A stretch of DNA of 64,000 nucleotides. It comes from an uncultured Gammaproteobacteria bacterium. Lineage in GTDB: Bacteria > Pseudomonadota > Gammaproteobacteria > Pseudomonadales > Pseudohongiellaceae. Below the pieces are notes generated by a model, which was not told the origin of the DNA, did not search any database, and saw nothing but the letters and a program-made list of their open reading frames with translations. The stretch is taken from the NCBI GenBank assembly GCA_903837345.1, contig CAILUG010000009.1:1-64000 (forward strand). Direction: 5' to 3'. How positions within the stretch are numbered: position 1 is the stretch's first letter; each line of letters starts with the position of its first letter. Position numbers and translations under genes: made by a program. Positions 1 through 64,000 of this stretch are shown here, piece after piece.

Positions 1-139
1 CTGCGAATTTCGACAATAATATCCATGTAATACACTCCAGATACCTCCGGCTAAAACGCCAGAGGATGACACACGGAGGTGGAAACTATTGGACGCTGTT
101 TCCACCCCTAATCTGGAAAGTTTTGCACGCTGATTAACA
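1..139 (-). mobile_element. End of an IS21-like element (partial)
   Basis: Read on the minus strand, the IS1595 transposase reading frame stops matching its family at 139. There a sequence begins with TGTTAATCAGC followed by GTGCAAAAC, the kind of TG-ended terminus seen in IS21-family elements. A 9-bp inverted repeat (78-86 and 98-106, GGTGGAAAC/GTTTCCACC) lies inside the end. At 26-24 an ATG, preceded by GGAG, opens a frame reading MDIIVEIR that runs off the window and could be the start of istA. Only the end is visible, so the family is an inference. Confidence 0.5.
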
Positions 140-902
140 AGATGCCTTTCATGCCACGCTTGAACACACTGAAATAGCCTTCGATTGTGTTGGTGTGGAT
201 TGAGTTATCCAGCGCGAAAACATATTCACCGCAGCTATGTTTTACAGTTCTGTGCGCTGCAAACTCACGGCCAATGCTTTTGTAATGCCGTGCATCATCA
301 GTCATCAGCCGGGCTTCTTTCGACATGTTCGCGTGCAGAATAGTGGCCAATGTATCAACTTTCAGATCATCCACGACCATGCTGCGTACTTTGCCGCTGT
401 TGCGATCAACAAGTGAAAGCACTTTATTTTTATGTGCGCTTGCTCGATGGCCGGCAGGTTTTTTGTAGACGTTGCCGATGAAGGCTTCATCAACTTCAAC
501 CACACCGCCGCCTTCACCAAACATTGAACCATTGTCACCCTTCATTGCTTCGCGTATGCGATGCGACATAAACCAAGCTGTCTTCAAAGTGACACCCAGG
601 GTGCGGTGAAGCTGGTTACTGCTGATGCCTTTTTTGCTGGAGCACATCAGGTAAATTGCTTGCAGCCAAAGGTGCATTTTCACGTGGCTGGACTCGAAAA
701 TAGTGCCCACTTTTACGGTGAAAGGCTTACGGCAGGCGTAGCACTTGTGAACACCAATCCTTGTGCTTTCGCCGCCCATCTTGCCGATTCTGTCCATACC
801 GCCGCAGAATGGGCAGTTCGGGCCTTTGGGCCACAGTTTCGACTCAACAAACGCATAGGCTGCTGTTTCATCGTGGAATTCTGGTCTGCTCAAAATGCTC
901 AT
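108..902 (-). pseudogene. IS1595-family transposase, 3' end disrupted
   Basis: This is the DDE transposase of an IS1595-type insertion sequence. It has an N-terminal zinc ribbon (CPFCGG, then CYACRK). The catalytic acidic residues lie in VVEVDEAF, TDDARHY and NTIEGYFSVFKRGMKG. The true start is the ATG at 902, with AGAGG six bases upstream; an in-frame GTG at 908 is less likely. After FKRGMKG the family normally runs on for some 50 more residues, but here it changes to an unrelated short tail (LLISVQNFPD) and stops. The break coincides with the IS21-like end at 139. The element is probably immobile unless supplied in trans. Confidence 0.85.
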
Positions 903-924
903 AGGCACCTCTCAACTTGAGGAA

Positions 925-953
925 ATTATGCCAAGGCATTTTGGGTACGTCAA
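925..953 (-). promoter_or_regulatory. Probable promoter of the IS1595 transposase
   Basis: On the minus strand TTGACG (953-948) and CATAAT (930-925) are separated by 17 bases, close to a sigma-70 promoter. It lies about 25 bp upstream of the transposase start. Confidence 0.5.
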
Positions 954-1028
954 GTATAATAACGCGAATTTAATTCCTGAATCCTGTAAGGCGGGTGGTC
1001 GCCGCGACCTCAAAAAACAGCCCACAAG

Positions 1029-1037
1029 TTATCCACA
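1029..1037 (+). promoter_or_regulatory. DnaA box
   Basis: TTATCCACA is a perfect match to the strong DnaA-binding consensus. Confidence 0.75.
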
Positions 1038-1177
1038 GATCACACACAAGGCAGGAAAAAATTATTTTGCTGTTTTGTCTAGCCGGGTTATTGCTGCTGG
1101 AATGGTATTACCAATACAACCATTTGATAATAAAGAGAAATAATACAGGGCTCGCCCGGATTAAAATTCTTTTTACC

Positions 1178-1186
1178 TGTGGATAA
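1178..1186 (-). promoter_or_regulatory. DnaA box (inverted)
   Basis: TGTGGATAA is the reverse complement of the DnaA consensus. It is 78 bp upstream of the dnaA start, a position suited to autoregulation. Confidence 0.75.
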
Positions 1187-1263
1187 CTGCAGCCGTCATC
1201 GCTAGAATTTCTCCCCCTGATTCAAGACAAAACCAATAATAAATACATGGAGCTCTTCAAACT

Positions 1264-2748
1264 GTGAGTATTTCCCTTTGGCAAAAGTGTGCCGTTTGCT
1301 TGAAACGCGAATTGCCTGCCCAACAGTTCAACACCTGGATCAAGCCGTTACAAGCCAAGAGCCTCAACAATGGATTGCAGATCTATGCTCCCAACAAATT
1401 TGTACAAGAATGGGTAAATGAGCATTTTTTGGCCAAAATTACCGAAGTCATGACCGAGCTTGCCAAAGGAGCAGCCCCACAGATCACGCTGTCCGTGGCA
1501 AGTCGCGAAACCGCTTTGCCTGCCGAGCAGGATCAGAAAATCGAAGACCAGAGTGTTTTTGATGAAGAGCCCCAGGACGCGCATTTGTCTGAAGATCTGC
1601 TGGAAAGAGCTCTTTCTGATACCAGGGATCCGGTTTCCGCCAGCCAGGGCTCAAGCCCGTCCATGAGCATTCAGGATGGTCAGCGGCAAGGTATCGGAAA
1701 TTCGACCTCTTCACGAAAACTGTCTTTTCGTGGGGAGCTCAACAAAAACTATACCTTCAATAATTTCATCCAGGGCAAGTCAAACCAGATTGCCAGAGCC
1801 GCCGCCGCACAGGTGGCAAGCAATCCCGGTGGTGCGTACAACCCACTCTTCATATACGGAGGGGTAGGCTTGGGCAAGACCCACCTTATGCATGCTATCG
1901 GCAACCACCTCATACAAAAGAATCCGTCAGCAAAAGTCGTATATCTCCACTCCCAAACCTTTGTGGGCAGCATGGTTTCGGCTCTGCAATTAAACGCAAT
2001 CAACGAGTTCAAAAGGTATTACCATACCGCGGATGCCTTGTTGATTGATGACATCCAGTTCTTTGCCAACAAGGAGCGTTCGCAGGAGGAGTTCTTTCAT
2101 ACCTTCAATGCAATTTTTGAAGGTGGTCGCCAGATCATCATGACTTGCGACAAATATCACAGCGAGATAAATGGCCTGGAAGAAAGGCTGAAGTCGCGTT
2201 TCGGGTGGGGCCTTTCAGTGGCTGTTGAGCCGCCGGATCTGGAAACGCGAGCTGCCATTCTGATGAACAAGGCGATACACGAGCAGATTGTGTTGGCGGA
2301 AGAAGCAGCGATGTTCATGGCGCACAAACTTCGATCCAATGTCAGGGAGCTGGAAGGAGCGCTCAAAAAAGTCATTGCCCACTCCCGCTTCCTGGATGAG
2401 GAAATTACAGTTCCGCTTATCAAAGACGCCTTGAAAGATCTGCTCGCTATCCAAAGCAAACTGATCAGCGTAGACAATATCCAGCGAACTGTAGCGGAGT
2501 ATTACAAGATCAAAATGGCAGATATGATTTCCAAGCGCAGAAATCGGTCAGTAGCGAGACCGCGTCAGATGGCGATGTGTCTCTCCAAAGAGCTGACCAA
2601 CCACAGTCTTCCTGAAATTGGATCCTATTACGGCGGCAGGGACCACACTACAGTCCTGCACGCCTGCAGAACCATAAATGATTTGCGCAAATCTGATATG
2701 GATATGGAAGAAGATTACCAGAATCTCATGCGCTCCTTGTCGAGTTGA
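1264..2748 (+). CDS. dnaA: Chromosomal replication initiator DnaA
   Basis: DnaA binds DnaA boxes at oriC and opens the duplex using ATP. The 494-residue protein has the usual plan. Domain I is at the N-terminus ([15 protein letters not shown]), followed by a variable linker around residues 80-155. The AAA+ core has Walker [10 protein letters not shown] near residue 200 and Walker B LLIDDIQF. Domain IV carries the signature [15 protein letters not shown]. The start is a GTG at 1264 with GGAG about 11 bases upstream. The start gives a full family-length domain I, and no better ATG exists. Two DnaA boxes upstream suggest autoregulation. Confidence 0.97.
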
Positions 2749-2943
2749 TAAGGGCAAGGCAAAATGCACGGGCGCGGCCACACCCTTGCACGTACAGCGA
2801 CACGAGCGAATAAAGAAAAGAGATGGTTGCTTGAACCATTGGAAAAAGCCGGAGATTGAACAATACCCAAGCTGGATGCTTACAGTTATTAGAATGCATA
2901 TTAATAGAAGCCAATAAATAGAAGCCAAGAGAAGAGAAGCATC

Positions 2944-4047
2944 ATGCAATTTGAAATTTCACGGGAAGCGTTAATCAAGCCTTTGCAGTTGGTTACTGGC
3001 GTTGTTGAGCGCCGTCAGACCTTGCCCGTACTTTCAAATGTATTGCTTTCCCTCGACAAGGGGGTGTTGTCATTGACCGGAACCGACCTTGAGGTTGAGC
3101 TGGTTGGTCGGGTTGAGGTCAATAGCGGTTTGGATGATGGGGAAATCACAGTTCCCGCACGCAAGTTGATGGACATCTGCAAGTCACTGCCGGAAGGCTC
3201 CACGATCAAATTCTCTACTGAAGATGGCAAATCCGTGATCAGGGTAGGTCGTAGCCGTTTCAGCCTTTCCACCTTGCCAGCCAGTGATTTCCCGACAGTT
3301 GAGGAATCCAAGGGCTCCTTCGAAATCAGGGTAGCGCGGCAAATCCTCAAAAACATGCTCGATAGCACCAGTTTTGCAATGGCACAGCAAGACGTCCGTT
3401 ACTACCTGAATGGGTTGTTGCTGGAAGTTGCACCCGACTATTTGAGAGTGGTTGCGACCGATGGACACAGGCTGGCGCTGCATACGGAGAAAATGTCTGT
3501 TGGTGTTGCTGCCAAACACCAGGTGATTGTTCCCCGCAAAGGGGTGCTGGAACTCTCCCGGTTGCTGTCAGAAGGAGAGGACGAGGTTTCCCTGGTAATC
3601 GGCAGTAACCATGTAAGGGTTCGCACCCAGAACTTTACGTTTACTTCCAAGCTGGTCGACGGCAAGTTTCCTGACTATGACCGGGTACTCCCCAAAGGCG
3701 GCGACAAGGTCATGCTGGGCAATCGCCAGGATGTGAAGCAGGCACTTAGTCGGGCCGCCATCCTCTCAAATGAGAAGTTCCGTGGCATCCGCCTGATGCT
3801 GGCCAAGGATGAACTGAAGATCCTGGCCAATAATCCGGAACAAGAAGAGGCCGAAGACGTTGTGGCTGTTGAATACCAGTCATCGGCTTTGGAAATTGGC
3901 TTCAATGTGAGCTATCTCATTGATGTGCTTAATGTTCTGACTACAACTACAGTACAAATGGTACTTTCTGATACCAACAGCAGTGTATTGATGCAGGCAA
4001 CCGATGGCAGCCCTGCCCTTTATGTCGTCATGCCGATGAGGCTCTGA
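2944..4047 (+). CDS. dnaN: DNA polymerase III beta sliding clamp
   Basis: DnaN forms the ring-shaped dimer that tethers replicative polymerases to DNA. The 367-residue length is standard. The sequence opens MQFEISREALIKPLQLVTGVV and ends with the typical VVMPMRL. A purine-rich ribosome site (AGAGAAGAGAAGC) precedes the ATG. It lies 195 bp after dnaA; I see no terminator between them, so the two may be co-transcribed. Confidence 0.97.
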   Translation: MQFEISREALIKPLQLVTGVVERRQTLPVLSNVLLSLDKGVLSLTGTDLEVELVGRVEVNSGLDDGEITVPARKLMDICKSLPEGSTIKFSTEDGKSVIRVGRSRFSLSTLPASDFPTVEESKGSFEIRVARQILKNMLDSTSFAMAQQDVRYYLNGLLLEVAPDYLRVVATDGHRLALHTEKMSVGVAAKHQVIVPRKGVLELSRLLSEGEDEVSLVIGSNHVRVRTQNFTFTSKLVDGKFPDYDRVLPKGGDKVMLGNRQDVKQALSRAAILSNEKFRGIRLMLAKDELKILANNPEQEEAEDVVAVEYQSSALEIGFNVSYLIDVLNVLTTTTVQMVLSDTNSSVLMQATDGSPALYVVMPMRL

Positions 4048-4074
4048 TAGCCGGGGCCCGGGCTTCCCCACTCC

Positions 4075-5172
4075 ATGCCAGTACTCACCAGGTTGGCCAT
4101 TAGCGGGTTGCGAAATATTGCAGAGGCAAATCTGGAGCCCGAGGCTGGGTTCAATTTGTTTTTCGGAAACAACGGCAGTGGAAAAACCTCGCTGCTGGAG
4201 GCTCTGTATTTGTTGGGCATGGGCCGCTCCTTCCGAAGCCATCTGCAGAAACCCCTGATTTCCCATGAAATGCCGGCCGCGACTGTATTTGGCGAAACCC
4301 TGGATGGGATCACTATTGGCATTCAACGACCTCAGCGCGGTCTGCAATCGATCAAGATTGCTGGCAAGCCTGCAGAGGGTATAGCCGAGTTATCCCGCAC
4401 CCTGCCTGTGCAACTAATCAATTCCGACACTTTTCAGCTGATGGAAGGCAGTCCCAGCGACAGGCGGCATTTTCTTGATTGGGGGGTGTTCCACGTGGAA
4501 CATCAATATCTGGAGTATTGGCGACGTGCGAAAAAAGCGCTTGAACAACGGAATTTACTGCTGAGGGCTGAGGCGAGCGCAAATGAAATTGAGCCTTGGT
4601 CCCATGAGCTGGCACTCAATGCTGGCCACATGGATGAATATCGTCGCAGCTATATTGACCAGCTCGCTGTGCAGTTTGCAGAAACTGTCTCCACGCTTGA
4701 GCTGCCAGCATCCTTGGCAGTGAGCTTTAATTACAGTCGGGGCTGGGATTCACACACCGATCTTTTTGTGCAATTACAGGAAAGCCTGTCCAAAGATCGC
4801 AAATATGGCCATACCACAGCTGGTCCCCACAAAGCCGATCTACAGTTCAAGGTGGGGGGGCTGGATGCTGCGGAGGTGCTTTCCCGAGGCCAGCTCAAGC
4901 TGCTGATCTGTGCGTTAAAAGTGGTGCAGTCACAGCATTTGATCAATCAGAGAGGCATACGCTGCCTTTTCCTGCTTGATGATTTGCCGGCTGAGCTTGA
5001 TGTGAGCAACCGGGAAATGGTCTGCAAACTGTTGGGCAGCCTTAAAACACAGGTTTTCATGACCAGTATAGAGCTGGAAGCCCTGGCTCCTGTTGCGATA
5101 AGACAAGCGGAAGCTAACAGCATGAAAACCAAGATGTTTCACGTGAAACATGGTATAATTTGTTCTATATAA
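4075..5172 (+). CDS. recF: DNA replication and repair protein RecF
   Basis: RecF is an SMC-like ATPase that helps load RecA at single-strand gaps through the RecFOR pathway. The 365-residue protein has Walker A GNNGSGKTS near residue 30, the ABC signature region LSRGQLKLL and Walker B LFLLDDLPAELD. It starts 27 bp after dnaN, in the conserved dnaA-dnaN-recF-gyrB order. Two 16-bp parS palindromes lie within the coding sequence, one in the middle and one at the last codons (encoding MFHVKH). Confidence 0.95.
   Translation: MPVLTRLAISGLRNIAEANLEPEAGFNLFFGNNGSGKTSLLEALYLLGMGRSFRSHLQKPLISHEMPAATVFGETLDGITIGIQRPQRGLQSIKIAGKPAEGIAELSRTLPVQLINSDTFQLMEGSPSDRRHFLDWGVFHVEHQYLEYWRRAKKALEQRNLLLRAEASANEIEPWSHELALNAGHMDEYRRSYIDQLAVQFAETVSTLELPASLAVSFNYSRGWDSHTDLFVQLQESLSKDRKYGHTTAGPHKADLQFKVGGLDAAEVLSRGQLKLLICALKVVQSQHLINQRGIRCLFLLDDLPAELDVSNREMVCKLLGSLKTQVFMTSIELEALAPVAIRQAEANSMKTKMFHVKHGIICSI
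4487..4502. promoter_or_regulatory. parS centromere site (ParB binding)
   Basis: TGTTCCACGTGGAACA is a perfect 16-bp palindrome matching the chromosomal parS consensus. It is inside recF, within 3.5 kb of oriC, where ParB nucleation sites of Pseudomonas-type chromosomes cluster. The parAB genes are not in the window. Confidence 0.9.
5135..5150. promoter_or_regulatory. Second parS centromere site
   Basis: TGTTTCACGTGAAACA is a second perfect parS palindrome, located in the last codons of recF 648 bp from the first. The two variants differ only at symmetric positions 5 and 12. Confidence 0.9.
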
Positions 5173-5220
5173 GAACCAGGACCACATCATAATTTTTCGT
5201 TAAAAATCAAACAGTTATAA

Positions 5221-7668
<2,448 letters not shown>

Positions 7669-7679
7669 TCGGGGCTGGA

Positions 7680-8396
7680 TCAGTTCTGGATAGTCGCCAG
7701 CTGCGCATTCACCCACTGCTTGACCTGCTCGGTCAGTTCGCGCGGATCGCGGCCAGCGCTTGCAATCGGATCACCAATGAACACCTTGATGGTGCCCGGT
7801 ATTTTTACCAGTTTGTGGGCAGGCCAGTAGACCCCGGCATTATGTGCCACCGGCACTATGCTGGCGCCGGTCGCAATCGCCATTTCAGCTCCGCCAGCGT
7901 AGTACTTGCGATCCTGTCCGGGTTCGCCACGCGTACCTTCCGGAAATACCAGAATAGAAATGCCTTTGGCCAGACGATCATGGCCTTGTTGCATCATGGA
8001 GTCGCGGGCACTTCGACGCTTGCTGCGATCAATCGCAATCGGCGCGAGTAATGCCAGCGCCCAGCCGAAAAACGGGATGCGCAGCAATTCGCGTTTCAGC
8101 ACCGCGCACAGCGGGCGAAATTCGTAATAGAGGAAAACAGTCTCCCAGGGACTCTGGTGGTTACTCAATACAATAAAAGGATGCGCGGGCACTTTCTCGC
8201 GGCCCTGTATTTCATAACGCACACCACAACAAACTCCCACCCACCACACCGCAAAGCGGTTCCACTGGACGATAAGCGGGAAGCGATGTTTTAGCGGCAA
8301 CATCCATCCGAATATCACGCAATAAGTGGAATGCACTATCAGCGAGAGCGCATAGACAATGTAGAACAAAACGGATCGCACGATGAGCATAGGCAT
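7680..8396 (-). CDS. plsC: 1-acyl-glycerol-3-phosphate acyltransferase (PlsC family)
   Basis: This enzyme should acylate lysophosphatidic acid at the inner membrane during phospholipid synthesis. The 238-residue protein has one or two hydrophobic segments at the N-terminus. It then has the family motifs NHQSPWE (catalytic histidine, with E in place of the usual D) and FPEGTR. Its ATG directly follows the gmhB stop codon with no gap, so the two are translationally linked. The same gene order occurs beside gmhB and glyS in Pseudomonas. Confidence 0.88.
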   Translation of the reverse strand: MPMLIVRSVLFYIVYALSLIVHSTYCVIFGWMLPLKHRFPLIVQWNRFAVWWVGVCCGVRYEIQGREKVPAHPFIVLSNHQSPWETVFLYYEFRPLCAVLKRELLRIPFFGWALALLAPIAIDRSKRRSARDSMMQQGHDRLAKGISILVFPEGTRGEPGQDRKYYAGGAEMAIATGASIVPVAHNAGVYWPAHKLVKIPGTIKVFIGDPIASAGRDPRELTEQVKQWVNAQLATIQN

Positions 8397-8972
8397 CTAG
8401 GAAATATTGCAGCCATCCTGGGCCAGGATGAAAAGAGCGGCGGCCGCAAGATCGTCCACTATCTTAACCTGAGTGCGCAAGTGGGCGGGGAGTTTGGATG
8501 CTTCAGAACTCCCCTTGCCGGTTTGCACCAGCACAGGCTTACAGCCACCCGCCACTGCCATCTGCATGTCTTTTTCGTGATCGCCTACCAGCCAGGCACC
8601 TTGTACTGACAGATCCAGCGCTGCGCCGATCTGTTCCAGCAGGCCCAGTTTGGGTTTGCGGCAGGCACAATTCTCGGCAGGGGCGTGCGGGCAATAACAG
8701 ATCACATCAATGCGGCCACCAGCCGCTTCGACCAGTTCGCACATCAGGTTGTGCATATTGGCCAACGTGATTTCGTCAAAATAACCGCGCGCCAGTCCGC
8801 TCTGGTTGGTGGCAACTGCAATCAGGTAACCTGCCTTTGAGAGACTGGCGATGGCTTCAATGCTGCCGGGCAGCGGATTCCATTCATCAACGGTTCTGAT
8901 GTAATTGTCCGAATCGGCGTTGATGACACCATCACGATCAAGAATGACCAGCTTGTGGAGAGCCTCAGACAT
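8397..8972 (-). CDS. gmhB: D-glycero-beta-D-manno-heptose-1,7-bisphosphate 7-phosphatase
   Basis: GmhB removes the 7-phosphate in the ADP-heptose pathway for LPS core synthesis. The HAD-type catalytic motif ILDRDGVIN is near the N-terminus. ATNQSGLARGYF is motif II, and the zinc-binding CPHAPAENCACRKP loop that distinguishes GmhB from histidinol phosphatase is present. GDHEKDMQMA forms the last motif. I place the start at the ATG at 8972, overlapping the glyS stop by 8 bp, because this gives the usual 191-residue length; an upstream in-frame start at 8996 would add eight non-conserved residues. Confidence 0.92.
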   Translation of the reverse strand: MSEALHKLVILDRDGVINADSDNYIRTVDEWNPLPGSIEAIASLSKAGYLIAVATNQSGLARGYFDEITLANMHNLMCELVEAAGGRIDVICYCPHAPAENCACRKPKLGLLEQIGAALDLSVQGAWLVGDHEKDMQMAVAGGCKPVLVQTGKGSSEASKLPAHLRTQVKIVDDLAAAALFILAQDGCNIS

Positions 8973-11040
8973 TCTGCAGCAACGAGATATCGGCAACCCG
9001 CAGGAATAACTGCCGCAACGAATTCAATAGCGCCAATCTGTTCTTGCGCAAGCCCGGGTTCTCGGCGTTCACCATGACCTGCTCAAAGAAAGCATCAACA
9101 TGCACTTGCAGACTCGCCATCGCAGCCAGGGCTTCAGTGTAACGATGGGCGGCCAGCAGCGGCTCTACCTGGGAAATCACCATGCCGAGATCGCTGGCCA
9201 ATGCACGCTCGGCAGCTTCTTCAAGCAGGGTATTGTTGATAGCGCCTATCTCGGATTGTTCAGACTTTTGCAGAATATTGGAAACACGTTTGTTGGCGGC
9301 AGCCAGAGCTTGCGCCGCTGGCAGCTTGACGAAATGACTCACGGCTTTGATGCGTGCATCGAACAGCAAGGGGTTGTTCGGGCGCACGGCATCGACGGCC
9401 AGGAATACATCCATGCTCACGCCTTGATCCGCATAGAGAGCACGCAAGCGTTCAAAGATGAAATCAAGCACTGCAGTCTTGAGAGCCGCCGGGTTTTTCA
9501 CTTTCGGGAAGTTGGCCACGGCAGTATCCACACAGGTGGAGAGATTCAGCGGCAACTGATGTTCGATAATGATCCGCAAAATACCCAGAGCTGCACGGCG
9601 CAATGCGAAAGGATCTTTTGAACCGGTAGGAGGTTGTCCAATTCCAAAGAGACCGGTGATTGTGTCGAGACGCTCGGCCAAAGCCAGCACCATGCCGGTT
9701 TTGGAGGCAGGCAACTCATCGCCGGCAAAGCGCGGCATGTACTGTTCATTAAGCGCCAAAGCAACTTCTTCAGGCTCACCATCATTGAGTGCGTAGTAAT
9801 AGCCCATGATGCCTTGCAGCTCGGCGAACTCGTACACCATGCTGGTCATCAGATCGCATTTGCCGAGCTCGGCAGCACGGGAGGCCAAGTGCTGGTCTGC
9901 CCCCAACTGTGCAGCGATGCTGACGGCTAACTTGCCCACGCGTTGGGATTTGTCGAACACAGTGCCCAGCTCCTGCTGAAAAACTACCGTCTTGAGTTTT
10001 TCTATACGAGCCGCCAGCGGCTGCTTTTTGTCCTGTGCATAGAAGAACCCGGCATCGGCCAGTCGCGGACGAATCACTTTCTCGTTGCCGGCAATGACCT
10101 GCGCCGGATCACGGCTGACCAGATTACTGAGCGTGATGAAATGCGGCAGGATATTGTGGTCGGGGTCCACCAGGTGAAAACATTTCTGGTGGCCTTTCAT
10201 TGCAGAGATCAAGGCTTCCTGCGGCACTGTGAGGAAGGCTTCATCAAAACGGCCGGTAAGCGCTACCGGCCACTCGACCAGAGCAGTGACCTCATCCAGC
10301 AGCGCTTCTTCAATTACCGCACGGGCATTGTATTTGAGCCCCTCTGCTTCAACCTGCTTGCGCACCTCGGTGCGACGTTCGGCAAAACTGGCGATCACTT
10401 TGCCGTCGCTACGCAACAGATGTGCATATTGCTCTGGCGATTCCAGATGAATGGGGCCGGGATGCATGAACCGGTGACCGCGGGTAGCGTTGCCGGATTC
10501 AACCCCCATGATGGTGGCCTTGATCAGCTGGGTGCCAAACAGCAGCACCACCCAATGCACCGGGCGCACAAATTCATGGCGGGTGCTGCCCCAGCGCATG
10601 CGCTTGGGAATCGGCAATGCGTCCAGTGCGGCTTTCACCATGTCAGGAATCAGCGTGGCAGTGTCTTCACCCTTGTGTTGGGAGCGATGCACCAGCTTGG
10701 TTACTTTGCCATCCTGTTTTTGCTGCAACTCGGCAACCGTGACTCCACAGGAACGTGCGAAACCTTCGGCAGCCTTGGTGGGCGTGCCGTCGGCATTGAA
10801 CGCGGCCTGCAATGCCGGGCCGAACTTTTCGCTCATGTGATCTTCTTGCTGGACCGGCAACGCGCGCACAATCAACGCCAGCCGGCGCGGAGTGGCGAAC
10901 ACTTCAATGTTCGCAGGTTCCAGGTTGGCCTTTTTCAACAAGGCCGCAAACTCGTCACGAAACGCTTCCGACAGCGGCAGCAGCGCTTTCGGCGGCAGTT
11001 CTTCAGTGCCTATTTCAATCAACAGATCCTGCTTAAGCAT
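8965..11040 (-). CDS. glyS: Glycyl-tRNA synthetase beta subunit
   Basis: The beta subunit of the tetrameric bacterial glycyl-tRNA synthetase binds tRNA-Gly. The protein begins [20 protein letters not shown], the standard N-terminus, so the start is the ATG at 11040 rather than an open frame reaching 11130. It is about 691 residues, the normal length. The start overlaps the 3' end of glyQ by 8 bp, and the stop overlaps gmhB, making a tight glyQ-glyS-gmhB-plsC operon. Confidence 0.96.
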
Positions 11041-11974
11041 TGGCAATTTTCTCCAGACTCTCTTTACGCAGTGCTTCCGGCGCAAGCGGGAATCCCAGTC
11101 TGGCACGCGAATCGTAATAGGCTTGGGCAACAGCGCGCGCCAGCGTGCGCACGCGCAGGATGTAACGTTGCCGCTCGGTCACCGAAATGGCCGAGCGTGC
11201 ATCCAGCAGGTTGAACGAGTGGGAAGCTTTCACCACTTGTTCGTAAGCGGGCAGCACCAGTTTCTGTTCCAGCAAATGCAGGCACTGTGCTTCATATTCA
11301 TTGAAATAGCGGAACAGGTTGTCAGTGTTGGCATGTTCAAAGTTGTAGGCCGACTGCTCCACTTCGTTCTGGTGGAATACGTCGCCATAGGTGACGACGC
11401 CATTCGGGGTTTTGGCCCACACGATGTCGAAGATGTTGTTCTTGCCTTGCAGGTACATCGCGATGCGCTCGAGGCCGTAAGTAATTTCACCACTCACCGG
11501 ATAACACTCGAGCCCCCCTACTTGCTGGAAATAAGTGAACTGGGTGACCTCCATGCCATTGAGCCACACTTCCCAACCCAGACCCCAGGCTCCCAAGGTT
11601 GGCGATTCCCAGTTGTCTTCCACGAAGCGGATATCGTGGATGCTGGTATCAATGCCGAGGTGGTGCAGTGACTTCAGGTACAAATCCTGGATGTTGAGCG
11701 GCGACGGCTTGAGGATCACCTGAAACTGGTAATAGTGCTGCAGCCGCATCGGGTTCTCGCCGTAGCGGCTGTCGGTGGGGCGCCGGCACGGTTGCACGTA
11801 GGCGGTGTTCCAGCTTTCCGGGCCTATCGCCCGCAGAAAGGTGGCGGTATGGAAAGTACCTGCACCCACTTCCATGTCGAGCGGCTGAATGATCACGCAG
11901 CCCTGCTCTGCCCAGAACTGTTGCAAGGACAGGATCAGGCCCTGGAAGGTGGAAACATCGAAGGACGAGCTCAA
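11033..11974 (-). CDS. glyQ: Glycyl-tRNA synthetase alpha subunit
   Basis: The alpha subunit carries the class II catalytic core. Characteristic stretches are [32 protein letters not shown] and [20 protein letters not shown]. The frame is open to 12031 but holds no ATG before the conserved region. I place the start at the TTG at 11974, with GGAG (11983-11980) five bases upstream, giving the standard start [11 protein letters not shown] and 313 residues. A TTG start may limit expression. The gene is divergent from the acyltransferase gene at 12051. Confidence 0.93.
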
Positions 11975-12050
11975 GGTAACTCCGGCAGCACCCCTTGGGG
12001 TACCATGTTGCGCTGATAAAGAAGGTCGCAATTATCCAGAACTACCCTGC

Positions 12051-12935
12051 ATGAAGGAAGCTGCACTCATCCTGTTCTTGCGAATATTGGCGCTGTTGCC
12101 GCTGCGGGTGGCGCGTGCGCTGGGCGCAGGCCTGGGCCGCGTCAACTGGTGGCTGCAAACCCGCATGACCAAAACCACCCTCACCAACCTGGCGCTGTGT
12201 TTTCCGCAAAAATCCGAGGCTGAACGGGGTGCACTGGCCCAGGCCAGCCTGCGCAACACCTTTCAGACCATCTGTGAAGCCGGCGCCATCTGGTTATGGC
12301 CGGCCGCCGAGACGCTGGCGCTGGTAACCGAAGTGGAAGGGCTGGATTTGTTGCAGGCGCTGAAAGCGCAGGGCAAGGGTGTGATCGTGCTGGCCCCGCA
12401 TCTGGGCAGTTGGGAAATGCTGGGTCTGTATCTGAATGTGTGTGGCTGTGGCCCCAGCAGCCAGTTGTATCAGGCGCCGCGCTCGCCAGCCTTGGGCAAA
12501 CTGATCTATGAAGCCCGCAGCCGCGCCGGTGCCAGGATGGTGAATACCGACAGCAAGGGCGTGGCTGAACTGCTGAAAACCCTGCGGCGTGGCGAGATTG
12601 TGGGCATTTTGCCCGATCAGGTGCCACCTGCCAGCGGCGGTGAGTTTGCCCCCTTCTTCGGCCTGCCAGCGCTGACGATGACATTGCTCAACCGCTTGCA
12701 ACAAAAAACCGGTGCGGCGGTGGTGATCGCCTATGCCAAGCGCATACCGGGCGGTTTTCGCATGGTGTTTCGCGAGGCAGCTGCCGGCATTGATAGCAGT
12801 GAGCTCGCCACCGGCCTCGCGGCACTCAACCGATCAGTGGAGTTGGCCGCGCTGGATGCCCCCGAGCAATACCAGTGGGAATACAAACGCTTCAAGCGCC
12901 AGCCTGAAGGCAAAAGCGAGCCCTACGCCAACTGA
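12051..12935 (+). CDS. Lipid A biosynthesis acyltransferase (LpxL/HtrB family)
   Basis: This family transfers a secondary acyl chain to lipid A at the inner membrane. The 294-residue protein starts with a hydrophobic segment (LILFLRILALLPLRVARAL). It contains the catalytic HLGSWE motif near residue 125 and GILPDQVP further on. The start ATG at 12051 gives the normal N-terminus. A homologue sits in the same place, near glyQ, in Pseudomonas. The gene overlaps the 3' end of the convergent rsmB by 13 bp. Which acyl chain it transfers cannot be read from sequence. Confidence 0.85.
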   Translation: MKEAALILFLRILALLPLRVARALGAGLGRVNWWLQTRMTKTTLTNLALCFPQKSEAERGALAQASLRNTFQTICEAGAIWLWPAAETLALVTEVEGLDLLQALKAQGKGVIVLAPHLGSWEMLGLYLNVCGCGPSSQLYQAPRSPALGKLIYEARSRAGARMVNTDSKGVAELLKTLRRGEIVGILPDQVPPASGGEFAPFFGLPALTMTLLNRLQQKTGAAVVIAYAKRIPGGFRMVFREAAAGIDSSELATGLAALNRSVELAALDAPEQYQWEYKRFKRQPEGKSEPYAN

Positions 12936-14233
12936 ACTCCGCGTTTGCGGAGCAGCGCGTAATAGAAACCGTCAGGGCCGTCTGCTTGCGGCAGCAATTG
13001 CACGCCAAAATCACACGCCAGTGCAGCTTCAATTGATAAAGCAACGGGCTCAGCATCAGCATGGTGTTCCACAAACTGCGCGATTTGCGCGCTGTTTTCC
13101 GCTTTCAGCAAAGAACAGGTGGAATAGAGCAAATAGCCGCCGGTTGCCAGCAAGGGCCACGCGGCTGCCAGCAGTGCGCGTTGCTTTGCCACCAACAGCT
13201 CCACTTCTGCGGGTGTGCGCAGCAGCTTGATATCCGGATGCCGGCGGATCACACCGGTGGCGGAACACGGCACATCGAGCAGAATGCGATCAAAGCGGCC
13301 AAATTCAGCGGCGGGCTCTTGCGTGATGTCGGCGCAGCGCACCTCGGCGTGCAGCTGCAAGCGATCGAGATTCTGCAGAATGCGCGGCAAGCGCCGCGCT
13401 TCATTGTCGAGCGCCAGCACTTGCAAGGTTGGCTCTGCTTCCAGCAATGCACAGGTTTTGCCGCCCGGTGCCGCACAGGCATCCAGCACCCGCAAACCGG
13501 GTGTCAGCGGCAGCACTGACGCCACCAGTTGTGAGGCTTCATCCTGCACACTCACCATGCCTTCGACAAAGCCCGGCAACCCCACCGCATCCATCGGCTG
13601 CGCCAGATACAGTGAATTGGGTGCAAGCAAGCCGGGTTTGGCAACAATACCCTCCGCTGCCAGCAATGCCTGGCACTCGGTGCGCGAAGCTTTGCGTTGA
13701 TTCACCCGCAAGGTCATTGGCGCCCGCTGGTTGTTGCCGTCGAGAATCGCGCGGTAGTGCTGCGGCCAATCCTGTTTCAGTTGTTGCAGCAGCCACTCGG
13801 GATGCGCATACCACACACTGTAATCACGCTCGGCCAGCGCCTGCAATTCTGCCTGTTGCCGCTGCGCATTGCGCAGCACCGCATTCACCAGCGCTTTCGC
13901 CCATGGCTTGCCGAGCGTATCCACCGCTGCCACGGTTTCATTCACGCAGGCGTGGTCGGGGGTGCGCATGAACAGCAACTGGTAGAGCCCCACCAGCAGC
14001 AGGCACTGCACATCGAGATCTTTCGCCCGCAGCGGCTTGTCCATCAGCTGCTGCAAATAGAACTGCAAGCGCGGCTGCCAGCGGCATACGCCATAGCAGA
14101 ATTCCTGCAACAGCGCCGGGCCCGTGGTTTGCGACAACACTTGCGCATTCAAGTGGCTGGCAAGCGAGCCCTGGTGTTGCATCAGCGCTGTCAGAATCTG
14201 GCAGGCCAGGATGCGGGGAGAAGAAACAGTCAT
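12923..14233 (-). CDS. rsmB: 16S rRNA (cytosine-967-C5) methyltransferase
   Basis: RsmB methylates C967 of 16S rRNA. The 436-residue protein has an N-terminal NusB-like domain, then a SAM-dependent RNA methyltransferase domain with DACAAPGGKT, the VPCSATGVIRRHPD motif carrying one conserved cysteine, and YSTCSLLKAEN carrying the catalytic cysteine. The start ATG at 14233 (MTVSSPRILA) is preferred over an upstream codon at 14266. fmt and def normally sit immediately upstream, but here 2.7 kb of cassette-like DNA separates fmt from rsmB. Confidence 0.95.
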   Translation of the reverse strand: MTVSSPRILACQILTALMQHQGSLASHLNAQVLSQTTGPALLQEFCYGVCRWQPRLQFYLQQLMDKPLRAKDLDVQCLLLVGLYQLLFMRTPDHACVNETVAAVDTLGKPWAKALVNAVLRNAQRQQAELQALAERDYSVWYAHPEWLLQQLKQDWPQHYRAILDGNNQRAPMTLRVNQRKASRTECQALLAAEGIVAKPGLLAPNSLYLAQPMDAVGLPGFVEGMVSVQDEASQLVASVLPLTPGLRVLDACAAPGGKTCALLEAEPTLQVLALDNEARRLPRILQNLDRLQLHAEVRCADITQEPAAEFGRFDRILLDVPCSATGVIRRHPDIKLLRTPAEVELLVAKQRALLAAAWPLLATGGYLLYSTCSLLKAENSAQIAQFVEHHADAEPVALSIEAALACDFGVQLLPQADGPDGFYYALLRKRGVQLA

Positions 14234-14303
14234 TGGATAACGGGGACAGGGAAAATTGATGCCCAATGATACAGGGACTATTGGGGTTTATCTTTTTCTG
14301 GTT

Positions 14304-14345
14304 GTTGGGCGCAGCCCGAACGAGTCCGGCAGCAGCTTGTTGGTG
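14304..14345 (-). repeat. Partial attC-like sequence
   Basis: Just after the 98-residue membrane gene, the minus strand reads CACCAACAAGCTGCTGCC then GGACTCGTTCGGG and ends GCGCCCAAC. This resembles the left half of an integron attC site (RYYYAAC core followed by a GC-rich arm). No matching right-hand GTTRRRY core is seen before rsmB, so the site would be truncated. Confidence 0.35.
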
Positions 14346-14348
14346 AAG

Positions 14349-14645
14349 TTATTTAAACTGCCTGGACCCAATGCTGATCCAGATAATCACAGCAAAAGTG
14401 GCAAAGAACAGCAGTGCACATCCCAGGATGCCGACAGCAGCATTGTCCCAACTGAATGGAGCAAACCCAAACGCAATTACCGGCAGAAGCAGGAATCGAT
14501 TCCCCGCCCATTTGTTGAGTTTTGCCATGTCTTTTGCGTTGCATCTGTCACTGCCGGCCAAAACGGAAGAATTGCCAGTGAACCTGACAAAAACCCCTAC
14601 AAAGGCAAAGAACACACCGAATAAAATCAACGCATCTAAAATCAA
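14349..14645 (-). CDS. Small membrane protein, cassette-borne
   Basis: The predicted protein has 98 residues and no function I can name. Hydrophobic segments at about residues 2-20, 50-66 and 70-92 suggest three membrane spans, with a short polar loop (SDRCNAKDMAKLNKWAGNR) between the first two. The shape resembles small DUF3784-like membrane proteins, but that is only an impression. The start lies 2 bp after the stop of the broken GNAT gene, so both may sit in one cassette. The gene is the last before rsmB. Confidence 0.55.
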   Translation of the reverse strand: MILDALILFGVFFAFVGVFVRFTGNSSVLAGSDRCNAKDMAKLNKWAGNRFLLLPVIAFGFAPFSWDNAAVGILGCALLFFATFAVIIWISIGSRQFK

Positions 14646-14647
14646 TT

Positions 14648-15118
14648 TTAAGGCCGCTCCTTATCCAGCTGCTTTGTCATAAAGACACTGTTTGGATCTT
14701 CTGCGTAGTCTCCAAACGGAGATGATTCCTTGAAACCAAAAGATGAATATAGCCTTCTGGCCGGTTCAAAAAAATCCATTGTCCCTGTTTCGAGACTCAG
14801 CCTTGAATATCCCCTGGATTTTGCTTCTTTAATCAAGTGCTTCAGTATGCGAGTAGCAATTCCCCTGCGTAAATATGCAGGTGCAGTTCTCATGGACTTT
14901 ATTTCAGCAAGTTCGTCGTCAAGATGCTTGATTGCGCCAAAGCCTGCCAGTTGCGAACCATCCCAAAGTGCTCAAAAGCTTATATCTGGACTGCGTAATC
15001 CATTGAGATCGAGAGCGTGGCGACTTTCAGGAGGAGCTGTATTTTCCATGGAGACAAGATGATAGCGGAGTAAATCTATCACCGGCTGACTCTCCAAATT
15101 GTCGATTTTAATTTCCAA
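14648..15118 (-). pseudogene. GNAT acetyltransferase, interrupted by an in-frame stop
   Basis: On the minus strand the frame from the TTG at 15118 reads an N-terminus LEIKIDNLESQPVIDLL, then PPESRHALDLNGLRSPDISF. A TGA at 14974-14972 follows, where relatives have a tryptophan. The frame continues ALWDGSQLAGFGAIKHL and EIKSMRTAPAYLRRGIATRI, the acetyl-CoA-binding region of GNAT enzymes, and ends at 14648. The full length would be 156 residues, normal for these small acetyltransferases. A single TGG-to-TGA change explains it. The ATG at 14893 could yield only an 81-residue C-terminal fragment. A sequencing error is the main alternative. Confidence 0.8.
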
Positions 15119-15131
15119 TCACTGTTCTTTT

Positions 15132-15220
15132 GTGAAACCTGGCGCCTGACGCCCATGAAAACGGGCGCGGCTTGCCGCGTCCCGCGCTGAAGGCGCATTG
15201 TTTTTCTGCTTTGTTAGCAC
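15132..15220 (-). repeat. attC-like recombination site
   Basis: On the minus strand the site opens GTGCTAACAAAGCAG (core RYYYAAC-like) just after the 232-residue cassette gene. It contains GC-rich inverted repeats (GCGCCT with AGGCGC, and a GCGGG...CCCG region) and ends GGTTTCAC. That end is a degenerate right core compared with GTTAGCAC. It lies exactly between two unrelated genes, as an attC should. Confidence 0.55.
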
Positions 15221-15228
15221 TTTTGCAC

Positions 15229-15927
15229 TCATATCGAAGGAGCTGACAGCACTTCTTGCTTAAGCGATTCACGCTCATCAGACAGGACGGCCGCCCGGCA
15301 GCTATCACCCTTCAGCGTTGCTTCTGAGAACGCAACAGAAAGAGCAAGATACCGACGAGGCCAGTCTCCTTTGTCGTCAAGTCCTATCCGAGCGATGTTT
15401 CCTATGTCAAACCAGAATTGGTATGCAATGCTTAGATGTCTCAGCTCTTCATCCTGCTCTGGGAAGCCTTGGTATGTTTTGCTAGGGAAATATTGAGCAT
15501 AGACTCGCGGGGCAAAAACCTGAAACGATTCGTAAAGGCCAGAGGTGGATTCATGTCGGATGCCACTCAGAACTTCTGACTCATATGTAGAAGCCGGAGT
15601 GTATAAAGCACGGAGAGCTGCGTATTCGCCAGTTAGCGAGATAATCCATGATCGGCATTCAAACTGCCTATTTTTAGATTTTGAAATTTCCAATAATTGA
15701 AGGCCAACTGCGCGGCTGGCCATTTTTCTAAAATCATCTGTCATCTGCGTTTGCATGACATATGACGCGAGATTGCCTTTCGCGTAGTCGGCATTATTGA
15801 GGTAAAGATTGACGCAGATATAGGTCTGACGCAGCCATACATCATTTATGAGCTGACGCTTTAGCTCCGATTCAAACGCTTTTGCTCCGAACCAGTCACT
15901 AAGCCACTTTGTAATTTTTTGGAGCAT
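15229..15927 (-). CDS. Hypothetical cassette protein, 232 residues
   Basis: I do not recognise this protein. From the ATG at 15927 it has 232 residues; an in-frame TTG at 15945 would add six. It has no signal peptide or membrane span and looks soluble and mainly helical. Aromatic-rich stretches include YAQYFPSKTYQGFPEQDEEL and SIAYQFWFDIGNIARI. It starts 22 bp inside one attC-like site and stops 9 bp before the next, the exact layout of a single-gene integron cassette. Base composition looks more AT-rich than that of the flanking rsmB and fmt genes. Confidence 0.65.
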   Translation of the reverse strand: MLQKITKWLSDWFGAKAFESELKRQLINDVWLRQTYICVNLYLNNADYAKGNLASYVMQTQMTDDFRKMASRAVGLQLLEISKSKNRQFECRSWIISLTGEYAALRALYTPASTYESEVLSGIRHESTSGLYESFQVFAPRVYAQYFPSKTYQGFPEQDEELRHLSIAYQFWFDIGNIARIGLDDKGDWPRRYLALSVAFSEATLKGDSCRAAVLSDERESLKQEVLSAPSI

Positions 15928-15948
15928 GCTCTGAGTTCCGTTCAAGTA

Positions 15949-16064
15949 GTGCTAACGCCAAGGTAAGCGGCGCAAAAGCGGAGCATCAGTTGCGCATAAA
16001 ATGGCGTAGCCATGCGCAACTGATGCGGAGTCTATTGCGTCCGTTTTGACCGCCTTGTTAGCGC
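15949..16064 (-). repeat. attC recombination site
   Basis: This is the clearest attC in the island. The minus strand opens GCGCTAACAAGGCGGTC and closes GCTTACCTTGGCGTTAGCAC, so the two cores (GCTAAC/GTTAGC) and adjacent arms (AAGG/CCTT) are complementary. Inside lies a perfect 15-bp inverted repeat (GCATCAGTTGCGCAT and its complement) around a 14-base loop. The length of about 116 bp is within the attC range. It separates the 132-residue gene, whose stop lies in its first bases, from the 232-residue gene. Confidence 0.8.
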
Positions 16065-16456
16065 TCATTTCGTGGCTCCAATGACTTGGATGTGAAGCCG
16101 CCGGATGGCATAGAGTTTGTCCATTCATCTGACCGAACTCCACCGAGGAATTTAAAAACTTGCAAGAAATGCCCTCTACCTCCGCGCTCAATGGCGATCG
16201 TCCACTGCCCCTCGATATGACAAGCGCCAAAGAAGCGAGCTCGAGGTGTCGAATCACTTATGACATCAGTGGGGTTAAATGGACCACCTTGCGGTGATAC
16301 GTCTCCACCCGTTGTCTTGGAAATTTCGCCGCGAATCTCAGGAGGAATGTCAGACCACTTAATGTCCGTACATTTCACTTCCGCTGCAGCGACAGAAGCA
16401 CCTGTAAATCCCAGAGCAAGAGCCAGATAAATTGTTTTGGTCCGCTTATAACGCAT
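16058..16456 (-). CDS. Hypothetical exported protein, cassette-borne
   Basis: The 132-residue product has an N-terminal signal peptide (basic MRYKRTK, hydrophobic IYLALALGFTGASVA, probable cleavage after AAA). The mature part is about 107 residues with two cysteines (VKCTDIKW and FGACHIEGQW), which could form a periplasmic disulfide. I do not recognise the family. The last codons run into the attC site at 16064, typical of cassette genes. It starts 2 bp after the 75-residue gene upstream, so the two probably share a cassette and transcript. Confidence 0.6.
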   Translation of the reverse strand: MRYKRTKTIYLALALGFTGASVAAAEVKCTDIKWSDIPPEIRGEISKTTGGDVSPQGGPFNPTDVISDSTPRARFFGACHIEGQWTIAIERGGRGHFLQVFKFLGGVRSDEWTNSMPSGGFTSKSLEPRNER

Positions 16457-16458
16457 TA

Positions 16459-16686
16459 TTAGCCTGATACTTTCTGGTCTGAGCGCTCGACCAAAGCATC
16501 TTTCTTCCCTTGGTCGTATGCTGCGCGCGTGGACGAGAAAAGCATACAGACAAACATCGCAGCCCCTGCTCCCGCGCCGGCTGAACCCCGGAAATCAGTA
16601 ACGCTTGCTACGACCAGTGTGACTAACAAAACCCCGAGTAGCCCCCCGGCAGCATATTTAATGGCTATTAGAGTTGGCTGTTTCAT
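16459..16686 (-). CDS. Small membrane protein, cassette-borne
   Basis: The 75-residue product has two hydrophobic segments (about residues 8-28 and 36-51) and a basic, charged tail (YDQGKKDALVERSDQK). The shape recalls small two-span proteins often found in gene cassettes. A GAGGGGAC ribosome site lies upstream of the ATG, about 20 bp after a GTTAGC core, where the first gene of a cassette would begin. Function unknown. Confidence 0.55.
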   Translation of the reverse strand: MKQPTLIAIKYAAGGLLGVLLVTLVVASVTDFRGSAGAGAGAAMFVCMLFSSTRAAYDQGKKDALVERSDQKVSG

Positions 16687-16703
16687 ACTGTGTCCCCTCT
16701 TAA

Positions 16704-16752
16704 GCTAACAGTTCATATAAAAGGCCTAAACGGCCTTTTAATATTTATTAGC
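16704..16752 (-). repeat. Short attC-like palindrome (or terminator)
   Basis: On the minus strand GCTAAT opens and GTTAGC closes a 49-base near-palindrome built on AAAAGGCC/GGCCTTTT with a five-base loop. The cores and the position just upstream of the 75-residue gene fit an attC at the island's fmt-proximal edge. The GC-stem with flanking A and T runs could equally be a two-way transcription terminator. Confidence 0.45.
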
Positions 16753-16931
16753 AGGCGGCCTTTATATTTTTTTGGAAACGAAAGTACTTTTCGTAACTGC
16801 CTGAAGCAGTGCGAGAATTCTGAGCATTCAATTGCAGGGAAGAGTGTTAGAAGGCCGGCGGCCTTGAATATATCGGAATAAAGAGCCATCCCTGCCCTTG
16901 CTGCCGCTTGAATGGAATTGAACCCGGCCAT
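16713..16931 (-). CDS. Possible small hypothetical protein
   Basis: A 72-codon frame begins 31 bp after fmt, with GGGAG seven bases upstream of its ATG, and ends inside the attC-like palindrome at 16704-16752. That end position is usual for a cassette gene. The protein (start MAGFNSIQAAARAGMALY) matches nothing I know and has no clear domain. It could be a gene remnant or chance. It is the only candidate gene between fmt and the palindrome. Confidence 0.3.
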   Translation of the reverse strand: MAGFNSIQAAARAGMALYSDIFKAAGLLTLFPAIECSEFSHCFRQLRKVLSFPKKYKGRLLINIKRPFRPFI

Positions 16932-16961
16932 GTTCGCGCTCCCTGCTGTGATGTGCGACTA

Positions 16962-17909
16962 CTATAGCGTATCGCCCACTTTGAAAAAATCCGGATATCC
17001 GTTCAGCAGGCTGCCTATGTCCATGGCTGGTTTGCCTTCGGTTTGCACGTCGAACACTTCCAGCACGCTGTTGCCGCAAGCTATTTTGAGGGAAGTGTTA
17101 GTCACATTCAGCACGGTCCCGGGCGAAGCTGAACTGCGGTCAGCACTTACTGTGGTGCGGATCAGCCGCACGCGTTTGCCATCCACCAGGCACCAGGCCG
17201 GGGAGCGTGGATAGAGCGCCCGCACCTGGTTATGGAGGTCGGCGGCACTGTGGGTCCAGATGATCCGGGATTCTTCTTTCTGGATCTTGCGGGCGTAGGT
17301 TACCAGCGCGGGGTCTTGGGCTGTGGCCGCTGGAGTGCCTGCAGGCAAAGTAGTCAGCAAATCACACAACGCCTCACACCCCAGTTGCTGCAGGCGGGCG
17401 GTCAAGGTGGCGGCGTTGTCGTCAGCCCGGATGGGAGTGAGCACACGTTTCAATACCGGGCCCGTGTCCAGGCCCTGTTCCATTTGCATCAGGCACACGC
17501 CGCTCTCGTGGTCGCCACTCAGCAGGGCTCGCTCTATCGGCGCGGCACCCCGCCAGCGCGGCAACAGCGAGGCATGCACATTGATACAACCGTACTTGGG
17601 CAGCGCCAGCACCGCCGGCGGCAACAACAAACCATAGGCCACCACCACCATCACATCGGGCTGATACGCCTGCAGGGTCGCCATTGTTTGCGGGTCGTTG
17701 AACGACAGCGGCTGCTCGACTGGAATGCCATGGCTTTCGGCCACCGCTTTTACTGGCGTAGCGGTCAGTTTCTTGCCGCGGCCACTGGGTCGATCAGGCT
17801 GTGAGTAGGCGCCTACTACCGTGAAACCCCTTGTAATGACTAACTCAAGATGCGCGGCGGCAAACTCGGGCGTACCCGCAAACACGATGCGCAGCGCTGG
17901 GTTGGTCAT
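16962..17909 (-). CDS. fmt: Methionyl-tRNA formyltransferase
   Basis: Fmt formylates initiator Met-tRNA. The 315-residue protein has the N-terminal formyltransferase fold (RIVFAGTPEFAAAHL). It also has the catalytic asparagine/histidine region NVHASLLPRWRGAAP, and the C-terminal tRNA-binding domain. It lies 59 bp downstream of def in the usual def-fmt order, but rsmB, the normal next gene, is displaced by the cassette island. Confidence 0.96.
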   Translation of the reverse strand: MTNPALRIVFAGTPEFAAAHLELVITRGFTVVGAYSQPDRPSGRGKKLTATPVKAVAESHGIPVEQPLSFNDPQTMATLQAYQPDVMVVVAYGLLLPPAVLALPKYGCINVHASLLPRWRGAAPIERALLSGDHESGVCLMQMEQGLDTGPVLKRVLTPIRADDNAATLTARLQQLGCEALCDLLTTLPAGTPAATAQDPALVTYARKIQKEESRIIWTHSAADLHNQVRALYPRSPAWCLVDGKRVRLIRTTVSADRSSASPGTVLNVTNTSLKIACGNSVLEVFDVQTEGKPAMDIGSLLNGYPDFFKVGDTL

Positions 17910-17968
17910 GGTCAGTTCAGGGCCTGGGTGGGGTCATCAAAGGGCCTGATGAGGGGCATCCGGCGAGT

Positions 17969-18502
17969 TCAGGCCTGGGCCTGGCTCGCGTTTTCTTCCT
18001 TTTCTTTCTTCTTTTCCTTCAGCAGCTTTTGCTTGAGGCGCTGGCGCTTGAGGATGGAGAGATAGTCCACGAACAGCTTGCCGTCGAGGTGGTCCACTTC
18101 GTGTTGCAGGCACACGGCCAGCAGGCCTTCGGCCACCAGTTCAAAGGCTTGGCCGTAGCGATCAAGCGCTTTCACTTTGATCTGTTTGGGGCGGGTCACC
18201 TGGTCGAAATAGCCGGGCACCGACAGGCAGCCCTCTTCATAACCCAGCGGCTCCGGATCCAGCACTTCAATTTCCGGGTTGATGAAAACCATGGGCGTAT
18301 CCTTGTGTTCCGACACATCCAGCACCAGCAGGCGTTTATGCACGTTCACCTGGGTGGCAGCCAGGCCGATGCCGGGCGCGGCATACATGGTTTCCAGCAT
18401 GTCATCGATGGTGCGGCGCAGGGCGTCGTTGACTTCAGACACCAGGCTGGCCCGCTTGCGCAGCCGCAGATCGGGGAATTCGAGAATTGTTAAAAGGCTC
18501 AT
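17969..18502 (-). CDS. def: Peptide deformylase
   Basis: Def removes the N-formyl group from nascent proteins. The three family motifs are present: [16 protein letters not shown] (metal-binding cysteine) and [10 protein letters not shown] (metal-binding histidines). The start ATG at 18502 ([15 protein letters not shown]) gives 177 residues; the frame stays open to 18655 but without conservation. The C-terminus is a Lys/Glu-rich tail ([18 protein letters not shown]), a little longer than in many relatives. Divergent from the LysM gene. Confidence 0.95.
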
Positions 18503-18725
18503 GACGATATTGGGTAAAAGTTTGAAAAACTGCGCCCATGATAAGCCAATCACGCTGGCCATGGCAGGCTGGGACTTCAACGCGGAGCGAGAACCAACGC
18601 CCAATAATGACAACTTACCTAAAATTCCCGCGCTAACCCTATATGAATACAACACTTATTGTTACTATTGCCCACTTGCAGAGGGGTGCGCCTCTCTCAC
18701 TGCCCGGCCAAGGGGGGAGCTTCCG

Positions 18726-19946
18726 ATGGCATTGAATTTCACGAATTGGCTCAGGCACGGCAGGAATGCCGGCGCCAAGCTGCTGGCATCAGGCCTGATC
18801 GCCGGCCTGTTGATGCTGGTTGCCCATGCTGCAGAACAGCAAGGCATTATTGCGTTGCGCAAAGACTCTCCGCAGAGCTATACCGTAAAAGAAGGCGACA
18901 CCTTGTGGGATATTGCCTCACGCTTTCTCGAGAAGCCCTGGCTGTGGCCCCAGGTATGGCAGGTCAATCCGCAAATCCAGAATCCCGATCTCATCTATCC
19001 AGGTGACCAGATTTCCCTTTCGTACCAGGCTGGCAAGCCGGTACTCAGTCTCAATCGTGATGCAGGCACTGCGCCGACAACCAGCGACAACAAAAGCAGC
19101 AGCAGTAGCAGTGGGGCCATCGTTGCCGATAGCTCGCCTGAAATTGCCGGGATCCGCACCGAGCGTCGCTCGCCACAAGTTCGCCGTGAACCCCTGCTGA
19201 GTCCCATCCCTGCGATCCCGCTCAGCAAAGTGTTTTCTTTCCTGAACAAGAGCAATGTAGTGGAGGGCGAAACTTTCGAGAAAGCGCCTTACCTGCTGGG
19301 CGAGCAACAAGGGCGCACAATCTTCAGCACCGGTGAAAGCGTGTTTGCGCGTGGTAACTGGAATTCAAATCTCACTACTTACGACATTGTGCGGGAAGGC
19401 CGGCGCTTCATGGATCCCGATTCCCATAAAAAGCTGCTGGGCGTGGAGTCAATAATCATAGGCACTGCCACCATCACCAGCATCAATGGCGACCGGGCCG
19501 TATTGAATGTTGATACAACCCAGCAGGAAGCACGCGTAGGTGATCGACTGGTGCCGCGCCAGAAACTGGCCATCGACGATTCATACCTGCCGATACCCCC
19601 CGACTTTGCAGTGGATGCTGCCATTGTGAGCATAGCTGACGGTCGCAGCCGCGGCGGCCAATATGACAGCTTGGTGCTGAATGCAGGCAGCAGCAGCGGC
19701 TTGAAAGCCGGCCATGTGCTGACCATCCAGCGCCCCACAGTTGTGGTCGAAGATGATATTGGCAAGCTGGGCTGGATGCAGCGTCTGCGCCATATGGTGG
19801 GAAAATCAGGTGGGCGTGCAATCGAGTATCCTGGCGAGAATATCGCAACCGTACTAATCTACCGGGTGTATGACCACGCCAGTCTTGGCTTGATATTGAG
19901 CTCCAAGCTGGAAGTTTCGACCAACGACCGGGCTGTGACACCCTGA
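18726..19946 (+). CDS. LysM-domain protein, exported
   Basis: The protein has 406 residues from the ATG at 18726, which follows an AGGGGGGAG ribosome site. An N-terminal hydrophobic signal (LLASGLIAGLLMLVAHAA) is followed by a LysM domain around residues 58-106 (YTVKEGDTLWDIASRFL to PDLIYPGDQISL), which binds peptidoglycan. The long C-terminal part has no motif I can name. A homologue sits between def and dprA in Pseudomonas, and its exact role there is not settled. It may help envelope or cell-wall maintenance. Confidence 0.85.
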   Translation: MALNFTNWLRHGRNAGAKLLASGLIAGLLMLVAHAAEQQGIIALRKDSPQSYTVKEGDTLWDIASRFLEKPWLWPQVWQVNPQIQNPDLIYPGDQISLSYQAGKPVLSLNRDAGTAPTTSDNKSSSSSSGAIVADSSPEIAGIRTERRSPQVRREPLLSPIPAIPLSKVFSFLNKSNVVEGETFEKAPYLLGEQQGRTIFSTGESVFARGNWNSNLTTYDIVREGRRFMDPDSHKKLLGVESIIIGTATITSINGDRAVLNVDTTQQEARVGDRLVPRQKLAIDDSYLPIPPDFAVDAAIVSIADGRSRGGQYDSLVLNAGSSSGLKAGHVLTIQRPTVVVEDDIGKLGWMQRLRHMVGKSGGRAIEYPGENIATVLIYRVYDHASLGLILSSKLEVSTNDRAVTP

Positions 19947-19988
19947 TACACACCCGCTTCAACCAACATAAGTTCAAGGACGAACTTC

Positions 19989-21146
19989 ATGCAAATACCC
20001 GAACTGCGGCGTTGGCTGCAATTGACTCTCGCCTATAAACTCAATGCAGTGCGCCTGAAACAACTGCGCACGTTGGCACCAACCATTGATGCCCTGCTTG
20101 CAATAACCCACACAACATTCTGCGATTCGCTTATGCCGGCAGAGGTGTGGCCGTTCTTCTCGGCCTGGCAAGAGGGAACTGTAGATGCAGCAACTGCAGA
20201 ACTGGTTGAGGCATCGATCGAATGGGCAAGCGCAAGCGGCCACTCTGTGATTGCGTTCGGGGACAGCCGCTATCCACCACTCTTGGCCACGTGCAACGAT
20301 GCGCCGCCGCAACTGTTTGTGTGGGGCAATCCGGTGCTGTTGTCATTGCCGCAAATTGCCATCGTCGGTTCACGCAAGCCCAGTGCTGATGGTCGCCGCC
20401 ATGCACGACGGTTCGCAGCGGCATTGACAGAGCGTGGCTACCAGATCACCAGCGGCCTGGCGCTGGGCATCGATACCGAGAGTCATCAGGGAGCACTGGA
20501 AAATGCAGGCAAAACCATTGCTGTGCTCGGCAGCGGCCTGGCCAGCATCTATCCGAAAAGCAATGTGGCACTGGCTGCCAGCATTGCGCAGCAGGGAGCC
20601 GTAGTCTCTGAATTTCCTCCCCATACGATCGCTGAAGCGTGGCACTTTCCCGAGCGTAATCGCATTATCAGCGGGCTGTCTCATGGCGTGGTGGTGGTGG
20701 AAGCGGCCGAGCAAAGTGGCTCTTTGATAACAGCGCGTCTTGCCGCAGAGCAAGGGCGCGAAGTGTTTGCAATTCCCGGTTCCATCAATAATCCGCTGGC
20801 ACGCGGTTGCCACCGGTTGATACGGCAGGGTGCCAAGCTGGTGGAAAGCCCGGACGAGATCATTGAGGAAATGCCGGCATTATTGGCATGGGAGCGCGAT
20901 CACAATGTACAACCGGTCGCTGGCCGGCAAACACCGGGAGCAAGCGAGGCAGTTCCACGCTCACAATTGCCTTCCATGGCAAAAGCGGCGCTTGCGCATA
21001 TTGGTTATGACCCGGTTTCGCTGGAAAGCCTGCTCTTCCACACCGGGGCGGCTGCGGAGCAATTGTTGCCTGCGCTCACACAGCTCGAATTGGGCGGCCT
21101 CATCGAGCTGCAGGATCAAGCATATGTTTTGTCGGCTCGTGGTTGA
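19989..21146 (+). CDS. dprA: DNA processing protein DprA (Smf)
   Basis: DprA protects incoming single-stranded DNA and loads RecA during natural transformation; many non-competent bacteria also keep it. The 385-residue protein has the extended Rossmann fold with IVGSRKPSADG, TSGLALGIDTESHQGAL, AVLGSGLASIYP, FPERNRIISGLSHG and AEQSGSLITARLAAEQGREV. A C-terminal winged-helix-like segment follows. It lies 42 bp after the LysM gene and 39 bp before tsaC. Confidence 0.94.
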   Translation: MQIPELRRWLQLTLAYKLNAVRLKQLRTLAPTIDALLAITHTTFCDSLMPAEVWPFFSAWQEGTVDAATAELVEASIEWASASGHSVIAFGDSRYPPLLATCNDAPPQLFVWGNPVLLSLPQIAIVGSRKPSADGRRHARRFAAALTERGYQITSGLALGIDTESHQGALENAGKTIAVLGSGLASIYPKSNVALAASIAQQGAVVSEFPPHTIAEAWHFPERNRIISGLSHGVVVVEAAEQSGSLITARLAAEQGREVFAIPGSINNPLARGCHRLIRQGAKLVESPDEIIEEMPALLAWERDHNVQPVAGRQTPGASEAVPRSQLPSMAKAALAHIGYDPVSLESLLFHTGAAAEQLLPALTQLELGGLIELQDQAYVLSARG

Positions 21147-21185
21147 TGCGAGAATGCACCAGCAACATTCAACAGCCTGTAATCG

Positions 21186-21743
21186 ATGATCACACAACAT
21201 TTGCAAAAGGCGCTGGAAGTTCTCCAGGCCGGGGGTGTCATTGCCTATCCGACTGAATCAGTTTGGGGATTGGGGTGTGATCCTTTCAATCCGTTGGCGG
21301 TAGAAAAAATCCTGCGGCTGAAACATCGTCCGGTAGATAAAGGCCTGATTGTAGTCGCAGCCGGCATTGAGCAAATTGAGTCACTGGTACGGCCGTTGAG
21401 CAGCGAGCAACAAGCCTTGCTCAAATCGACCTGGCCGGGCCCCACCACTTGGCTGTTGCCTGATCCGGATCAATGTTTTCCCGGCTGGATTCGCGGTAAC
21501 TTTTCCAGCGTCGCGGTACGCATCAGCGCGCATCCATTGGTGCACAAGTTGTGTGTTGGCTTTGGCGGTCCGCTGGTATCGACCTCGGCAAATCCGGCAT
21601 TGCTGCCGCCGGCACGAACGCGTTTGCGGGTAGTGCGCTGGTTTGGTCGGCATGTGGATTATGTGTTGCCGGGCCGTCTCGGCAGCAACGACAAACCCAG
21701 CACCATCCGCGATTTGCAAAGCGGCAGGATCATACGCAGTTGA
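21186..21743 (+). CDS. tsaC: L-threonylcarbamoyladenylate synthase, TsaC type
   Basis: TsaC makes the threonylcarbamoyl-AMP used to build t6A37 in tRNAs. The 185-residue protein is a short YrdC-domain form, without the C-terminal Sua5 domain. Visible motifs are GVIAYPTESVWGLGCDP near the N-terminus, ILRLKHRPVDKGLIVV and GPLVSTSANP. It follows dprA and precedes hemF as in Pseudomonas and many other gammaproteobacteria. Confidence 0.93.
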   Translation: MITQHLQKALEVLQAGGVIAYPTESVWGLGCDPFNPLAVEKILRLKHRPVDKGLIVVAAGIEQIESLVRPLSSEQQALLKSTWPGPTTWLLPDPDQCFPGWIRGNFSSVAVRISAHPLVHKLCVGFGGPLVSTSANPALLPPARTRLRVVRWFGRHVDYVLPGRLGSNDKPSTIRDLQSGRIIRS

Positions 21744-21753
21744 CAGCAGTTGA

Positions 21754-22692
<939 letters not shown>

Positions 22693-22695
22693 CTC

Positions 22696-23517
22696 ATGGC
22701 AGATCGCTACGCAGTGATGGGCAATCCGGTTGCGCACAGCAAATCGCCGCGCATACACGCGCAATTCGCCCGCGAAACCGGACAGGACCTGGTCTATGAA
22801 ACCTTGCTGGTGGAGCCCGGCCATTTTGCCGACGCGGTGAAGGGCTTTTTTGCCGCTGGCGGCAAGGGCCTCAACATCACCGTGCCGTTCAAACAGGAAG
22901 CCTGGGCTCTGGCTGCGCGGCACTCGCAACAAGCTGCGCTGGCCGGGGCTGTGAATACCATGTTTTGTGATGAATCCGGGCAACTGCAGGGTCATAACAC
23001 CGATGGCATTGGCCTGGTGCGCGACATCCTTCGCAATCACGGCGGTGTGCTGGCAGGAAAATCGGTGCTGATCCTTGGCGCTGGTGGTGCCACCCGCGGC
23101 ATTCTGTTGCCGATATTGCAGGAAAAACCAATGGCGATCTGCATTGCCAACCGGACGGTAAGCAAAGCGCAGGAACTGGCTCAGCTGTTTTCCCCCTACG
23201 GCAAGGTCAGCGCCTGCGGTTTCGACAGTTTGAGTGGCCAGCAATTCGATTGGGTGATCAATGCCACCGCTGCCAGCTTGCAGGGTGAGCTGCCGCCGTT
23301 GCCAGCGGGATTGCTTAAGGACGGAGCCTGGTGCTACGACCTTATGTACAGCAAGGATGCTACGGTGTTTTGTCAGTGGGCCCGCCGGCAGGGAGCGCAA
23401 CAGTCGCTTGATGGACTCGGCATGCTGGTGGAACAGGCCGCAGAAGCATTCCTGCTATGGCGGGGAGTGCGCCCCACTACCACAGGCGTGCTGGCAGCAT
23501 TACGGGCCGGCGGATAA
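22696..23517 (+). CDS. aroE: Shikimate dehydrogenase
   Basis: AroE reduces 3-dehydroshikimate to shikimate with NADPH in aromatic amino acid synthesis. The 273-residue protein has the substrate site NPVAHSKSPRIHAQF, the catalytic lysine in NITVPFKQEAW, the NADP-binding LILGAGGATRGI and the NADP specificity motif NRTVSKA. It is 3 bp downstream of hemF and so probably co-transcribed. It converges with the carbonic-anhydrase-like gene. Confidence 0.96.
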   Translation: MADRYAVMGNPVAHSKSPRIHAQFARETGQDLVYETLLVEPGHFADAVKGFFAAGGKGLNITVPFKQEAWALAARHSQQAALAGAVNTMFCDESGQLQGHNTDGIGLVRDILRNHGGVLAGKSVLILGAGGATRGILLPILQEKPMAICIANRTVSKAQELAQLFSPYGKVSACGFDSLSGQQFDWVINATAASLQGELPPLPAGLLKDGAWCYDLMYSKDATVFCQWARRQGAQQSLDGLGMLVEQAAEAFLLWRGVRPTTTGVLAALRAGG

Positions 23518-23520
23518 CCG

Positions 23521-24066
23521 CTAGCTGATGGTTTTTGAATCCGCCATGTGCAGATTCTTCAGTTTGACGTAGTGGCCTGCGCTGTATTTGAGAAATTCCA
23601 GCTCTTCAGGCTTCAGCTCGCGAATGCGTTTGGCAGGAGAGCCCACATAGAGGCCGCCGCTTTGCAGGACTTTGCCGGGCGAAACCACGCTGCCCCCCCC
23701 CACGATCACGTCCGGCTCTATCACGGCGCCGTCCATGACAATCGCTCCCATGCCTATCAATACCCGGTCACCGACAGTGCAGCCGTGCAGGATGGCTTTA
23801 TGGCCAATGGTGACATCGGCGCCGATCTTGAGCGGAAAACCCAAGGGCGGGAACGATTCCCGGGATGTGACATGCAGCACCGAACCATCCTGGACATTGG
23901 TGCGATCCCCGATACTGATGTCGTGCACGTCACCCCGGATGGCAACCAGCGGCCACACCGACACATCAGCCCCCAGCGTGACTCTGCCGATAACCACCGC
24001 GCTGGCATCGATAAAGACGCCTTCAGCAAGGGCGGGGGTGTAATGGAGGTAAGTGCGGACAGTCAT
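23521..24066 (-). CDS. yrdA: Gamma-carbonic anhydrase family protein
   Basis: The 181-residue protein is a left-handed beta-helix of hexapeptide repeats, clear from about residue 25 to 150 (for example VVIGRVTLGADVSVWP and ILHGCTVGDRVLIGMGAIV). Metal-ligand histidines appear in VLHVTSRE and TIGHKAILHGC. Relatives such as YrdA bind zinc, but carbonic anhydrase activity is not certain for all. The start is the ATG at 24066 (MTVRTYLHYTP). The same neighbour arrangement beside aroE is common in gammaproteobacteria. Confidence 0.88.
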   Translation of the reverse strand: MTVRTYLHYTPALAEGVFIDASAVVIGRVTLGADVSVWPLVAIRGDVHDISIGDRTNVQDGSVLHVTSRESFPPLGFPLKIGADVTIGHKAILHGCTVGDRVLIGMGAIVMDGAVIEPDVIVGGGSVVSPGKVLQSGGLYVGSPAKRIRELKPEELEFLKYSAGHYVKLKNLHMADSKTIS

Positions 24067-24160
24067 GGGGAATCTCGCTTGCGTGGCAAAGGCGCATTCT
24101 ATGCCTAGCAGTGCCTGGTATGGGAACCTGGGCCAATACTGCTTTGCAGGTCGTTTGTGA

Positions 24161-24174
24161 TTGATATGGATCAT
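24161..24174. promoter_or_regulatory. FNR/Anr-like box upstream of the cox operon
   Basis: TTGATATGGATCAT matches the FNR/Anr consensus TTGAT-N4-ATCAA at nine of ten positions. It lies about 50 bp upstream of a TATAAT element in front of coxB, placing its centre near -65. Oxygen-dependent control of the oxidase would make sense, but the match alone is not proof. Confidence 0.45.
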
Positions 24175-24195
24175 GCGAAAAGCCTTATTATTCGG

Positions 24196-24226
24196 GTGAC
24201 AAGCATTGGGGGGCTATTGTTATAAT
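24196..24226 (+). promoter_or_regulatory. Probable cox operon promoter
   Basis: A perfect -10 element TATAAT (24221-24226) is preceded by GTGACA (24196-24201), with a long 19-base spacer, so the -35 is weak. It is 125 bp before the coxB start. I see no other gene in the 284 bp between the yrdA-type gene and coxB. Confidence 0.45.
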
Positions 24227-24350
24227 GCGCGCCGTTTGTGCGCACGTAACCCAACGTAATTTCAAGCTTTCCTGGCTCCAGCAGCCCGGTAGCCTGTACC
24301 TATTAGGTTGCCTGTAAACTGAATAATTTCAAGCTGTGGAGAAAGGGCAC

Positions 24351-25547
24351 ATGCTGCCAACGTTGTCGACCAACACCATTTCATCTTTTTTCAGCGCTTT
24401 TTGCCGTCGTTACAGCCGCCTGTTGTTGGCGCTGACGTTGGTGTTCAGCTCGCCAGCGCTACTGGCATCCTGGACCCTCAACATGCGGGAAGGCATCACG
24501 GAAATCAGCCGGGAAACCTACAACCTGCACATGACCATCATCTGGATCTGTGTGGCGATCGGCGTGGTGGTTTACGGCGTGCTGTTCTATTCGCTGTTCG
24601 CCTATCGCAAATCCAAAGGCGCGGTTCCTGCCACTTTCTATCACAACACCACCGCCGAAATTATCTGGACCGTAATCCCCTTCATCATCCTGATTGCGAT
24701 GGCAGTTCCTTCCACCAAGGTGCTGATGAAGATCTATGACACCGACGATTCCACGATGGACATCCGGATCACCGGCTACCAATGGCGCTGGCAGTACAAA
24801 TACCTCAACGACAAAGGAGCCCCGGTTGTCTACTTCAGCAACCTGTCCACCCCCGCCGAACAGTATGAAAACTTCCCCGGCAAAATCAGTGCAGAAAAAG
24901 GCGAGCATTATCTGCTGGAAGTGGATGAGCCGCTGGTTATCCCGGTCAACAAGAAGGTCCGCTTCCTGCTGACCTCTGGTGATGTAATCCATTCCTGGTG
25001 GATGCCTGATTTTGCGATCAAGAAAGACGCCATCCCCGGCTTTATGAATGCTTCTTCTGTGATTGCTGAAAAAACCGGCATCTACCGCGGCCAGTGCGCG
25101 GAATTGTGCGGTCGCAACCACGGCTTCATGCCTATTGTTGTAGAAGTGAAAGAGCAGGCTGATTTTGACAAGTGGTATGCCGAAAAACAGGAAGCTGCCC
25201 AGAAAGTGGCCGACATGACCAGCAAGGAATTCACCAGGGAACAGTTGGTGGAGATGGGCCAAACGGTCTACAACACCTACTGCATGGCCTGTCACCAGGC
25301 CAATGGTCAGGGTTTGCCACCCACCTTCCCGGCGCTGGCCGGCAGCAAAGTGGCCAACGGTCCGCTGGAAGGCCACCTCGATACAGTACTGCACGGCCGC
25401 AAAGGCACTGCCATGGCAGCGTTTGGCACCCAGTTGAGCCCGGTGGATATTGCCGCCGTGATCACGTTCGAACGTAATTCCTTTGGCAACAAGATGGGCG
25501 ACATGGCAACTCCGCTGCAGGTTTACCAGTTGCAGCAAGCCAAGTAA
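24351..25547 (+). CDS. coxB: Cytochrome c oxidase subunit II with fused cytochrome c domain
   Basis: Subunit II accepts electrons at the CuA centre. The 398-residue protein starts with a signal peptide ending near ALLAS, then two membrane spans. The periplasmic CuA domain has ligands in HSWWMPDF and CAELCGRNHGFM. A C-terminal class I cytochrome c domain follows (CMACH near residue 310), so it has its own haem, as in caa3-type enzymes and Pseudomonas CoxB. The ATG at 24351 is preferred over a GTG at 24336 because GGAGAAAGG lies just before it. Confidence 0.95.
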   Translation: MLPTLSTNTISSFFSAFCRRYSRLLLALTLVFSSPALLASWTLNMREGITEISRETYNLHMTIIWICVAIGVVVYGVLFYSLFAYRKSKGAVPATFYHNTTAEIIWTVIPFIILIAMAVPSTKVLMKIYDTDDSTMDIRITGYQWRWQYKYLNDKGAPVVYFSNLSTPAEQYENFPGKISAEKGEHYLLEVDEPLVIPVNKKVRFLLTSGDVIHSWWMPDFAIKKDAIPGFMNASSVIAEKTGIYRGQCAELCGRNHGFMPIVVEVKEQADFDKWYAEKQEAAQKVADMTSKEFTREQLVEMGQTVYNTYCMACHQANGQGLPPTFPALAGSKVANGPLEGHLDTVLHGRKGTAMAAFGTQLSPVDIAAVITFERNSFGNKMGDMATPLQVYQLQQAK

Positions 25548-25598
25548 GCCAAACCCCCCGAATCAGAATCAAGTATTGCGAAGATTGAGGACCACTCC

Positions 25599-27170
25599 AT
25601 GGCAACCGGACACGACGATCATCACCACGGCCCAGCCAAAGGTTTAACCCGCTGGCTATACACCACCAACCACAAGGACATTGGCACCTTGTACCTGTGG
25701 TTCAGTTTTGCCATGTTTCTGCTTGGCGGCACCTTTGCACTGGTGATCCGCGCCGAGCTGTTCCAGCCTGGGCTGCAGTTTGTGGACCCCAACCTCTTTA
25801 ACCAGATGACCACCATGCACGGACTGGTGATGGTGTTCGGGGCGGTGATGCCGGCCTTCGTGGGCTTGGCCAACTGGATGGTGCCCATGATGATCGGCGC
25901 TCCCGACATGGCATTGCCCCGCATGAACAACTGGAGCTTCTGGATCCTGCCGTTCGCATTCGCAATGATGTCTTCCACCCTGTTCATGGATGGCGGCGGA
26001 CCCAACTTCGGCTGGACTTTCTACGCGCCGCTTTCCACCACCTTTGCGCCGAAATCCGTCACCTTCTTCATTTTTGCGGTACACATGATGGGGGCCTCCT
26101 CGATCATGGGGTCGATCAACATCATCGCCACCATCCAGAACCTGCGCGCTCCCGGCATGACCTACATGAAAATGCCGCTGTTCGTGTGGACCTGGCTGAT
26201 CACTGCCTACCTGCTGATTGCGGTAATGCCAGTACTGGCCGGCGTGGTAACCATGATGCTGTTCGATATTCACTTCGGCACCAGCTTCTTCAGTGCAGCC
26301 GGTGGCGGTGACCCGGTGTTGTTCCAGCATGTGTTCTGGTTCTTCGGGCACCCCGAGGTTTACATCATGATCCTGCCGGCCTTCGGTGTGGTGTCAGAGA
26401 TCATCCCGACCTTTTCGCGCAAGCGACTGTTTGGCTATGACTCGATGGTATATGCCACCTCCTCGATCGCATTCCTGTCTTTCATCGTGTGGGCCCACCA
26501 CATGTTCACCACCGGCATGCCGCTGGCAGGCGAACTGTTCTTCATGTACTCGACAATGCTGATTGCGGTGCCAACCGGTGTGAAAGTGTTCAACTGGATC
26601 ACCACCATGTTCAAAGGCTCACTTTCGTTTGAAACACCGATGCTGTTCGCAATCGCGTTTGTGGTGCTGTTCACTTGCGGCGGCTTTACCGGCTTGATGC
26701 TGGCCATTGCGCCTGCTGACTTCCAGTACCAGGATACCTATTTTGTGGTAGCCCACTTCCACTATGTGCTGGTACCAGGCGCAGTGTTCTCGATCATGGC
26801 TGCCGCTTATTACTGGCTGCCGAAGTGGACCGGCAACATGTATGACGAGAATCTGGGCAAGCTGCATTTCTGGCTGTCGTTCATCGGCATCAACATCTTG
26901 TTCTTCCCGCAGCATTTCCTGGGTCTGGCCGGCATGCCACGACGCGTTCCTGACTACGCGCTGCAGTTTGCCAACTTCAACATGGTCTCCAGTATCGGCG
27001 CGTTCTTTTTCGGCTTCAGCCAGCTGCTGTTGCTGTTCATCGTGATCAAAACCATAAAAGGTGGCAAGAAAGCGACTGCCCAGGTGTGGGAAGGCGCAGA
27101 AGGTCTTGAGTGGACGTTGCCGTCACCGGCTCCCTACCACACCTTCAGCACGCCTCCGCCGATCAAATAA
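25599..27170 (+). CDS. coxA: Cytochrome c oxidase subunit I
   Basis: Subunit I holds haem a and the haem a3-CuB oxygen-reducing site in the inner membrane. The 523-residue protein has about 12 spans. Key stretches are MTTMHGLVMVFG (haem a ligand), FWFFGHPEVYIMILPAFGVV (CuB histidine and the cross-linked tyrosine), WAHHMFTTG (two CuB histidines) and VVAHFHYVLVPG (haem ligands). The second of these also carries the glutamate of the D-channel. It is 51 bp after coxB. Confidence 0.98.
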   Translation: MATGHDDHHHGPAKGLTRWLYTTNHKDIGTLYLWFSFAMFLLGGTFALVIRAELFQPGLQFVDPNLFNQMTTMHGLVMVFGAVMPAFVGLANWMVPMMIGAPDMALPRMNNWSFWILPFAFAMMSSTLFMDGGGPNFGWTFYAPLSTTFAPKSVTFFIFAVHMMGASSIMGSINIIATIQNLRAPGMTYMKMPLFVWTWLITAYLLIAVMPVLAGVVTMMLFDIHFGTSFFSAAGGGDPVLFQHVFWFFGHPEVYIMILPAFGVVSEIIPTFSRKRLFGYDSMVYATSSIAFLSFIVWAHHMFTTGMPLAGELFFMYSTMLIAVPTGVKVFNWITTMFKGSLSFETPMLFAIAFVVLFTCGGFTGLMLAIAPADFQYQDTYFVVAHFHYVLVPGAVFSIMAAAYYWLPKWTGNMYDENLGKLHFWLSFIGINILFFPQHFLGLAGMPRRVPDYALQFANFNMVSSIGAFFFGFSQLLLLFIVIKTIKGGKKATAQVWEGAEGLEWTLPSPAPYHTFSTPPPIK

Positions 27171-27183
27171 GACAGAAGCGTCG

Positions 27184-27765
27184 ATGTCTGAAAACGGCCA
27201 GCAACGCAAAAGTTTCAGCGACAATGCAAAACTGGTCGCCAAGCTGGTGTTGGCCGTAGTTGCAATGTTCGGGTTCGGGTTTGCACTGGTACCGATATAC
27301 GACGTTTTTTGCAAAGTCACCGGATTGAATGGCAAGACTGGCGGCAGAGTAGTTTACGAAGCGGCCGCGGCTGATGTTGATCTTTCAAGAACTGTCACCT
27401 TGCAGTTCGTGACAATGAATAACATCAACATGAACTGGGTGTTTCATCCGGAGCAGAACCAGATTGAGGTTCACCCCGGTGAGCTGAATGAAGTGAAGTT
27501 TTATGCGAAGAATCCTTCGTCAGTGAGAATGGTCGCCCAGGCAGTACCAAGTGTGGCACCGTCGGGTAGTGCCAGCTTTCTGCACAAAACCGAATGTTTT
27601 TGTTTTACCCAGCAAGTGCTGGAAGCAGGACAGGAAATCGAAATGCCGGTGCGCTTTTTTGTAGACAAGGCGTTGCCCAAGGATGTGCACAAGATGACGC
27701 TGTCCTACACGCTGTTTGATGTAACCGAAAATTTTGTCGGCACACCGAAGCTGAGCGCCAACTAG
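27184..27765 (+). CDS. ctaG: Cytochrome c oxidase assembly protein CtaG (Cox11)
   Basis: This is a membrane-anchored periplasmic copper chaperone that builds CuB in subunit I. From the ATG at 27184 it has 193 residues: one N-terminal span (LVLAVVAMFGFGFALVPIY) and then an immunoglobulin-like domain with the copper-binding CFCFTQQ motif. YDVFCKVTG after the span is also typical. It starts 13 bp after coxA. A longer open frame from 27061 overlaps coxA and is not conserved. Confidence 0.95.
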   Translation: MSENGQQRKSFSDNAKLVAKLVLAVVAMFGFGFALVPIYDVFCKVTGLNGKTGGRVVYEAAAADVDLSRTVTLQFVTMNNINMNWVFHPEQNQIEVHPGELNEVKFYAKNPSSVRMVAQAVPSVAPSGSASFLHKTECFCFTQQVLEAGQEIEMPVRFFVDKALPKDVHKMTLSYTLFDVTENFVGTPKLSAN

Positions 27766-27840
27766 AAAGCAACATAATAGAAAGTGACAAATAGAAAGTA
27801 TCAACATCATTGAAGTTGTATTGAGAAAAGGCTGAACAAC

Positions 27841-28776
27841 ATGGCTACTCCAGACAAGCACACCACTCCCGGCGGCTACGAACCCTATTACGTGCCTGAC
27901 CAGTCGAAATTTCCGATCCTGGCCTCCCTCGGGCTGTCGATCATGATGATTGGGCTTGGCAACACGCTCAATGACATCAAGTCCCAGCACGGCAGTACTG
28001 CCTCCGCGTGGGTGGCCTTCGCCGGTTTCTTCATTCTGGGTTGTGTGCTGTTCAACTGGTTTGCCACCCAGATCCGCGAAAACTTCCAGGGCCTGCCCAG
28101 CGCCCAGCTGAAACGCTCCTATGTGCTCGGCATGTACTGGTTCATCTTTTCGGAAGTGATGTTTTTCTGTGCGTTCTTCGGCGCGCTGTTCTATGTCCGC
28201 AACTTTTCCGTGCAGTGGCTGGCTGGAGTGGGTGAAAAAGGCATCAGTCACGCACAGTGGCAAGACTTCCAGGGCACCTGGCCGGTAATCAACAACCCGG
28301 ATCCAAAAACCTTTGCCAATCCGGAACAGTCGATGGCGTGGCGCGGCTTCGGCGAAGCGCTGAGCTATTTGCCGTTGTGGAACACCATACTGCTGCTAAG
28401 TTCCAGCGTAACGGTGCACATTGCCCATGTTGCGCTCAAGAACAAAAACCGCAAGCAGCTTACCATCTGGCTGGGGCTTACCGTTCTGCTCGGCATTACC
28501 TTCCTTGTGCTGCAAGCCAGGGAATATACGGAAGCCTATAAAGAGTTGGGTTTGACTCTGCACTCAGGCATCTACGGCTCCACTTTCTTCCTGTTGACCG
28601 GCTTCCATGGTTTCCACGTAACACTGGGTGCCTTCATGCTGTCGGTAATGTGGTTCCGTGTACTCAAGGGCCATTTCAAGCCGGAAGATCATTTCGGATT
28701 TGAAGCAGCATCCTGGTACTGGCACTTTGTTGATGTGGTGTGGGTGGGACTGTTCTGCTTCGTCTACCTGCTCTAG
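27841..28776 (+). CDS. coxC: Cytochrome c oxidase subunit III
   Basis: Subunit III stabilises the oxidase and supports proton uptake. The 311-residue protein has about seven spans. The conserved stretches are FSEVMFFCAFFGALFYVRNF, HSGIYGSTFFLLTGFHGFHV and WYWHFVDVVWVGLFCFVYLL at the end. It follows ctaG by 75 bp, and a strong hairpin terminator lies 62 bp after its stop. Confidence 0.97.
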   Translation: MATPDKHTTPGGYEPYYVPDQSKFPILASLGLSIMMIGLGNTLNDIKSQHGSTASAWVAFAGFFILGCVLFNWFATQIRENFQGLPSAQLKRSYVLGMYWFIFSEVMFFCAFFGALFYVRNFSVQWLAGVGEKGISHAQWQDFQGTWPVINNPDPKTFANPEQSMAWRGFGEALSYLPLWNTILLLSSSVTVHIAHVALKNKNRKQLTIWLGLTVLLGITFLVLQAREYTEAYKELGLTLHSGIYGSTFFLLTGFHGFHVTLGAFMLSVMWFRVLKGHFKPEDHFGFEAASWYWHFVDVVWVGLFCFVYLL

Positions 28777-28838
28777 GTACTGGCAACTGCCTGCGGGCAG
28801 CGACATGACGAAAGAGTAAGCGAGAGAAGTACAAAGGA

Positions 28839-28869
28839 GTGCGCGCTACGAAGGTAACGCGCACTTTTT
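28839..28869 (+). terminator. Rho-independent terminator after coxC
   Basis: GTGCGCG pairs with CGCGCAC, an inner TAC/GTA extends the stem, and five T residues follow. It should end the coxB-coxA-ctaG-coxC transcript. Confidence 0.85.
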
Positions 28870-28915
28870 GCTTTAGGGACTTTCTATTTATATTGGACTC
28901 AGGGCTGTATTGGGT

Positions 28916-29149
28916 TCAAGGCTGTTGTATTGGTTGGCCCGCATGATGCCATGGAGCATTCAGCGCGAGCTGGCCCGTGAAGATGCCATAAGTAATTGTG
29001 AGCATCAGCAGAATCGCCAGCGTGATGCGTACACCCAGGGCATAGAGTGTGCGCTTGGTTGAGCCCTGGTCCTTGAAGAAAAAGACAGCGCCACTGAACA
29101 GGCTGAGCACAATGGCGATCAGCAGCACAACGATGATGATTTTCAGCAT
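28916..29149 (-). CDS. DUF2909 twin-transmembrane protein
   Basis: The 77-residue product has two membrane spans (about residues 3-26 and 38-60) joined by a charged loop (FKDQGSTKRTLYALGVR). Members of this family are found opposite the cox genes, between coxC and surf1, in many gammaproteobacteria, which points to a link with oxidase assembly. No activity is known to me. It is divergent from the SURF1 gene. Confidence 0.8.
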   Translation of the reverse strand: MLKIIIVVLLIAIVLSLFSGAVFFFKDQGSTKRTLYALGVRITLAILLMLTITYGIFTGQLALNAPWHHAGQPIQQP

Positions 29150-29261
29150 GGCAAGTCTCGCGTAGCCGGATTGAATCGGGGATGGCGGCCAGAGTAAACC
29201 ACCACGGCAGGCACGACGAGCAAATTTTTACTGATCACAAACCCTGACAGACCACGAAACC

Positions 29262-30017
29262 ATGAGTGCAGGATTCACAGGCAGAATACGCAACTTCCGG
29301 TTCGACTGGAAGCTCAGCTTGTTGACGGCATTGTTGATGCCGTTGATGCTGAGTCTGGGCTTCTGGCAATTGCGTCGGGGAGACGAAAAGGTAGCACTGC
29401 AAAACACCTATGACGCAAGACAACACGAAACCCCGGTGCCGCTGGATTCACTGGATCCGGCACAGGATCTGCAATATCGCCAGGTGCAGTTCAGCGGCCA
29501 CTATGACAACAGCCATGTGTTTCTGCTCGACAACCGCACCAATGCCGGTCAGCCAGGGTATGAAGTGATCGTGCCGGTGCTTGCCGATGCGGGCAGGATA
29601 GTGCTGGTCAATCGCGGCTGGATCGCACAGGGACCTTCGCGCCAGAGCTTGCCAACCATTGCTGCGGTTGAGGGTGAGGTTTCAGTGCAAGGCAGCATTT
29701 ACCAGAATGTCGGCAAGCAGGTGGTACTGGGAGCTGATATCGAGGCTGCCGGCTGGCCCAAGGTGGTAGAAACACTGGATCCGGTGCGTATGGCAGAATT
29801 GGCGGGAATTGCTGACCAGAGGCAGGTGTTTCCGTACTCGGTACGCCTGGCCGAGCTGGCACCCGGCGTACTGACAAGGTTCTGGCCGGTTATCAGCATG
29901 ACCCCCGAGCGGCACCGTGGTTATGCAATGCAGTGGTTCATGATGGCACTGGCACTGGCAGCACTTTATTTGTTTTACAGCACCAAACCTGAAATCAAAC
30001 CGGACAACGAACAATAA
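29262..30017 (+). CDS. SURF1 family oxidase assembly protein
   Basis: SURF1 helps insert haem a into subunit I. The 251-residue protein has one span at each end, the classic SURF1 plan: N-terminal TALLMPLMLSLGFWQLRRGDEK and C-terminal YAMQWFMMALALAALYLF. The periplasmic part carries QFSGHYDNSHVFLLDNRT and IVLVNRGWI. It begins a second cox-related operon, with spacings of 2-14 bp through to the SCO1 gene. Confidence 0.92.
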   Translation: MSAGFTGRIRNFRFDWKLSLLTALLMPLMLSLGFWQLRRGDEKVALQNTYDARQHETPVPLDSLDPAQDLQYRQVQFSGHYDNSHVFLLDNRTNAGQPGYEVIVPVLADAGRIVLVNRGWIAQGPSRQSLPTIAAVEGEVSVQGSIYQNVGKQVVLGADIEAAGWPKVVETLDPVRMAELAGIADQRQVFPYSVRLAELAPGVLTRFWPVISMTPERHRGYAMQWFMMALALAALYLFYSTKPEIKPDNEQ

Positions 30018-30019
30018 CC

Positions 30020-30655
30020 ATGGATCGCAATAAACTTAAATTGAGCCTGATGTTGCTGTTGGTCACTGTGCCCATCGGCTTGTCGACCCTGGTCTATCAC
30101 TTTTATGCAGGCAACAGTGGCTTCGGCACCACCAGCAAGGGCACGCTGGTGCAACCGGTCATCGATATTACCGAGTTGAAACTGCTCGATATTGAAGACA
30201 AGCCAGCCTACCTTGGCTTTGAAGAGCTGACTGCCGGAGTAAGCCCGGATAAATACAAGCCGCGTCCCTGGCAATTGCTGTATTTCGGCAGTGAAAGCTG
30301 TGATGCAGAGTGTCAGCAGCGTTTGTATTTTTTGCGGCAATTGCACGTCAGGCTTGGCAGCGATGCCAAACGGGTGCAGCGCGCCTACATTGTTACTTCT
30401 GCAGGCTCCGGGGTCGATGCCGCTACCAGCGCCTGGCTGACAGAACAGCAGGCTGACATGCGCGTCCTGCATGGCGAAGCTGTTATTGTTGCCAAAGTAT
30501 TGCAACGTACCTCTGCTGCCGATCCGCTGGCAGCGCATTACATTTACCTCATGGATCCGGTTGGGAATATCATGCTGTACTTCTCGCCGGACAACGACGC
30601 CGAAGCAATTCTGAAGGATCTCAAGAAATTGCTGGATTCAAGCAGTATAGGGTGA
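30020..30655 (+). CDS. Membrane-anchored thioredoxin-like protein, oxidase operon
   Basis: The 211-residue protein has one N-terminal span (LSLMLLLVTVPIGLSTLVYHF) and a periplasmic domain with WQLLYFGSESCDAECQQRL, which resembles the SCO/thioredoxin site but with cysteines spaced C-x3-C. YLMDPVGNIMLYFSPD near the end looks like the thioredoxin-fold strand that carries the metal histidine in SCO1; here no such histidine is seen. A similar gene lies between surf1 and ctaA in related bacteria. A role in copper or thiol handling for the oxidase is likely but inferred. Confidence 0.65.
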   Translation: MDRNKLKLSLMLLLVTVPIGLSTLVYHFYAGNSGFGTTSKGTLVQPVIDITELKLLDIEDKPAYLGFEELTAGVSPDKYKPRPWQLLYFGSESCDAECQQRLYFLRQLHVRLGSDAKRVQRAYIVTSAGSGVDAATSAWLTEQQADMRVLHGEAVIVAKVLQRTSAADPLAAHYIYLMDPVGNIMLYFSPDNDAEAILKDLKKLLDSSSIG

Positions 30656-30667
30656 GCACTGCCAACG

Positions 30668-31693
30668 ATGAAAAACACCAAACCTTCCTATTTGCTTGTG
30701 CATGTTGCTGTGCTGTTGGCATTCTGCGTGGTGGTGCTGGGTGCTTTTACCCGGCTGCAGGACGCGGGCCTCGGCTGCCCCGACTGGCCCACTTGTTACG
30801 GCCATGCGGTGTGGCCACAAACCAGCGAGCAGATCGCCGCTGCTGAAAAAGCATTTCCGGATGCTCCGTTTGAGCAGGCCAAGGCCTGGCCTGAAGTGGT
30901 GCACCGCTATTTCGCCGGCACCCTTGGCTTTCTGATCGTGCTGGTCGGCGCACTGGCGATCAAGAACCGCAGACTGAAGGATCAGCCCTTCAAATTGCCG
31001 CTGCTGCTGGTGGGCCTGGTAATTGCGCAAGGCTTGTTCGGAATGTGGACGGTCACCCTTAAATTGTGGCCGCAGGTGGTAACCGGCCATTTGCTTGGCG
31101 GCTTTGCCACGTTGGGTTTGCTGTGGCTGTTGCGGTTGCGTCTGATCAATGGCCCGTGGCCCGGCCCCAACATTCCAATGCGACACTGGCACGATCTCAA
31201 GCCGTTGGCGTTGATCGGTCTGTTGCTGGTGATTTGCCAGATCACGCTCGGTGGCTGGACCAGTACCAATTACGCAGCACTGGCTTGTCCCGACCTGCCC
31301 ACCTGTCAGGGTCACTGGTGGCCTCCCCTGATGGACTTCAGTACAGCCTTCAATTTTGCGCAGGAAATCGGCCCCAATTATCTGGGTGGCCAGCTTGATG
31401 GAGGTGCACGCCTGGCCATCCACATGACACACAGAATCGGCGCCGTGGTAGTCGCACTTTATCTGCTGTTTCTGGCTTCCCGCTTGCGTCGTCATGCCGG
31501 TGGCCGGGATTTGCGGCGTCAGGCCAATGTCATTGTGGGTTTGCTGGGATTGCAAGTTTGTCTGGGACTCAGCAATGTGCTGTGGTCCTTGCCGCTGCCA
31601 GTAGCCGTTGCCCATAATGCCTGTGGCGCCTTGCTGCTGCTGTCACTGATCAGCCTCAACTACCGACTGCACAAATGTACTGCCCCCTGGTAA
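30668..31693 (+). CDS. ctaA: Haem A synthase (COX15/CtaA)
   Basis: CtaA oxidises the methyl group of haem O to make haem A. The 341-residue protein has eight predicted spans in two four-helix repeats, each with paired histidines: VVHRYFAGTLGF with TGHLLGGFATL in the first half, and HMTHRIGAVVVAL with VAHNACGALLL in the second. The first periplasmic loop contains GLGCPDWPTCYG, typical of the family. It overlaps no neighbour but is only 12 bp after the thioredoxin-like gene. Confidence 0.95.
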   Translation: MKNTKPSYLLVHVAVLLAFCVVVLGAFTRLQDAGLGCPDWPTCYGHAVWPQTSEQIAAAEKAFPDAPFEQAKAWPEVVHRYFAGTLGFLIVLVGALAIKNRRLKDQPFKLPLLLVGLVIAQGLFGMWTVTLKLWPQVVTGHLLGGFATLGLLWLLRLRLINGPWPGPNIPMRHWHDLKPLALIGLLLVICQITLGGWTSTNYAALACPDLPTCQGHWWPPLMDFSTAFNFAQEIGPNYLGGQLDGGARLAIHMTHRIGAVVVALYLLFLASRLRRHAGGRDLRRQANVIVGLLGLQVCLGLSNVLWSLPLPVAVAHNACGALLLLSLISLNYRLHKCTAPW

Positions 31694-31696
31694 CCC

Positions 31697-32578
31697 ATGA
31701 CTGAAGCCGCTGTGATCAAGATAGCCACCTGGCGTGACTATTACGAAATGTGCAAACCGCGTGTGGTGATGATGATGATTCTCACCTCGCTGGTTGGCAT
31801 GTATCTGTCCGTGCCCGGCATGGTGCCGTGGTCGGTGCTGGTGTGGGGCAACATTGGCATTGCACTGGTGGCAAGTGCCGGCGCGGTGGTAAATCACCTG
31901 ATCGATCATCGTATCGACACCATCATGCAGCGCACACTGAAACGGCCCATCCCCCAAGGCAAGGTCAGCCCGATGCAGGCGCTGGTGTTTGCGTGCCTGA
32001 TTTGTGTGAGTGGCATGTCGATTCTGATGTTGCTGGTGAACCCGCTATGTGCCTGGCTGACGCTGGCGTCATTCGTGGGTTACGCAATCATTTACACCGG
32101 CTGGCTCAAACGTGCCACGCCGCAAAACATTGTGATTGGCGGGCTCTCCGGCGCAATGCCACCACTGCTGGGCTGGACCGCCGTCACCGGCAGCATAGAC
32201 CCGGGCGGACTGTTGCTGGTGCTGATCATCTTCGCGTGGACTCCACCGCACTTCTGGCCGTTGGCGATCCACCGCAAGGTTGATTACGCAAAGACCGACA
32301 TCCCGATGCTGCCAATCACCCATGGCGATGCGCTGACCAAACTGCACACCCTGCTCTATACCATCATCATGATAGTCGTGAGTGTGCTGCCTTACCTTAC
32401 CCGCATGAGCGGCATGTTTTACCTGTGTTCGGCATTGCTGCTGGGTGCCGGCTTTCTTTACCACTCCATCAACCTGCTGGTCACCAAACGCCCGCAGGCT
32501 GCCATGCAGACTTTCCGTTTTTCCATTTTCTATCTGATAGCGCTGTTCATAGTGCTGCTGATCGACCACTACTTGTAA
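31697..32578 (+). CDS. ctaB: Protohaem IX farnesyltransferase (haem O synthase)
   Basis: CtaB (COX10) adds the farnesyl tail to protohaem, the step before CtaA. The 293-residue protein is a UbiA-type prenyltransferase with about nine spans. It has the aspartate motif NHLIDHRIDTIMQRTLKRP near residue 65 and YTGWLKRATPQNIVIGGLSG later. It lies 3 bp after ctaA, so haem A synthesis is a single unit here. Confidence 0.96.
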   Translation: MTEAAVIKIATWRDYYEMCKPRVVMMMILTSLVGMYLSVPGMVPWSVLVWGNIGIALVASAGAVVNHLIDHRIDTIMQRTLKRPIPQGKVSPMQALVFACLICVSGMSILMLLVNPLCAWLTLASFVGYAIIYTGWLKRATPQNIVIGGLSGAMPPLLGWTAVTGSIDPGGLLLVLIIFAWTPPHFWPLAIHRKVDYAKTDIPMLPITHGDALTKLHTLLYTIIMIVVSVLPYLTRMSGMFYLCSALLLGAGFLYHSINLLVTKRPQAAMQTFRFSIFYLIALFIVLLIDHYL

Positions 32579-32589
32579 GCGCTGGTTTC

Positions 32590-33237
32590 ATGAACAAAGG
32601 TGTAGCCAATACCGTCATCGGGTTAGTGGCCTTCATGGCACTGTTGCTGGGCCTGTTGGTGCACAGGGTGCTGACACCGGCCACGATGACGCAACAGCAG
32701 CTCAGCGACAACGGCTTGTTTGTTTACGAGTTGCCACGCCGCATCACCGATTTCACGCTGATCGATCACAACAACCAGCCCTTCATGAAGGACAAACTCA
32801 AAGGCCGCTGGACCCTGATGTTCTTTGGCTACACCAGCTGCCCCGATGTGTGCCCCACCACGCTGGCCAGCATTCGCCAGTTCAGGCAATTGCTGAAAGA
32901 AGCCGATGCCAAGGCTGCTGCCAGAGTGCAGGTGGTGTTTGTTTCCGTGGATCCGATGCGCGACACGCCGGAAAAACTGGCAGCCTATGTGCATTATTTT
33001 GGCGAGGACTACATTGGCACCACCGGCGAGTACATCAACATCTTCAATCTGGCGCACCAGCTGAATATTGCGTTTGCCTATCTGCCGGCCAAGGAAGGCA
33101 ACTATGATGTTTCACACAGTGGCGAAATTGCGCTGATCAATCCGGAAGGTGATTTTCACGGCTTCTTCAAATCGCCGCCTGACCCGCAGAAGATGCTGCA
33201 AACGTTCCGGTCCATGCTGAAAGGCTGGCAGCACTAG
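32590..33237 (+). CDS. SCO1/SenC family copper chaperone
   Basis: SCO proteins deliver copper to CuA of subunit II. The 215-residue protein has an N-terminal span and a thioredoxin fold with the copper-binding motif GYTSCPDVCPTTL and the distal histidine in DVSHSGEIAL. The start is the ATG at 32590, 11 bp after ctaB; longer frames overlap ctaB. It is the last gene of the oxidase assembly run. Confidence 0.94.
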   Translation: MNKGVANTVIGLVAFMALLLGLLVHRVLTPATMTQQQLSDNGLFVYELPRRITDFTLIDHNNQPFMKDKLKGRWTLMFFGYTSCPDVCPTTLASIRQFRQLLKEADAKAAARVQVVFVSVDPMRDTPEKLAAYVHYFGEDYIGTTGEYINIFNLAHQLNIAFAYLPAKEGNYDVSHSGEIALINPEGDFHGFFKSPPDPQKMLQTFRSMLKGWQH

Positions 33238-33243
33238 TCCGCC

Positions 33244-33678
33244 CTATTCTATTTCCGCCAGTCTTACTCTTTTTTCATCCCGACGCTTTTCGACCAGAGT
33301 ACGCAATTGTTCACGTAATTCGCCGCCATTGATTACGGCGGGAATGCATGAAACCGGGGTGGTTGAATCGGAAGAAACTATCTCGATGTTGCCAAGCCCG
33401 AACAGCCGCAATAAAAACGGCTGGTCAAAGCGGGTATCTTTCACGCGGTAGAGTTCAAGTTCCTCCGTCTTCTTGTTGAGGACTCCGCTGTGGACTTTCA
33501 AGCGCTGCGAAGTAAGTTCATAGACCTGGCATCTGATAACCAGAAAGCGCCAAAACCCATAAGGGATTGCAACGACAGCTCCTACCACTGTCAATGAAAC
33601 CAGTCCGCAAACCACATAGGTGCCGAGATTGATAATCTGGGATGGGCGCCCAGTCCATACTTGAGCTTCTGGTGTCAT
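33244..33678 (-). CDS. PH-domain (bPH2) membrane protein
   Basis: From the ATG at 33678 the product has 144 residues: two membrane spans near the N-terminus (LGTYVVCGLVSLTVVGAVVA and YGFWRFLVI), then a bacterial PH-like domain (VYELTSQRLKVHSGVLNKKTEELELYRV is split across the motif). The end is rich in charged residues. Function unknown; such proteins are usually membrane-associated. It converges with the SCO1 gene. Confidence 0.75.
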   Translation of the reverse strand: MTPEAQVWTGRPSQIINLGTYVVCGLVSLTVVGAVVAIPYGFWRFLVIRCQVYELTSQRLKVHSGVLNKKTEELELYRVKDTRFDQPFLLRLFGLGNIEIVSSDSTTPVSCIPAVINGGELREQLRTLVEKRRDEKRVRLAEIE

Positions 33679-33728
33679 GCTGGATTCTCCCTTTGAAGTG
33701 TAAGCAACCTGGCCGCCAGGCGAGCCTG

Positions 33729-34481
33729 CTAGAATTTTACCAGCTCTATTGTGCAGAACAAGCCCAGCTGTCTGGAAAAAGGCGATAACAGCCATTCTAC
33801 TGCCTTTACCAAGCCATACATAAAGCCGGGCAACATGGCGCTCCTGGACACGCCACCACTGACAATATATGAGATTGGCGAATGGTATTTTATGGACTTT
33901 ATTTTCAGATGCGGATATTCGCGTTTGAATAATTCCAGGTCGCGCTCGAAATAAATATGGGGCAGGGCCTGGTTGCTGTTGGACAGCGGATTGCCAGGCT
34001 GTATTTCCCGTGCCCCGTTTTCGTCAAATGGTTCGGGATGAAAGCGCTTGTAGATGAAGCGTCCCAACAAGCTGTTGGCAGGCTCTGTCATTACTACCGC
34101 ACCACCACGCACCAGCGTACGTTGCGCTTCTTTCAGGAACAGGTGCGGATTCGGAATGTGATGAAAAACATTCAGCATCAGAATGCTGGCAAGTTCGTTA
34201 TCGGCAAACGGCAAAATTTCTGCGCTGAAAATCCGGTCCACATTCGGCAAATCGAGTATGTCGGAAGTAATTACCTCCGGGAATATTTCTTTGAGAAAAC
34301 CGCCACCGGAGCCCAGCTCAAGATATTTGCCGCCCTGGAGCTTTCTGGATTGCCCAATGAAGACGGCATACCAGTCACTGTAAAGTTTTTTCAGGAATGG
34401 TTTCCCGAGAATGATATCCCTGTGCGCAAGCGTTGTCCGCGGGTCATCCAGATCATAATGGGAGGGATATTTGTTAAACAT
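33729..34481 (-). CDS. Class I SAM-dependent methyltransferase
   Basis: The 250-residue protein carries the SAM-binding glycine loop YLELGSGGGFLKEIFP, an acidic second motif (VITSDILDL) and NVFHHIPNPHLFLKEA followed by LVRGGAVVMTEP. The substrate is not evident. I prefer the ATG at 34481; an in-frame TTG at 34496 lacks a ribosome site as well. It lies in a small accessory patch between the cox and znu genes and points the same way as the DUF2283 pair. Confidence 0.75.
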   Translation of the reverse strand: MFNKYPSHYDLDDPRTTLAHRDIILGKPFLKKLYSDWYAVFIGQSRKLQGGKYLELGSGGGFLKEIFPEVITSDILDLPNVDRIFSAEILPFADNELASILMLNVFHHIPNPHLFLKEAQRTLVRGGAVVMTEPANSLLGRFIYKRFHPEPFDENGAREIQPGNPLSNSNQALPHIYFERDLELFKREYPHLKIKSIKYHSPISYIVSGGVSRSAMLPGFMYGLVKAVEWLLSPFSRQLGLFCTIELVKF

Positions 34482-34502
34482 CTTGGTGACGAGCAAAGCT
34501 GA

Positions 34503-34700
34503 TCATGCTGCCATGCCTTCAACTACAAGGTGCCGGGTGTCTGTTCTCAGGCCGGCCTGCTCAAGTGTGATGGCGCAAACATTGCCAAAGCGATCGAGAT
34601 TGAGCACTGTATTCTCATCCAGATCGCGGGTCTCTGTGATGTCTTGTGCCCGGAACTCGATATAGAGAGTATCGGTATCCTGAAAGTACTGGATTTTCAT
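34503..34700 (-). CDS. DUF2283 protein
   Basis: The 65-residue product matches the DUF2283 pattern: YFQDTDTLYIEFR, then ETRDLDENTVLNLDRFGNV, then ITLEQAG. Its ATG overlaps the stop of the upstream small gene by 4 bp. These two gene types often occur as a pair in bacteria, in a layout like toxin-antitoxin modules, though no activity is established that I know of. Confidence 0.75.
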   Translation of the reverse strand: MKIQYFQDTDTLYIEFRAQDITETRDLDENTVLNLDRFGNVCAITLEQAGLRTDTRHLVVEGMAA

Positions 34701-34924
34701 GGTCTGAAACTCCGGTCAAAGAATGCATTGTGAATGGTTTCTCCATCTGGCAGCAAGACCACGCGCAGCCATTTGCGATCAACTCGTCCCCAGCGCCGGA
34801 TACGACAATCGGCCTGGGTAACTTGATGTTCTGGAGATTTGCAGACAGCAGTAATCCACTTATCCTTTATCCCTATGCGGTCTGGCCGCAGGCGCGGGGC
34901 TTGAAAGTATTCCGTTACTTTCAC
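34697..34924 (-). CDS. Small protein paired with DUF2283
   Basis: The 75-residue product has a basic middle (RIRRWGRVDRKWLRVVLL) and ends DGETIHNAFFDRSFRP, a C-terminal pattern I associate with small proteins encoded just before DUF2283 genes. It overlaps the DUF2283 gene by ATGA, so the two are translationally coupled. I cannot name a function. Confidence 0.6.
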   Translation of the reverse strand: MKVTEYFQAPRLRPDRIGIKDKWITAVCKSPEHQVTQADCRIRRWGRVDRKWLRVVLLPDGETIHNAFFDRSFRP

Positions 34925-34988
34925 AGGGGAAGTCCATTTCCAGCCGGTGTTTATCCTTCCTGGAGTCTAGTACTCAATCAGAAAATCT

Positions 34989-35013
34989 GCCGGTGAAAAA
35001 TTCAGACACCGGC
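34989..35013 (-). terminator. Hairpin after the second methyltransferase gene
   Basis: GCCGGTG and CACCGGC form a perfect 7-bp stem with an 11-base loop. It begins at the base next to the stop codon of the minus-strand gene; a short T-rich stretch follows on that strand. It is probably a terminator. Confidence 0.55.
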
Positions 35014-35640
35014 TTAACGGGTAGCACGATACAAAGCCCGTCCCCCTTTGATTAAAACATTTGAAACTTTATACCCCGCCGATTGCAGGCTTGCATGCTG
35101 TTCATCAAGGGTCATATAGAGCTGGTCATTTTGCATACCGTCTTCCCCACAGTAATGGTCACAAACGAGATAAACGCCGCGCTCTTGCAATAACCCCCGT
35201 ACTTGTTGGTGCAATGCGGTTGCATGGCGTTTATGGCGGAGCTCATGCACAGCCTGATTGGTAATTACCGCCTCAAATATCCCCAAATCATAAGCCCATC
35301 CCGGTTCTTTGAAGCTGCGTTCAACAAATGTGACTCGATTGAGCACATTCCCAAGGCGAAGACGGGCCAGCTCATGCATGGCCGAAGAGAAGTCGAGCAA
35401 AGTTATTTCGAGGTTTGGGATGTGGTCCAGAACCTGTCTGGCAAGAAAGCCGGGGCCCGAACCGAGCTCAAGCACCCGGATAGTTGGTTGAGTGATTAAG
35501 CTGAGCTCGTTGGCAAATGCTTCGAAGAATTCCTGGCGAAACGGACGCTGCATGGCGGTTCGTTCCCATGCCAGCGCATCGGGCATTGCACACAGATCAA
35601 TTGGACTGGGGATATCAACGGGAGTCATTGGTGCGCTCAT
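35014..35640 (-). CDS. Class I SAM-dependent methyltransferase
   Basis: The 208-residue protein has the SAM loop VLELGSGPGFLARQVLD, the acidic motif LEITLLDFSSAM and GIFEAVITNQAVHELRHK, a post-motif seen in small-molecule methyltransferases. The substrate is unknown. The start is the ATG at 35640; an in-frame TTG at 35652 has no better support. It lies 15 bp after znuB on the same strand, so it may be read from the znu transcript, although a link to zinc is not implied by its sequence. Confidence 0.72.
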   Translation of the reverse strand: MSAPMTPVDIPSPIDLCAMPDALAWERTAMQRPFRQEFFEAFANELSLITQPTIRVLELGSGPGFLARQVLDHIPNLEITLLDFSSAMHELARLRLGNVLNRVTFVERSFKEPGWAYDLGIFEAVITNQAVHELRHKRHATALHQQVRGLLQERGVYLVCDHYCGEDGMQNDQLYMTLDEQHASLQSAGYKVSNVLIKGGRALYRATR

Positions 35641-35655
35641 GGCTGTAAACAACAG

Positions 35656-36438
35656 CTACTGCTGTCTCTTCAGCATTGCACTGACGGCGAACAATAATGC
35701 AGCAACCACCACAATACTGGGCCCGGTCGGGGTGTCCAGAAACCATGAAGCGGTCAGTCCACCTACCACGGCAACGCAACCACTGAAGCTGGCACCGAAC
35801 GCCATCTGCTCGGGCGAGCGGGCAAACAGGCGGGCGGTGGCCGCCGGAATTATCAGCAAGGAAGTGATCAGCAAAACACCCACAATCTTCATCGCCACTG
35901 CCACTGCTACAGCGATGATCAGCATCAACATCACACGCAGTCGTGCGATGTTGAGCCCTTCCACCTGCGCCAGTTCTGGTTGCAGCGTGAATGACAACAA
36001 CGCATTCCAGTTGGCAACCAGAACCACCAGTACCAGCGCGCAACCGCCAAGCAGCCACAACAATTCACTGTTGGTAACTGTCAACAGATCACCAAACAGG
36101 TAAGCCTGCAAATCAATCTGGGTATTGGTAAAACTCAGGATCACCAAGCCGACCGCCAGCGAACTGTGCGCCAATATGCCGAGCAGCGTATCAGTGGCGA
36201 GCGATTTGCGGGTTTCCATCAACACCAGCAGCAGCGCCACCAGGCAGCAGATAAAGATGACAGTGAGCTGCATGTTGAGGTTCAGCAGCAAACCCAGTGC
36301 TATGCCGAGCAACGCCGAATGCGACAGCGTGTCGCCAAAATAGGCCATGCGCCGCCAGACGATGAAACAGCCCAGTGGGCCGGCCACCAGCGCCAGCAAC
36401 AGGCCGGCGGCCACGGCACGCAGCAGGAAGTCGGCCAT
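35656..36438 (-). CDS. znuB: Zinc ABC transporter permease
   Basis: ZnuB is the membrane channel of the high-affinity zinc importer. The 260-residue protein has about eight spans; RRMAYFGDTLSHSALLGIALG near residue 30 is the family signature. Its start overlaps the znuC stop by one base. It works with ZnuC (ATPase) and ZnuA (periplasmic binding protein, encoded divergently). Confidence 0.93.
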   Translation of the reverse strand: MADFLLRAVAAGLLLALVAGPLGCFIVWRRMAYFGDTLSHSALLGIALGLLLNLNMQLTVIFICCLVALLLVLMETRKSLATDTLLGILAHSSLAVGLVILSFTNTQIDLQAYLFGDLLTVTNSELLWLLGGCALVLVVLVANWNALLSFTLQPELAQVEGLNIARLRVMLMLIIAVAVAVAMKIVGVLLITSLLIIPAATARLFARSPEQMAFGASFSGCVAVVGGLTASWFLDTPTGPSIVVVAALLFAVSAMLKRQQ

Positions 36439-37316
36439 CAGCGGCCATCCTTGCTGCGCTGCTGCGGATTTGCCAGCAGGCTGGGGGCGTGGTCGTGCTG
36501 GCAGGAGTCATCATGCACATGTTCGGCAACAACCTCGCCGGCCAGCGTGTGCTCGTGATAATGATGATGCGTGTAAACCGCCATGGCCTGCGCACCCGCT
36601 TGCCCGAACATTTCGAGATAGGCAGGATCATTGCTGACCTGCTCCGGGTGGCCGTGGCAGCACACATGCTGGTTGAGACAGATCACTTCGTCGGTGGCCG
36701 ACATCACCAGATGCAGATCGTGCGACACCATCAGCACGCCGCAATTATGGGTATCACGCAATTGAGTGATCAGTGAATAAAGATCCGCCTGGCCTTTCAG
36801 GTCTACTCCCTGGGTGGGCTCATCCAGCACCAGCAGCTCAGGTTTGCCGAGCAGTGCCCGCGCCAACAACACCCGCTGGAATTCACCACCGGACAATGAT
36901 TGCAGGCGGCTATGGCGGACATGGGAGGCCCCCACTTCTGCCAGTGCTGTTGCCAGATCGGCGTGGGCCGCACGTGGAGCCAGTTGCAGAAAGCGTTCCA
37001 CGGTCAGCGGCAAGGTGTTTTCCACCTGCAGCTTTTGCGGCATGTAGCCAATCCGCAAACCGGGACTGCGAGTGACGGTGCCGCTGGTAGGCACCAGCAG
37101 GCCCAGCGCAATTTTCACCAGTGTGGTTTTGCCGGCACCATTGGGGCCGATCAGGGTGAGAATCTGGCCCTGCTTCAGATGCAGATTGACCTTGTTGAGG
37201 ATATGACGGTTACCGGCGTGATAATCCACCGCATGCAAATGCAACAGTGCCTGCGGAATACAGGTGGACGATGTTGCAGTTGCCGCAGAAACGGCTGTGG
37301 GTGTCGGAGTATTCAA
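36438..37316 (-). CDS. znuC: Zinc ABC transporter ATP-binding protein
   Basis: ZnuC powers zinc import. The 292-residue protein has Walker [10 protein letters not shown], the signature [15 protein letters not shown] and Walker [14 protein letters not shown]. The N-terminal 22 residues are a low-complexity extension. The C-terminus is rich in histidine (YTHHHYHEH and [11 protein letters not shown]), a common feature of zinc-transport ATPases that could bind zinc. It is divergent from znuA across a probable Zur operator. Confidence 0.93.
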
Positions 37317-37365
37317 GGGAAGATTTCAGTTCAAAGGCCAGAGGTTGGCCGGGCCTCACAATAGT

Positions 37366-37382
37366 GTGGTATATCATAGCAC
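37366..37382. promoter_or_regulatory. Probable Zur operator
   Basis: GTGGTATATCATAGCAC is an imperfect 17-bp palindrome with matching arms at 12 positions, in the 93-bp gap between the divergent znuC and znuA. Its form (TAT/ATA arms flanked by G and C) resembles Zur boxes of gammaproteobacteria. Zinc-dependent repression of both transcripts would be expected. No zur gene is in the window. Confidence 0.55.
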
Positions 37383-37409
37383 CGCATGTAATTTCCTGTG
37401 TTTCATCCG

Positions 37410-38303
37410 ATGAATTCCCGCACCATTTACGCCATCTCATTGCAACGTTCCATGCCATTGCTGGTGCTGTGGCTGTTGTGGACTGTGGCTGCAGAGGCGG
37501 CGACACCAAACGTGGTGGCCAGTATCAGACCGCTGCAATTATTGGCGGCCGCAATTACCGACGGGGTCAGCACTCCGCAACTGGTCATGGAGCCGGGACA
37601 AGACCCGCATCATTTGTCGCTGCGGCCGTCCGAGCGACAGCAGCTGCAGCAGGCGGATATCGTGTTGTGGGTTGGCCCCATCCTGGAACAGCCACTGGAA
37701 AAAGTGATTGCGGGGTTGCAAATTCCGGTGATCACTGCCCAGCTGGCCAGTGGCGTCACGCTGCTGCATAGCGGCACGGTCGCCGATCCGCATTTGTGGC
37801 TGGATACCCGCAATGCCCGCAGCATCGCCACTGCGTTGCTGCAAGTATTACAAAAACGCGATAGCGAGCATGCCTTGCGTTATCAGGCCAACATGACCCG
37901 ATTTGTCGCGCAGCTGGATGCGCTTGATACTGAAATTGATTTGATGCTGCAGCCGTTACAATCCCAACCATGGGCAGTCAACCATCAGGCCTTCGGTTAT
38001 TTCGCAGCGCAGCACAAGCTGCAGCAGGCATTCGCGCTGACAGACAGTACCAATAGCACGCCAGGGTTGCAGCGGTTACAAACGCTGCGGCAACAAATTG
38101 CAGCCCGTCATGTAAAGTGCCTGCTGACTGAACCCGGCGAAAACCATCAGCAACTCGATACGATGATAGACGGCAAAAAACTCAATATCGTAACTGCCGA
38201 TGTGCTGGGCACCACACTCATGCCAGCCGCAGATGCCTATGTGCAGTTGCTGCGGCAAGTAGCAATGGCAGTGAAGCACTGCATGGGAGACAACAATGAC
38301 TGA
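37410..38303 (+). CDS. znuA: Zinc ABC transporter substrate-binding protein
   Basis: ZnuA captures zinc in the periplasm. The 297-residue protein has a signal peptide ending near VAAEA. Zinc-ligand histidines lie in GQDPHHLSLRPS, ADPHLWLDTRN and VNHQAFGYFA. It lacks the long histidine-rich loop of some relatives. The start at 37410 (MNSRTIYAISLQRSM) is a best guess; 37398 is also in frame. The end overlaps polA by 8 bp. Confidence 0.92.
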   Translation: MNSRTIYAISLQRSMPLLVLWLLWTVAAEAATPNVVASIRPLQLLAAAITDGVSTPQLVMEPGQDPHHLSLRPSERQQLQQADIVLWVGPILEQPLEKVIAGLQIPVITAQLASGVTLLHSGTVADPHLWLDTRNARSIATALLQVLQKRDSEHALRYQANMTRFVAQLDALDTEIDLMLQPLQSQPWAVNHQAFGYFAAQHKLQQAFALTDSTNSTPGLQRLQTLRQQIAARHVKCLLTEPGENHQQLDTMIDGKKLNIVTADVLGTTLMPAADAYVQLLRQVAMAVKHCMGDNND

Positions 38304-41058
38304 CGTGGCACCGCTGGTATTGGTGGATGGCTCGTCCTATCTGTATCGTGCCTATCACGCACTGCCGCCGCTGACCAACAGCAAGAAGCAGGCGACAGGC
38401 GCGATCAAAGGTGTAATCAGCATGATTCGCGCCCTGGCCAAACAGTATCCGCAAAGTCGCATGGCGGTGGTGTTTGATGCCAAAGGCAGAACCTTTCGTG
38501 ACGACATCTATCCGGAATACAAGGCCAATCGTCCGCCCATGCCGGACGATCTGCGAACCCAGATCGAGCCGATTCATCAAATCGTGAAGGCTATGGGCTT
38601 GCCGCTGCTGGTGGTCGACGGCGTTGAAGCTGACGATGTGATCGGCACTCTCGCACAGGCAGCATGGCAGCAAAAAACGCCGACAGTGATCTCCACCGGC
38701 GACAAGGACATGGCGCAACTGGTCAATGAACACGTGACGCTGCTTAATACCATGACCAACGAAAAGCTGGACCGTGACGGTGTCACCAACAAATTCGGCC
38801 TGCCGCCCGAGCGCATCATCGATTACCTCGCGTTGATGGGCGACAGCTCCGACAACATTCCCGGCGTGCCCGGTGTAGGCCCAAAAACTGCAGTGAAATG
38901 GCTGCAGGAATACGGTTCACTGGAAGCGCTGGTGGCGCAGGCCGGCAAGGTTGGCGGCAAGGTGGGAGAAAACCTGCGCAGTAATCTGGAAGTGCTGCGG
39001 CTTTCACATGAGCTCGCCACTATCAAGCTTGATGTTGCGCTCGGCTTCGGGCCGCAGGATCTGGTGCATCAGCCGGAAGACAAGGCAGCCTTGCTCGCGC
39101 TGTTCCGCGATCTTGAATTCAAGGGCTGGATCAAGGAGCTGGAAGATGCCGGTGCGAAATCCTGGGAAGCAACGGCACAAACAACCACTGGCGCTGCTGC
39201 AGTGCCTGCGGAACAACCTGCACAGACTGAGCAGTGGTTGGCTCCGGCATCAGAAGACTATCGCACCATCAACACGATGGAAGCCCTGAAGCAATTCGTG
39301 CAACAGCTTTCGACGCAAACCCGTCTTGCCATCGAGCTGATCACCGACGATGCACATTTCAAGCAGGCGCAAATCATCGGCATAGGGCTGTGCAACCACA
39401 ATGGGATCGCGATCTATCTGCCGCTTGCACACGATATGCTCGGTGCCGAAGCGCAGCTGCCGCTTGATGCTGTGCTTGCTGTGCTGAAGCCGGCGCTGGA
39501 AAACCAGGCACTGTTCAAGGTGGGACATGATCTCAAATACATTACACATGTATTGGGACGTCATGGTGTGCATCTGCATGGCCGGCGCTATGACACCATG
39601 TTGCAATCCTACGTGCTGGATTCCGTGGCACACAAACACACGCTTGAATTGTGCTGCGAACATTATCTGCAGGAAGTCGTGCCCGATGCTGAAAGTGTGC
39701 TCGGCAAGGGCCGCAACAAGCTTGGTGTTGCGCAACTCGACATTGCGAAAGCCACCCAATATGCCGCACGCCGCGCGGCACTGGTGTATCGGCTGCATCA
39801 TTACCTGACACAGCAATTGAATACCACCGGCAGGCTGGCCGAAGTTTATCGTTATTTCGAAATTGCGCTTATGCCTGTACTGGCGCGCATGGAAGATGCG
39901 GGCATCCGTGTCAACGTGTCAGTGCTCGCCACCCAGAGCCAGCAACTGGCAACAAGGCTGGTGGAGCTGGAACGCAAAGCTTTTGAACTTGCCGGCGAAG
40001 AATTCAATCTCGGCTCCCCGGCGCAATTGCAGAAAATATTTTTTGAAAAACTCGGCTATCCGGTGATTTCCAAAACCGAAAAAGGCCAACCATCCACCGC
40101 CGAGCCGGTGCTGCAGGAGCTGGCTGAAACCTATGAATTGCCAAAGGTGATTCTGGAGCAGCGCGGCCTCGCCAAACTCAAATCAACCTACACGGACAAG
40201 CTGCCACTCGACATCCAGCCCGATACCGGTCGCATCCACAGCACGTTTCAGCAAGCAATCGCAGCCACCGGCCGCTTGTCGTCAATGGAGCCGAATCTGC
40301 AGAACATTCCGATCCGCACCGAGGAAGGGCGCCGCATACGCCAGGCATTTATTGCAGATGCCGGCTCCGTATTGCTGGCGGCCGATTATTCACAAGTGGA
40401 ACTGCGCATCATGGCGCATCTGTCGAATGATCGTGGTCTGGTACACGCTTTTGCCGAAGGGCTGGATGTACATCGTGCCACCGCCGCAGAAATTTTCGGC
40501 TGCACGGTAGAGCAAGTGACAAACGACCAGCGCCGCAGCGCCAAGGCCATCAATTTCGGGCTGATCTATGGCATGTCTGCGTTCGGGCTGGCCGCCCAGC
40601 TGGGCATAGGTCGTCATGAAGCACAGGAATATGTGGAGCGCTATTTCCATCGATATCCCGGCGTGCGTGACTACATGGACAACACCCGCCTGCTGGCGGC
40701 AGAACAAGGCTATGTAGAAACCTTGTTCGGGCGCCGGCTCTATCTGCCGGACATCAAGGCCCGCAACCAGATGCTGCGCAAGGCGGCGGAACGTACTGCC
40801 ATCAACGCACCGATGCAGGGTACTGCCGCCGACATCATCAAGCAGGCCATGGTGGACATCGACCACTGGCTGGCAATAGCCGGCCTCAATGCCCGCATGG
40901 TGCTGCAGGTGCACGATGAGCTGGTGTTTGAGGTGGCTGAAGCCGACCTGCATTTGCTGATGGAAGGGGTCAGATTCCGCATGACCTCGGCGGCCTCACT
41001 GTCGGTGCCACTGGTGGTCGACATGGGCCATGGGCGCAATTGGGATGAAGCCCACTGA
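38296..41058 (+). CDS. polA: DNA polymerase I with a degenerate proofreading site
   Basis: Pol I fills gaps and removes RNA primers. The 920-residue protein has a complete 5' nuclease domain (residues 1-290; DGSSYLYRAYHAL, GDKDMAQLV, YLALMGDSSDNIPGVPGVG). The polymerase domain is also complete (DYSQVELRIMAHLS, RRSAKAINFGLIYGMSAFG, VHDELVFE). The 3'-5' exonuclease domain between them has lost its metal ligands. The DxE motif reads AIELIT (345-350), the next aspartate is isoleucine 416 (LKYI), and the last motif reads YAARRAAL (489-496). Proofreading is probably absent. The stop codon lies in the first copy of a 30-bp repeat. Confidence 0.96.
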   Translation: MTDVAPLVLVDGSSYLYRAYHALPPLTNSKKQATGAIKGVISMIRALAKQYPQSRMAVVFDAKGRTFRDDIYPEYKANRPPMPDDLRTQIEPIHQIVKAMGLPLLVVDGVEADDVIGTLAQAAWQQKTPTVISTGDKDMAQLVNEHVTLLNTMTNEKLDRDGVTNKFGLPPERIIDYLALMGDSSDNIPGVPGVGPKTAVKWLQEYGSLEALVAQAGKVGGKVGENLRSNLEVLRLSHELATIKLDVALGFGPQDLVHQPEDKAALLALFRDLEFKGWIKELEDAGAKSWEATAQTTTGAAAVPAEQPAQTEQWLAPASEDYRTINTMEALKQFVQQLSTQTRLAIELITDDAHFKQAQIIGIGLCNHNGIAIYLPLAHDMLGAEAQLPLDAVLAVLKPALENQALFKVGHDLKYITHVLGRHGVHLHGRRYDTMLQSYVLDSVAHKHTLELCCEHYLQEVVPDAESVLGKGRNKLGVAQLDIAKATQYAARRAALVYRLHHYLTQQLNTTGRLAEVYRYFEIALMPVLARMEDAGIRVNVSVLATQSQQLATRLVELERKAFELAGEEFNLGSPAQLQKIFFEKLGYPVISKTEKGQPSTAEPVLQELAETYELPKVILEQRGLAKLKSTYTDKLPLDIQPDTGRIHSTFQQAIAATGRLSSMEPNLQNIPIRTEEGRRIRQAFIADAGSVLLAADYSQVELRIMAHLSNDRGLVHAFAEGLDVHRATAAEIFGCTVEQVTNDQRRSAKAINFGLIYGMSAFGLAAQLGIGRHEAQEYVERYFHRYPGVRDYMDNTRLLAAEQGYVETLFGRRLYLPDIKARNQMLRKAAERTAINAPMQGTAADIIKQAMVDIDHWLAIAGLNARMVLQVHDELVFEVAEADLHLLMEGVRFRMTSAASLSVPLVVDMGHGRNWDEAH

Positions 41059-41177
41059 TGGAAATTGGTGTCAGAGTCACAATTCTGATGGAAATTGGTG
41101 TCAGAGTCACAATTCTTTCGCATGCAGTCATTTGTTAAAAACTTTGCACGAAGAAATGTGACTCTGACACCAATTTC
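41055..41177. repeat. Tandem and inverted repeat after polA
   Basis: A 30-bp unit containing GAAATTGGTGTCAGAGTCAC occurs twice in tandem (41055-41084 and 41085-41114). An inverted copy of its 20-bp core lies at 41158-41177, so the transcript could fold into a long hairpin. The first unit includes the polA stop codon. The motif resembles REP-type sequences linked to single-strand (Y1/RAYT) transposases; no transposase is nearby. Confidence 0.8.
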
Positions 41178-41198
41178 CCAAATACCCGCTAATTATGG

Positions 41199-41225
41199 GA
41201 ACTTTTCGTGTTACGGCCACTCAAA
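41199..41225 (+). promoter_or_regulatory. Candidate sigma-E/AlgU promoter
   Basis: GAACTT and TCAAA separated by exactly 16 bases match the extracytoplasmic sigma-E/AlgU consensus. It lies about 6 bases before the first stem of the candidate small RNA and 21 bp beyond the inverted repeat. Confidence 0.6.
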
Positions 41226-41230
41226 GGCAG

Positions 41231-41349
41231 TGCAGGCTGGTTTTCTCCCCGATTTTTCCAGACTGCAGTTTGAGATCACTCCTGACCATAACCAGCATCA
41301 GGAGCCAGTAAGCCCCGACTGTCTTCTCCTACGGTCGGGGCTTACTTCT
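41231..41349 (+). ncRNA. Candidate small RNA between polA and engB
   Basis: This is the position of Spot 42 in enterics and of ErsA in Pseudomonas. Downstream of the sigma-E-like promoter the RNA could fold into three hairpins. Stem one pairs 41231-41240 with 41258-41267 (TGCAGgCTGG/CCAGaCTGCA), around a single-stranded TTTTCTCCCCGATTTTT loop; the CUCCCC there could pair with ribosome sites. Stem two is CTCCTGA/TCAGGAG (41279-41304). Stem three is a perfect 12-bp hairpin at 41308-41345. The length of about 115-120 nt is normal for this class. No sequence identity to Spot 42 or ErsA is claimed. Confidence 0.55.
41308..41345. terminator. Strong hairpin, terminator between polA/sRNA and engB
   Basis: GTAAGCCCCGAC pairs perfectly with GTCGGGGCTTAC across a 14-base loop, followed by TTCTTTC. 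It can end the candidate small RNA and polA transcripts; on the other strand it lies 22 bp past the engB stop. The pyrimidine tail is not a pure T run, so efficiency is uncertain. Confidence 0.7.
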
Positions 41350-41366
41350 TTCAGGGGAACCGGTTT

Positions 41367-41996
41367 TTACTCGCCTGCGGCTGCTTCGGGGCCGGTCTCG
41401 CCCAACCATTCATTCAGACAGGTCTTGAGCTCATCCACCCCTTGTCCGTTCATGGACGAGAACAATTGCACACTCACCAGGGCAGCCTGATCCTTGAGTT
41501 CCTTGCGAACCTGCAGCAGCGTGCTTTTGGAGGCACCATAGGCCAGTTTGTCGGCCTTGGTCAGCAGGACACGCAGCGGGATTCCGGCTTTGATACACCA
41601 ACTGATCATCAAGGTGTCGCTGTCCATCAGCGGGTGGCGGATATCCATCAACATCACCAGCCCCTTGAGGGGTTCGCGTTCCTCCAGGTAGCGCACCAGC
41701 TGTTTCTGCCACTGTTGTTTCTGGCTGGAAGATACCTTGGCATAGCCGAAACCCGGCACATCGACCAGATAACGGCCAGGTACCAGCGTAAAGTAGTTGA
41801 GCAGCTGGGTGCGGCCCGGGGTTTTGCTGGTGCGGGCCAGCTTGTTCTGGTCGGTCAGGGCATTGATGGCGCTGGATTTGCCGGCATTGGAGCGGCCGAT
41901 AAAGGCCACTTCGGCCACGGAATCGGCTGGGCATAACTCAAGCTTGGGTGCGCTGATGAGGTAAGCTGCCTGGCGGTAGGGAATGGAAATAGGCAC
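41367..41996 (-). CDS. engB: Ribosome biogenesis GTP-binding protein EngB/YsxC
   Basis: EngB is an essential GTPase of large-subunit assembly. The protein has G1 FIGRSNAGKSSAINAL, the T-loop TSKTPGRTQLLNYF, G3 DVPGFGYA and G4 LTKADKL. The frame is open to 42107, but the family start (IPYRQAAYLISAPKLE) fits the GTG at 41996, giving 209 residues. A cysteine-free acidic tail ends the protein. Divergent from cytochrome c4. Confidence 0.92.
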   Translation of the reverse strand: MPISIPYRQAAYLISAPKLELCPADSVAEVAFIGRSNAGKSSAINALTDQNKLARTSKTPGRTQLLNYFTLVPGRYLVDVPGFGYAKVSSSQKQQWQKQLVRYLEEREPLKGLVMLMDIRHPLMDSDTLMISWCIKAGIPLRVLLTKADKLAYGASKSTLLQVRKELKDQAALVSVQLFSSMNGQGVDELKTCLNEWLGETGPEAAAGE

Positions 41997-42095
41997 TTCG
42001 GGGGGTCCTGGCGGGAAACTTGGGATGTATTGGGCTCCTAGAGTACAATGCGCCCGCTCAAAAGTACCCGTATTCCTCGCAAAGGCGCAATTATC

Positions 42096-42719
42096 GTGAC
42101 TATTCATAATTTGGTGAAAAGCGTTGTTTCTGCAGCCCTGCTCGCAGCCCTGTCTTCAACAGTCGTGCTGGCCCAGGGCAATGTCCAGGCAGGTCAGGAA
42201 AAAGCAGCCACTTGTGCTGCCTGTCATGGTGCTTCCGGCAATGACAGCGTGCTGCCCAATGTGCCCAAGCTTGGCGGCCAGGGCGAGCGCTACCTGGTGA
42301 AGCAATTACATGAAATCAAGGCCGATCTCCGCAAAGTCCCGTTGATGACCCCTATTGTCGCCAACCTGAGCGAACAGGATATGGCTGATTTGGCCGCGTA
42401 TTTCGCCAGTCTGCAGGCCCCGCGTGGCGCCGTGGAAAAAGCCAAACTGGAACTCGGACAGAAACTCTACCGTGCCGGCGATGCCAAACTGGGTGTGGCC
42501 GCCTGTTCTGCCTGTCATGCACCTGACGGCAAAGGCATTGCCTCAGCCGGGTTCCCTGCCCTCAGCGGCCAGGACACCCCCTATGTTGAGCTTCAGCTGA
42601 AATCCTTCCGTTCCGGCGACCGCAACAATGACCAGTCGGATGTGATGCGTATGGTGACAGCCCGCCTCAATGACAAGGAAATTGCGGCACTGGCTTCCTA
42701 TGTGGCCGGCTTGCACTAA
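42096..42719 (+). CDS. Di-haem cytochrome c4
   Basis: This is a periplasmic electron carrier, probably feeding the terminal oxidases. A signal peptide (about residues 1-26, ending VVLA) is followed by two class I cytochrome c domains: haem sites CAACHG and CSACHA, with methionine ligands in VPLMTPI and DVMRMV-type loops. The start is the GTG at 42096 (VTIHNLVKSV); an in-frame ATG at 42048 would extend the signal unnaturally. It lies between engB and dsbA as in Pseudomonas. Confidence 0.93.
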   Translation: MTIHNLVKSVVSAALLAALSSTVVLAQGNVQAGQEKAATCAACHGASGNDSVLPNVPKLGGQGERYLVKQLHEIKADLRKVPLMTPIVANLSEQDMADLAAYFASLQAPRGAVEKAKLELGQKLYRAGDAKLGVAACSACHAPDGKGIASAGFPALSGQDTPYVELQLKSFRSGDRNNDQSDVMRMVTARLNDKEIAALASYVAGLH

Positions 42720-42812
42720 GCTTCCCGACAGTTGTGGCATACTCGCGCGCCTGAAACTTTAGCCGGCCTACACGGTCTAGATAGTTACCTTGTCCATACA
42801 ATGGGAGAAACC

Positions 42813-43457
42813 ATGAAACACTTCATCCGACCCCTGTTATCGCTGGCGTTGCTGTTTGTGGCCGGCACTGCCATGGCGCAACCGGCGCTGTATGTTGAAG
42901 GGACTCACTATGAAACCATTGCCAAACCGGTCCGCACCGCTGACCCCAACAAGGTCGAAGTAACTGAAGTGTTCTGGTACGGCTGCCCGCACTGCTACGC
43001 GTTTGAGCCATTGCTGGAAAGCTGGGTAGCCAAGCTGCCTTCGGATGTACAGTTCGTCCGCAGCCCAGGCATGTGGAATGCCATGATGCAGACCCATGCA
43101 CAAATATTTTATACAGAACAGGCACTTGGCTCGTTTGATAAAACCCACAAACTGGTTTTCGATACCATCCAGCAGCAGCATAATTATCTGCAGACCAAAG
43201 AAGCTGTTCGGGATCTGTTTGTGACCAAAAACATCAGTCCCGCCGATTTTGACAAAGCCTGGGATTCATTCTCGGTAAAAACCGCCGTCAAACAGGCGGA
43301 AGCCAGAATGAAAGACTATGGTGTCAACGGAGTACCCAACATCATCGTTAATGGTAAGTACCGGGTGAGTAACAACGACGCAGTGACTTCGCATGCCCAG
43401 ATACTCCAGATCACCGACTACCTTATCGCGAAAGAGCGCGCCAGCCTCAAGCATTGA
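42813..43457 (+). CDS. dsbA: Thiol:disulfide interchange protein DsbA
   Basis: DsbA forms disulfides in exported proteins. The 214-residue protein has a signal peptide ending AMA. The active site is CPHC in VFWYGCPHCYAFEPLL, and the cis-proline loop is NGVPNIIVNGKY. The start is the ATG at 42813, after GGGAGAAA. A clear terminator follows. Its nearness to the secretion operons fits, since many type II substrates need disulfides, but they are separate transcription units. Confidence 0.96.
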   Translation: MKHFIRPLLSLALLFVAGTAMAQPALYVEGTHYETIAKPVRTADPNKVEVTEVFWYGCPHCYAFEPLLESWVAKLPSDVQFVRSPGMWNAMMQTHAQIFYTEQALGSFDKTHKLVFDTIQQQHNYLQTKEAVRDLFVTKNISPADFDKAWDSFSVKTAVKQAEARMKDYGVNGVPNIIVNGKYRVSNNDAVTSHAQILQITDYLIAKERASLKH

Positions 43458-43476
43458 GCCTGGGTTGCTTCTCCTG

Positions 43477-43508
43477 AACGCCCATCGCTTGCGCTTTGGG
43501 CGTTTTTT
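43477..43508 (+). terminator. Rho-independent terminator after dsbA
   Basis: AACGCCCA and TGGGCGTT form a perfect 8-bp stem with a 12-base loop, followed by a T run. Confidence 0.88.
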
Positions 43509-43609
43509 ATTGCCCGTAAACACGCAAAATCACAGATAATCTATTAAATTCCGCTGGTTACGAACGCTTTATAAAATTAGACTTAGAGTTTGCCTGATCC
43601 ATTCAGGCC

Positions 43610-44971
43610 ATGCTGGCCCTTACGCCGCTTCGACAAGGACTGCTCCTGGCCCAACCAATGAAGGCACTACGCGCAACATTGAGCAAGTACTCGCTCGCGG
43701 AATTGCTGTCTGCGGGTCGCCTGTTGCTGGCTGATTCTGTTCACCAGGGTGTGCTGACCACGCTCAGGTGCAGTCTGGTAGTGCAGGATGATTTGTTGAT
43801 CAACACCCAGAACGGGGAATCTCGCCAGATCACTATTGAAGCCGGCCAAAGCCGCGCAGTTGCGATCGCCCAGGCTGCCCGCCAGCTGGTGGGTTCCCGT
43901 GCAGAGCTGCACGGGATTTTGCTGTTGTTGCCACCCAGCGAGTTCATCAGTTCCCGTTTCCAGCTTTCACTCAAGGGCGAGAGCATGGTGCGATCAGCGA
44001 TTGCGCTGCAGGCCCACACACTGATCCCTGCCTATGATGATGAATTGTTGCTTGGCATCAATGCGCAGAGTTCCGAGGGTGTTGCGCTCTGGTACCCGGC
44101 GCGCACAGCCGAATCATTGTTTGTCGCATTCCAGGCGGAGCAACTGTTTCTGGCGGCGATAATGCCACGCACGCTGGCACTGCCGAATGCCGACCAACTG
44201 GACCAGGATCTGATATTGCAGGACGAAGATGCGAGTCATCTTGCCCAGCTGGAATTGCGCAAAGGAGTGGTGCGTTCGCTGCTGGTGATCACCCAGCATG
44301 ATCTGGAGCAGCCGCAGTTCAGCGAACAATGGCAAAACGAAACAGCCAAAGCTGCCCCGGCTCAACGCATCCGCTGCAACAGTCGCGAATTCTGGGACAG
44401 CAAGCGTTGCTGCATCGCTGCGCAGGAAAGTTACTGCTTCTTCCCCAAAGGCGCCGAACAGTACGGCAAGCAGCAGCTTCTGCTGAAACAGAAACGCTTC
44501 GCCACGATTGCTGCCGGGGTGTTGGCAGTGGCCTTGTGTCTGCCGTTTGTCGGCAACTGGGCACAGAGTGCGTGGCTGGGATCCCAGGTGAACAAGTTGC
44601 GGGATGCTTCGGTCGAGGCCCGCAAGAGCCAGTCAGCGGTTTATCAGATGGAAGATGAGTGGGGCGCCATTGCCAACTATCCACACCAGAACGTCTCGCA
44701 GGTTCTGCTCACACTCAATCAATCCATCAACAGCTCGCTCAGTACTTTTTCTCTCAACAAGGGCGTGGTGGATCTTAGCGGGGTTGCACAGGATCCGGCG
44801 CTGTTGATAGAGCAACTGGCCGAGCGCGAAGAGTTTCATGATGTGGGCCAGAGCCGCAGCAGTTCGGGTGCTGATGGCGGTGCCCGCGGTGCCCGCTTTG
44901 GCATCCGTCTCAATTTGAGCGGTGTCGATTTCAAAGGGTATGAAACCAGATACCCGGCGGTGAAACAGTGA
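43610..44971 (+). CDS. gspL: Type II secretion protein GspL
   Basis: GspL is the inner-membrane protein that anchors the GspE ATPase. The 453-residue product has a large cytoplasmic actin-like domain (residues 1-295). One span follows (FATIAAGVLAVALCLPFVGNW), then a periplasmic ferredoxin-like domain. Sequence conservation in this family is low, so the call rests on shape and its place directly before gspM and gspE. It opens the operon; a TATAAAAT element at about 43571 may be its -10. No gspC precedes it. Confidence 0.8.
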   Translation: MLALTPLRQGLLLAQPMKALRATLSKYSLAELLSAGRLLLADSVHQGVLTTLRCSLVVQDDLLINTQNGESRQITIEAGQSRAVAIAQAARQLVGSRAELHGILLLLPPSEFISSRFQLSLKGESMVRSAIALQAHTLIPAYDDELLLGINAQSSEGVALWYPARTAESLFVAFQAEQLFLAAIMPRTLALPNADQLDQDLILQDEDASHLAQLELRKGVVRSLLVITQHDLEQPQFSEQWQNETAKAAPAQRIRCNSREFWDSKRCCIAAQESYCFFPKGAEQYGKQQLLLKQKRFATIAAGVLAVALCLPFVGNWAQSAWLGSQVNKLRDASVEARKSQSAVYQMEDEWGAIANYPHQNVSQVLLTLNQSINSSLSTFSLNKGVVDLSGVAQDPALLIEQLAEREEFHDVGQSRSSSGADGGARGARFGIRLNLSGVDFKGYETRYPAVKQ

Positions 44972-44984
44972 CCGGAACCCTTCG

Positions 44985-45587
44985 ATGAAGCGCAGCGAAA
45001 AAAATTTGTTGATGCTGTTCGGAGCACTGTTTCTGCTGGTGTTGCTGGTGCGAGTGTTGCCGATGGCAGTCAATTATTACCGCAGCGGCCGCGAGGAAAT
45101 TGCGTTATTGAAAGAGCGGGAGGCGCGTTACCGCTCGCTGATCGTCGATACAGCGCAATGGCAGCAGCGTGAACAACTTAAGTCCGCAGAAGTCACTGAC
45201 ATGCAGACCTGGATCTTTCCGGGCTCTGATCCCAACCTGGTGAGCAGCAGTATCCAGCGCAGCCTGCGGCAGTTGATGGCTGAGAGCGGTGTGGAATTGC
45301 GTGAAGCCGGTGTAGCGCGTTACAGCTATGTGGGTAAATGGTTGATGGTGGAACAAGACATGAGTTTTGCGCTGAACCAGCCCGCCATATTGCCGTTTTT
45401 GCGGGCACTGGATGCCTCCCGGCCACGCCTGCAGATCAGCGCGATCAGTATTGCCCGCAATCGCAAGCAATTCACCGGCAGCCTGACAGTGGTGGGCTTC
45501 GCCCGCACGGCCAAGGGTGAAGCGGGTGCCAAGGTGGCACTGCCAGGTGCTTCCACAAGTGTCCCGGGCACAGGCAGGCAACGATGA
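44985..45587 (+). CDS. gspM: Type II secretion protein GspM
   Basis: GspM is a small bitopic protein that pairs with GspL. The 200-residue product has a short cytoplasmic start (MKRSEK) and a span (NLLMLFGALFLLVLLVRVLPM). A coiled stretch follows, and then a periplasmic domain. It begins 13 bp after gspL and overlaps gspE by ATGA. Confidence 0.82.
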   Translation: MKRSEKNLLMLFGALFLLVLLVRVLPMAVNYYRSGREEIALLKEREARYRSLIVDTAQWQQREQLKSAEVTDMQTWIFPGSDPNLVSSSIQRSLRQLMAESGVELREAGVARYSYVGKWLMVEQDMSFALNQPAILPFLRALDASRPRLQISAISIARNRKQFTGSLTVVGFARTAKGEAGAKVALPGASTSVPGTGRQR

Positions 45588-47047
45588 CACTGACCCCCAT
45601 TTCACTTTCCTTGCCGGTATTCAGCCAGTTGCTGGAGCCGGCCGGCATTGCCCCGGCGCAGGATTTCAGCGAGAGCGGCCAACTGGTTTACACGCAGCTG
45701 CCTTCCATCGAATTGCGCAGCAAGGTGCGCTTCATTGTCGGCGATGCGGTGGTGTTCAAGAGCGGCACTGCTGAAGAGGTGGCAAGACTGATTCGCCACT
45801 GGCGCGCCTATCTGTCGCCGCAGATTGCCGACGGCGATGAGCAGTTCAGCGGTTTCAGTGAAGTCGATGACTTTTCCGACATGGATTCGGAGGCGCCGAT
45901 CATAAGGCTCGTCAACCACTTGTTCGCGCGCGCGTTGGACCTGAATGCCAGCGACATTCACTTTGAGCCCAATGAAAACTATCTGGAAGTGCGCTGCCGC
46001 GTTGACGGCATCATGACCCGCATCGAACGCCTGCCGGTGAAAATCCAGTCGGCGGTGGCTTCGCGGCTGAAACTGATGGCGCGACTCGACATCGGCGAGA
46101 AGCGTCTGCCGCAAGACGGCCGCATTGATTACAAGATCGGCAGCCGCGATCTCGACATGCGTGTTTCCACGCTGCCGGGCGTGCTCGGTGAATCCATCGT
46201 GTTGCGTATCCTGGATCGCCGCGATCTGTCGATAGAGCTGGCCGCGCTCGGCATGCCGGAGGCGGTGCTGCACAATTATTCGAAGGTGATCACGCAGCCG
46301 CACGGGCTCATTCTGATTACCGGCCCCACCGGCAGCGGCAAAACCACCACGCTCTACGGCACGCTCGAGAAAATCAACAGCGTGAAACACAAAATCGTCA
46401 CCGTGGAAGATCCGGTTGAATACCAGCTGGCCGGCATTACCCAGATCCAGGTCAACCCCAACATCGGGCTCAGTTTTGCTACCGGCCTGCGTTCCATCGT
46501 GCGGCAGGATCCTGACATCCTGATGATCGGCGAGATTCGCGACCACGAGACTGCCGAGATTGCGATTGAATCCGCACTCACCGGCCATCTGGTGTTTTCC
46601 ACGTTGCACACCAACGATGCGGCCGGTGCGGTGACGCGGCTGCAGGATATGGGAGTGGAAAGTTATCTGATCAGTTCCAGTCTGCTGGCAATACAAGCGC
46701 AAAGGCTGGTGCGGCGCGTGTGCGTGCATTGCAACTCGGCAGCACCGATGACTGAAGATGAAGCGCAAGTGCTGGAAGTGAAGGCGCAGGATTTTCCGCG
46801 CCTCGTGCGTGGCAGCGGCTGTGAACGCTGCGGCGGCACCGGTTATCGCGGCCGTATCGGCTTGTATGAACTGATGATGATCAGCGACGACATCCGCCAT
46901 CTGATCACCAGTGGTGCTGATGCCAACGTGATCCGCAAGCAGGCGCAGGCTGAAGGCATGCAAACCCTGCGCGAAGATGCACTCGACAAACTGCGGCAAG
47001 GCATGACAACGCCGGAAGAAGTGGTGCGGGTGACAAGGGCGATATGA
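45584..47047 (+). CDS. gspE: Type II secretion ATPase GspE
   Basis: GspE powers pseudopilus assembly at the cytoplasmic face. The 487-residue protein has the N-terminal GspL-binding part and the Asp-box and Walker A LITGPTGSGKTTTLYGTL near residue 245. It also has Walker B DPDILMIGEIRDHETA and the four-cysteine zinc site CVHC...CERC near residues 380-420. Its ends overlap gspM and gspF by 4 bp each. Confidence 0.95.
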   Translation: MTLTPISLSLPVFSQLLEPAGIAPAQDFSESGQLVYTQLPSIELRSKVRFIVGDAVVFKSGTAEEVARLIRHWRAYLSPQIADGDEQFSGFSEVDDFSDMDSEAPIIRLVNHLFARALDLNASDIHFEPNENYLEVRCRVDGIMTRIERLPVKIQSAVASRLKLMARLDIGEKRLPQDGRIDYKIGSRDLDMRVSTLPGVLGESIVLRILDRRDLSIELAALGMPEAVLHNYSKVITQPHGLILITGPTGSGKTTTLYGTLEKINSVKHKIVTVEDPVEYQLAGITQIQVNPNIGLSFATGLRSIVRQDPDILMIGEIRDHETAEIAIESALTGHLVFSTLHTNDAAGAVTRLQDMGVESYLISSSLLAIQAQRLVRRVCVHCNSAAPMTEDEAQVLEVKAQDFPRLVRGSGCERCGGTGYRGRIGLYELMMISDDIRHLITSGADANVIRKQAQAEGMQTLREDALDKLRQGMTTPEEVVRVTRAI

Positions 47048-48249
47048 CGATCAACAACTACCAATACCAGGCCTGTGATGCCAGCGGCAATATGAGCAGC
47101 GGCTTGCTCAGCGCCGACTCCGAACGTGAAGCCATTGCCCAGCTGCAGGCCCGCAAACTGGTGCCGGTGCGGCTCAAGCTGGCGGGTGCGCATGTGCAGG
47201 TCACCAGCACAACCCGTATCAGGAATTCTGATCTGGTGGAGTTCACCAACGGTCTTTACACACTGGTGGATGCGCGAGTGCCGCTCGACAAGGCGCTGCT
47301 GCTGCTGGAAGGCATCACCGAAAAGGACCACATGAAACGGCTGGTGGCCGCTATCAGGCGCGATGTAAAAGAAGGCAAGAGTCTGGCTGATGCGATGGAA
47401 TTGCGACCGGAGGTCTTTTCCCGCCTGTACGTCAATATTGTGCGCGCCGGTGAAACCGGCGGCATTCTCGATCAGCTGCTGCAGGATCTGGCCGGGTTTC
47501 TCGAAGCCGGAGAGGAAACCCGCAAGCAGGTGATTTCGGCGATGACCTATCCGATCATTCTGCTGTTCACCGGTATTGTTTCAGTCACACTGCTGCTGGT
47601 GTTCGTGGTGCCGCAATTTACCGCAATGTTTGAAAATGTCGGTGTGGCGATTCCGGCGCAGGCGCAGCTGTTGCTCAACCTCAGCCATGGCATCAAACAC
47701 TATGGCTGGCTGCTGCTGCCGCTGATTGCGGGAGTGTGGTATTTCAGGATCTGGATCAACCAGGACGCCGAGCGCCGCCGGGCCAAGGACAGGTGGCTGT
47801 TGACGGTGCCGATCGTGGGCACATTATTGCTTTATCGCGATGTGGCCATTTTCACGCGTACACTGGGTGCCTTGCTGGGAGCCGGCATCCCGCTGATACG
47901 CGCGTTGCGCGTGGCAAGGGAGGTCATCACCAATACCGAGCTGGTGCATCATCTGGTGCAGGTGGAAGAAGATGTGCGTGGCGGCGCCGGCCTTGGTGTG
48001 GCACTGGCCAAATCGCGACAATTTCCGGTGCTGGTGCACCAGCTGGTGACGGTAGGGGAAGAAACCGGTCGTACCAGCAGCATTCTGAAAAAACTGGCCC
48101 ATACCTTTGATACCTATGTACGCGACGAGATGAATCGCCTGGTGAGCGCACTGCAGCCGGCGCTGATCCTGCTGATGGGCGTCGCGGTAGGCGGTATCAT
48201 CATCATCATGTTGTCAGCGGTGTTCAGCATGAACACGCTGGATTTCTGA
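47044..48249 (+). CDS. gspF: Type II secretion inner-membrane protein GspF
   Basis: GspF is the polytopic platform protein. The 401-residue product has two GspF domains (each with an E-T/G-G motif: NIVRAGETGGILDQLL and QLVTVGEETGRTSSIL). Three spans lie near residues 170-195, 220-240 and 370-395. It overlaps gspE by 4 bp and leaves 12 bp before gspD. Confidence 0.94.
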   Translation: MTINNYQYQACDASGNMSSGLLSADSEREAIAQLQARKLVPVRLKLAGAHVQVTSTTRIRNSDLVEFTNGLYTLVDARVPLDKALLLLEGITEKDHMKRLVAAIRRDVKEGKSLADAMELRPEVFSRLYVNIVRAGETGGILDQLLQDLAGFLEAGEETRKQVISAMTYPIILLFTGIVSVTLLLVFVVPQFTAMFENVGVAIPAQAQLLLNLSHGIKHYGWLLLPLIAGVWYFRIWINQDAERRRAKDRWLLTVPIVGTLLLYRDVAIFTRTLGALLGAGIPLIRALRVAREVITNTELVHHLVQVEEDVRGGAGLGVALAKSRQFPVLVHQLVTVGEETGRTSSILKKLAHTFDTYVRDEMNRLVSALQPALILLMGVAVGGIIIIMLSAVFSMNTLDF

Positions 48250-48261
48250 CGGAGCAAAACT

Positions 48262-50436
48262 GTGACTGAACTGGTCCGACGTTTCCCCGCACTTCAAAGC
48301 CGCCTGTCGATACGGACTGCACTGTTGTCTTCCTTGTTGCTGGTGGGTTCCTGCTCGGGTTTCAAGTGGCACGAGCCGGTAACAACCGCACAAGAGTCCG
48401 CTTCCAAACCGGCGGCAGCTACCAACGGGCAAGCAGGACTGCCCGCTGCTGCCGCTGCCGGCTCCGAGCGCAATGACAATGGCATCAGTCGTCGCGGCCG
48501 CCTGTTGCAGTTGGGCCATTTTGTCGAAGAGGGTCCCAAAGGCACGCCACCACAGAACAACGTGGTAGCCCTCAACTATGAACAGGAAGATCTGCGCAGC
48601 GTCATTGAGCAACTGGGTGATTCGCTGGGCATCAACATGGTGATCGATCCCGCCATCGACAACAAAGTCAGCCTGCGCACCTCCGCCAACAACCCGCTGC
48701 GCTACCAGGATATCTGGCCGTTGTTGCGCTTGCTGGCGCGCAATGCCGGCGTCACCATTGAGCAGGCCGGCAATGTCTGGAAGTTCACTCGCAATGCGTC
48801 AAACATCCCGGTGGAAATCGTACAGCCCGGCACGCTGAAACAGGCCACTTCATCGGAAGTGCTGCAAGTGACGCCGCTCACTTATATTTCCAACGAAGCA
48901 ATCGAGCCCATCATCGCGCCGTTGCTGCAACCAGCCGGTTCGCTGGTCCACATGGGCGCGGCCAACCTGATCGGCATCATCGGCACGCCGGAACAACTGG
49001 CGCGCGTCAATGCGCTGATAGCAGTGCTTGATGATGATCCGTTCCAGAACCAGGGCATCCAGCTTTACCAGTTGCAGAATTCACCGGCTGCCAAGGTGGC
49101 AGAAGAGCTGACCAACGTACTGAAGCTGATCGAAGGTAACCAGAGTTCGTATCAGGTGCTTGGGCTTGATCGTATCAATTCGGTGCTGGTGGTGGCGCCG
49201 GCCAATCGCGGTTTTGAGGAAGTGAATCGCTGGGTCAACATCCTGGACGCGAAAAGCCAGGAGCAGGTGGAACAGTTGTTCGTGTACAAGGTGAAAAACC
49301 TGGATTCCAAAAAAATGGCGGAAACCCTCAACAATGTGTTCGGCACCAAGAAAGATCAGAGCGCTACGGAAAGACGGGCTCAACAGCGTGATCTGATCCG
49401 GCCATTGCAGCAGTTGGCGCCCAATCAGACACCGCAAAACCAGCTGAACCAACCGGTGCCGGCCATCGAAACCGTTACTGGGGAACAAACCGGCATCTCT
49501 GCCAATCTCTCGGTCAACCTGGTCGCTGACGAGGATACCAACAGCATCCTGGTGCGAGCGACGCCGCGCGAATACCGGCAATTGCTGGTTACCATCAACT
49601 CGCTTGATTCGGTGCCGTTGCAGGTGTTGATCAATGCGGTAATTGGTCAGGTGACACTGACAGATGCCAGCAAGTTCGGTATCGACTGGAACCGGGTATC
49701 GGTCAGTGCGGGCCGCGCGACCAATGCAACTATATTGCCTATCCAGACCGCAACCACCACTAATGGAGCAACCGTGTTGTCCCCGCCCCGTACCGGGCTG
49801 GTACTGACCCGCACTTTCATGGATGGCGCCGCCGTGATAAATGCAACTCTCAATGCCATCGCGGAAGACAATGCCGTACGTCTGCTGGCGCGGCCCACAC
49901 TGCTGGCGGCCAACAAACAGGAAGGCGATATCAAGGTGGGTTCGTCGGTGCCGGTCAACGGTGGCACCACCGTGGCAACGGGCGGACTTTCTACCCAGAA
50001 CTACAGCTACAAAGATGTAGGCATCGAGTTGAAGATCACGCCGCAAATCAATGATGACGGCTATATCAATCTCAAAATCGAACAAACGCTTTCATCAGTG
50101 CTGGACGCAGGCAATACTGCTACCGGAAACAACCCGACCTTTGCCAACCAGAACATCAAAACCACCGTGGTAGTGGCTGATCAGTCGACCATCACTTTGG
50201 GTGGCTTGATTCAGGAAGACAAATCCGACCAGAAAAGCGGGATTCCGCTGTTGATGGATATCCCTTTAATCGGTCGCGCGTTTGCTTACAACCAGTTGAG
50301 CAACTCCCGCAAGGAGTTGTTTGTGATACTGCGGCCGCAGATCGTGTTTGGTGATCAGCGCGATTCTGCCACGATGAAGATACAGCGCGAGAAATTCAGC
50401 CAAATCAGCAAAATGCTGGATGAGGCAGGACTTTGA
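48262..50436 (+). CDS. gspD: Type II secretion secretin GspD (probable lipoprotein)
   Basis: GspD forms the outer-membrane channel. The 724-residue protein has N-domains (residues 100-430) and the C-terminal secretin domain (VLINAVIGQVTLTDASKFG, VGSSVPVNGG, and IPLLMDIPLIGRAFAYN). The start is GTG at 48262. The leader LLSSLLLVGSC ends in a plausible lipobox cysteine at about residue 31, as in XpsD and HxcQ, which insert without a separate pilotin. A Gln/Asn/Pro-rich linker occurs around residues 380-410. Placement between gspF and gspG is unusual. Confidence 0.93.
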   Translation: MTELVRRFPALQSRLSIRTALLSSLLLVGSCSGFKWHEPVTTAQESASKPAAATNGQAGLPAAAAAGSERNDNGISRRGRLLQLGHFVEEGPKGTPPQNNVVALNYEQEDLRSVIEQLGDSLGINMVIDPAIDNKVSLRTSANNPLRYQDIWPLLRLLARNAGVTIEQAGNVWKFTRNASNIPVEIVQPGTLKQATSSEVLQVTPLTYISNEAIEPIIAPLLQPAGSLVHMGAANLIGIIGTPEQLARVNALIAVLDDDPFQNQGIQLYQLQNSPAAKVAEELTNVLKLIEGNQSSYQVLGLDRINSVLVVAPANRGFEEVNRWVNILDAKSQEQVEQLFVYKVKNLDSKKMAETLNNVFGTKKDQSATERRAQQRDLIRPLQQLAPNQTPQNQLNQPVPAIETVTGEQTGISANLSVNLVADEDTNSILVRATPREYRQLLVTINSLDSVPLQVLINAVIGQVTLTDASKFGIDWNRVSVSAGRATNATILPIQTATTTNGATVLSPPRTGLVLTRTFMDGAAVINATLNAIAEDNAVRLLARPTLLAANKQEGDIKVGSSVPVNGGTTVATGGLSTQNYSYKDVGIELKITPQINDDGYINLKIEQTLSSVLDAGNTATGNNPTFANQNIKTTVVVADQSTITLGGLIQEDKSDQKSGIPLLMDIPLIGRAFAYNQLSNSRKELFVILRPQIVFGDQRDSATMKIQREKFSQISKMLDEAGL

Positions 50437-50515
50437 TACAAACTGTTTTGCACAGAGGCCTTGGCTTCGAAGCAACGCAGCAAAATATTCTTAATAAAGG
50501 AATCAGGAACCGGGC

Positions 50516-50914
50516 ATGAAACAGAAAAAGACTCACAAAGGTTTTACACTGATCGAACTCCTGGTCGTACTGGCCATACTCGGCATGCTGGCCGCACTGG
50601 TTGGCCCTGCCATTTTCAGCAACCTGACCAAAGGCCAGAAAGCCACCGCGGCTTCGCAGATCAGCAATCTCGCCTCCGCGCTGGATTCCTATCGTCTCGA
50701 TGTCGGTCGTTATCCGGAAACACTGGCCGGGCTGACCAAGAACGATACCGGCCGTGATGCCTGGGCCGGCCCGTATTTGCGGGGCGAGCTGCCCAAGGAT
50801 CCCTGGGGGCATGACTATTACTACAAACCCGGCGACAAGGATTTCGTGCTGATGTCCTATGGCAAGGATGGCGCACCCGGGGGTCAAGGCGATGACGCGG
50901 ACATTGGCCGTTGA
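50516..50914 (+). CDS. gspG: Major pseudopilin GspG
   Basis: GspG is the main subunit of the pseudopilus. The 132-residue prepilin has a short basic leader and the cleavage motif KGFTLIELLVVLAILGML. A hydrophobic helix follows. The C-terminal calcium loop (SYGKDGAPGGQGDDADIG) is typical. Processing needs prepilin peptidase GspO, not encoded here. It begins 79 bp after gspD and its end overlaps gspH by 23 bp. Confidence 0.95.
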   Translation: MKQKKTHKGFTLIELLVVLAILGMLAALVGPAIFSNLTKGQKATAASQISNLASALDSYRLDVGRYPETLAGLTKNDTGRDAWAGPYLRGELPKDPWGHDYYYKPGDKDFVLMSYGKDGAPGGQGDDADIGR

Positions 50915-51458
50915 CCGGCAACTTGCCCAGGTAATTCGCTACACGCGCATTGCGCGGCTGTCAGGATTTACATTGCTGGAACTGATGGTGGTGCTTGCCA
51001 TTATCCTGATTGGTGCAGGCCTGATCATTCCCAACCTGGGATCACTCGAGACCAAGTCCTTCGATGCCGAAGTGCGGCAGGCCGTGGCCATACTCAAATA
51101 TGCGCGTCGTATCTCCATTGTTGAGGGTTCGCCTGTTACCACCAGATTCATCGCACTCGATCCGCAGCAAACCAATTTTGCTCTCAAGCGCGAGCAGCTG
51201 ATGGCGGCACGCAAAGCGACTGACTGGATCAGTGACAAACTGAGCCTGAAGTACCGCAAGGAAATCAACCAGCCGGATGAAAATAAGGAATCGGTCGAAG
51301 TTACCTTTTTCCCGCAGGGTGGCAGCACCGGCGGCGTACTGATATTTGCCTCGAACCAGCTCAGCGCCCAGATCCGGGTCGATCCGATCACCGGTCGCAT
51401 TACCGCTGCCTATCACGGTACAACCCTGAACGAGGAAGACGTGGATGCGTCGTTCTAG
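50892..51458 (+). CDS. gspH: Minor pseudopilin GspH
   Basis: The protein has 188 residues from the ATG at 50892. A long 27-residue leader (MTRTLAVDRQLAQVIRYTR, then IARLSG) precedes the prepilin motif SGFTLLELMVVLAIILIGAG. A shorter leader would be usual, so an internal start is possible. The rest is a beta-rich pseudopilin domain. Overlaps gspG and gspI. Confidence 0.88.
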   Translation: MTRTLAVDRQLAQVIRYTRIARLSGFTLLELMVVLAIILIGAGLIIPNLGSLETKSFDAEVRQAVAILKYARRISIVEGSPVTTRFIALDPQQTNFALKREQLMAARKATDWISDKLSLKYRKEINQPDENKESVEVTFFPQGGSTGGVLIFASNQLSAQIRVDPITGRITAAYHGTTLNEEDVDASF

Positions 51459-52104
51459 CGGTTTCACCTTGCTGGAAGTGATGGTGGCGATGACCATTAC
51501 CGCGCTGGCGCTCGGCAGCCTGTATGGCGTGATAGCCGGCAACAAACGCCTTGCCGCGCGCGCCGAAGCAGCACTGTTGCATGGCATTGAAGTGCGCAGT
51601 CTGATCAATTCCGCCCAACTGAACGATGCCCAGGGTGAAGTGTTTACCGAAACCCGCAAAGACAAACTCAAACTGGAAATCGACGAAAAGCTGGTAACAC
51701 CTGCCCGCAAAACCAAGGCTACGACCTTTGAGTTGCGCAAGTTTCATGTCAAGGACGAGCATGGCGCCGACATAGTCAGCGGCAGTTACTGGATGAAACC
51801 TGAACTGCCGGAAACGCCGCCGGAGGTTGCGCTGGAGCCTGAGCCAGTGCAGCCGCAAAGAGCGCAACAGGGTACGGGGGTTGTGGGTGGGAATTTCGGG
51901 CAGGGTCAGGGTATCCCACCGGGAGGTTTCGGCCAAGGTAGAGGTGGGGGCCAAGGCGGAGGTCAGGGAGGTCAAGGTGGTCAGGGTAGATTTGGGAGAG
52001 GTGGTGGTCAGGGCGCTGGCCAAGGTGGTCGTGGGGGTCAGGGTGGAGGACCGCCTGGAACCTTCCCGCCAGGAACATTTCCACCCGGAGGATTTCCCCG
52101 ATGA
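51445..52104 (+). CDS. gspI: Minor pseudopilin GspI with a Gly/Gln-rich tail
   Basis: GspI is a tip pseudopilin that interacts with GspJ and GspK. Residues 1-125 are ordinary: leader and prepilin motif SGFTLLEVMVAMTITALALG, then the pseudopilin fold ending near GSYWMKPELPE. Residues 126-219 are extra: a proline-rich link, then about 78 residues of Gly, Gln and Arg repeats (GQGG, GRGG) ending GTFPPGTFPPGGFPR. Normal GspI stops at 120-130. The tail is in frame and overlaps the gspJ start by 4 bp, so it is not a frameshift product. Confidence 0.9.
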   Translation: MRRSSGFTLLEVMVAMTITALALGSLYGVIAGNKRLAARAEAALLHGIEVRSLINSAQLNDAQGEVFTETRKDKLKLEIDEKLVTPARKTKATTFELRKFHVKDEHGADIVSGSYWMKPELPETPPEVALEPEPVQPQRAQQGTGVVGGNFGQGQGIPPGGFGQGRGGGQGGGQGGQGGQGRFGRGGGQGAGQGGRGGQGGGPPGTFPPGTFPPGGFPR

Positions 52105-52742
52105 AAGCGGCCCGTGGCTTTACGTTGATCGAGCTGATAGTGGCGATGACGCTGACCGCAATGCTGCTGGCGATGTTGAGCGGCGGACTCTACGGCGTGG
52201 TCAGGGATTGGCAACGCGACGGCTCAGGTCTTGATGCCACGCTCGACAAGGCCCTGGTGGTGTTGCAGCTGGACCGTGCGTTGCAGTCAGCGTTTCCGCA
52301 CACGTATATTGATACCGAGAAAGTGGCCAAGTATGTTTACTTTGAAGCCGACGAACACAGGCTCAGCTTTATCTCCATGGTATCCCCCCAGCGCCAGAGT
52401 GGGTTGACTGCCTGGGAATTGTCCACCGATGACAAGCACGGCGTGCAACTCAGGCAGACACCGGCCTTCAGCGACAATCCCGACATGCGTCTGACAGCGT
52501 TGAAACCGGTGCCATTGTTGCCCAACTACACCGCCGAATGGCATTTCCTGTTCCAGAAAGATCCGCAAACCAAACAATGGGTGCAAACCTGGACCGGCAA
52601 GGAACGACAAAGCCTGCCGATAGCGGTGCAGCTGGTGTTGACGCCGAGGAACAAAAAAAAAGGCGATGAAGTGGTGGAAATCGTGGTGCCTGTCCACAGC
52701 TGGCGCAATCCGGACATCCAGCCGATAGTGCCGTTGAAATGA
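52101..52742 (+). CDS. gspJ: Minor pseudopilin GspJ
   Basis: The 213-residue prepilin has the motif RGFTLIELIVAMTLTAMLLA and a beta-rich domain typical of GspJ. It completes the GspH-I-J-K tip complex that primes pseudopilus growth. It overlaps gspI by ATGA and lies 7 bp before gspK. Confidence 0.9.
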   Translation: MKAARGFTLIELIVAMTLTAMLLAMLSGGLYGVVRDWQRDGSGLDATLDKALVVLQLDRALQSAFPHTYIDTEKVAKYVYFEADEHRLSFISMVSPQRQSGLTAWELSTDDKHGVQLRQTPAFSDNPDMRLTALKPVPLLPNYTAEWHFLFQKDPQTKQWVQTWTGKERQSLPIAVQLVLTPRNKKKGDEVVEIVVPVHSWRNPDIQPIVPLK

Positions 52743-52749
52743 GGCGAGC

Positions 52750-53856
52750 ATGATGCAGGGACAACTTCAGCGCGGCTCGGTCATCATTGTCACTTTGTGG
52801 ACCATCATGTTGATGACGATTCTGGTGACGGTGATAGCGTCGCAAAACCGGCTGTCAGCTGATACTGCGTGGGTGCACAAGCAGGAGCTGACAGTGTGGG
52901 CCAACGAAGAGTCAGCCATCAATCAGGCCGAGATGGAACTGATGATGGAACGGATGCCGCGGCCCCTCGCGGACAAAACCGAAAGCATGGACACTACTGC
53001 ACAGGCCCTCAACAAGACCTTGCGCAACCCCCGCTATCGCTATAATGGCCAGTCGCTGGAGCTGGCTTATCCGCAGGCTCCCGATCTGGGCGTGCGCATC
53101 TATGATCATGCCGGCAAGATCAATCTGCGCCAGATCAGCCGGCCGCGCTTGCGCGCACTGATCCAGAAAAAACTGGGTGGTGATCGTGCTGACCAGGAAC
53201 AGCTGGACGAGATGATGGACGCCTGGAATGACTGGCTCGACCTGAACGACGGCAAAAGTCCCAAAGGTGCCGAGAAGGAGTACTACCTGGCGTTGCCGGT
53301 GCCCTACACACCACGCAATGGCGCACTGGAAACGGTTGAGGAGATACTCAGCATCAAGGGATTCGCCGAGGTGTTCGGTGATGTGGATCTGGATGCCGCG
53401 TTTACGCTTTACGGCGAAGATGACCTGGTCAACCTCAATGTGGCAACCGTGGAAGCCCTGCAGCTGTTGCCCGGGCTGGATGACACACTGATAGCCAAGC
53501 TCCTGGACTACCGCAAAGATCACGAGTTCCAGGGTAACGGCGATGTGGCGCAGATAGTGCCGGCCGAAAAAATGGCGGATTTGCGGGCATGGATAAACAG
53601 TCGCAAGGTGTCGGACTACTACACGATAATGGTCTACCCGCAGGCCAACAGCAAAGACAAAGAGCAGAGCCATGACAATAGCAAGGACAAGTCCGCCACC
53701 AGTAATACCGATAAACAGCAATCACTCACTGCCTATGCTGAAACCGTTTACGTGCCCTCCCCCAGTGAGCGACCCTCTGTGCTGAAAATCAACCCTTACC
53801 AGAAACTCCCGCAAGCGCCGGAATCAGTGGCAGCAGCGCAAGGGGTCAAGCAGTGA
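52750..53856 (+). CDS. gspK: Minor pseudopilin GspK
   Basis: GspK caps the pseudopilus. The 368-residue protein has a prepilin-like start (RGSVIIVTLWTIMLMTILV, lacking the +5 glutamate, as is normal for GspK). It also has the inserted alpha domain and helix-hairpin-helix-like LVNLNVATVEALQLLPGLDD. A hydrophilic stretch rich in Lys, Asp and Ser (about residues 299-325) is an extra near the end. Its stop overlaps the GTG start of the ABC permease, joining the secretion and glycan-export genes. Confidence 0.92.
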   Translation: MMQGQLQRGSVIIVTLWTIMLMTILVTVIASQNRLSADTAWVHKQELTVWANEESAINQAEMELMMERMPRPLADKTESMDTTAQALNKTLRNPRYRYNGQSLELAYPQAPDLGVRIYDHAGKINLRQISRPRLRALIQKKLGGDRADQEQLDEMMDAWNDWLDLNDGKSPKGAEKEYYLALPVPYTPRNGALETVEEILSIKGFAEVFGDVDLDAAFTLYGEDDLVNLNVATVEALQLLPGLDDTLIAKLLDYRKDHEFQGNGDVAQIVPAEKMADLRAWINSRKVSDYYTIMVYPQANSKDKEQSHDNSKDKSATSNTDKQQSLTAYAETVYVPSPSERPSVLKINPYQKLPQAPESVAAAQGVKQ

Positions 53857-54662
53857 GCTTTTGGTTGCGCTTGGGGCGTCTGTGTCTCGACAGTTTATGT
53901 GTGCCGATTGCGGCACCGTTTCGCCATGCCTCGCTGATTCGCATGCTGGTGCAACGGGAAATTGCTGCGCGTACCTCCGGCACCTTGCTGGGCAAGTTGT
54001 GGCCGCTGGTGCAGCCGGGGCTGCAGGTGTTGGGATTCTGGTTCATGTTTGCGGTTGTCTACGACATGCGCAATGCGCGCGGTCCTTCGTTTTTGCAATA
54101 CCTCCTGCTCGGCATGCTGCCCTGGTTGTGCCTGAGTGAAGTGCTCAGTCGCAGCACCGGCCTGTTCCGGGAGTTCAGTGTGCTGTTTGCGCGCTCGCCG
54201 TTTCCGCTGGAAGTGCTGCCCTCGGTGGTAGTGGTAATTCCCGGCATCGTTTACAGCACAGTGCTGGTTCTTACCACGGGCTGGATGCTGGGGGTGGTGG
54301 CAGCACTCAAGGCAGTGCTGGTGATCCCGCTGTTGTTATTGTGGGCATTGCCATTGTTGCTGCTGTGCGCAGTGATCGGTTTGTTTGTGCGAGACTTCGG
54401 CCAGGCCTTGCCGTTTGTGCTCACCCTGCTGATGTATGTCACACCCATCCTGTATTTCCCCGACATGCTGCCGCCGCAAGTGCGTGACTGGATGTGGCTG
54501 AATCCGCTTGCCGACTGGATGACGGTGATCCATGGCCTGCTCACGGGCACCGCGTTCCCGATGAACAGTGTCTGGCGTTTGGCAGCGCTGTGGCTGGTGC
54601 TGCTGGTGCCAGGCTGGTTGTTGTACCGCCGCACACTTCTGCATGTGCGGGAGTTGCTGTAA
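53853..54662 (+). CDS. ABC-2 type polysaccharide export permease (Wzm-like)
   Basis: The 269-residue protein has six predicted spans and the ABC-2 permease pattern (LVQREIAARTSGTLLGKLWPL near residue 35; GQALPFVLTLLMYVTPILYF later). Such permeases move lipid-linked O-antigen or teichoic-type glycans across the inner membrane. The start is a GTG overlapping gspK by GTGA. The stop shares one base with the start of the ATPase gene. Confidence 0.88.
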   Translation: MSFWLRLGRLCLDSLCVPIAAPFRHASLIRMLVQREIAARTSGTLLGKLWPLVQPGLQVLGFWFMFAVVYDMRNARGPSFLQYLLLGMLPWLCLSEVLSRSTGLFREFSVLFARSPFPLEVLPSVVVVIPGIVYSTVLVLTTGWMLGVVAALKAVLVIPLLLLWALPLLLLCAVIGLFVRDFGQALPFVLTLLMYVTPILYFPDMLPPQVRDWMWLNPLADWMTVIHGLLTGTAFPMNSVWRLAALWLVLLVPGWLLYRRTLLHVRELL

Positions 54663-55882
54663 TGGCGGATACCATCATCACCCTTGCCGGCGTCAGCAAA
54701 AGCTACCGCAGCTATGCGCACGATTTTGACCGTGTGCTGGAAATCCTCACCGGCAAGGCCCGCCATCAAAGTTTTCATGCTCTGGAACCACTGTCCCTGA
54801 CAGTCAGCAAAGGCGAAGTCATCGGCGTGGTCGGCAAAAACGGTGCCGGCAAAAGCACCCTGCTGAAACTGCTAGCAGGCACGCTGCAAAGTTCCACCGG
54901 TTCGCTCAGCATCAATGGCCGGGTTTCGGCCATCCTGGAACTGGGGGCCAGCTTTCATCCGGAAATGAGTGGCCACGACAATGTCTACCTGACCTGCGCG
55001 ATACAAGGGCTCACCCGGCGCGAAACCGACGCTGCCTATGACGCGATAGTGGCATTTGCCGGCATTCCCGACTTCATGCAGCGACCGGTGAAAACCTATT
55101 CGAGCGGCATGTTGATGCGACTGGCATTTTCAATCGCCACCCACGTCAACCCCGACATCCTCATCATCGATGAAGCGCTGTCGGTGGGAGATGGTGTATT
55201 CGCGCGGCGCTCGTTTGATCGCATCATGGAGTTTCGCAAGGCCGGCAAAACCATCTTTTTCTGTTCGCATTCGCTCTATCAGGTGGAAGCCCTGTGTGAT
55301 CGTGTGTTGTGGCTCGATCAGGGACGCATCAGGGAGCAAGGCACCCCGGCACGAGTCATCACCGCCTATAGTGAATTTCTGCAGCAACAGTCGGCAGTCG
55401 TGGCACCACCGGAAGCAGCGGAACTGGCAACAAGTACGCCCTCAGTTGCCTCGGTGAATCCGGGAGTGCCGCGCGTGCTGGGCGTGGCCGTGCGAGTCGA
55501 TGGACGTCTGGCCAAGGTGCACACCATCCAGAGTTGCCGGAATCTGGTGGAAGTGGAAATCCGTTTCCGGGCGCCTGCGAATTTGCCGATGCCGAGTGTG
55601 GGCGTGATCATCCTTGGCGGTGATGGCCGCTTCATTGCCAGCGCTGGGACGGTCAATGATGGCGTCACCCTGCACACTGGTGCCGACCAGAACGGCAGCG
55701 TCACTTTGCAATTGCCTGATTTTCCGTTGTTGAAAGGCTGTTACTCGCTTGAGGTTTACCTGTTGTGCGAACGAGGGCTGCATGTCTATGAGAAAGTGCG
55801 CCAGGTGGCTGAATTGAACGTTGAGCAAAAGAGTCTCGAACTCGGCATTGTCAATTTGCCGCATCAATGGTTGCCACACTGA
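54662..55882 (+). CDS. ABC polysaccharide export ATPase (Wzt-like)
   Basis: The 406-residue protein has Walker A VVGKNGAGKSTLLKLL, the signature TYSSGMLMRLAFSIATHV and Walker B ILIIDEALSVGD. A C-terminal domain follows (residues 270-406, beta-rich), like the Wzt carbohydrate-binding domain that recognises the finished chain end. A terminally modified glycan is therefore likely. The start is the ATG at 54662. Confidence 0.92.
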   Translation: MADTIITLAGVSKSYRSYAHDFDRVLEILTGKARHQSFHALEPLSLTVSKGEVIGVVGKNGAGKSTLLKLLAGTLQSSTGSLSINGRVSAILELGASFHPEMSGHDNVYLTCAIQGLTRRETDAAYDAIVAFAGIPDFMQRPVKTYSSGMLMRLAFSIATHVNPDILIIDEALSVGDGVFARRSFDRIMEFRKAGKTIFFCSHSLYQVEALCDRVLWLDQGRIREQGTPARVITAYSEFLQQQSAVVAPPEAAELATSTPSVASVNPGVPRVLGVAVRVDGRLAKVHTIQSCRNLVEVEIRFRAPANLPMPSVGVIILGGDGRFIASAGTVNDGVTLHTGADQNGSVTLQLPDFPLLKGCYSLEVYLLCERGLHVYEKVRQVAELNVEQKSLELGIVNLPHQWLPH

Positions 55883-55883
55883 C

Positions 55884-57731
55884 ATGAGTGCACTGGCCGA
55901 CATCGGGCTGGGGACGCTGTTCGCAGGCAATGCCGGCCTGCTGCAACTGACTGTGCTGCCCGGACTGCTGGCGCATGAATGGCAGGCCCGCAACAAAATC
56001 CACATGCCCGCGCTTGATTCCCTGCTGTTCATGTTTGCGTTCAGTGCAGTGGCGAGTTTTCTGCTGGTGCTGGTGTTGCAACAGTGCGGCCTGCACACAC
56101 GGGCAGTGTGGATGGCGCTGGGTTGGGCGCAGCTGGGCCTCGGCCTCTATTGGCATTTTACCAATCGCACTCCCAATACCTTGATGCGTCCCGACCTCCA
56201 GCGGTTGCCGCTGCCTGGCGTCCTGGGACTGTTGGTCTATCTGTTTTGCCTGATTGAATTGTTGCGCAGGGTGCTGGATCACTGGCCAGGTGTGCTGGAA
56301 GGCTGGGATGCCATTGTCAGCTGGAATCGCTGGGCCAAGGACTGGAGTGGTGGACACTGGCCGGCACTGACCTGGGGCTATCCACAATTGATGCCGGCCA
56401 ACTGGTCTGTACTGTATTTATGGCAAGGCAGCACCGAAATCGAATTTTTGGTGCGCATCTGGATGGGATTGTTCGCGGTTGCACTGATGGCGGTGTTTCT
56501 GGCGATGTATGCACACTGGCGACGCTGGACGCTGTTGCTGGCCGGGGCTGTCATGTCCGGGATTCTGCTTATTCCGTACCGCGAGGTGCTGGATTCAGGC
56601 TATGTGGATGTGCCATTGACGTTTGCCGTGTTGCTGACGGCTCACTGGGTCTTGCTGGCAGTGCACGATGGAACGCGTTCCGGGCGCTGGTTGCTCTATG
56701 CCACAGTCGCCACTGCGCTGGCCCTTTTGACCAAACAGGGTGGTCTGCTCGCGCTCATGATGTGGCTATGGGCCCTGTGGTGCCTGCGTGCCCAGCGGCA
56801 GTGGGTATGGCGGGCACTGGCACTGTTGCTGGTGTTGGTATTGCCCTGGTATTTGCTGGCACTGATCCACAATACCAGTGACAGCGTACTTTCCTATGTC
56901 ACACGCGAGATCTACGGCAACGAAACATTGTCAGCCAGAATGGTGCGCGCGCTCACACATACCCTGCCGGCAGTGACTGGTGTAGGCCCCAACACCAGGC
57001 TGGCAGCCGTTATCGTGTTCTTGGCGATCTGCGGGTTTGTGCTTGCGCTGCGGGATCGTTGCGGCCGCTTCTTTGCAAGCTTCGGTGTATTTGCCCTGCT
57101 GGTCTGGGCTGCCAGTTTTTCCTATGACGGTCGCAATTTGTTGCCGGCATTGCCACTGCTTTTGCTGGCAGTCGCGCATGGTTTTGGCCGCATGCAACTG
57201 ACTCCGGCCTGGCTGTCGGAATCATTGCCGATGGGAGATTTGAAGTCGTATCAGCCGTTGTACAAGCTCATCCCGATAGCGTCAGCATTGGTAATGCTGG
57301 GCACTTTGCTGCCAGCGAATATCGGGCGCTGGGAACAGCTTACCAATGCGTTGCGCAAGGCCGCAGGCAATCCGGTGCTCAATGGCATGTTGATTGATTA
57401 CGTCAATACACCGGGATTCAGCGGATATGTCTACAGCACGTATCCGTCAATGGCCGCTATTACAGAATTGCGTGGGCATTGGTTCAATGATTCTGGAGCC
57501 AGCCACATGCAGCCGGCGACGGCTGCCGCGCTGCAGGCGGGCGCTCCTTTGTGTGAGGTGGTCACCACCATACCGCGGCATGAATCCATCAGTTATGTGC
57601 TGTTGCATGATTCGGTTTATCAGGCGATGGTCAGTCAGGCGCTCGCGCAGGGAACACTGCAAACGGTTGTGTCAGTACCGGGATTGAAACTGATGCGGGT
57701 GTTGTGTCCGCATGAGCCGGCGCAACCATGA
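55884..57731 (+). CDS. Polytopic membrane glycosyltransferase-like protein
   Basis: The 615-residue protein has about 11-12 spans. An acidic first loop contains EGWDAIVSWNRWAKDW, a pattern of GT-C-fold enzymes that use lipid-linked sugars (relatives of ArnT and PMT). VLDSGYVDVPLTFAVLL follows. The C-terminal 120 residues are soluble. Transfer of a sugar onto the exported glycan or a protein is likely, donor unknown. It starts 1 bp after the ATPase gene and overlaps the next gene by 4 bp. Confidence 0.75.
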   Translation: MSALADIGLGTLFAGNAGLLQLTVLPGLLAHEWQARNKIHMPALDSLLFMFAFSAVASFLLVLVLQQCGLHTRAVWMALGWAQLGLGLYWHFTNRTPNTLMRPDLQRLPLPGVLGLLVYLFCLIELLRRVLDHWPGVLEGWDAIVSWNRWAKDWSGGHWPALTWGYPQLMPANWSVLYLWQGSTEIEFLVRIWMGLFAVALMAVFLAMYAHWRRWTLLLAGAVMSGILLIPYREVLDSGYVDVPLTFAVLLTAHWVLLAVHDGTRSGRWLLYATVATALALLTKQGGLLALMMWLWALWCLRAQRQWVWRALALLLVLVLPWYLLALIHNTSDSVLSYVTREIYGNETLSARMVRALTHTLPAVTGVGPNTRLAAVIVFLAICGFVLALRDRCGRFFASFGVFALLVWAASFSYDGRNLLPALPLLLLAVAHGFGRMQLTPAWLSESLPMGDLKSYQPLYKLIPIASALVMLGTLLPANIGRWEQLTNALRKAAGNPVLNGMLIDYVNTPGFSGYVYSTYPSMAAITELRGHWFNDSGASHMQPATAAALQAGAPLCEVVTTIPRHESISYVLLHDSVYQAMVSQALAQGTLQTVVSVPGLKLMRVLCPHEPAQP

Positions 57732-58837
57732 AGGCCGGTTCCAATCCTTCCACCTTCATTTCATATTCGCGGATAGCCGTCATTGTGCCTGCCTACAATC
57801 CCGGGCCGTCGCTGCCAACCCTGGTGAAGCAGTTGTTGATCCGCGATTTTGCCTGTGTGGTAGTGGTCAATGACGGCTCGACAGCAGAATCGCAGTGGAT
57901 ATTTGCAGAACTGGCCGCGCTGCCGCGAGTGCAGGTGTTGAATCATGCGGTCAATGCCGGCAAGGGCCGCGCACTCAAGACAGCATTCAATTACTGTTTG
58001 TTGCACCAACCCGACTTGCTCGGAGTTGTCACTGCCGATGCAGATGGCCAGCATGGTGCGCATGACATCGTTGCCATTGCTGCTACCTTGTTACAGCCTG
58101 ACATACAGGCCGAAAGCCGGCTGGTACTGGGTGTGCGCGAGTTCGATGGAACCGTTCCGCTGCGCAGCCGCTTCGGCAATACGCTGTCGCGCTGGGTGTT
58201 CAGGTTGCTCTATGGGCTCAATGTTCGCGATACCCAGACAGGTCTGCGTGGCCTGCCCATGGGATTGTTGCCACAGATGCTGCGACTGGAAGGTGAGCGT
58301 TACGAATACGAATCGTCGATGCTGATCGCAATCAGCAAAAACCAGGGCAAGTTGCATGAGCTGGTGATCGATACCATTTATCTGGATAACAACCAGAGCT
58401 CGCACTTCAACGTGTTCAGGGATTCGATGAAGATCTATTTTGTGCTGCTGCGCTTCCTGCTGTCCTCAATGTTGACCAGCTTCGTGGACTTTCTGGTGTT
58501 TTTCCTCGCCTTCACGACGACAGCAAGTCTTCCGCTCGGCATGTTGTGCGGACGCGGTGTGGCACAGGGTGTGAACTTCCTTGTCAACAAGCGGCTGGTG
58601 TTTCGCCAGCACAATGGCGGCCATGCAGTATTTGCCAGATATCTGGCATTGGTAGTGTTGATGGGACTCTTGTCATTCATGATGATCCGCGAATTGCAGA
58701 TGTGGTTCGGCCTGTCTGCGCTGGTGGCAAAGCTGCTGGCTGAATCGGTGCTGTTCGTGCTCAGTTTTTCCGTGCAGCACGATCTGGTGTTTGCAGCGGC
58801 CAATCCTGAAACCGGCACTGGCGAAAAAGCGCCATGA
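57728..58837 (+). CDS. Family 2 glycosyltransferase fused to a GtrA domain
   Basis: The 369-residue protein has an N-terminal GT2 domain (AVIVPAYNPGPSLPTLV, VVVNDGSTA, ADADGQHGAHDI, LRGLPMGLLPQML). A C-terminal GtrA-like domain of four spans follows (about residues 240-360, GRGVAQGVNFLVNKRLVF). The pairing suggests one protein that both makes and flips an undecaprenyl-linked sugar, as GtrA and GtrB do separately. The donor sugar is unknown. It overlaps genes on both sides by 4 bp. Confidence 0.88.
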   Translation: MKAGSNPSTFISYSRIAVIVPAYNPGPSLPTLVKQLLIRDFACVVVVNDGSTAESQWIFAELAALPRVQVLNHAVNAGKGRALKTAFNYCLLHQPDLLGVVTADADGQHGAHDIVAIAATLLQPDIQAESRLVLGVREFDGTVPLRSRFGNTLSRWVFRLLYGLNVRDTQTGLRGLPMGLLPQMLRLEGERYEYESSMLIAISKNQGKLHELVIDTIYLDNNQSSHFNVFRDSMKIYFVLLRFLLSSMLTSFVDFLVFFLAFTTTASLPLGMLCGRGVAQGVNFLVNKRLVFRQHNGGHAVFARYLALVVLMGLLSFMMIRELQMWFGLSALVAKLLAESVLFVLSFSVQHDLVFAAANPETGTGEKAP

Positions 58838-59484
58838 AGGCCACTGATTGGGACAAGTACTATGCACAGCCGTTTGCAGCCGCCACTCTTACCCGTCGCA
58901 TCACCACCGCAAGGCTGTTGGGCCACATGCAGCGCTGGCTGCAGACAAACAATCCTTCAATAGTGGAACTGGGCGGTGCCAACAGCTGTTTTGTCTCCGC
59001 ACTGTACCAGCAACTCAGTCCGGAGAATTATCTGGCAATCGACAACAACCGCCATGGGCTTTCGCTGCTGGCTGCGCGTTGTGCAAGCTTGCCGGGACTC
59101 TGTGTGATGGAAGATGATGTACTGAGTCCGCAGCAGCATGCGGAAGCTGATCTGGTGTTCAGTGTTGGTCTGGTCGAACACTTTGATGAAGCCGGTACTG
59201 CCAGAGCCATCGCCAACCATTACCGGTATGTTCGGCCCGGGGGCCTGGTCATCATCAGTTTTCCCACACCAACCTGGCTTTATCGCACAGTACGCTGGCT
59301 GGCTGAAGGCGCCGGCAAGTGGCGATTCCCGGATGAGCGACCATTAACCTTTGCCGAAGTTGCCACTCCCATGCTGGCCCATGGCGAGCTGCTGGCGCAG
59401 GATCTGATCTGGCCCATCATGCTGACACAGGGGCTGTGGGTCGGAAGAAAGCATCTCTCACCTGAATCAGTAACCAAAGCGTGA
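58834..59484 (+). CDS. SAM-dependent methyltransferase, glycan cluster
   Basis: The 216-residue protein has IVELGGANSCFVSALYQ as SAM loop (the second glycine is shifted relative to many families), LAIDNNRHGLSLL and LVFSVGLVEHFD. YVRPGGLVIISFPTP follows. It overlaps the glycosyltransferase gene by ATGA, so the target is probably the same glycan. Its end overlaps the convergent sulfotransferase gene by 18 bp. Confidence 0.78.
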   Translation: MKATDWDKYYAQPFAAATLTRRITTARLLGHMQRWLQTNNPSIVELGGANSCFVSALYQQLSPENYLAIDNNRHGLSLLAARCASLPGLCVMEDDVLSPQQHAEADLVFSVGLVEHFDEAGTARAIANHYRYVRPGGLVIISFPTPTWLYRTVRWLAEGAGKWRFPDERPLTFAEVATPMLAHGELLAQDLIWPIMLTQGLWVGRKHLSPESVTKA

Positions 59485-60039
59485 GACGGCCTCAGCTTCT
59501 GCTTGCAACACCCGGGCTTCCAGCTCTGGTGTGAAGATGGCGGGGTAGGCTGACTTGTCGCTGACGTTCATGGGTGGCAGCGCACGGATGGCGCCCGCAT
59601 CAAAATTTTCGCCTGCCAGATGCAGGGCATGCACCAGATCTTCGACCAGGTTTTCATAGCGGCCGATGTAGTTGATTTCATGTCCGGGTGCACCCACAAA
59701 CTCATGCAGGCTGCGGCTGTAGACACCGGGCAGTTGAGTGAGCACAGCAGTAACGAAGATCGAAAAGTCGTTGGCTTTGCACAGTTGGTCGAGATCGTTG
59801 TGCGGATCCCAGCCGTAAGTCATCTTGAATTGCCAGTAGGAGCGATAAAGGCCCAGCGGATGGCGCACAAACGCAAACTTGAATTTTTCGGGACAAGGAC
59901 AATCACTCAGGCCCGGATGATGGTTGTTGCCAACGCTGAATGCAGTGCTTGCAAGACCGGCAGCTGTAATGGCCTGCTTCACCCACGAACCGCCTGTCTT
60001 GGGGACATGCAGAAAACACGACTTCGGCAAAATCAACAC
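59467..60039 (-). CDS. Sulfotransferase family protein
   Basis: The 190-residue protein has the PAPS 5'-phosphosulfate loop CFLHVPKTGGSWVKQAI and the 3'-phosphate site FAFVRHPLGLYRSYWQFK, so it should transfer sulfate from PAPS, probably to a carbohydrate. The start is the GTG at 60039, with GGAGG seven bases upstream; the frame stays open to 60084. It is the only gene here on the minus strand between the glycan genes, and it is divergent from the GNAT gene. Confidence 0.82.
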   Translation of the reverse strand: MLILPKSCFLHVPKTGGSWVKQAITAAGLASTAFSVGNNHHPGLSDCPCPEKFKFAFVRHPLGLYRSYWQFKMTYGWDPHNDLDQLCKANDFSIFVTAVLTQLPGVYSRSLHEFVGAPGHEINYIGRYENLVEDLVHALHLAGENFDAGAIRALPPMNVSDKSAYPAIFTPELEARVLQAEAEAVSRFGY

Positions 60040-60111
60040 TTTCAAACCTCCAGCACAGCCAGCGTCGCATGATAACCTTGGCACTCAACTTTTGTCCGTT
60101 GGATAAATTGC

Positions 60112-61107
60112 GTGGACCCAGTAACTCCCGTTTCGCACCACAACCGCTTCCGGCTGGATGAAATCCGGGCCGGCAATGCGGGCGAGATGTGCCGGTTGTT
60201 CGGGCAGGTTTTCGGCAAACCCATGTCGCCGGCATTCTGGCACTGGAAATACCCGCACAGTGGCGGGCATGGCATAGGCGTGTGGGATGGCGACGAGCTG
60301 GTGGCCCACTACGGCGGTGCCGGCGTGGAAGTGGTGCTGGATGGTCAACTGGTACATGCAGTGCAAATCTGCGATGTGATGGTTTCGCCCAAAGTCCGTC
60401 AGGGTGTGCGCAAACAAAGCCCGATATTTCTCGCTACCAGCACTTTCATTGACCGCTTTGTCGGTTATGGTGAGGAGTTCCTGTTGGGTTATGGTTTTCC
60501 CAGCAACCGCGCGTTGCAGATAGCGGTGCATCTTGGGTTCTACGCAGAAGTCGGCAAGATGAGCGAACTGCGTTTTCCCAAAGTGGCTGCACGCATCAGC
60601 GATTGGCTGTATCGCTGGCAGCCGGTAGAGCCGGATCAATTCACAAGTCATGTCGGGACAGTCGATTTGCTCTGGCAACAAATGCAGCGATCCATGCCGG
60701 AGGCAGTGCTGGTGAAAAAGGATGCGGCACGCATGAGCTACCGTTTTCTGCAACATCCCGAGCATCGTTATCATATCTGGTTGTTGCAGCAGCGCTTCAC
60801 CGGCAAAACCGTTGCTGCAGTTGTGCTCAAGGAAGAAAATGACCGTATCCTGGTGATGGATATTGTCGGCGCACGCTCCAGTTTCAACCAGGTTTTGCGC
60901 CAGCTGGCGATTGCAGCAAGGCGGCGCTGGCCACAGCCGCTGGTGTTCTGGCTCAGCACAGCCTATGCCGAACAACTGCAAATTGCCGGCATGGAAACAA
61001 CGATGCTTCCGATCAGCACACCCGCCAATATCTGGACCAAGGGTCCTTCACCAGAACAGTTGATGAACCGCTGGTGGCTGACTGCAGGAGACACCGATTT
61101 TTTATGA
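60112..61107 (+). CDS. GNAT family acetyltransferase, glycan cluster
   Basis: The 331-residue protein begins with a GNAT domain (GQVFGKPMSPAFWHWKY, HAVQICDVMVSPKVRQGVRK and FLLGYGFPSNRALQIAVHLGF), with a second GNAT-like half after residue 190. Proteins of this shape are common in surface-glycan clusters; the acceptor is unknown. The start is the GTG at 60112. It overlaps the PIG-L gene by ATGA. Confidence 0.75.
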   Translation: MDPVTPVSHHNRFRLDEIRAGNAGEMCRLFGQVFGKPMSPAFWHWKYPHSGGHGIGVWDGDELVAHYGGAGVEVVLDGQLVHAVQICDVMVSPKVRQGVRKQSPIFLATSTFIDRFVGYGEEFLLGYGFPSNRALQIAVHLGFYAEVGKMSELRFPKVAARISDWLYRWQPVEPDQFTSHVGTVDLLWQQMQRSMPEAVLVKKDAARMSYRFLQHPEHRYHIWLLQQRFTGKTVAAVVLKEENDRILVMDIVGARSSFNQVLRQLAIAARRRWPQPLVFWLSTAYAEQLQIAGMETTMLPISTPANIWTKGPSPEQLMNRWWLTAGDTDFL

Positions 61108-61838
61108 CCCGAATCCAGGAACATCAACTGGTGCCGTTCCACACTGAAACCTTGCCATGCATGCAAGGCCCGTGGCTGGTTATTGCACCGCATCCGGACG
61201 ATGAAAGCATCGGTATGGGCGGCACCCTGGCCAAGGCCTCGCAAAGCGGCATATCAACACATCTGGTGGTACTCACCGATGGAGCGCTGGGTGGCTCCCA
61301 CAGCGATCTTGTACAAATCCGGCAACGGGAGGCCAAAGCCGCAGCTGATTGTCTCGGGATCAAGACCATCCGGTTTGTGGATGAGCCTGATAGAGGGCTG
61401 CTGGTGAGTGAAAGTCTGGTTCAACGTATCGCTGCCATCATCAGGGAACTCAAACCGGCAGCTGTGTTTTTCCCTGGTGTGCAGGAGTTCCATCCGGATC
61501 ATCGCAATGCGGCACTGCTGGTATGGCAGGCGCTGCAATCCCTGGGAGCAGCAGCGCCGCAGGCAATCGCTTATGAAATCACTTGCCAGAGTCCATGCAA
61601 CTGTCTGGTCGACATCAGTGCCGTTGTCCCGGTGAAAGAGCAGGCGATTGCAGCCTATCCCAGCCAGTTGAATGAAAAGAATTACTGGGAACTGGTGCAG
61701 TCACTCAACAAGCTGCGCACACTGTCCTTGCCGGCCAGTGTTGCCTGGGCCGAAGGCTTTTACTGCTTCAGCGAAGAGGAAGTGCGACTTGCGCTGGAAG
61801 AATGGGCCACACGGCGTGCGGCCATGATGCTGTCGTAA
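61104..61838 (+). CDS. PIG-L family deacetylase
   Basis: The 244-residue protein has the zinc site APHPDDESIGMGGTL and the second histidine in EFHPDHRNAALLVWQAL, the PIG-L/LmbE fold that removes N-acetyl groups from sugars. It is coupled to the GNAT gene upstream by a 4-bp overlap, so deacetylation followed by re-acylation of an amino sugar is a reasonable idea. The start is the ATG at 61104. Confidence 0.88.
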   Translation: MTRIQEHQLVPFHTETLPCMQGPWLVIAPHPDDESIGMGGTLAKASQSGISTHLVVLTDGALGGSHSDLVQIRQREAKAAADCLGIKTIRFVDEPDRGLLVSESLVQRIAAIIRELKPAAVFFPGVQEFHPDHRNAALLVWQALQSLGAAAPQAIAYEITCQSPCNCLVDISAVVPVKEQAIAAYPSQLNEKNYWELVQSLNKLRTLSLPASVAWAEGFYCFSEEEVRLALEEWATRRAAMMLS

Positions 61839-61847
61839 TCGTGCTTA

Positions 61848-61868
61848 TGACAGCAAGTCTGGCTGTCA
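61848..61868. terminator. Hairpin between convergent genes
   Basis: TGACAGC and GCTGTCA form a perfect 7-bp stem around a 7-base loop. It lies between the stop codons of the PIG-L and TolC-type genes, without a T run. It could act as a weak two-way terminator. Confidence 0.4.
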
Positions 61869-63200
61869 GCGCAAAGGCGGGGCATTCAGCAGGTCGCTGA
61901 CTTCCAGCATGTCCTTGGCCGTAAGTGTGCCGGCTTCTCGTTGCAGGATCAGTTTATATCGCAGGTAATCGTATTGGGCTTGTTGCAAATCGCGCTGGGC
62001 CTTGAACTGGTCGCGCAACGCGTTGAGCACATCCACACTGGTGACTGTGCCAAGTTCAAAGCCGCGCTTCATGGCGTTGTACGAAAGTACCATGGCTTCG
62101 GCCTGCTGTTTGGACGCCTGGATGCGGGATTCGCCGGACTTCACCTTGTAATAGGCTTGGCGTGCCCGGTCGAAAACATCCAGACTGGTCTGTTTCATCT
62201 GGTCTTCTGCTACGTTGCGGTTGTTTTCTGCTTCCCGCACTTGTGCGCGGTTGGAGCCACCTGCGAACAAGGGCATGCTGAAATTGATGCCAACATAATT
62301 GGAGTCGGTGCGCGCAATCGGGATGTTTTGATAGCCAAGATCAGTGGTTTGCCGTTGTGCAACCAGATTGACCCGTGGCATATAGGCCCCCTTGCGTTCT
62401 GAAATGACTTTGTCAGCTGCCTTCAATGCAAAGTTGCTGGCTTCTATTTGTTTGTTGTTGGCCTTGGCGCGGTCCAGCCATTCTTCCAGCGACCCCTGGA
62501 TGGGAGAGAACTCGATCTGTGCGGGCAGGCGACGCAGCCCGCCTGCATGCAGACCTGAGTTGGCTTCCAGCGAGGCCTTGCTGATATTAAGATCACTTTC
62601 AGCCGAGATACGCTCGGTTTGCACGGCCGCCAGTTGGGCCTGGGCACGGTAAAGATCGGTAATTTTGGTCAGTTGCAGTTTGTACATCTGCTGGATCTGG
62701 TTCACCTGGTTGGTAGTTGCTTCAAGTTCAGAGTCGATGGAGCCTAACGTGTCTTCTGCCAGCAGTGCCGTAAGGTAGCTATCCGCTATGACAGTCAACG
62801 TCTGCGCCAGCTGGGCATAGTATTCGGCTTCGGACTGGCTGCCTTGCAAGTAGGCCTGCTGGCGGCCGGTAAAGGCCTGCCAGTTGAACAAGACCTGGCT
62901 TAATTGCAGAGAATAATTGCGGCCATTACTGTCAACGGTCGGCTGAATACCCTGTTGATAAGAGTTCTTGGAGACACTGGCGTCCGCATTCACCTGGGGT
63001 AACAGCTGGCCATTTGCGTAGGAAATACGGGCACTACTGGCATGCCAGCGCTCTTCTGCTGCTTTAAGCGCAGGACTGTAATCGAGCGCAGAGGTAAAGA
63101 AGTCCTTGAGGGTGGAGCCGGTGGCATCTGCAGCATGTGCAACTGGAGACATGCTGAGCAGCAGGGCAAATGCAAGAGGAAGTTGTTTGAGAATCAGCAT
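61866..63200 (-). CDS. TolC family outer-membrane protein of a type I secretion system
   Basis: The 444-residue protein has a signal peptide ending VAHAA and two repeats of the outer-membrane efflux fold, rich in long helices. QLLPQVNADASVSKNSY and YMPRVNLVAQRQTTD are the matching starts of the two repeats. The subclass fits outer-membrane partners of type I secretion systems (LapE/AggA/TolC type). It lies 2 bp after the HlyD gene, so both are one transcript. Confidence 0.88.
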   Translation of the reverse strand: MLILKQLPLAFALLLSMSPVAHAADATGSTLKDFFTSALDYSPALKAAEERWHASSARISYANGQLLPQVNADASVSKNSYQQGIQPTVDSNGRNYSLQLSQVLFNWQAFTGRQQAYLQGSQSEAEYYAQLAQTLTVIADSYLTALLAEDTLGSIDSELEATTNQVNQIQQMYKLQLTKITDLYRAQAQLAAVQTERISAESDLNISKASLEANSGLHAGGLRRLPAQIEFSPIQGSLEEWLDRAKANNKQIEASNFALKAADKVISERKGAYMPRVNLVAQRQTTDLGYQNIPIARTDSNYVGINFSMPLFAGGSNRAQVREAENNRNVAEDQMKQTSLDVFDRARQAYYKVKSGESRIQASKQQAEAMVLSYNAMKRGFELGTVTSVDVLNALRDQFKAQRDLQQAQYDYLRYKLILQREAGTLTAKDMLEVSDLLNAPPLR

Positions 63201-63202
63201 AT

Positions 63203-64000
63203 TTAATCTTCCCTGAAACTGCGGGACATTCCGTCAGTAAGCGGCTTGAACAAGAGCTGGAAGAATGTGCGGGAGCCTGTCGTTATGAATACTTCCGCCG
63301 GCATGCCCGGCACCAGCGGCAAGCCGTGCAACTGCTTGATCGAGTCCGGTGACAGCTCCAGACGAGCCATGTAATAGGTGGAGCCGTTTTGTTCCGGAAT
63401 GCTGTCAGCAGAAATTGTTACGACTTTGCCTTGCAGTTTTGGCACGGTGCGGCTGTTGAAAGCGGTCAGCGTTATGTTGGCGTCCTGTCCAACGGCAACC
63501 ACATCAATATCCATCGGTGAAACTTTGGCGTCAATAAGCAGCTCATCACTCTGCGGAACGATTTCAGCAAGGATGGTGCCTGAAGGGATTACGGTGCCGG
63601 TGGTATGCACTTTCAGATTGTAGATCACACCCTTGTCAGGAGCGCGGACTTCCGCTCTTTGCACAGTGTCGGCCAGTGCGGTAATGCGATCGCGCAAATC
63701 CTTGGCCTGGGTTTGTGAATCGGACAACTGGCCTGCCACTTCGGTTTGTTCCTTGTTCCGCAGTTGCATGATTTGCAAATTCGTTTGTATCGCCTGCATC
63801 TTGGTACTGGCAATGTTCGAGGTCAGATCAGCCACTTCGCCGGTAGTTGCTGCAAAATTCCGGTCCAGCTCACGCAAACGGTTTTTGTCGGCAAAACCCT
63901 GCGCCAGCAGACTCTGGAAATCCTTCAGTTCCTCCTGGAAGGAAGCCGCCAGCTTGCTCTTGCTTTCGCGCATGGATTCAAGCCCGCCCACCCTTGTTTG
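63203..64000 (-). CDS. HlyD family membrane-fusion protein (partial)
   Basis: The visible 265 residues are the C-terminal part of a type I secretion adaptor; the N-terminus is beyond the window. A long coiled coil (residues around SKLAASFQEELKDF to RITALADTVQRAEV) is followed by the lipoyl half-motif VRAPDKGVIYNL. The beta-barrel domain then ends LVPGMPAEVFITTGSRTFF, typical of HlyD-type C-termini. The ABC transporter should lie just outside the window. Confidence 0.9.
   Translation of the reverse strand, partial: QTRVGGLESMRESKSKLAASFQEELKDFQSLLAQGFADKNRLRELDRNFAATTGEVADLTSNIASTKMQAIQTNLQIMQLRNKEQTEVAGQLSDSQTQAKDLRDRITALADTVQRAEVRAPDKGVIYNLKVHTTGTVIPSGTILAEIVPQSDELLIDAKVSPMDIDVVAVGQDANITLTAFNSRTVPKLQGKVVTISADSIPEQNGSTYYMARLELSPDSIKQLHGLPLVPGMPAEVFITTGSRTFFQLLFKPLTDGMSRSFRED

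Follow-up and report, generated by a model that had tools for sequence, protein, structure and literature searches.

A gene cassette array with an attI site and no detected integrase gene between fmt and rsmB of an uncultured Pseudohongiellaceae bacterium

The origin of integrase-less clusters of gene cassettes is unsettled, as they might be decayed integrons or stray insertions. The row def-fmt-rsmB of the uncultured gammaproteobacterium analyzed here raises this question at a single locus: which kind of element separates fmt from rsmB, and how did it come to stand there without an integrase gene? We analyzed 64 kb of contig C9 from its draft genome (hereafter the window), in which about 2.7 kb of extra DNA lie between rsmB (12923-14233, minus strand) and fmt (16962-17909, minus strand). 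A sequence-only reading had interpreted this AT-richer DNA as a cluster of cassettes without integrase. The extra DNA, the cassettes and the lack of a detectable integrase held on analysis, while the number of attC sites and the nature of the site at 16704-16752 had to be revised.

The block and its cassettes

The block is real and foreign, as the gap between fmt and rsmB measures only -5 to 81 bp in 27 of the 29 relatives' loci examined. In one of the other two loci (L005) rsmB was not found within 8.7 kb downstream of fmt, and the other (L023) is cut by a contig edge. The sequence-only reading had suggested this comparison. G+C content is 0.44-0.50 over 14250-16999 versus mostly 0.53-0.63 in the flanks. 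From fmt towards rsmB, we distinguish the following features, all on the minus strand.

16845-16894, minus: relic of the intI promoter side (84% identity over 50 bp to genome G002)
16704-16763, minus: attI site (covariance model match and alignment with intI-adjacent attI sites)
16459-16686, minus: cassette 1, hydrophobic 75-aa ORF (ORF list; no family scan match over cut-off)
16058-16456, minus: cassette 1, 132-aa ORF (ORF list; start resembles a signal peptide by eye)
15950-16063, minus: attC of cassette 1 (20.7 bits with the attC model, fold, identity to a site on own contig C38)
15229-15927, minus: cassette 2, orphan 232-aa ORF (present in 1 of 390 genomes of the order, its own)
15144-15219, minus: attC of cassette 2, degenerate (attC model: 8.5 bits; E 0.43 within 3.6 kb)
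14648-15118, minus: cassette 3, GNAT acetyltransferase gene (PF00583, E 7.6e-10 on an 81-aa part)
14349-14645, minus: 98-aa ORF (DUF3784-like, 20.3 bits, under the cut-off of 28.1)
14234-14348, minus: array end adjoining rsmB (no attC model match; fold z -0.6)

The proposed attC site at 15949-16064 was borne out. A covariance model built from attC sites of other genomes, run as the sequence-only reading had advised, matched the 64 kb only at 15950-16063 (E 0.0049; E 0.254 at genome scale). On its plus strand, the bottom strand as seen from these cassettes, the site forms a fold that pairs its two ends (z -5.8), whereas the minus strand folds equally strongly (z -6.4) but with unpaired ends. 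The site is also 83% identical to C38:2482-2590, the best attC match of the entire genome. A home-made palindrome scorer gave it 12.5, a value also reached in shuffles, and ranked 14711-14793 higher (13.2). This scorer is too weak to judge the site and was used solely to gather attC sites beside intI.

The site placed at 15132-15220 corresponds to 15144-15219, has GTC as crossover triplet and is degenerate. Its cassette boundary is nevertheless confirmed by genome G004, in which a homologous GNAT cassette, preceded by a different attC-like site, has an identical starting base. That attC-like site was recognized via its 83% identity to the attC in the window. The GNAT homologue of G060 sits between two attC matches, while the attC model at E 1 found none in the G004 stretch (L086) or beside the GNAT homologues of G022 (L090) and G072 (L091). 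The supposed truncated attC at 14304-14345 lacked a model match and a distinctive fold (z -0.6), and no attC was recognizable by the model after the 98-aa ORF. Instead of three to four attC sites, the block thus contains one clear and one degenerate site, both in the same orientation as in a complete integron.

The cargo gave few functional clues. The 132-aa ORF, the stop codon of which lies inside the attC, is present in only one of the 390 genomes of the order, its own. Relatives of the 232-aa protein were sought in genome contigs, plasmids and PDB sequences and none were found; its structure predicted without alignment had a mean pLDDT of 36.9. The GNAT gene is broken, as its codon 48 is followed by an in-frame stop, and G004 has an intact copy (alignment with its contig C373). 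Defensive cargo, as had been considered, found no support, as PADLOC models gave no match at E 1 for five block proteins and thus indicated no defence family. A consensus scan of 14200-17050, which cannot exclude a Pc promoter, returned no sigma-70-like site versus 3.2 expected by shuffles, and the only match to Rfam was sub-threshold and within def.

The attI site and the intI side

The array is headed by an attI site. A covariance model from eight intI-adjacent attI sites, all of other genomes, had its sole match in the 64 kb at 16704-16763 (58 bits, E 2.5e-11), with the crossover GTT at 16707-16709 and the first cassette beginning at 16706. What had been taken for a weaker attC at 16704-16752 is therefore indeed a site, but of the other kind. 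Across the genome the model matched one more place, C38:3189-3247 beside rsmD, where an attI heads a second array for which likewise no intI was found. The conserved attI sequence stops at the crossover GTT in own contigs C9 and C38 and in G002 and G004, with different cassettes beyond. We rejected the idea that one own attI array arose as a copy of the other, as the C9 array is not more similar to C38 than it is to G002. A terminator-like match overlaps the attI (16718-16740, plus strand; four in the region versus 3.2 expected), but we set aside the idea that the attI hairpin is a mere terminator, given that attI sites of another type are, by eye, often palindromic there without a T run.

No integrase gene was found beside this attI. 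The TIGR02249 profile at E 0.001 had no match in the draft genome (63 contigs), and tblastn with two IntI proteins against the window, 20 kb of C38 and 12 kb of C47 recovered no intI body (best E 0.48), in agreement with the earlier statement that the window lacks an integrase. This negative carries the caveat that a PF00589 search of the draft genome returned just two places, neither clearly XerC or XerD. DNA from the intI side is, however, still apparent. The stretch 16840-16961 aligned locally to G002 with a score of 90.5, whereas 300 shuffles did not exceed 48, and the G002 DNA homologous to 16845-16894 stops about 38 nt short of the start of intI. Nearest to fmt, the final 67 bp (16895-16961) resemble G002 hardly above chance, at a level that 8 of 300 shuffles also reached. 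At C38 the homology reaches to about 42 nt before the intI start; one fixed left end for all intI-less copies was rejected, as detectable homology stops at varying distances.

Decayed integron, remote attI or stray cassettes

The block is probably an integron array in which attI and cassettes persisted while intI was lost in place; judged from its sequence, it looks like a decapitated array rather than cassettes that landed at a random site. Loss in place is what we infer, since neither own locus yielded any part of the intI body, yet decay of intI is seen elsewhere in the family, namely as shortened or interrupted genes at attI sites of G020 (69 codons) and G052 C6 (198 codons) and as DNA traces at G046 C17:238k and G049 C45. 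That only one attC passes clearly counts against this reading, as do the near-chance resemblance of the 67 bp next to fmt, the lack of a sigma-70-like match in the consensus scan and the missing attC matches in the G004 stretch and beside the G022 and G072 homologues. Briefly, IntI would have joined the folded bottom strand of the attC of each circular cassette to the double-stranded attI, with the result that every cassette is oriented away from attI and begins directly behind the crossover triplet, GTT or, at the worn site, GTC. The lost intI would have begun near 16930 and read towards fmt, leaving part of its promoter side. Since the array lies in the same direction as the row def-fmt-rsmB, its genes may be read with the operon. 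Without integrase the array would now be frozen and decaying, as suggested by the degenerate attC and the stop in the GNAT gene.

An alternative hypothesis, possible but rather unlikely, is that the array never relied on a neighbouring intI and that one IntI encoded elsewhere, or incoming, loads remote attI sites in trans. Among 119 family genomes, the attI model found 36 sites, spread over 19 of them; 29 of the sites do not adjoin a full-length intI (the seven that do are all training sites of the model), and 20 of these 29 have an attC downstream on the same strand. Genome G046 has six attI sites and one intI match. In two pairs of orthologous intI-less attI loci (G015 C56/G044 C6 and G062 C8/G022 C3), the flanking DNA agrees as far as the crossover (82-98% identity), whereas beyond it identity is near random and each locus begins with a different cassette. 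Over 634 bp, the leading cassette of G015 C56 shares 98% identity with one located in the intI-led array of G044. A few enzyme-less attI sites of relatives appear to have swapped cargo. Such swaps could also come from homologous recombination in the flanks, and no enzyme acting in trans is now seen in the own genome, G015, G062 or G022, intI being unmatched in the first at E 0.001 and in the other three at E 1e-30. The sites of G046 have only attC-like pieces, not whole cassettes, in common with 20 kb of its intI-led array, some sites bear intI relics that speak for loss in place, and the hypothesis requires attI to have been copied to new loci.

Insertion of cassettes at a non-classical chromosomal attG site, with no attI involved, is very improbable. 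Such insertion in E. coli is mentioned in PMC12444791, although our literature search for attG returned no paper, and own C47:49-453 may be a lone cassette of this type, but the array in the window starts with an attI and intI-side DNA. An ordinary genomic island with chance palindromes has the least to commend it and is refuted in the main. Its argument is the failure of the crude palindrome score to separate the main attC from shuffles; against it, the attC and attI models each gave one match in the window, both in the block, the fmt loci of relatives (107,677 bases) contained no match to the attC model, and the GNAT cassette is shared with an exact boundary.

Relation to known systems and meaning

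The proposed integron array without intI resembles a CALIN, as had been suggested, in having attC cassettes without a nearby intI. This label is incomplete, because the array is headed by attI, next to which, on the intI side, lies DNA with homology to the promoter region of the G002 intI, and only one attC is clear. IntegronFinder 2 by default calls CALINs from two attC sites, the second of which here reaches only E 0.43 with a model from other genomes' attC sites, and its attI detection is described as limited to class 1 integrons (PMC9024848); attI-headed clusters of other types would consequently be filed as CALINs. Sedentary chromosomal integrons with lost or broken intI, as described for Treponema phagedenis and Xanthomonas, likewise are chromosomal attC remnants without a working intI (PMC3607928, PMC12444791). 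In contrast to these cases, the array in the window has an identified attI, its genome carries two such arrays, and orthologous intI-less attI loci of relatives differ in their first cassettes. Delta-attI-type gene cassettes also carry attI sequence outside its normal place, but in that case complete or partial attI sites form part of unusual cassettes in mobile integrons (PMC12901181), while the chromosomal arrays described here start with a full attI core.

Cassettes of CALINs are already held to be open to excision and capture by IntI in trans (PMC9668308, PMC12444791). It is tempting, if tentative, to propose that the integron of this family is distributed, with multiple chromosomal attI sites (up to six per genome), most of which lack intI and some of which neighbour tRNA or housekeeping genes, that take up and trade cassettes via an integrase in trans, and that many "CALINs", including that in the window, are remote attI sites of this kind. 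Orthologous intI-less attI loci with differing first cassettes are natural evidence that the docking site can function, or did so in the past, at a distance from its enzyme, and an attI covariance model makes the origin of integrase-less cassette clusters testable at scale.

Gene order and attachment sites between rsmB and fmt

The genes of the window, named from their open reading frames, run dnaA (1264), glyS-glyQ, rsmB, fmt-def and later genes, with Pfam backing the identities of rsmB and fmt. The 2.7-kb block between these two has a G+C content of 0.44-0.50, against mostly 0.53-0.63 around it. A search for fmt matched 36 of 37 genomes (the window's own, which matched, and 36 relatives), and its distance to rsmB was compared in the 29 relatives with loci returned, six further matching relatives being left out. 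The gap spans only -5 to 81 bp in the 27 measurable loci. Of the remaining two, one stops at a contig edge, where the gap cannot be measured (L023); in the other (L005, genome G003), rsmB was not found within 8.7 kb downstream of fmt. Gene order in G003 differs, as its contig C5 (L128) carries both fmt and the rsmD-ftsY region, with no rsmB detected downstream of fmt. Near the start of the window, an IS1595-family (ISXO2-like) transposase at 108-908 (minus strand) adjoins dnaA.

Attachment sites in the window and on C38, a second contig of the same genome (R1, attC covariance model; R2, attI covariance model)
15144-15219: second, worn attC; R1 8.5 bits, E 0.43 in 3.6 kb
15950-16063, minus strand: attC; single R1 match in the 64-kb window, 20.7 bits, E 0.0049
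16704-16763: attI; single R2 match in the window, 58 bits, E 2.5e-11
C38:2480-2593: attC; best R1 match of the whole genome, 37.3 bits, E 1.2e-5
C38:3189-3247: attI; the only further R2 match of the genome

R1 was trained on 28 attC sites from arrays beside intI in other genomes of the family, and R2 on eight intI-adjacent attI sites (seven from the family and one from Exilibacterium); neither included sites of the window's genome. R1 reported no match in the relatives' fmt loci (107,677 bases). The window attC is the second-best R1 match of its genome (E 0.254 at genome scale). Its plus strand, the bottom strand for these cassettes, folds as single-stranded DNA into a single hairpin over its full length, in which the boxes pair (z -5.8), and its minus strand folds equally strongly through the inner repeat with unpaired ends (z -6.4); a home-made palindrome scorer did not separate this site from shuffles. 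The third-best match, a partial one close to the edge of contig C47, scores 18.6 bits (E 0.9 at genome scale) and may form a lone cassette with a 104-aa reading frame (L137, 49-453), downstream of a gene that looks by eye like a dehydrogenase.

When family genomes were searched with the block, its right end turned up next to intI in G002 and G004. Aligned in cassette direction, these two sites and those on C38 and C9 (the window's contig) share a common sequence up to CTGTT and then diverge; towards intI, C9 resembles G002 to about 38 nt before the intI start and C38 to about 42 nt.

The cassette cluster proposed from sequence alone was a sound observation whose labels change to one attI, one good attC and one worn attC. 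The attC placed at 15949-16064 is confirmed by the sole R1 match. That at 15132-15220 stands as a worn, weakly scoring site, that at 14304-14345 has no R1 match, and the supposed weak attC at 16704-16752 is the attI. No integrase was found: a TIGR02249 search of the genome gave no intI, and neither attI had an intI body that could be detected. The search or the draft may nevertheless miss genes, because the draft comprises 63 contigs and a tyrosine recombinase search hit two places only, neither clearly XerC or XerD.

Cassettes and their proposed working

By its sequence context, a GNAT gene at 14648-15118 acts as a cassette in the window's genome as well as in G004 and G060, because the G004 boundary lies at the crossover and the G060 copy stands between two R1 attC matches. 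The G004 copy (82% DNA identity) is preceded by a different attC-like site, 83% identical to the window attC and not reported by R1 at E 1, and similarity starts at the crossover triplet (GTT in G004, GTC in the window) followed by AGGCGCC. No R1 attC lies beside the homologues in G022 and G072. An in-frame stop follows codon 48 in the window copy; that of G004 is intact. Of 390 genomes of the order searched, only the window's own yielded the 232-aa and 132-aa proteins of the block; in plasmids the former has no relative and the latter one weak match (36% over 71 residues).

Cassettes would have been inserted at the window attI by IntI, a known chemistry (PMC8946536). Co-transcription with def-fmt and rsmB is possible, since the array runs in the same direction; a sigma-70-like consensus scan of 14200-17050 found no promoter for it. 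With no integrase, the array would be stuck and wearing out.

attI sites across the family

R2 placed attI at no fewer than 36 positions in 19 of 119 family genomes (E 0.001 or better), a lower bound because of stricter filters and a limited candidate number in the scan; the model covers one attI type, and the family's remaining intI genes commonly have attI of other types. Flanks were retrieved for all 36. Full-length intI adjoins seven, which are R2's family training sites, and broken intI lies near three: G020 (69 codons), G052 C6 (198 codons) and G100 (182 codons with a stop), the last about 1 kb from attI with an attC in between. At the other 26, tblastn (E 0.001) found no intI in the retrieved flank, whose intI side measured 0.89 kb or more; two of these, G046 C17:238k and G049 C45, keep DNA traces of intI.

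The crossover triplet is altered at two of the 29 attI without full-length intI (G046 C14, G099 C92). Downstream attC on the same strand lies within the retrieved stretch at 20 of them, including C9, C38, G044 C6, G046 C15 and G052 C6, the weakest counted being G020 (E 0.03). One set of 17 attC matches, which accounts for 15 of the 20 loci, lies entirely on the attI strand; the G100 match is placed upstream of attI. Five of 30 attI loci contain tRNA genes.

The eight R2 training sites have a common hairpin whose bases change in pairs, with 95.3% of cells paired and both sides changed in nine, values reached by none of 500 shuffles. Three pairs carry such double changes, a count that 110 of 500 shuffles attain, and the number of extra pair types is attained by 35 of 500. 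In the attI sites of loci L063-L081 and L140, palindromes of varied sequence lie within 38 nt before the crossover; perfect stems of at least 6 occur in 13 of 18 intI-side attI sites versus 5.4% of random stretches.

The C38 array (L037, 2050-3400), likewise attI-headed and intI-less, adjoins rsmD, whose tail extends some 10-15 residues past the part that relatives match; its first cassette carries a HigB-like toxin (below cut-off) paired with an HTH protein. In a near relative (G007 C23, L138, about 33200-33300), a VOC-like gene fragment and a half attC, both recognised by eye, follow the rsmD end, where R1 gave no match; they may be an integron relic at this same locus. The record CAMDML010000054.1, matching G002 C54, is titled a Klebsiella pneumoniae MAG; this label looks doubtful, as its IntI reaches no more than 57% identity with any of the other 79 records listed.

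Cassette change at attI without a neighbouring intI

G015 C56 and G044 C6 represent the same locus, with pgsA (named by eye) followed by tRNA-Gly, Cys and Leu. Identity is 82-98% left of the crossover (97% in the final 60 nt) and 0.59-0.62 beyond GTT, where random 60-nt sequences would give 0.57; G062 C8 and G022 C3 repeat the pattern (91-97%, then 0.59-0.61). Two cassettes in the intI-led array of G044 match the first cassette of G015 C56 (634 bp), at 98.1% and 97.6% identity, while the flank shared by the two loci is 93% identical. The best explanation of such site-exact change is an IntI that acts from elsewhere, or one that acted before it was lost. Homologous recombination is a possible alternative. 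In G046, which has six attI and one intI match, the intI-less arrays have nothing but attC-like pieces in common with the retrieved 20 kb of the intI-led array.

Trans mobilisation of CALIN cassettes (attC clusters without intI) by IntI is already published (PMC9668308, PMC12444791), integron loss and CALINs are described in Treponema phagedenis and Xanthomonas (PMC3607928, PMC12444791), and mobile integrons are known to have cassettes that contain partial attI (PMC12901181). In the accessible portions of the open-access literature, we found no description of intI-less attI sites spread over a chromosome or of an attI hairpin with paired bases. Taken alone, the block is a modest variation on known integron arrays, and its interest lies rather in the family-wide attI pattern around it.
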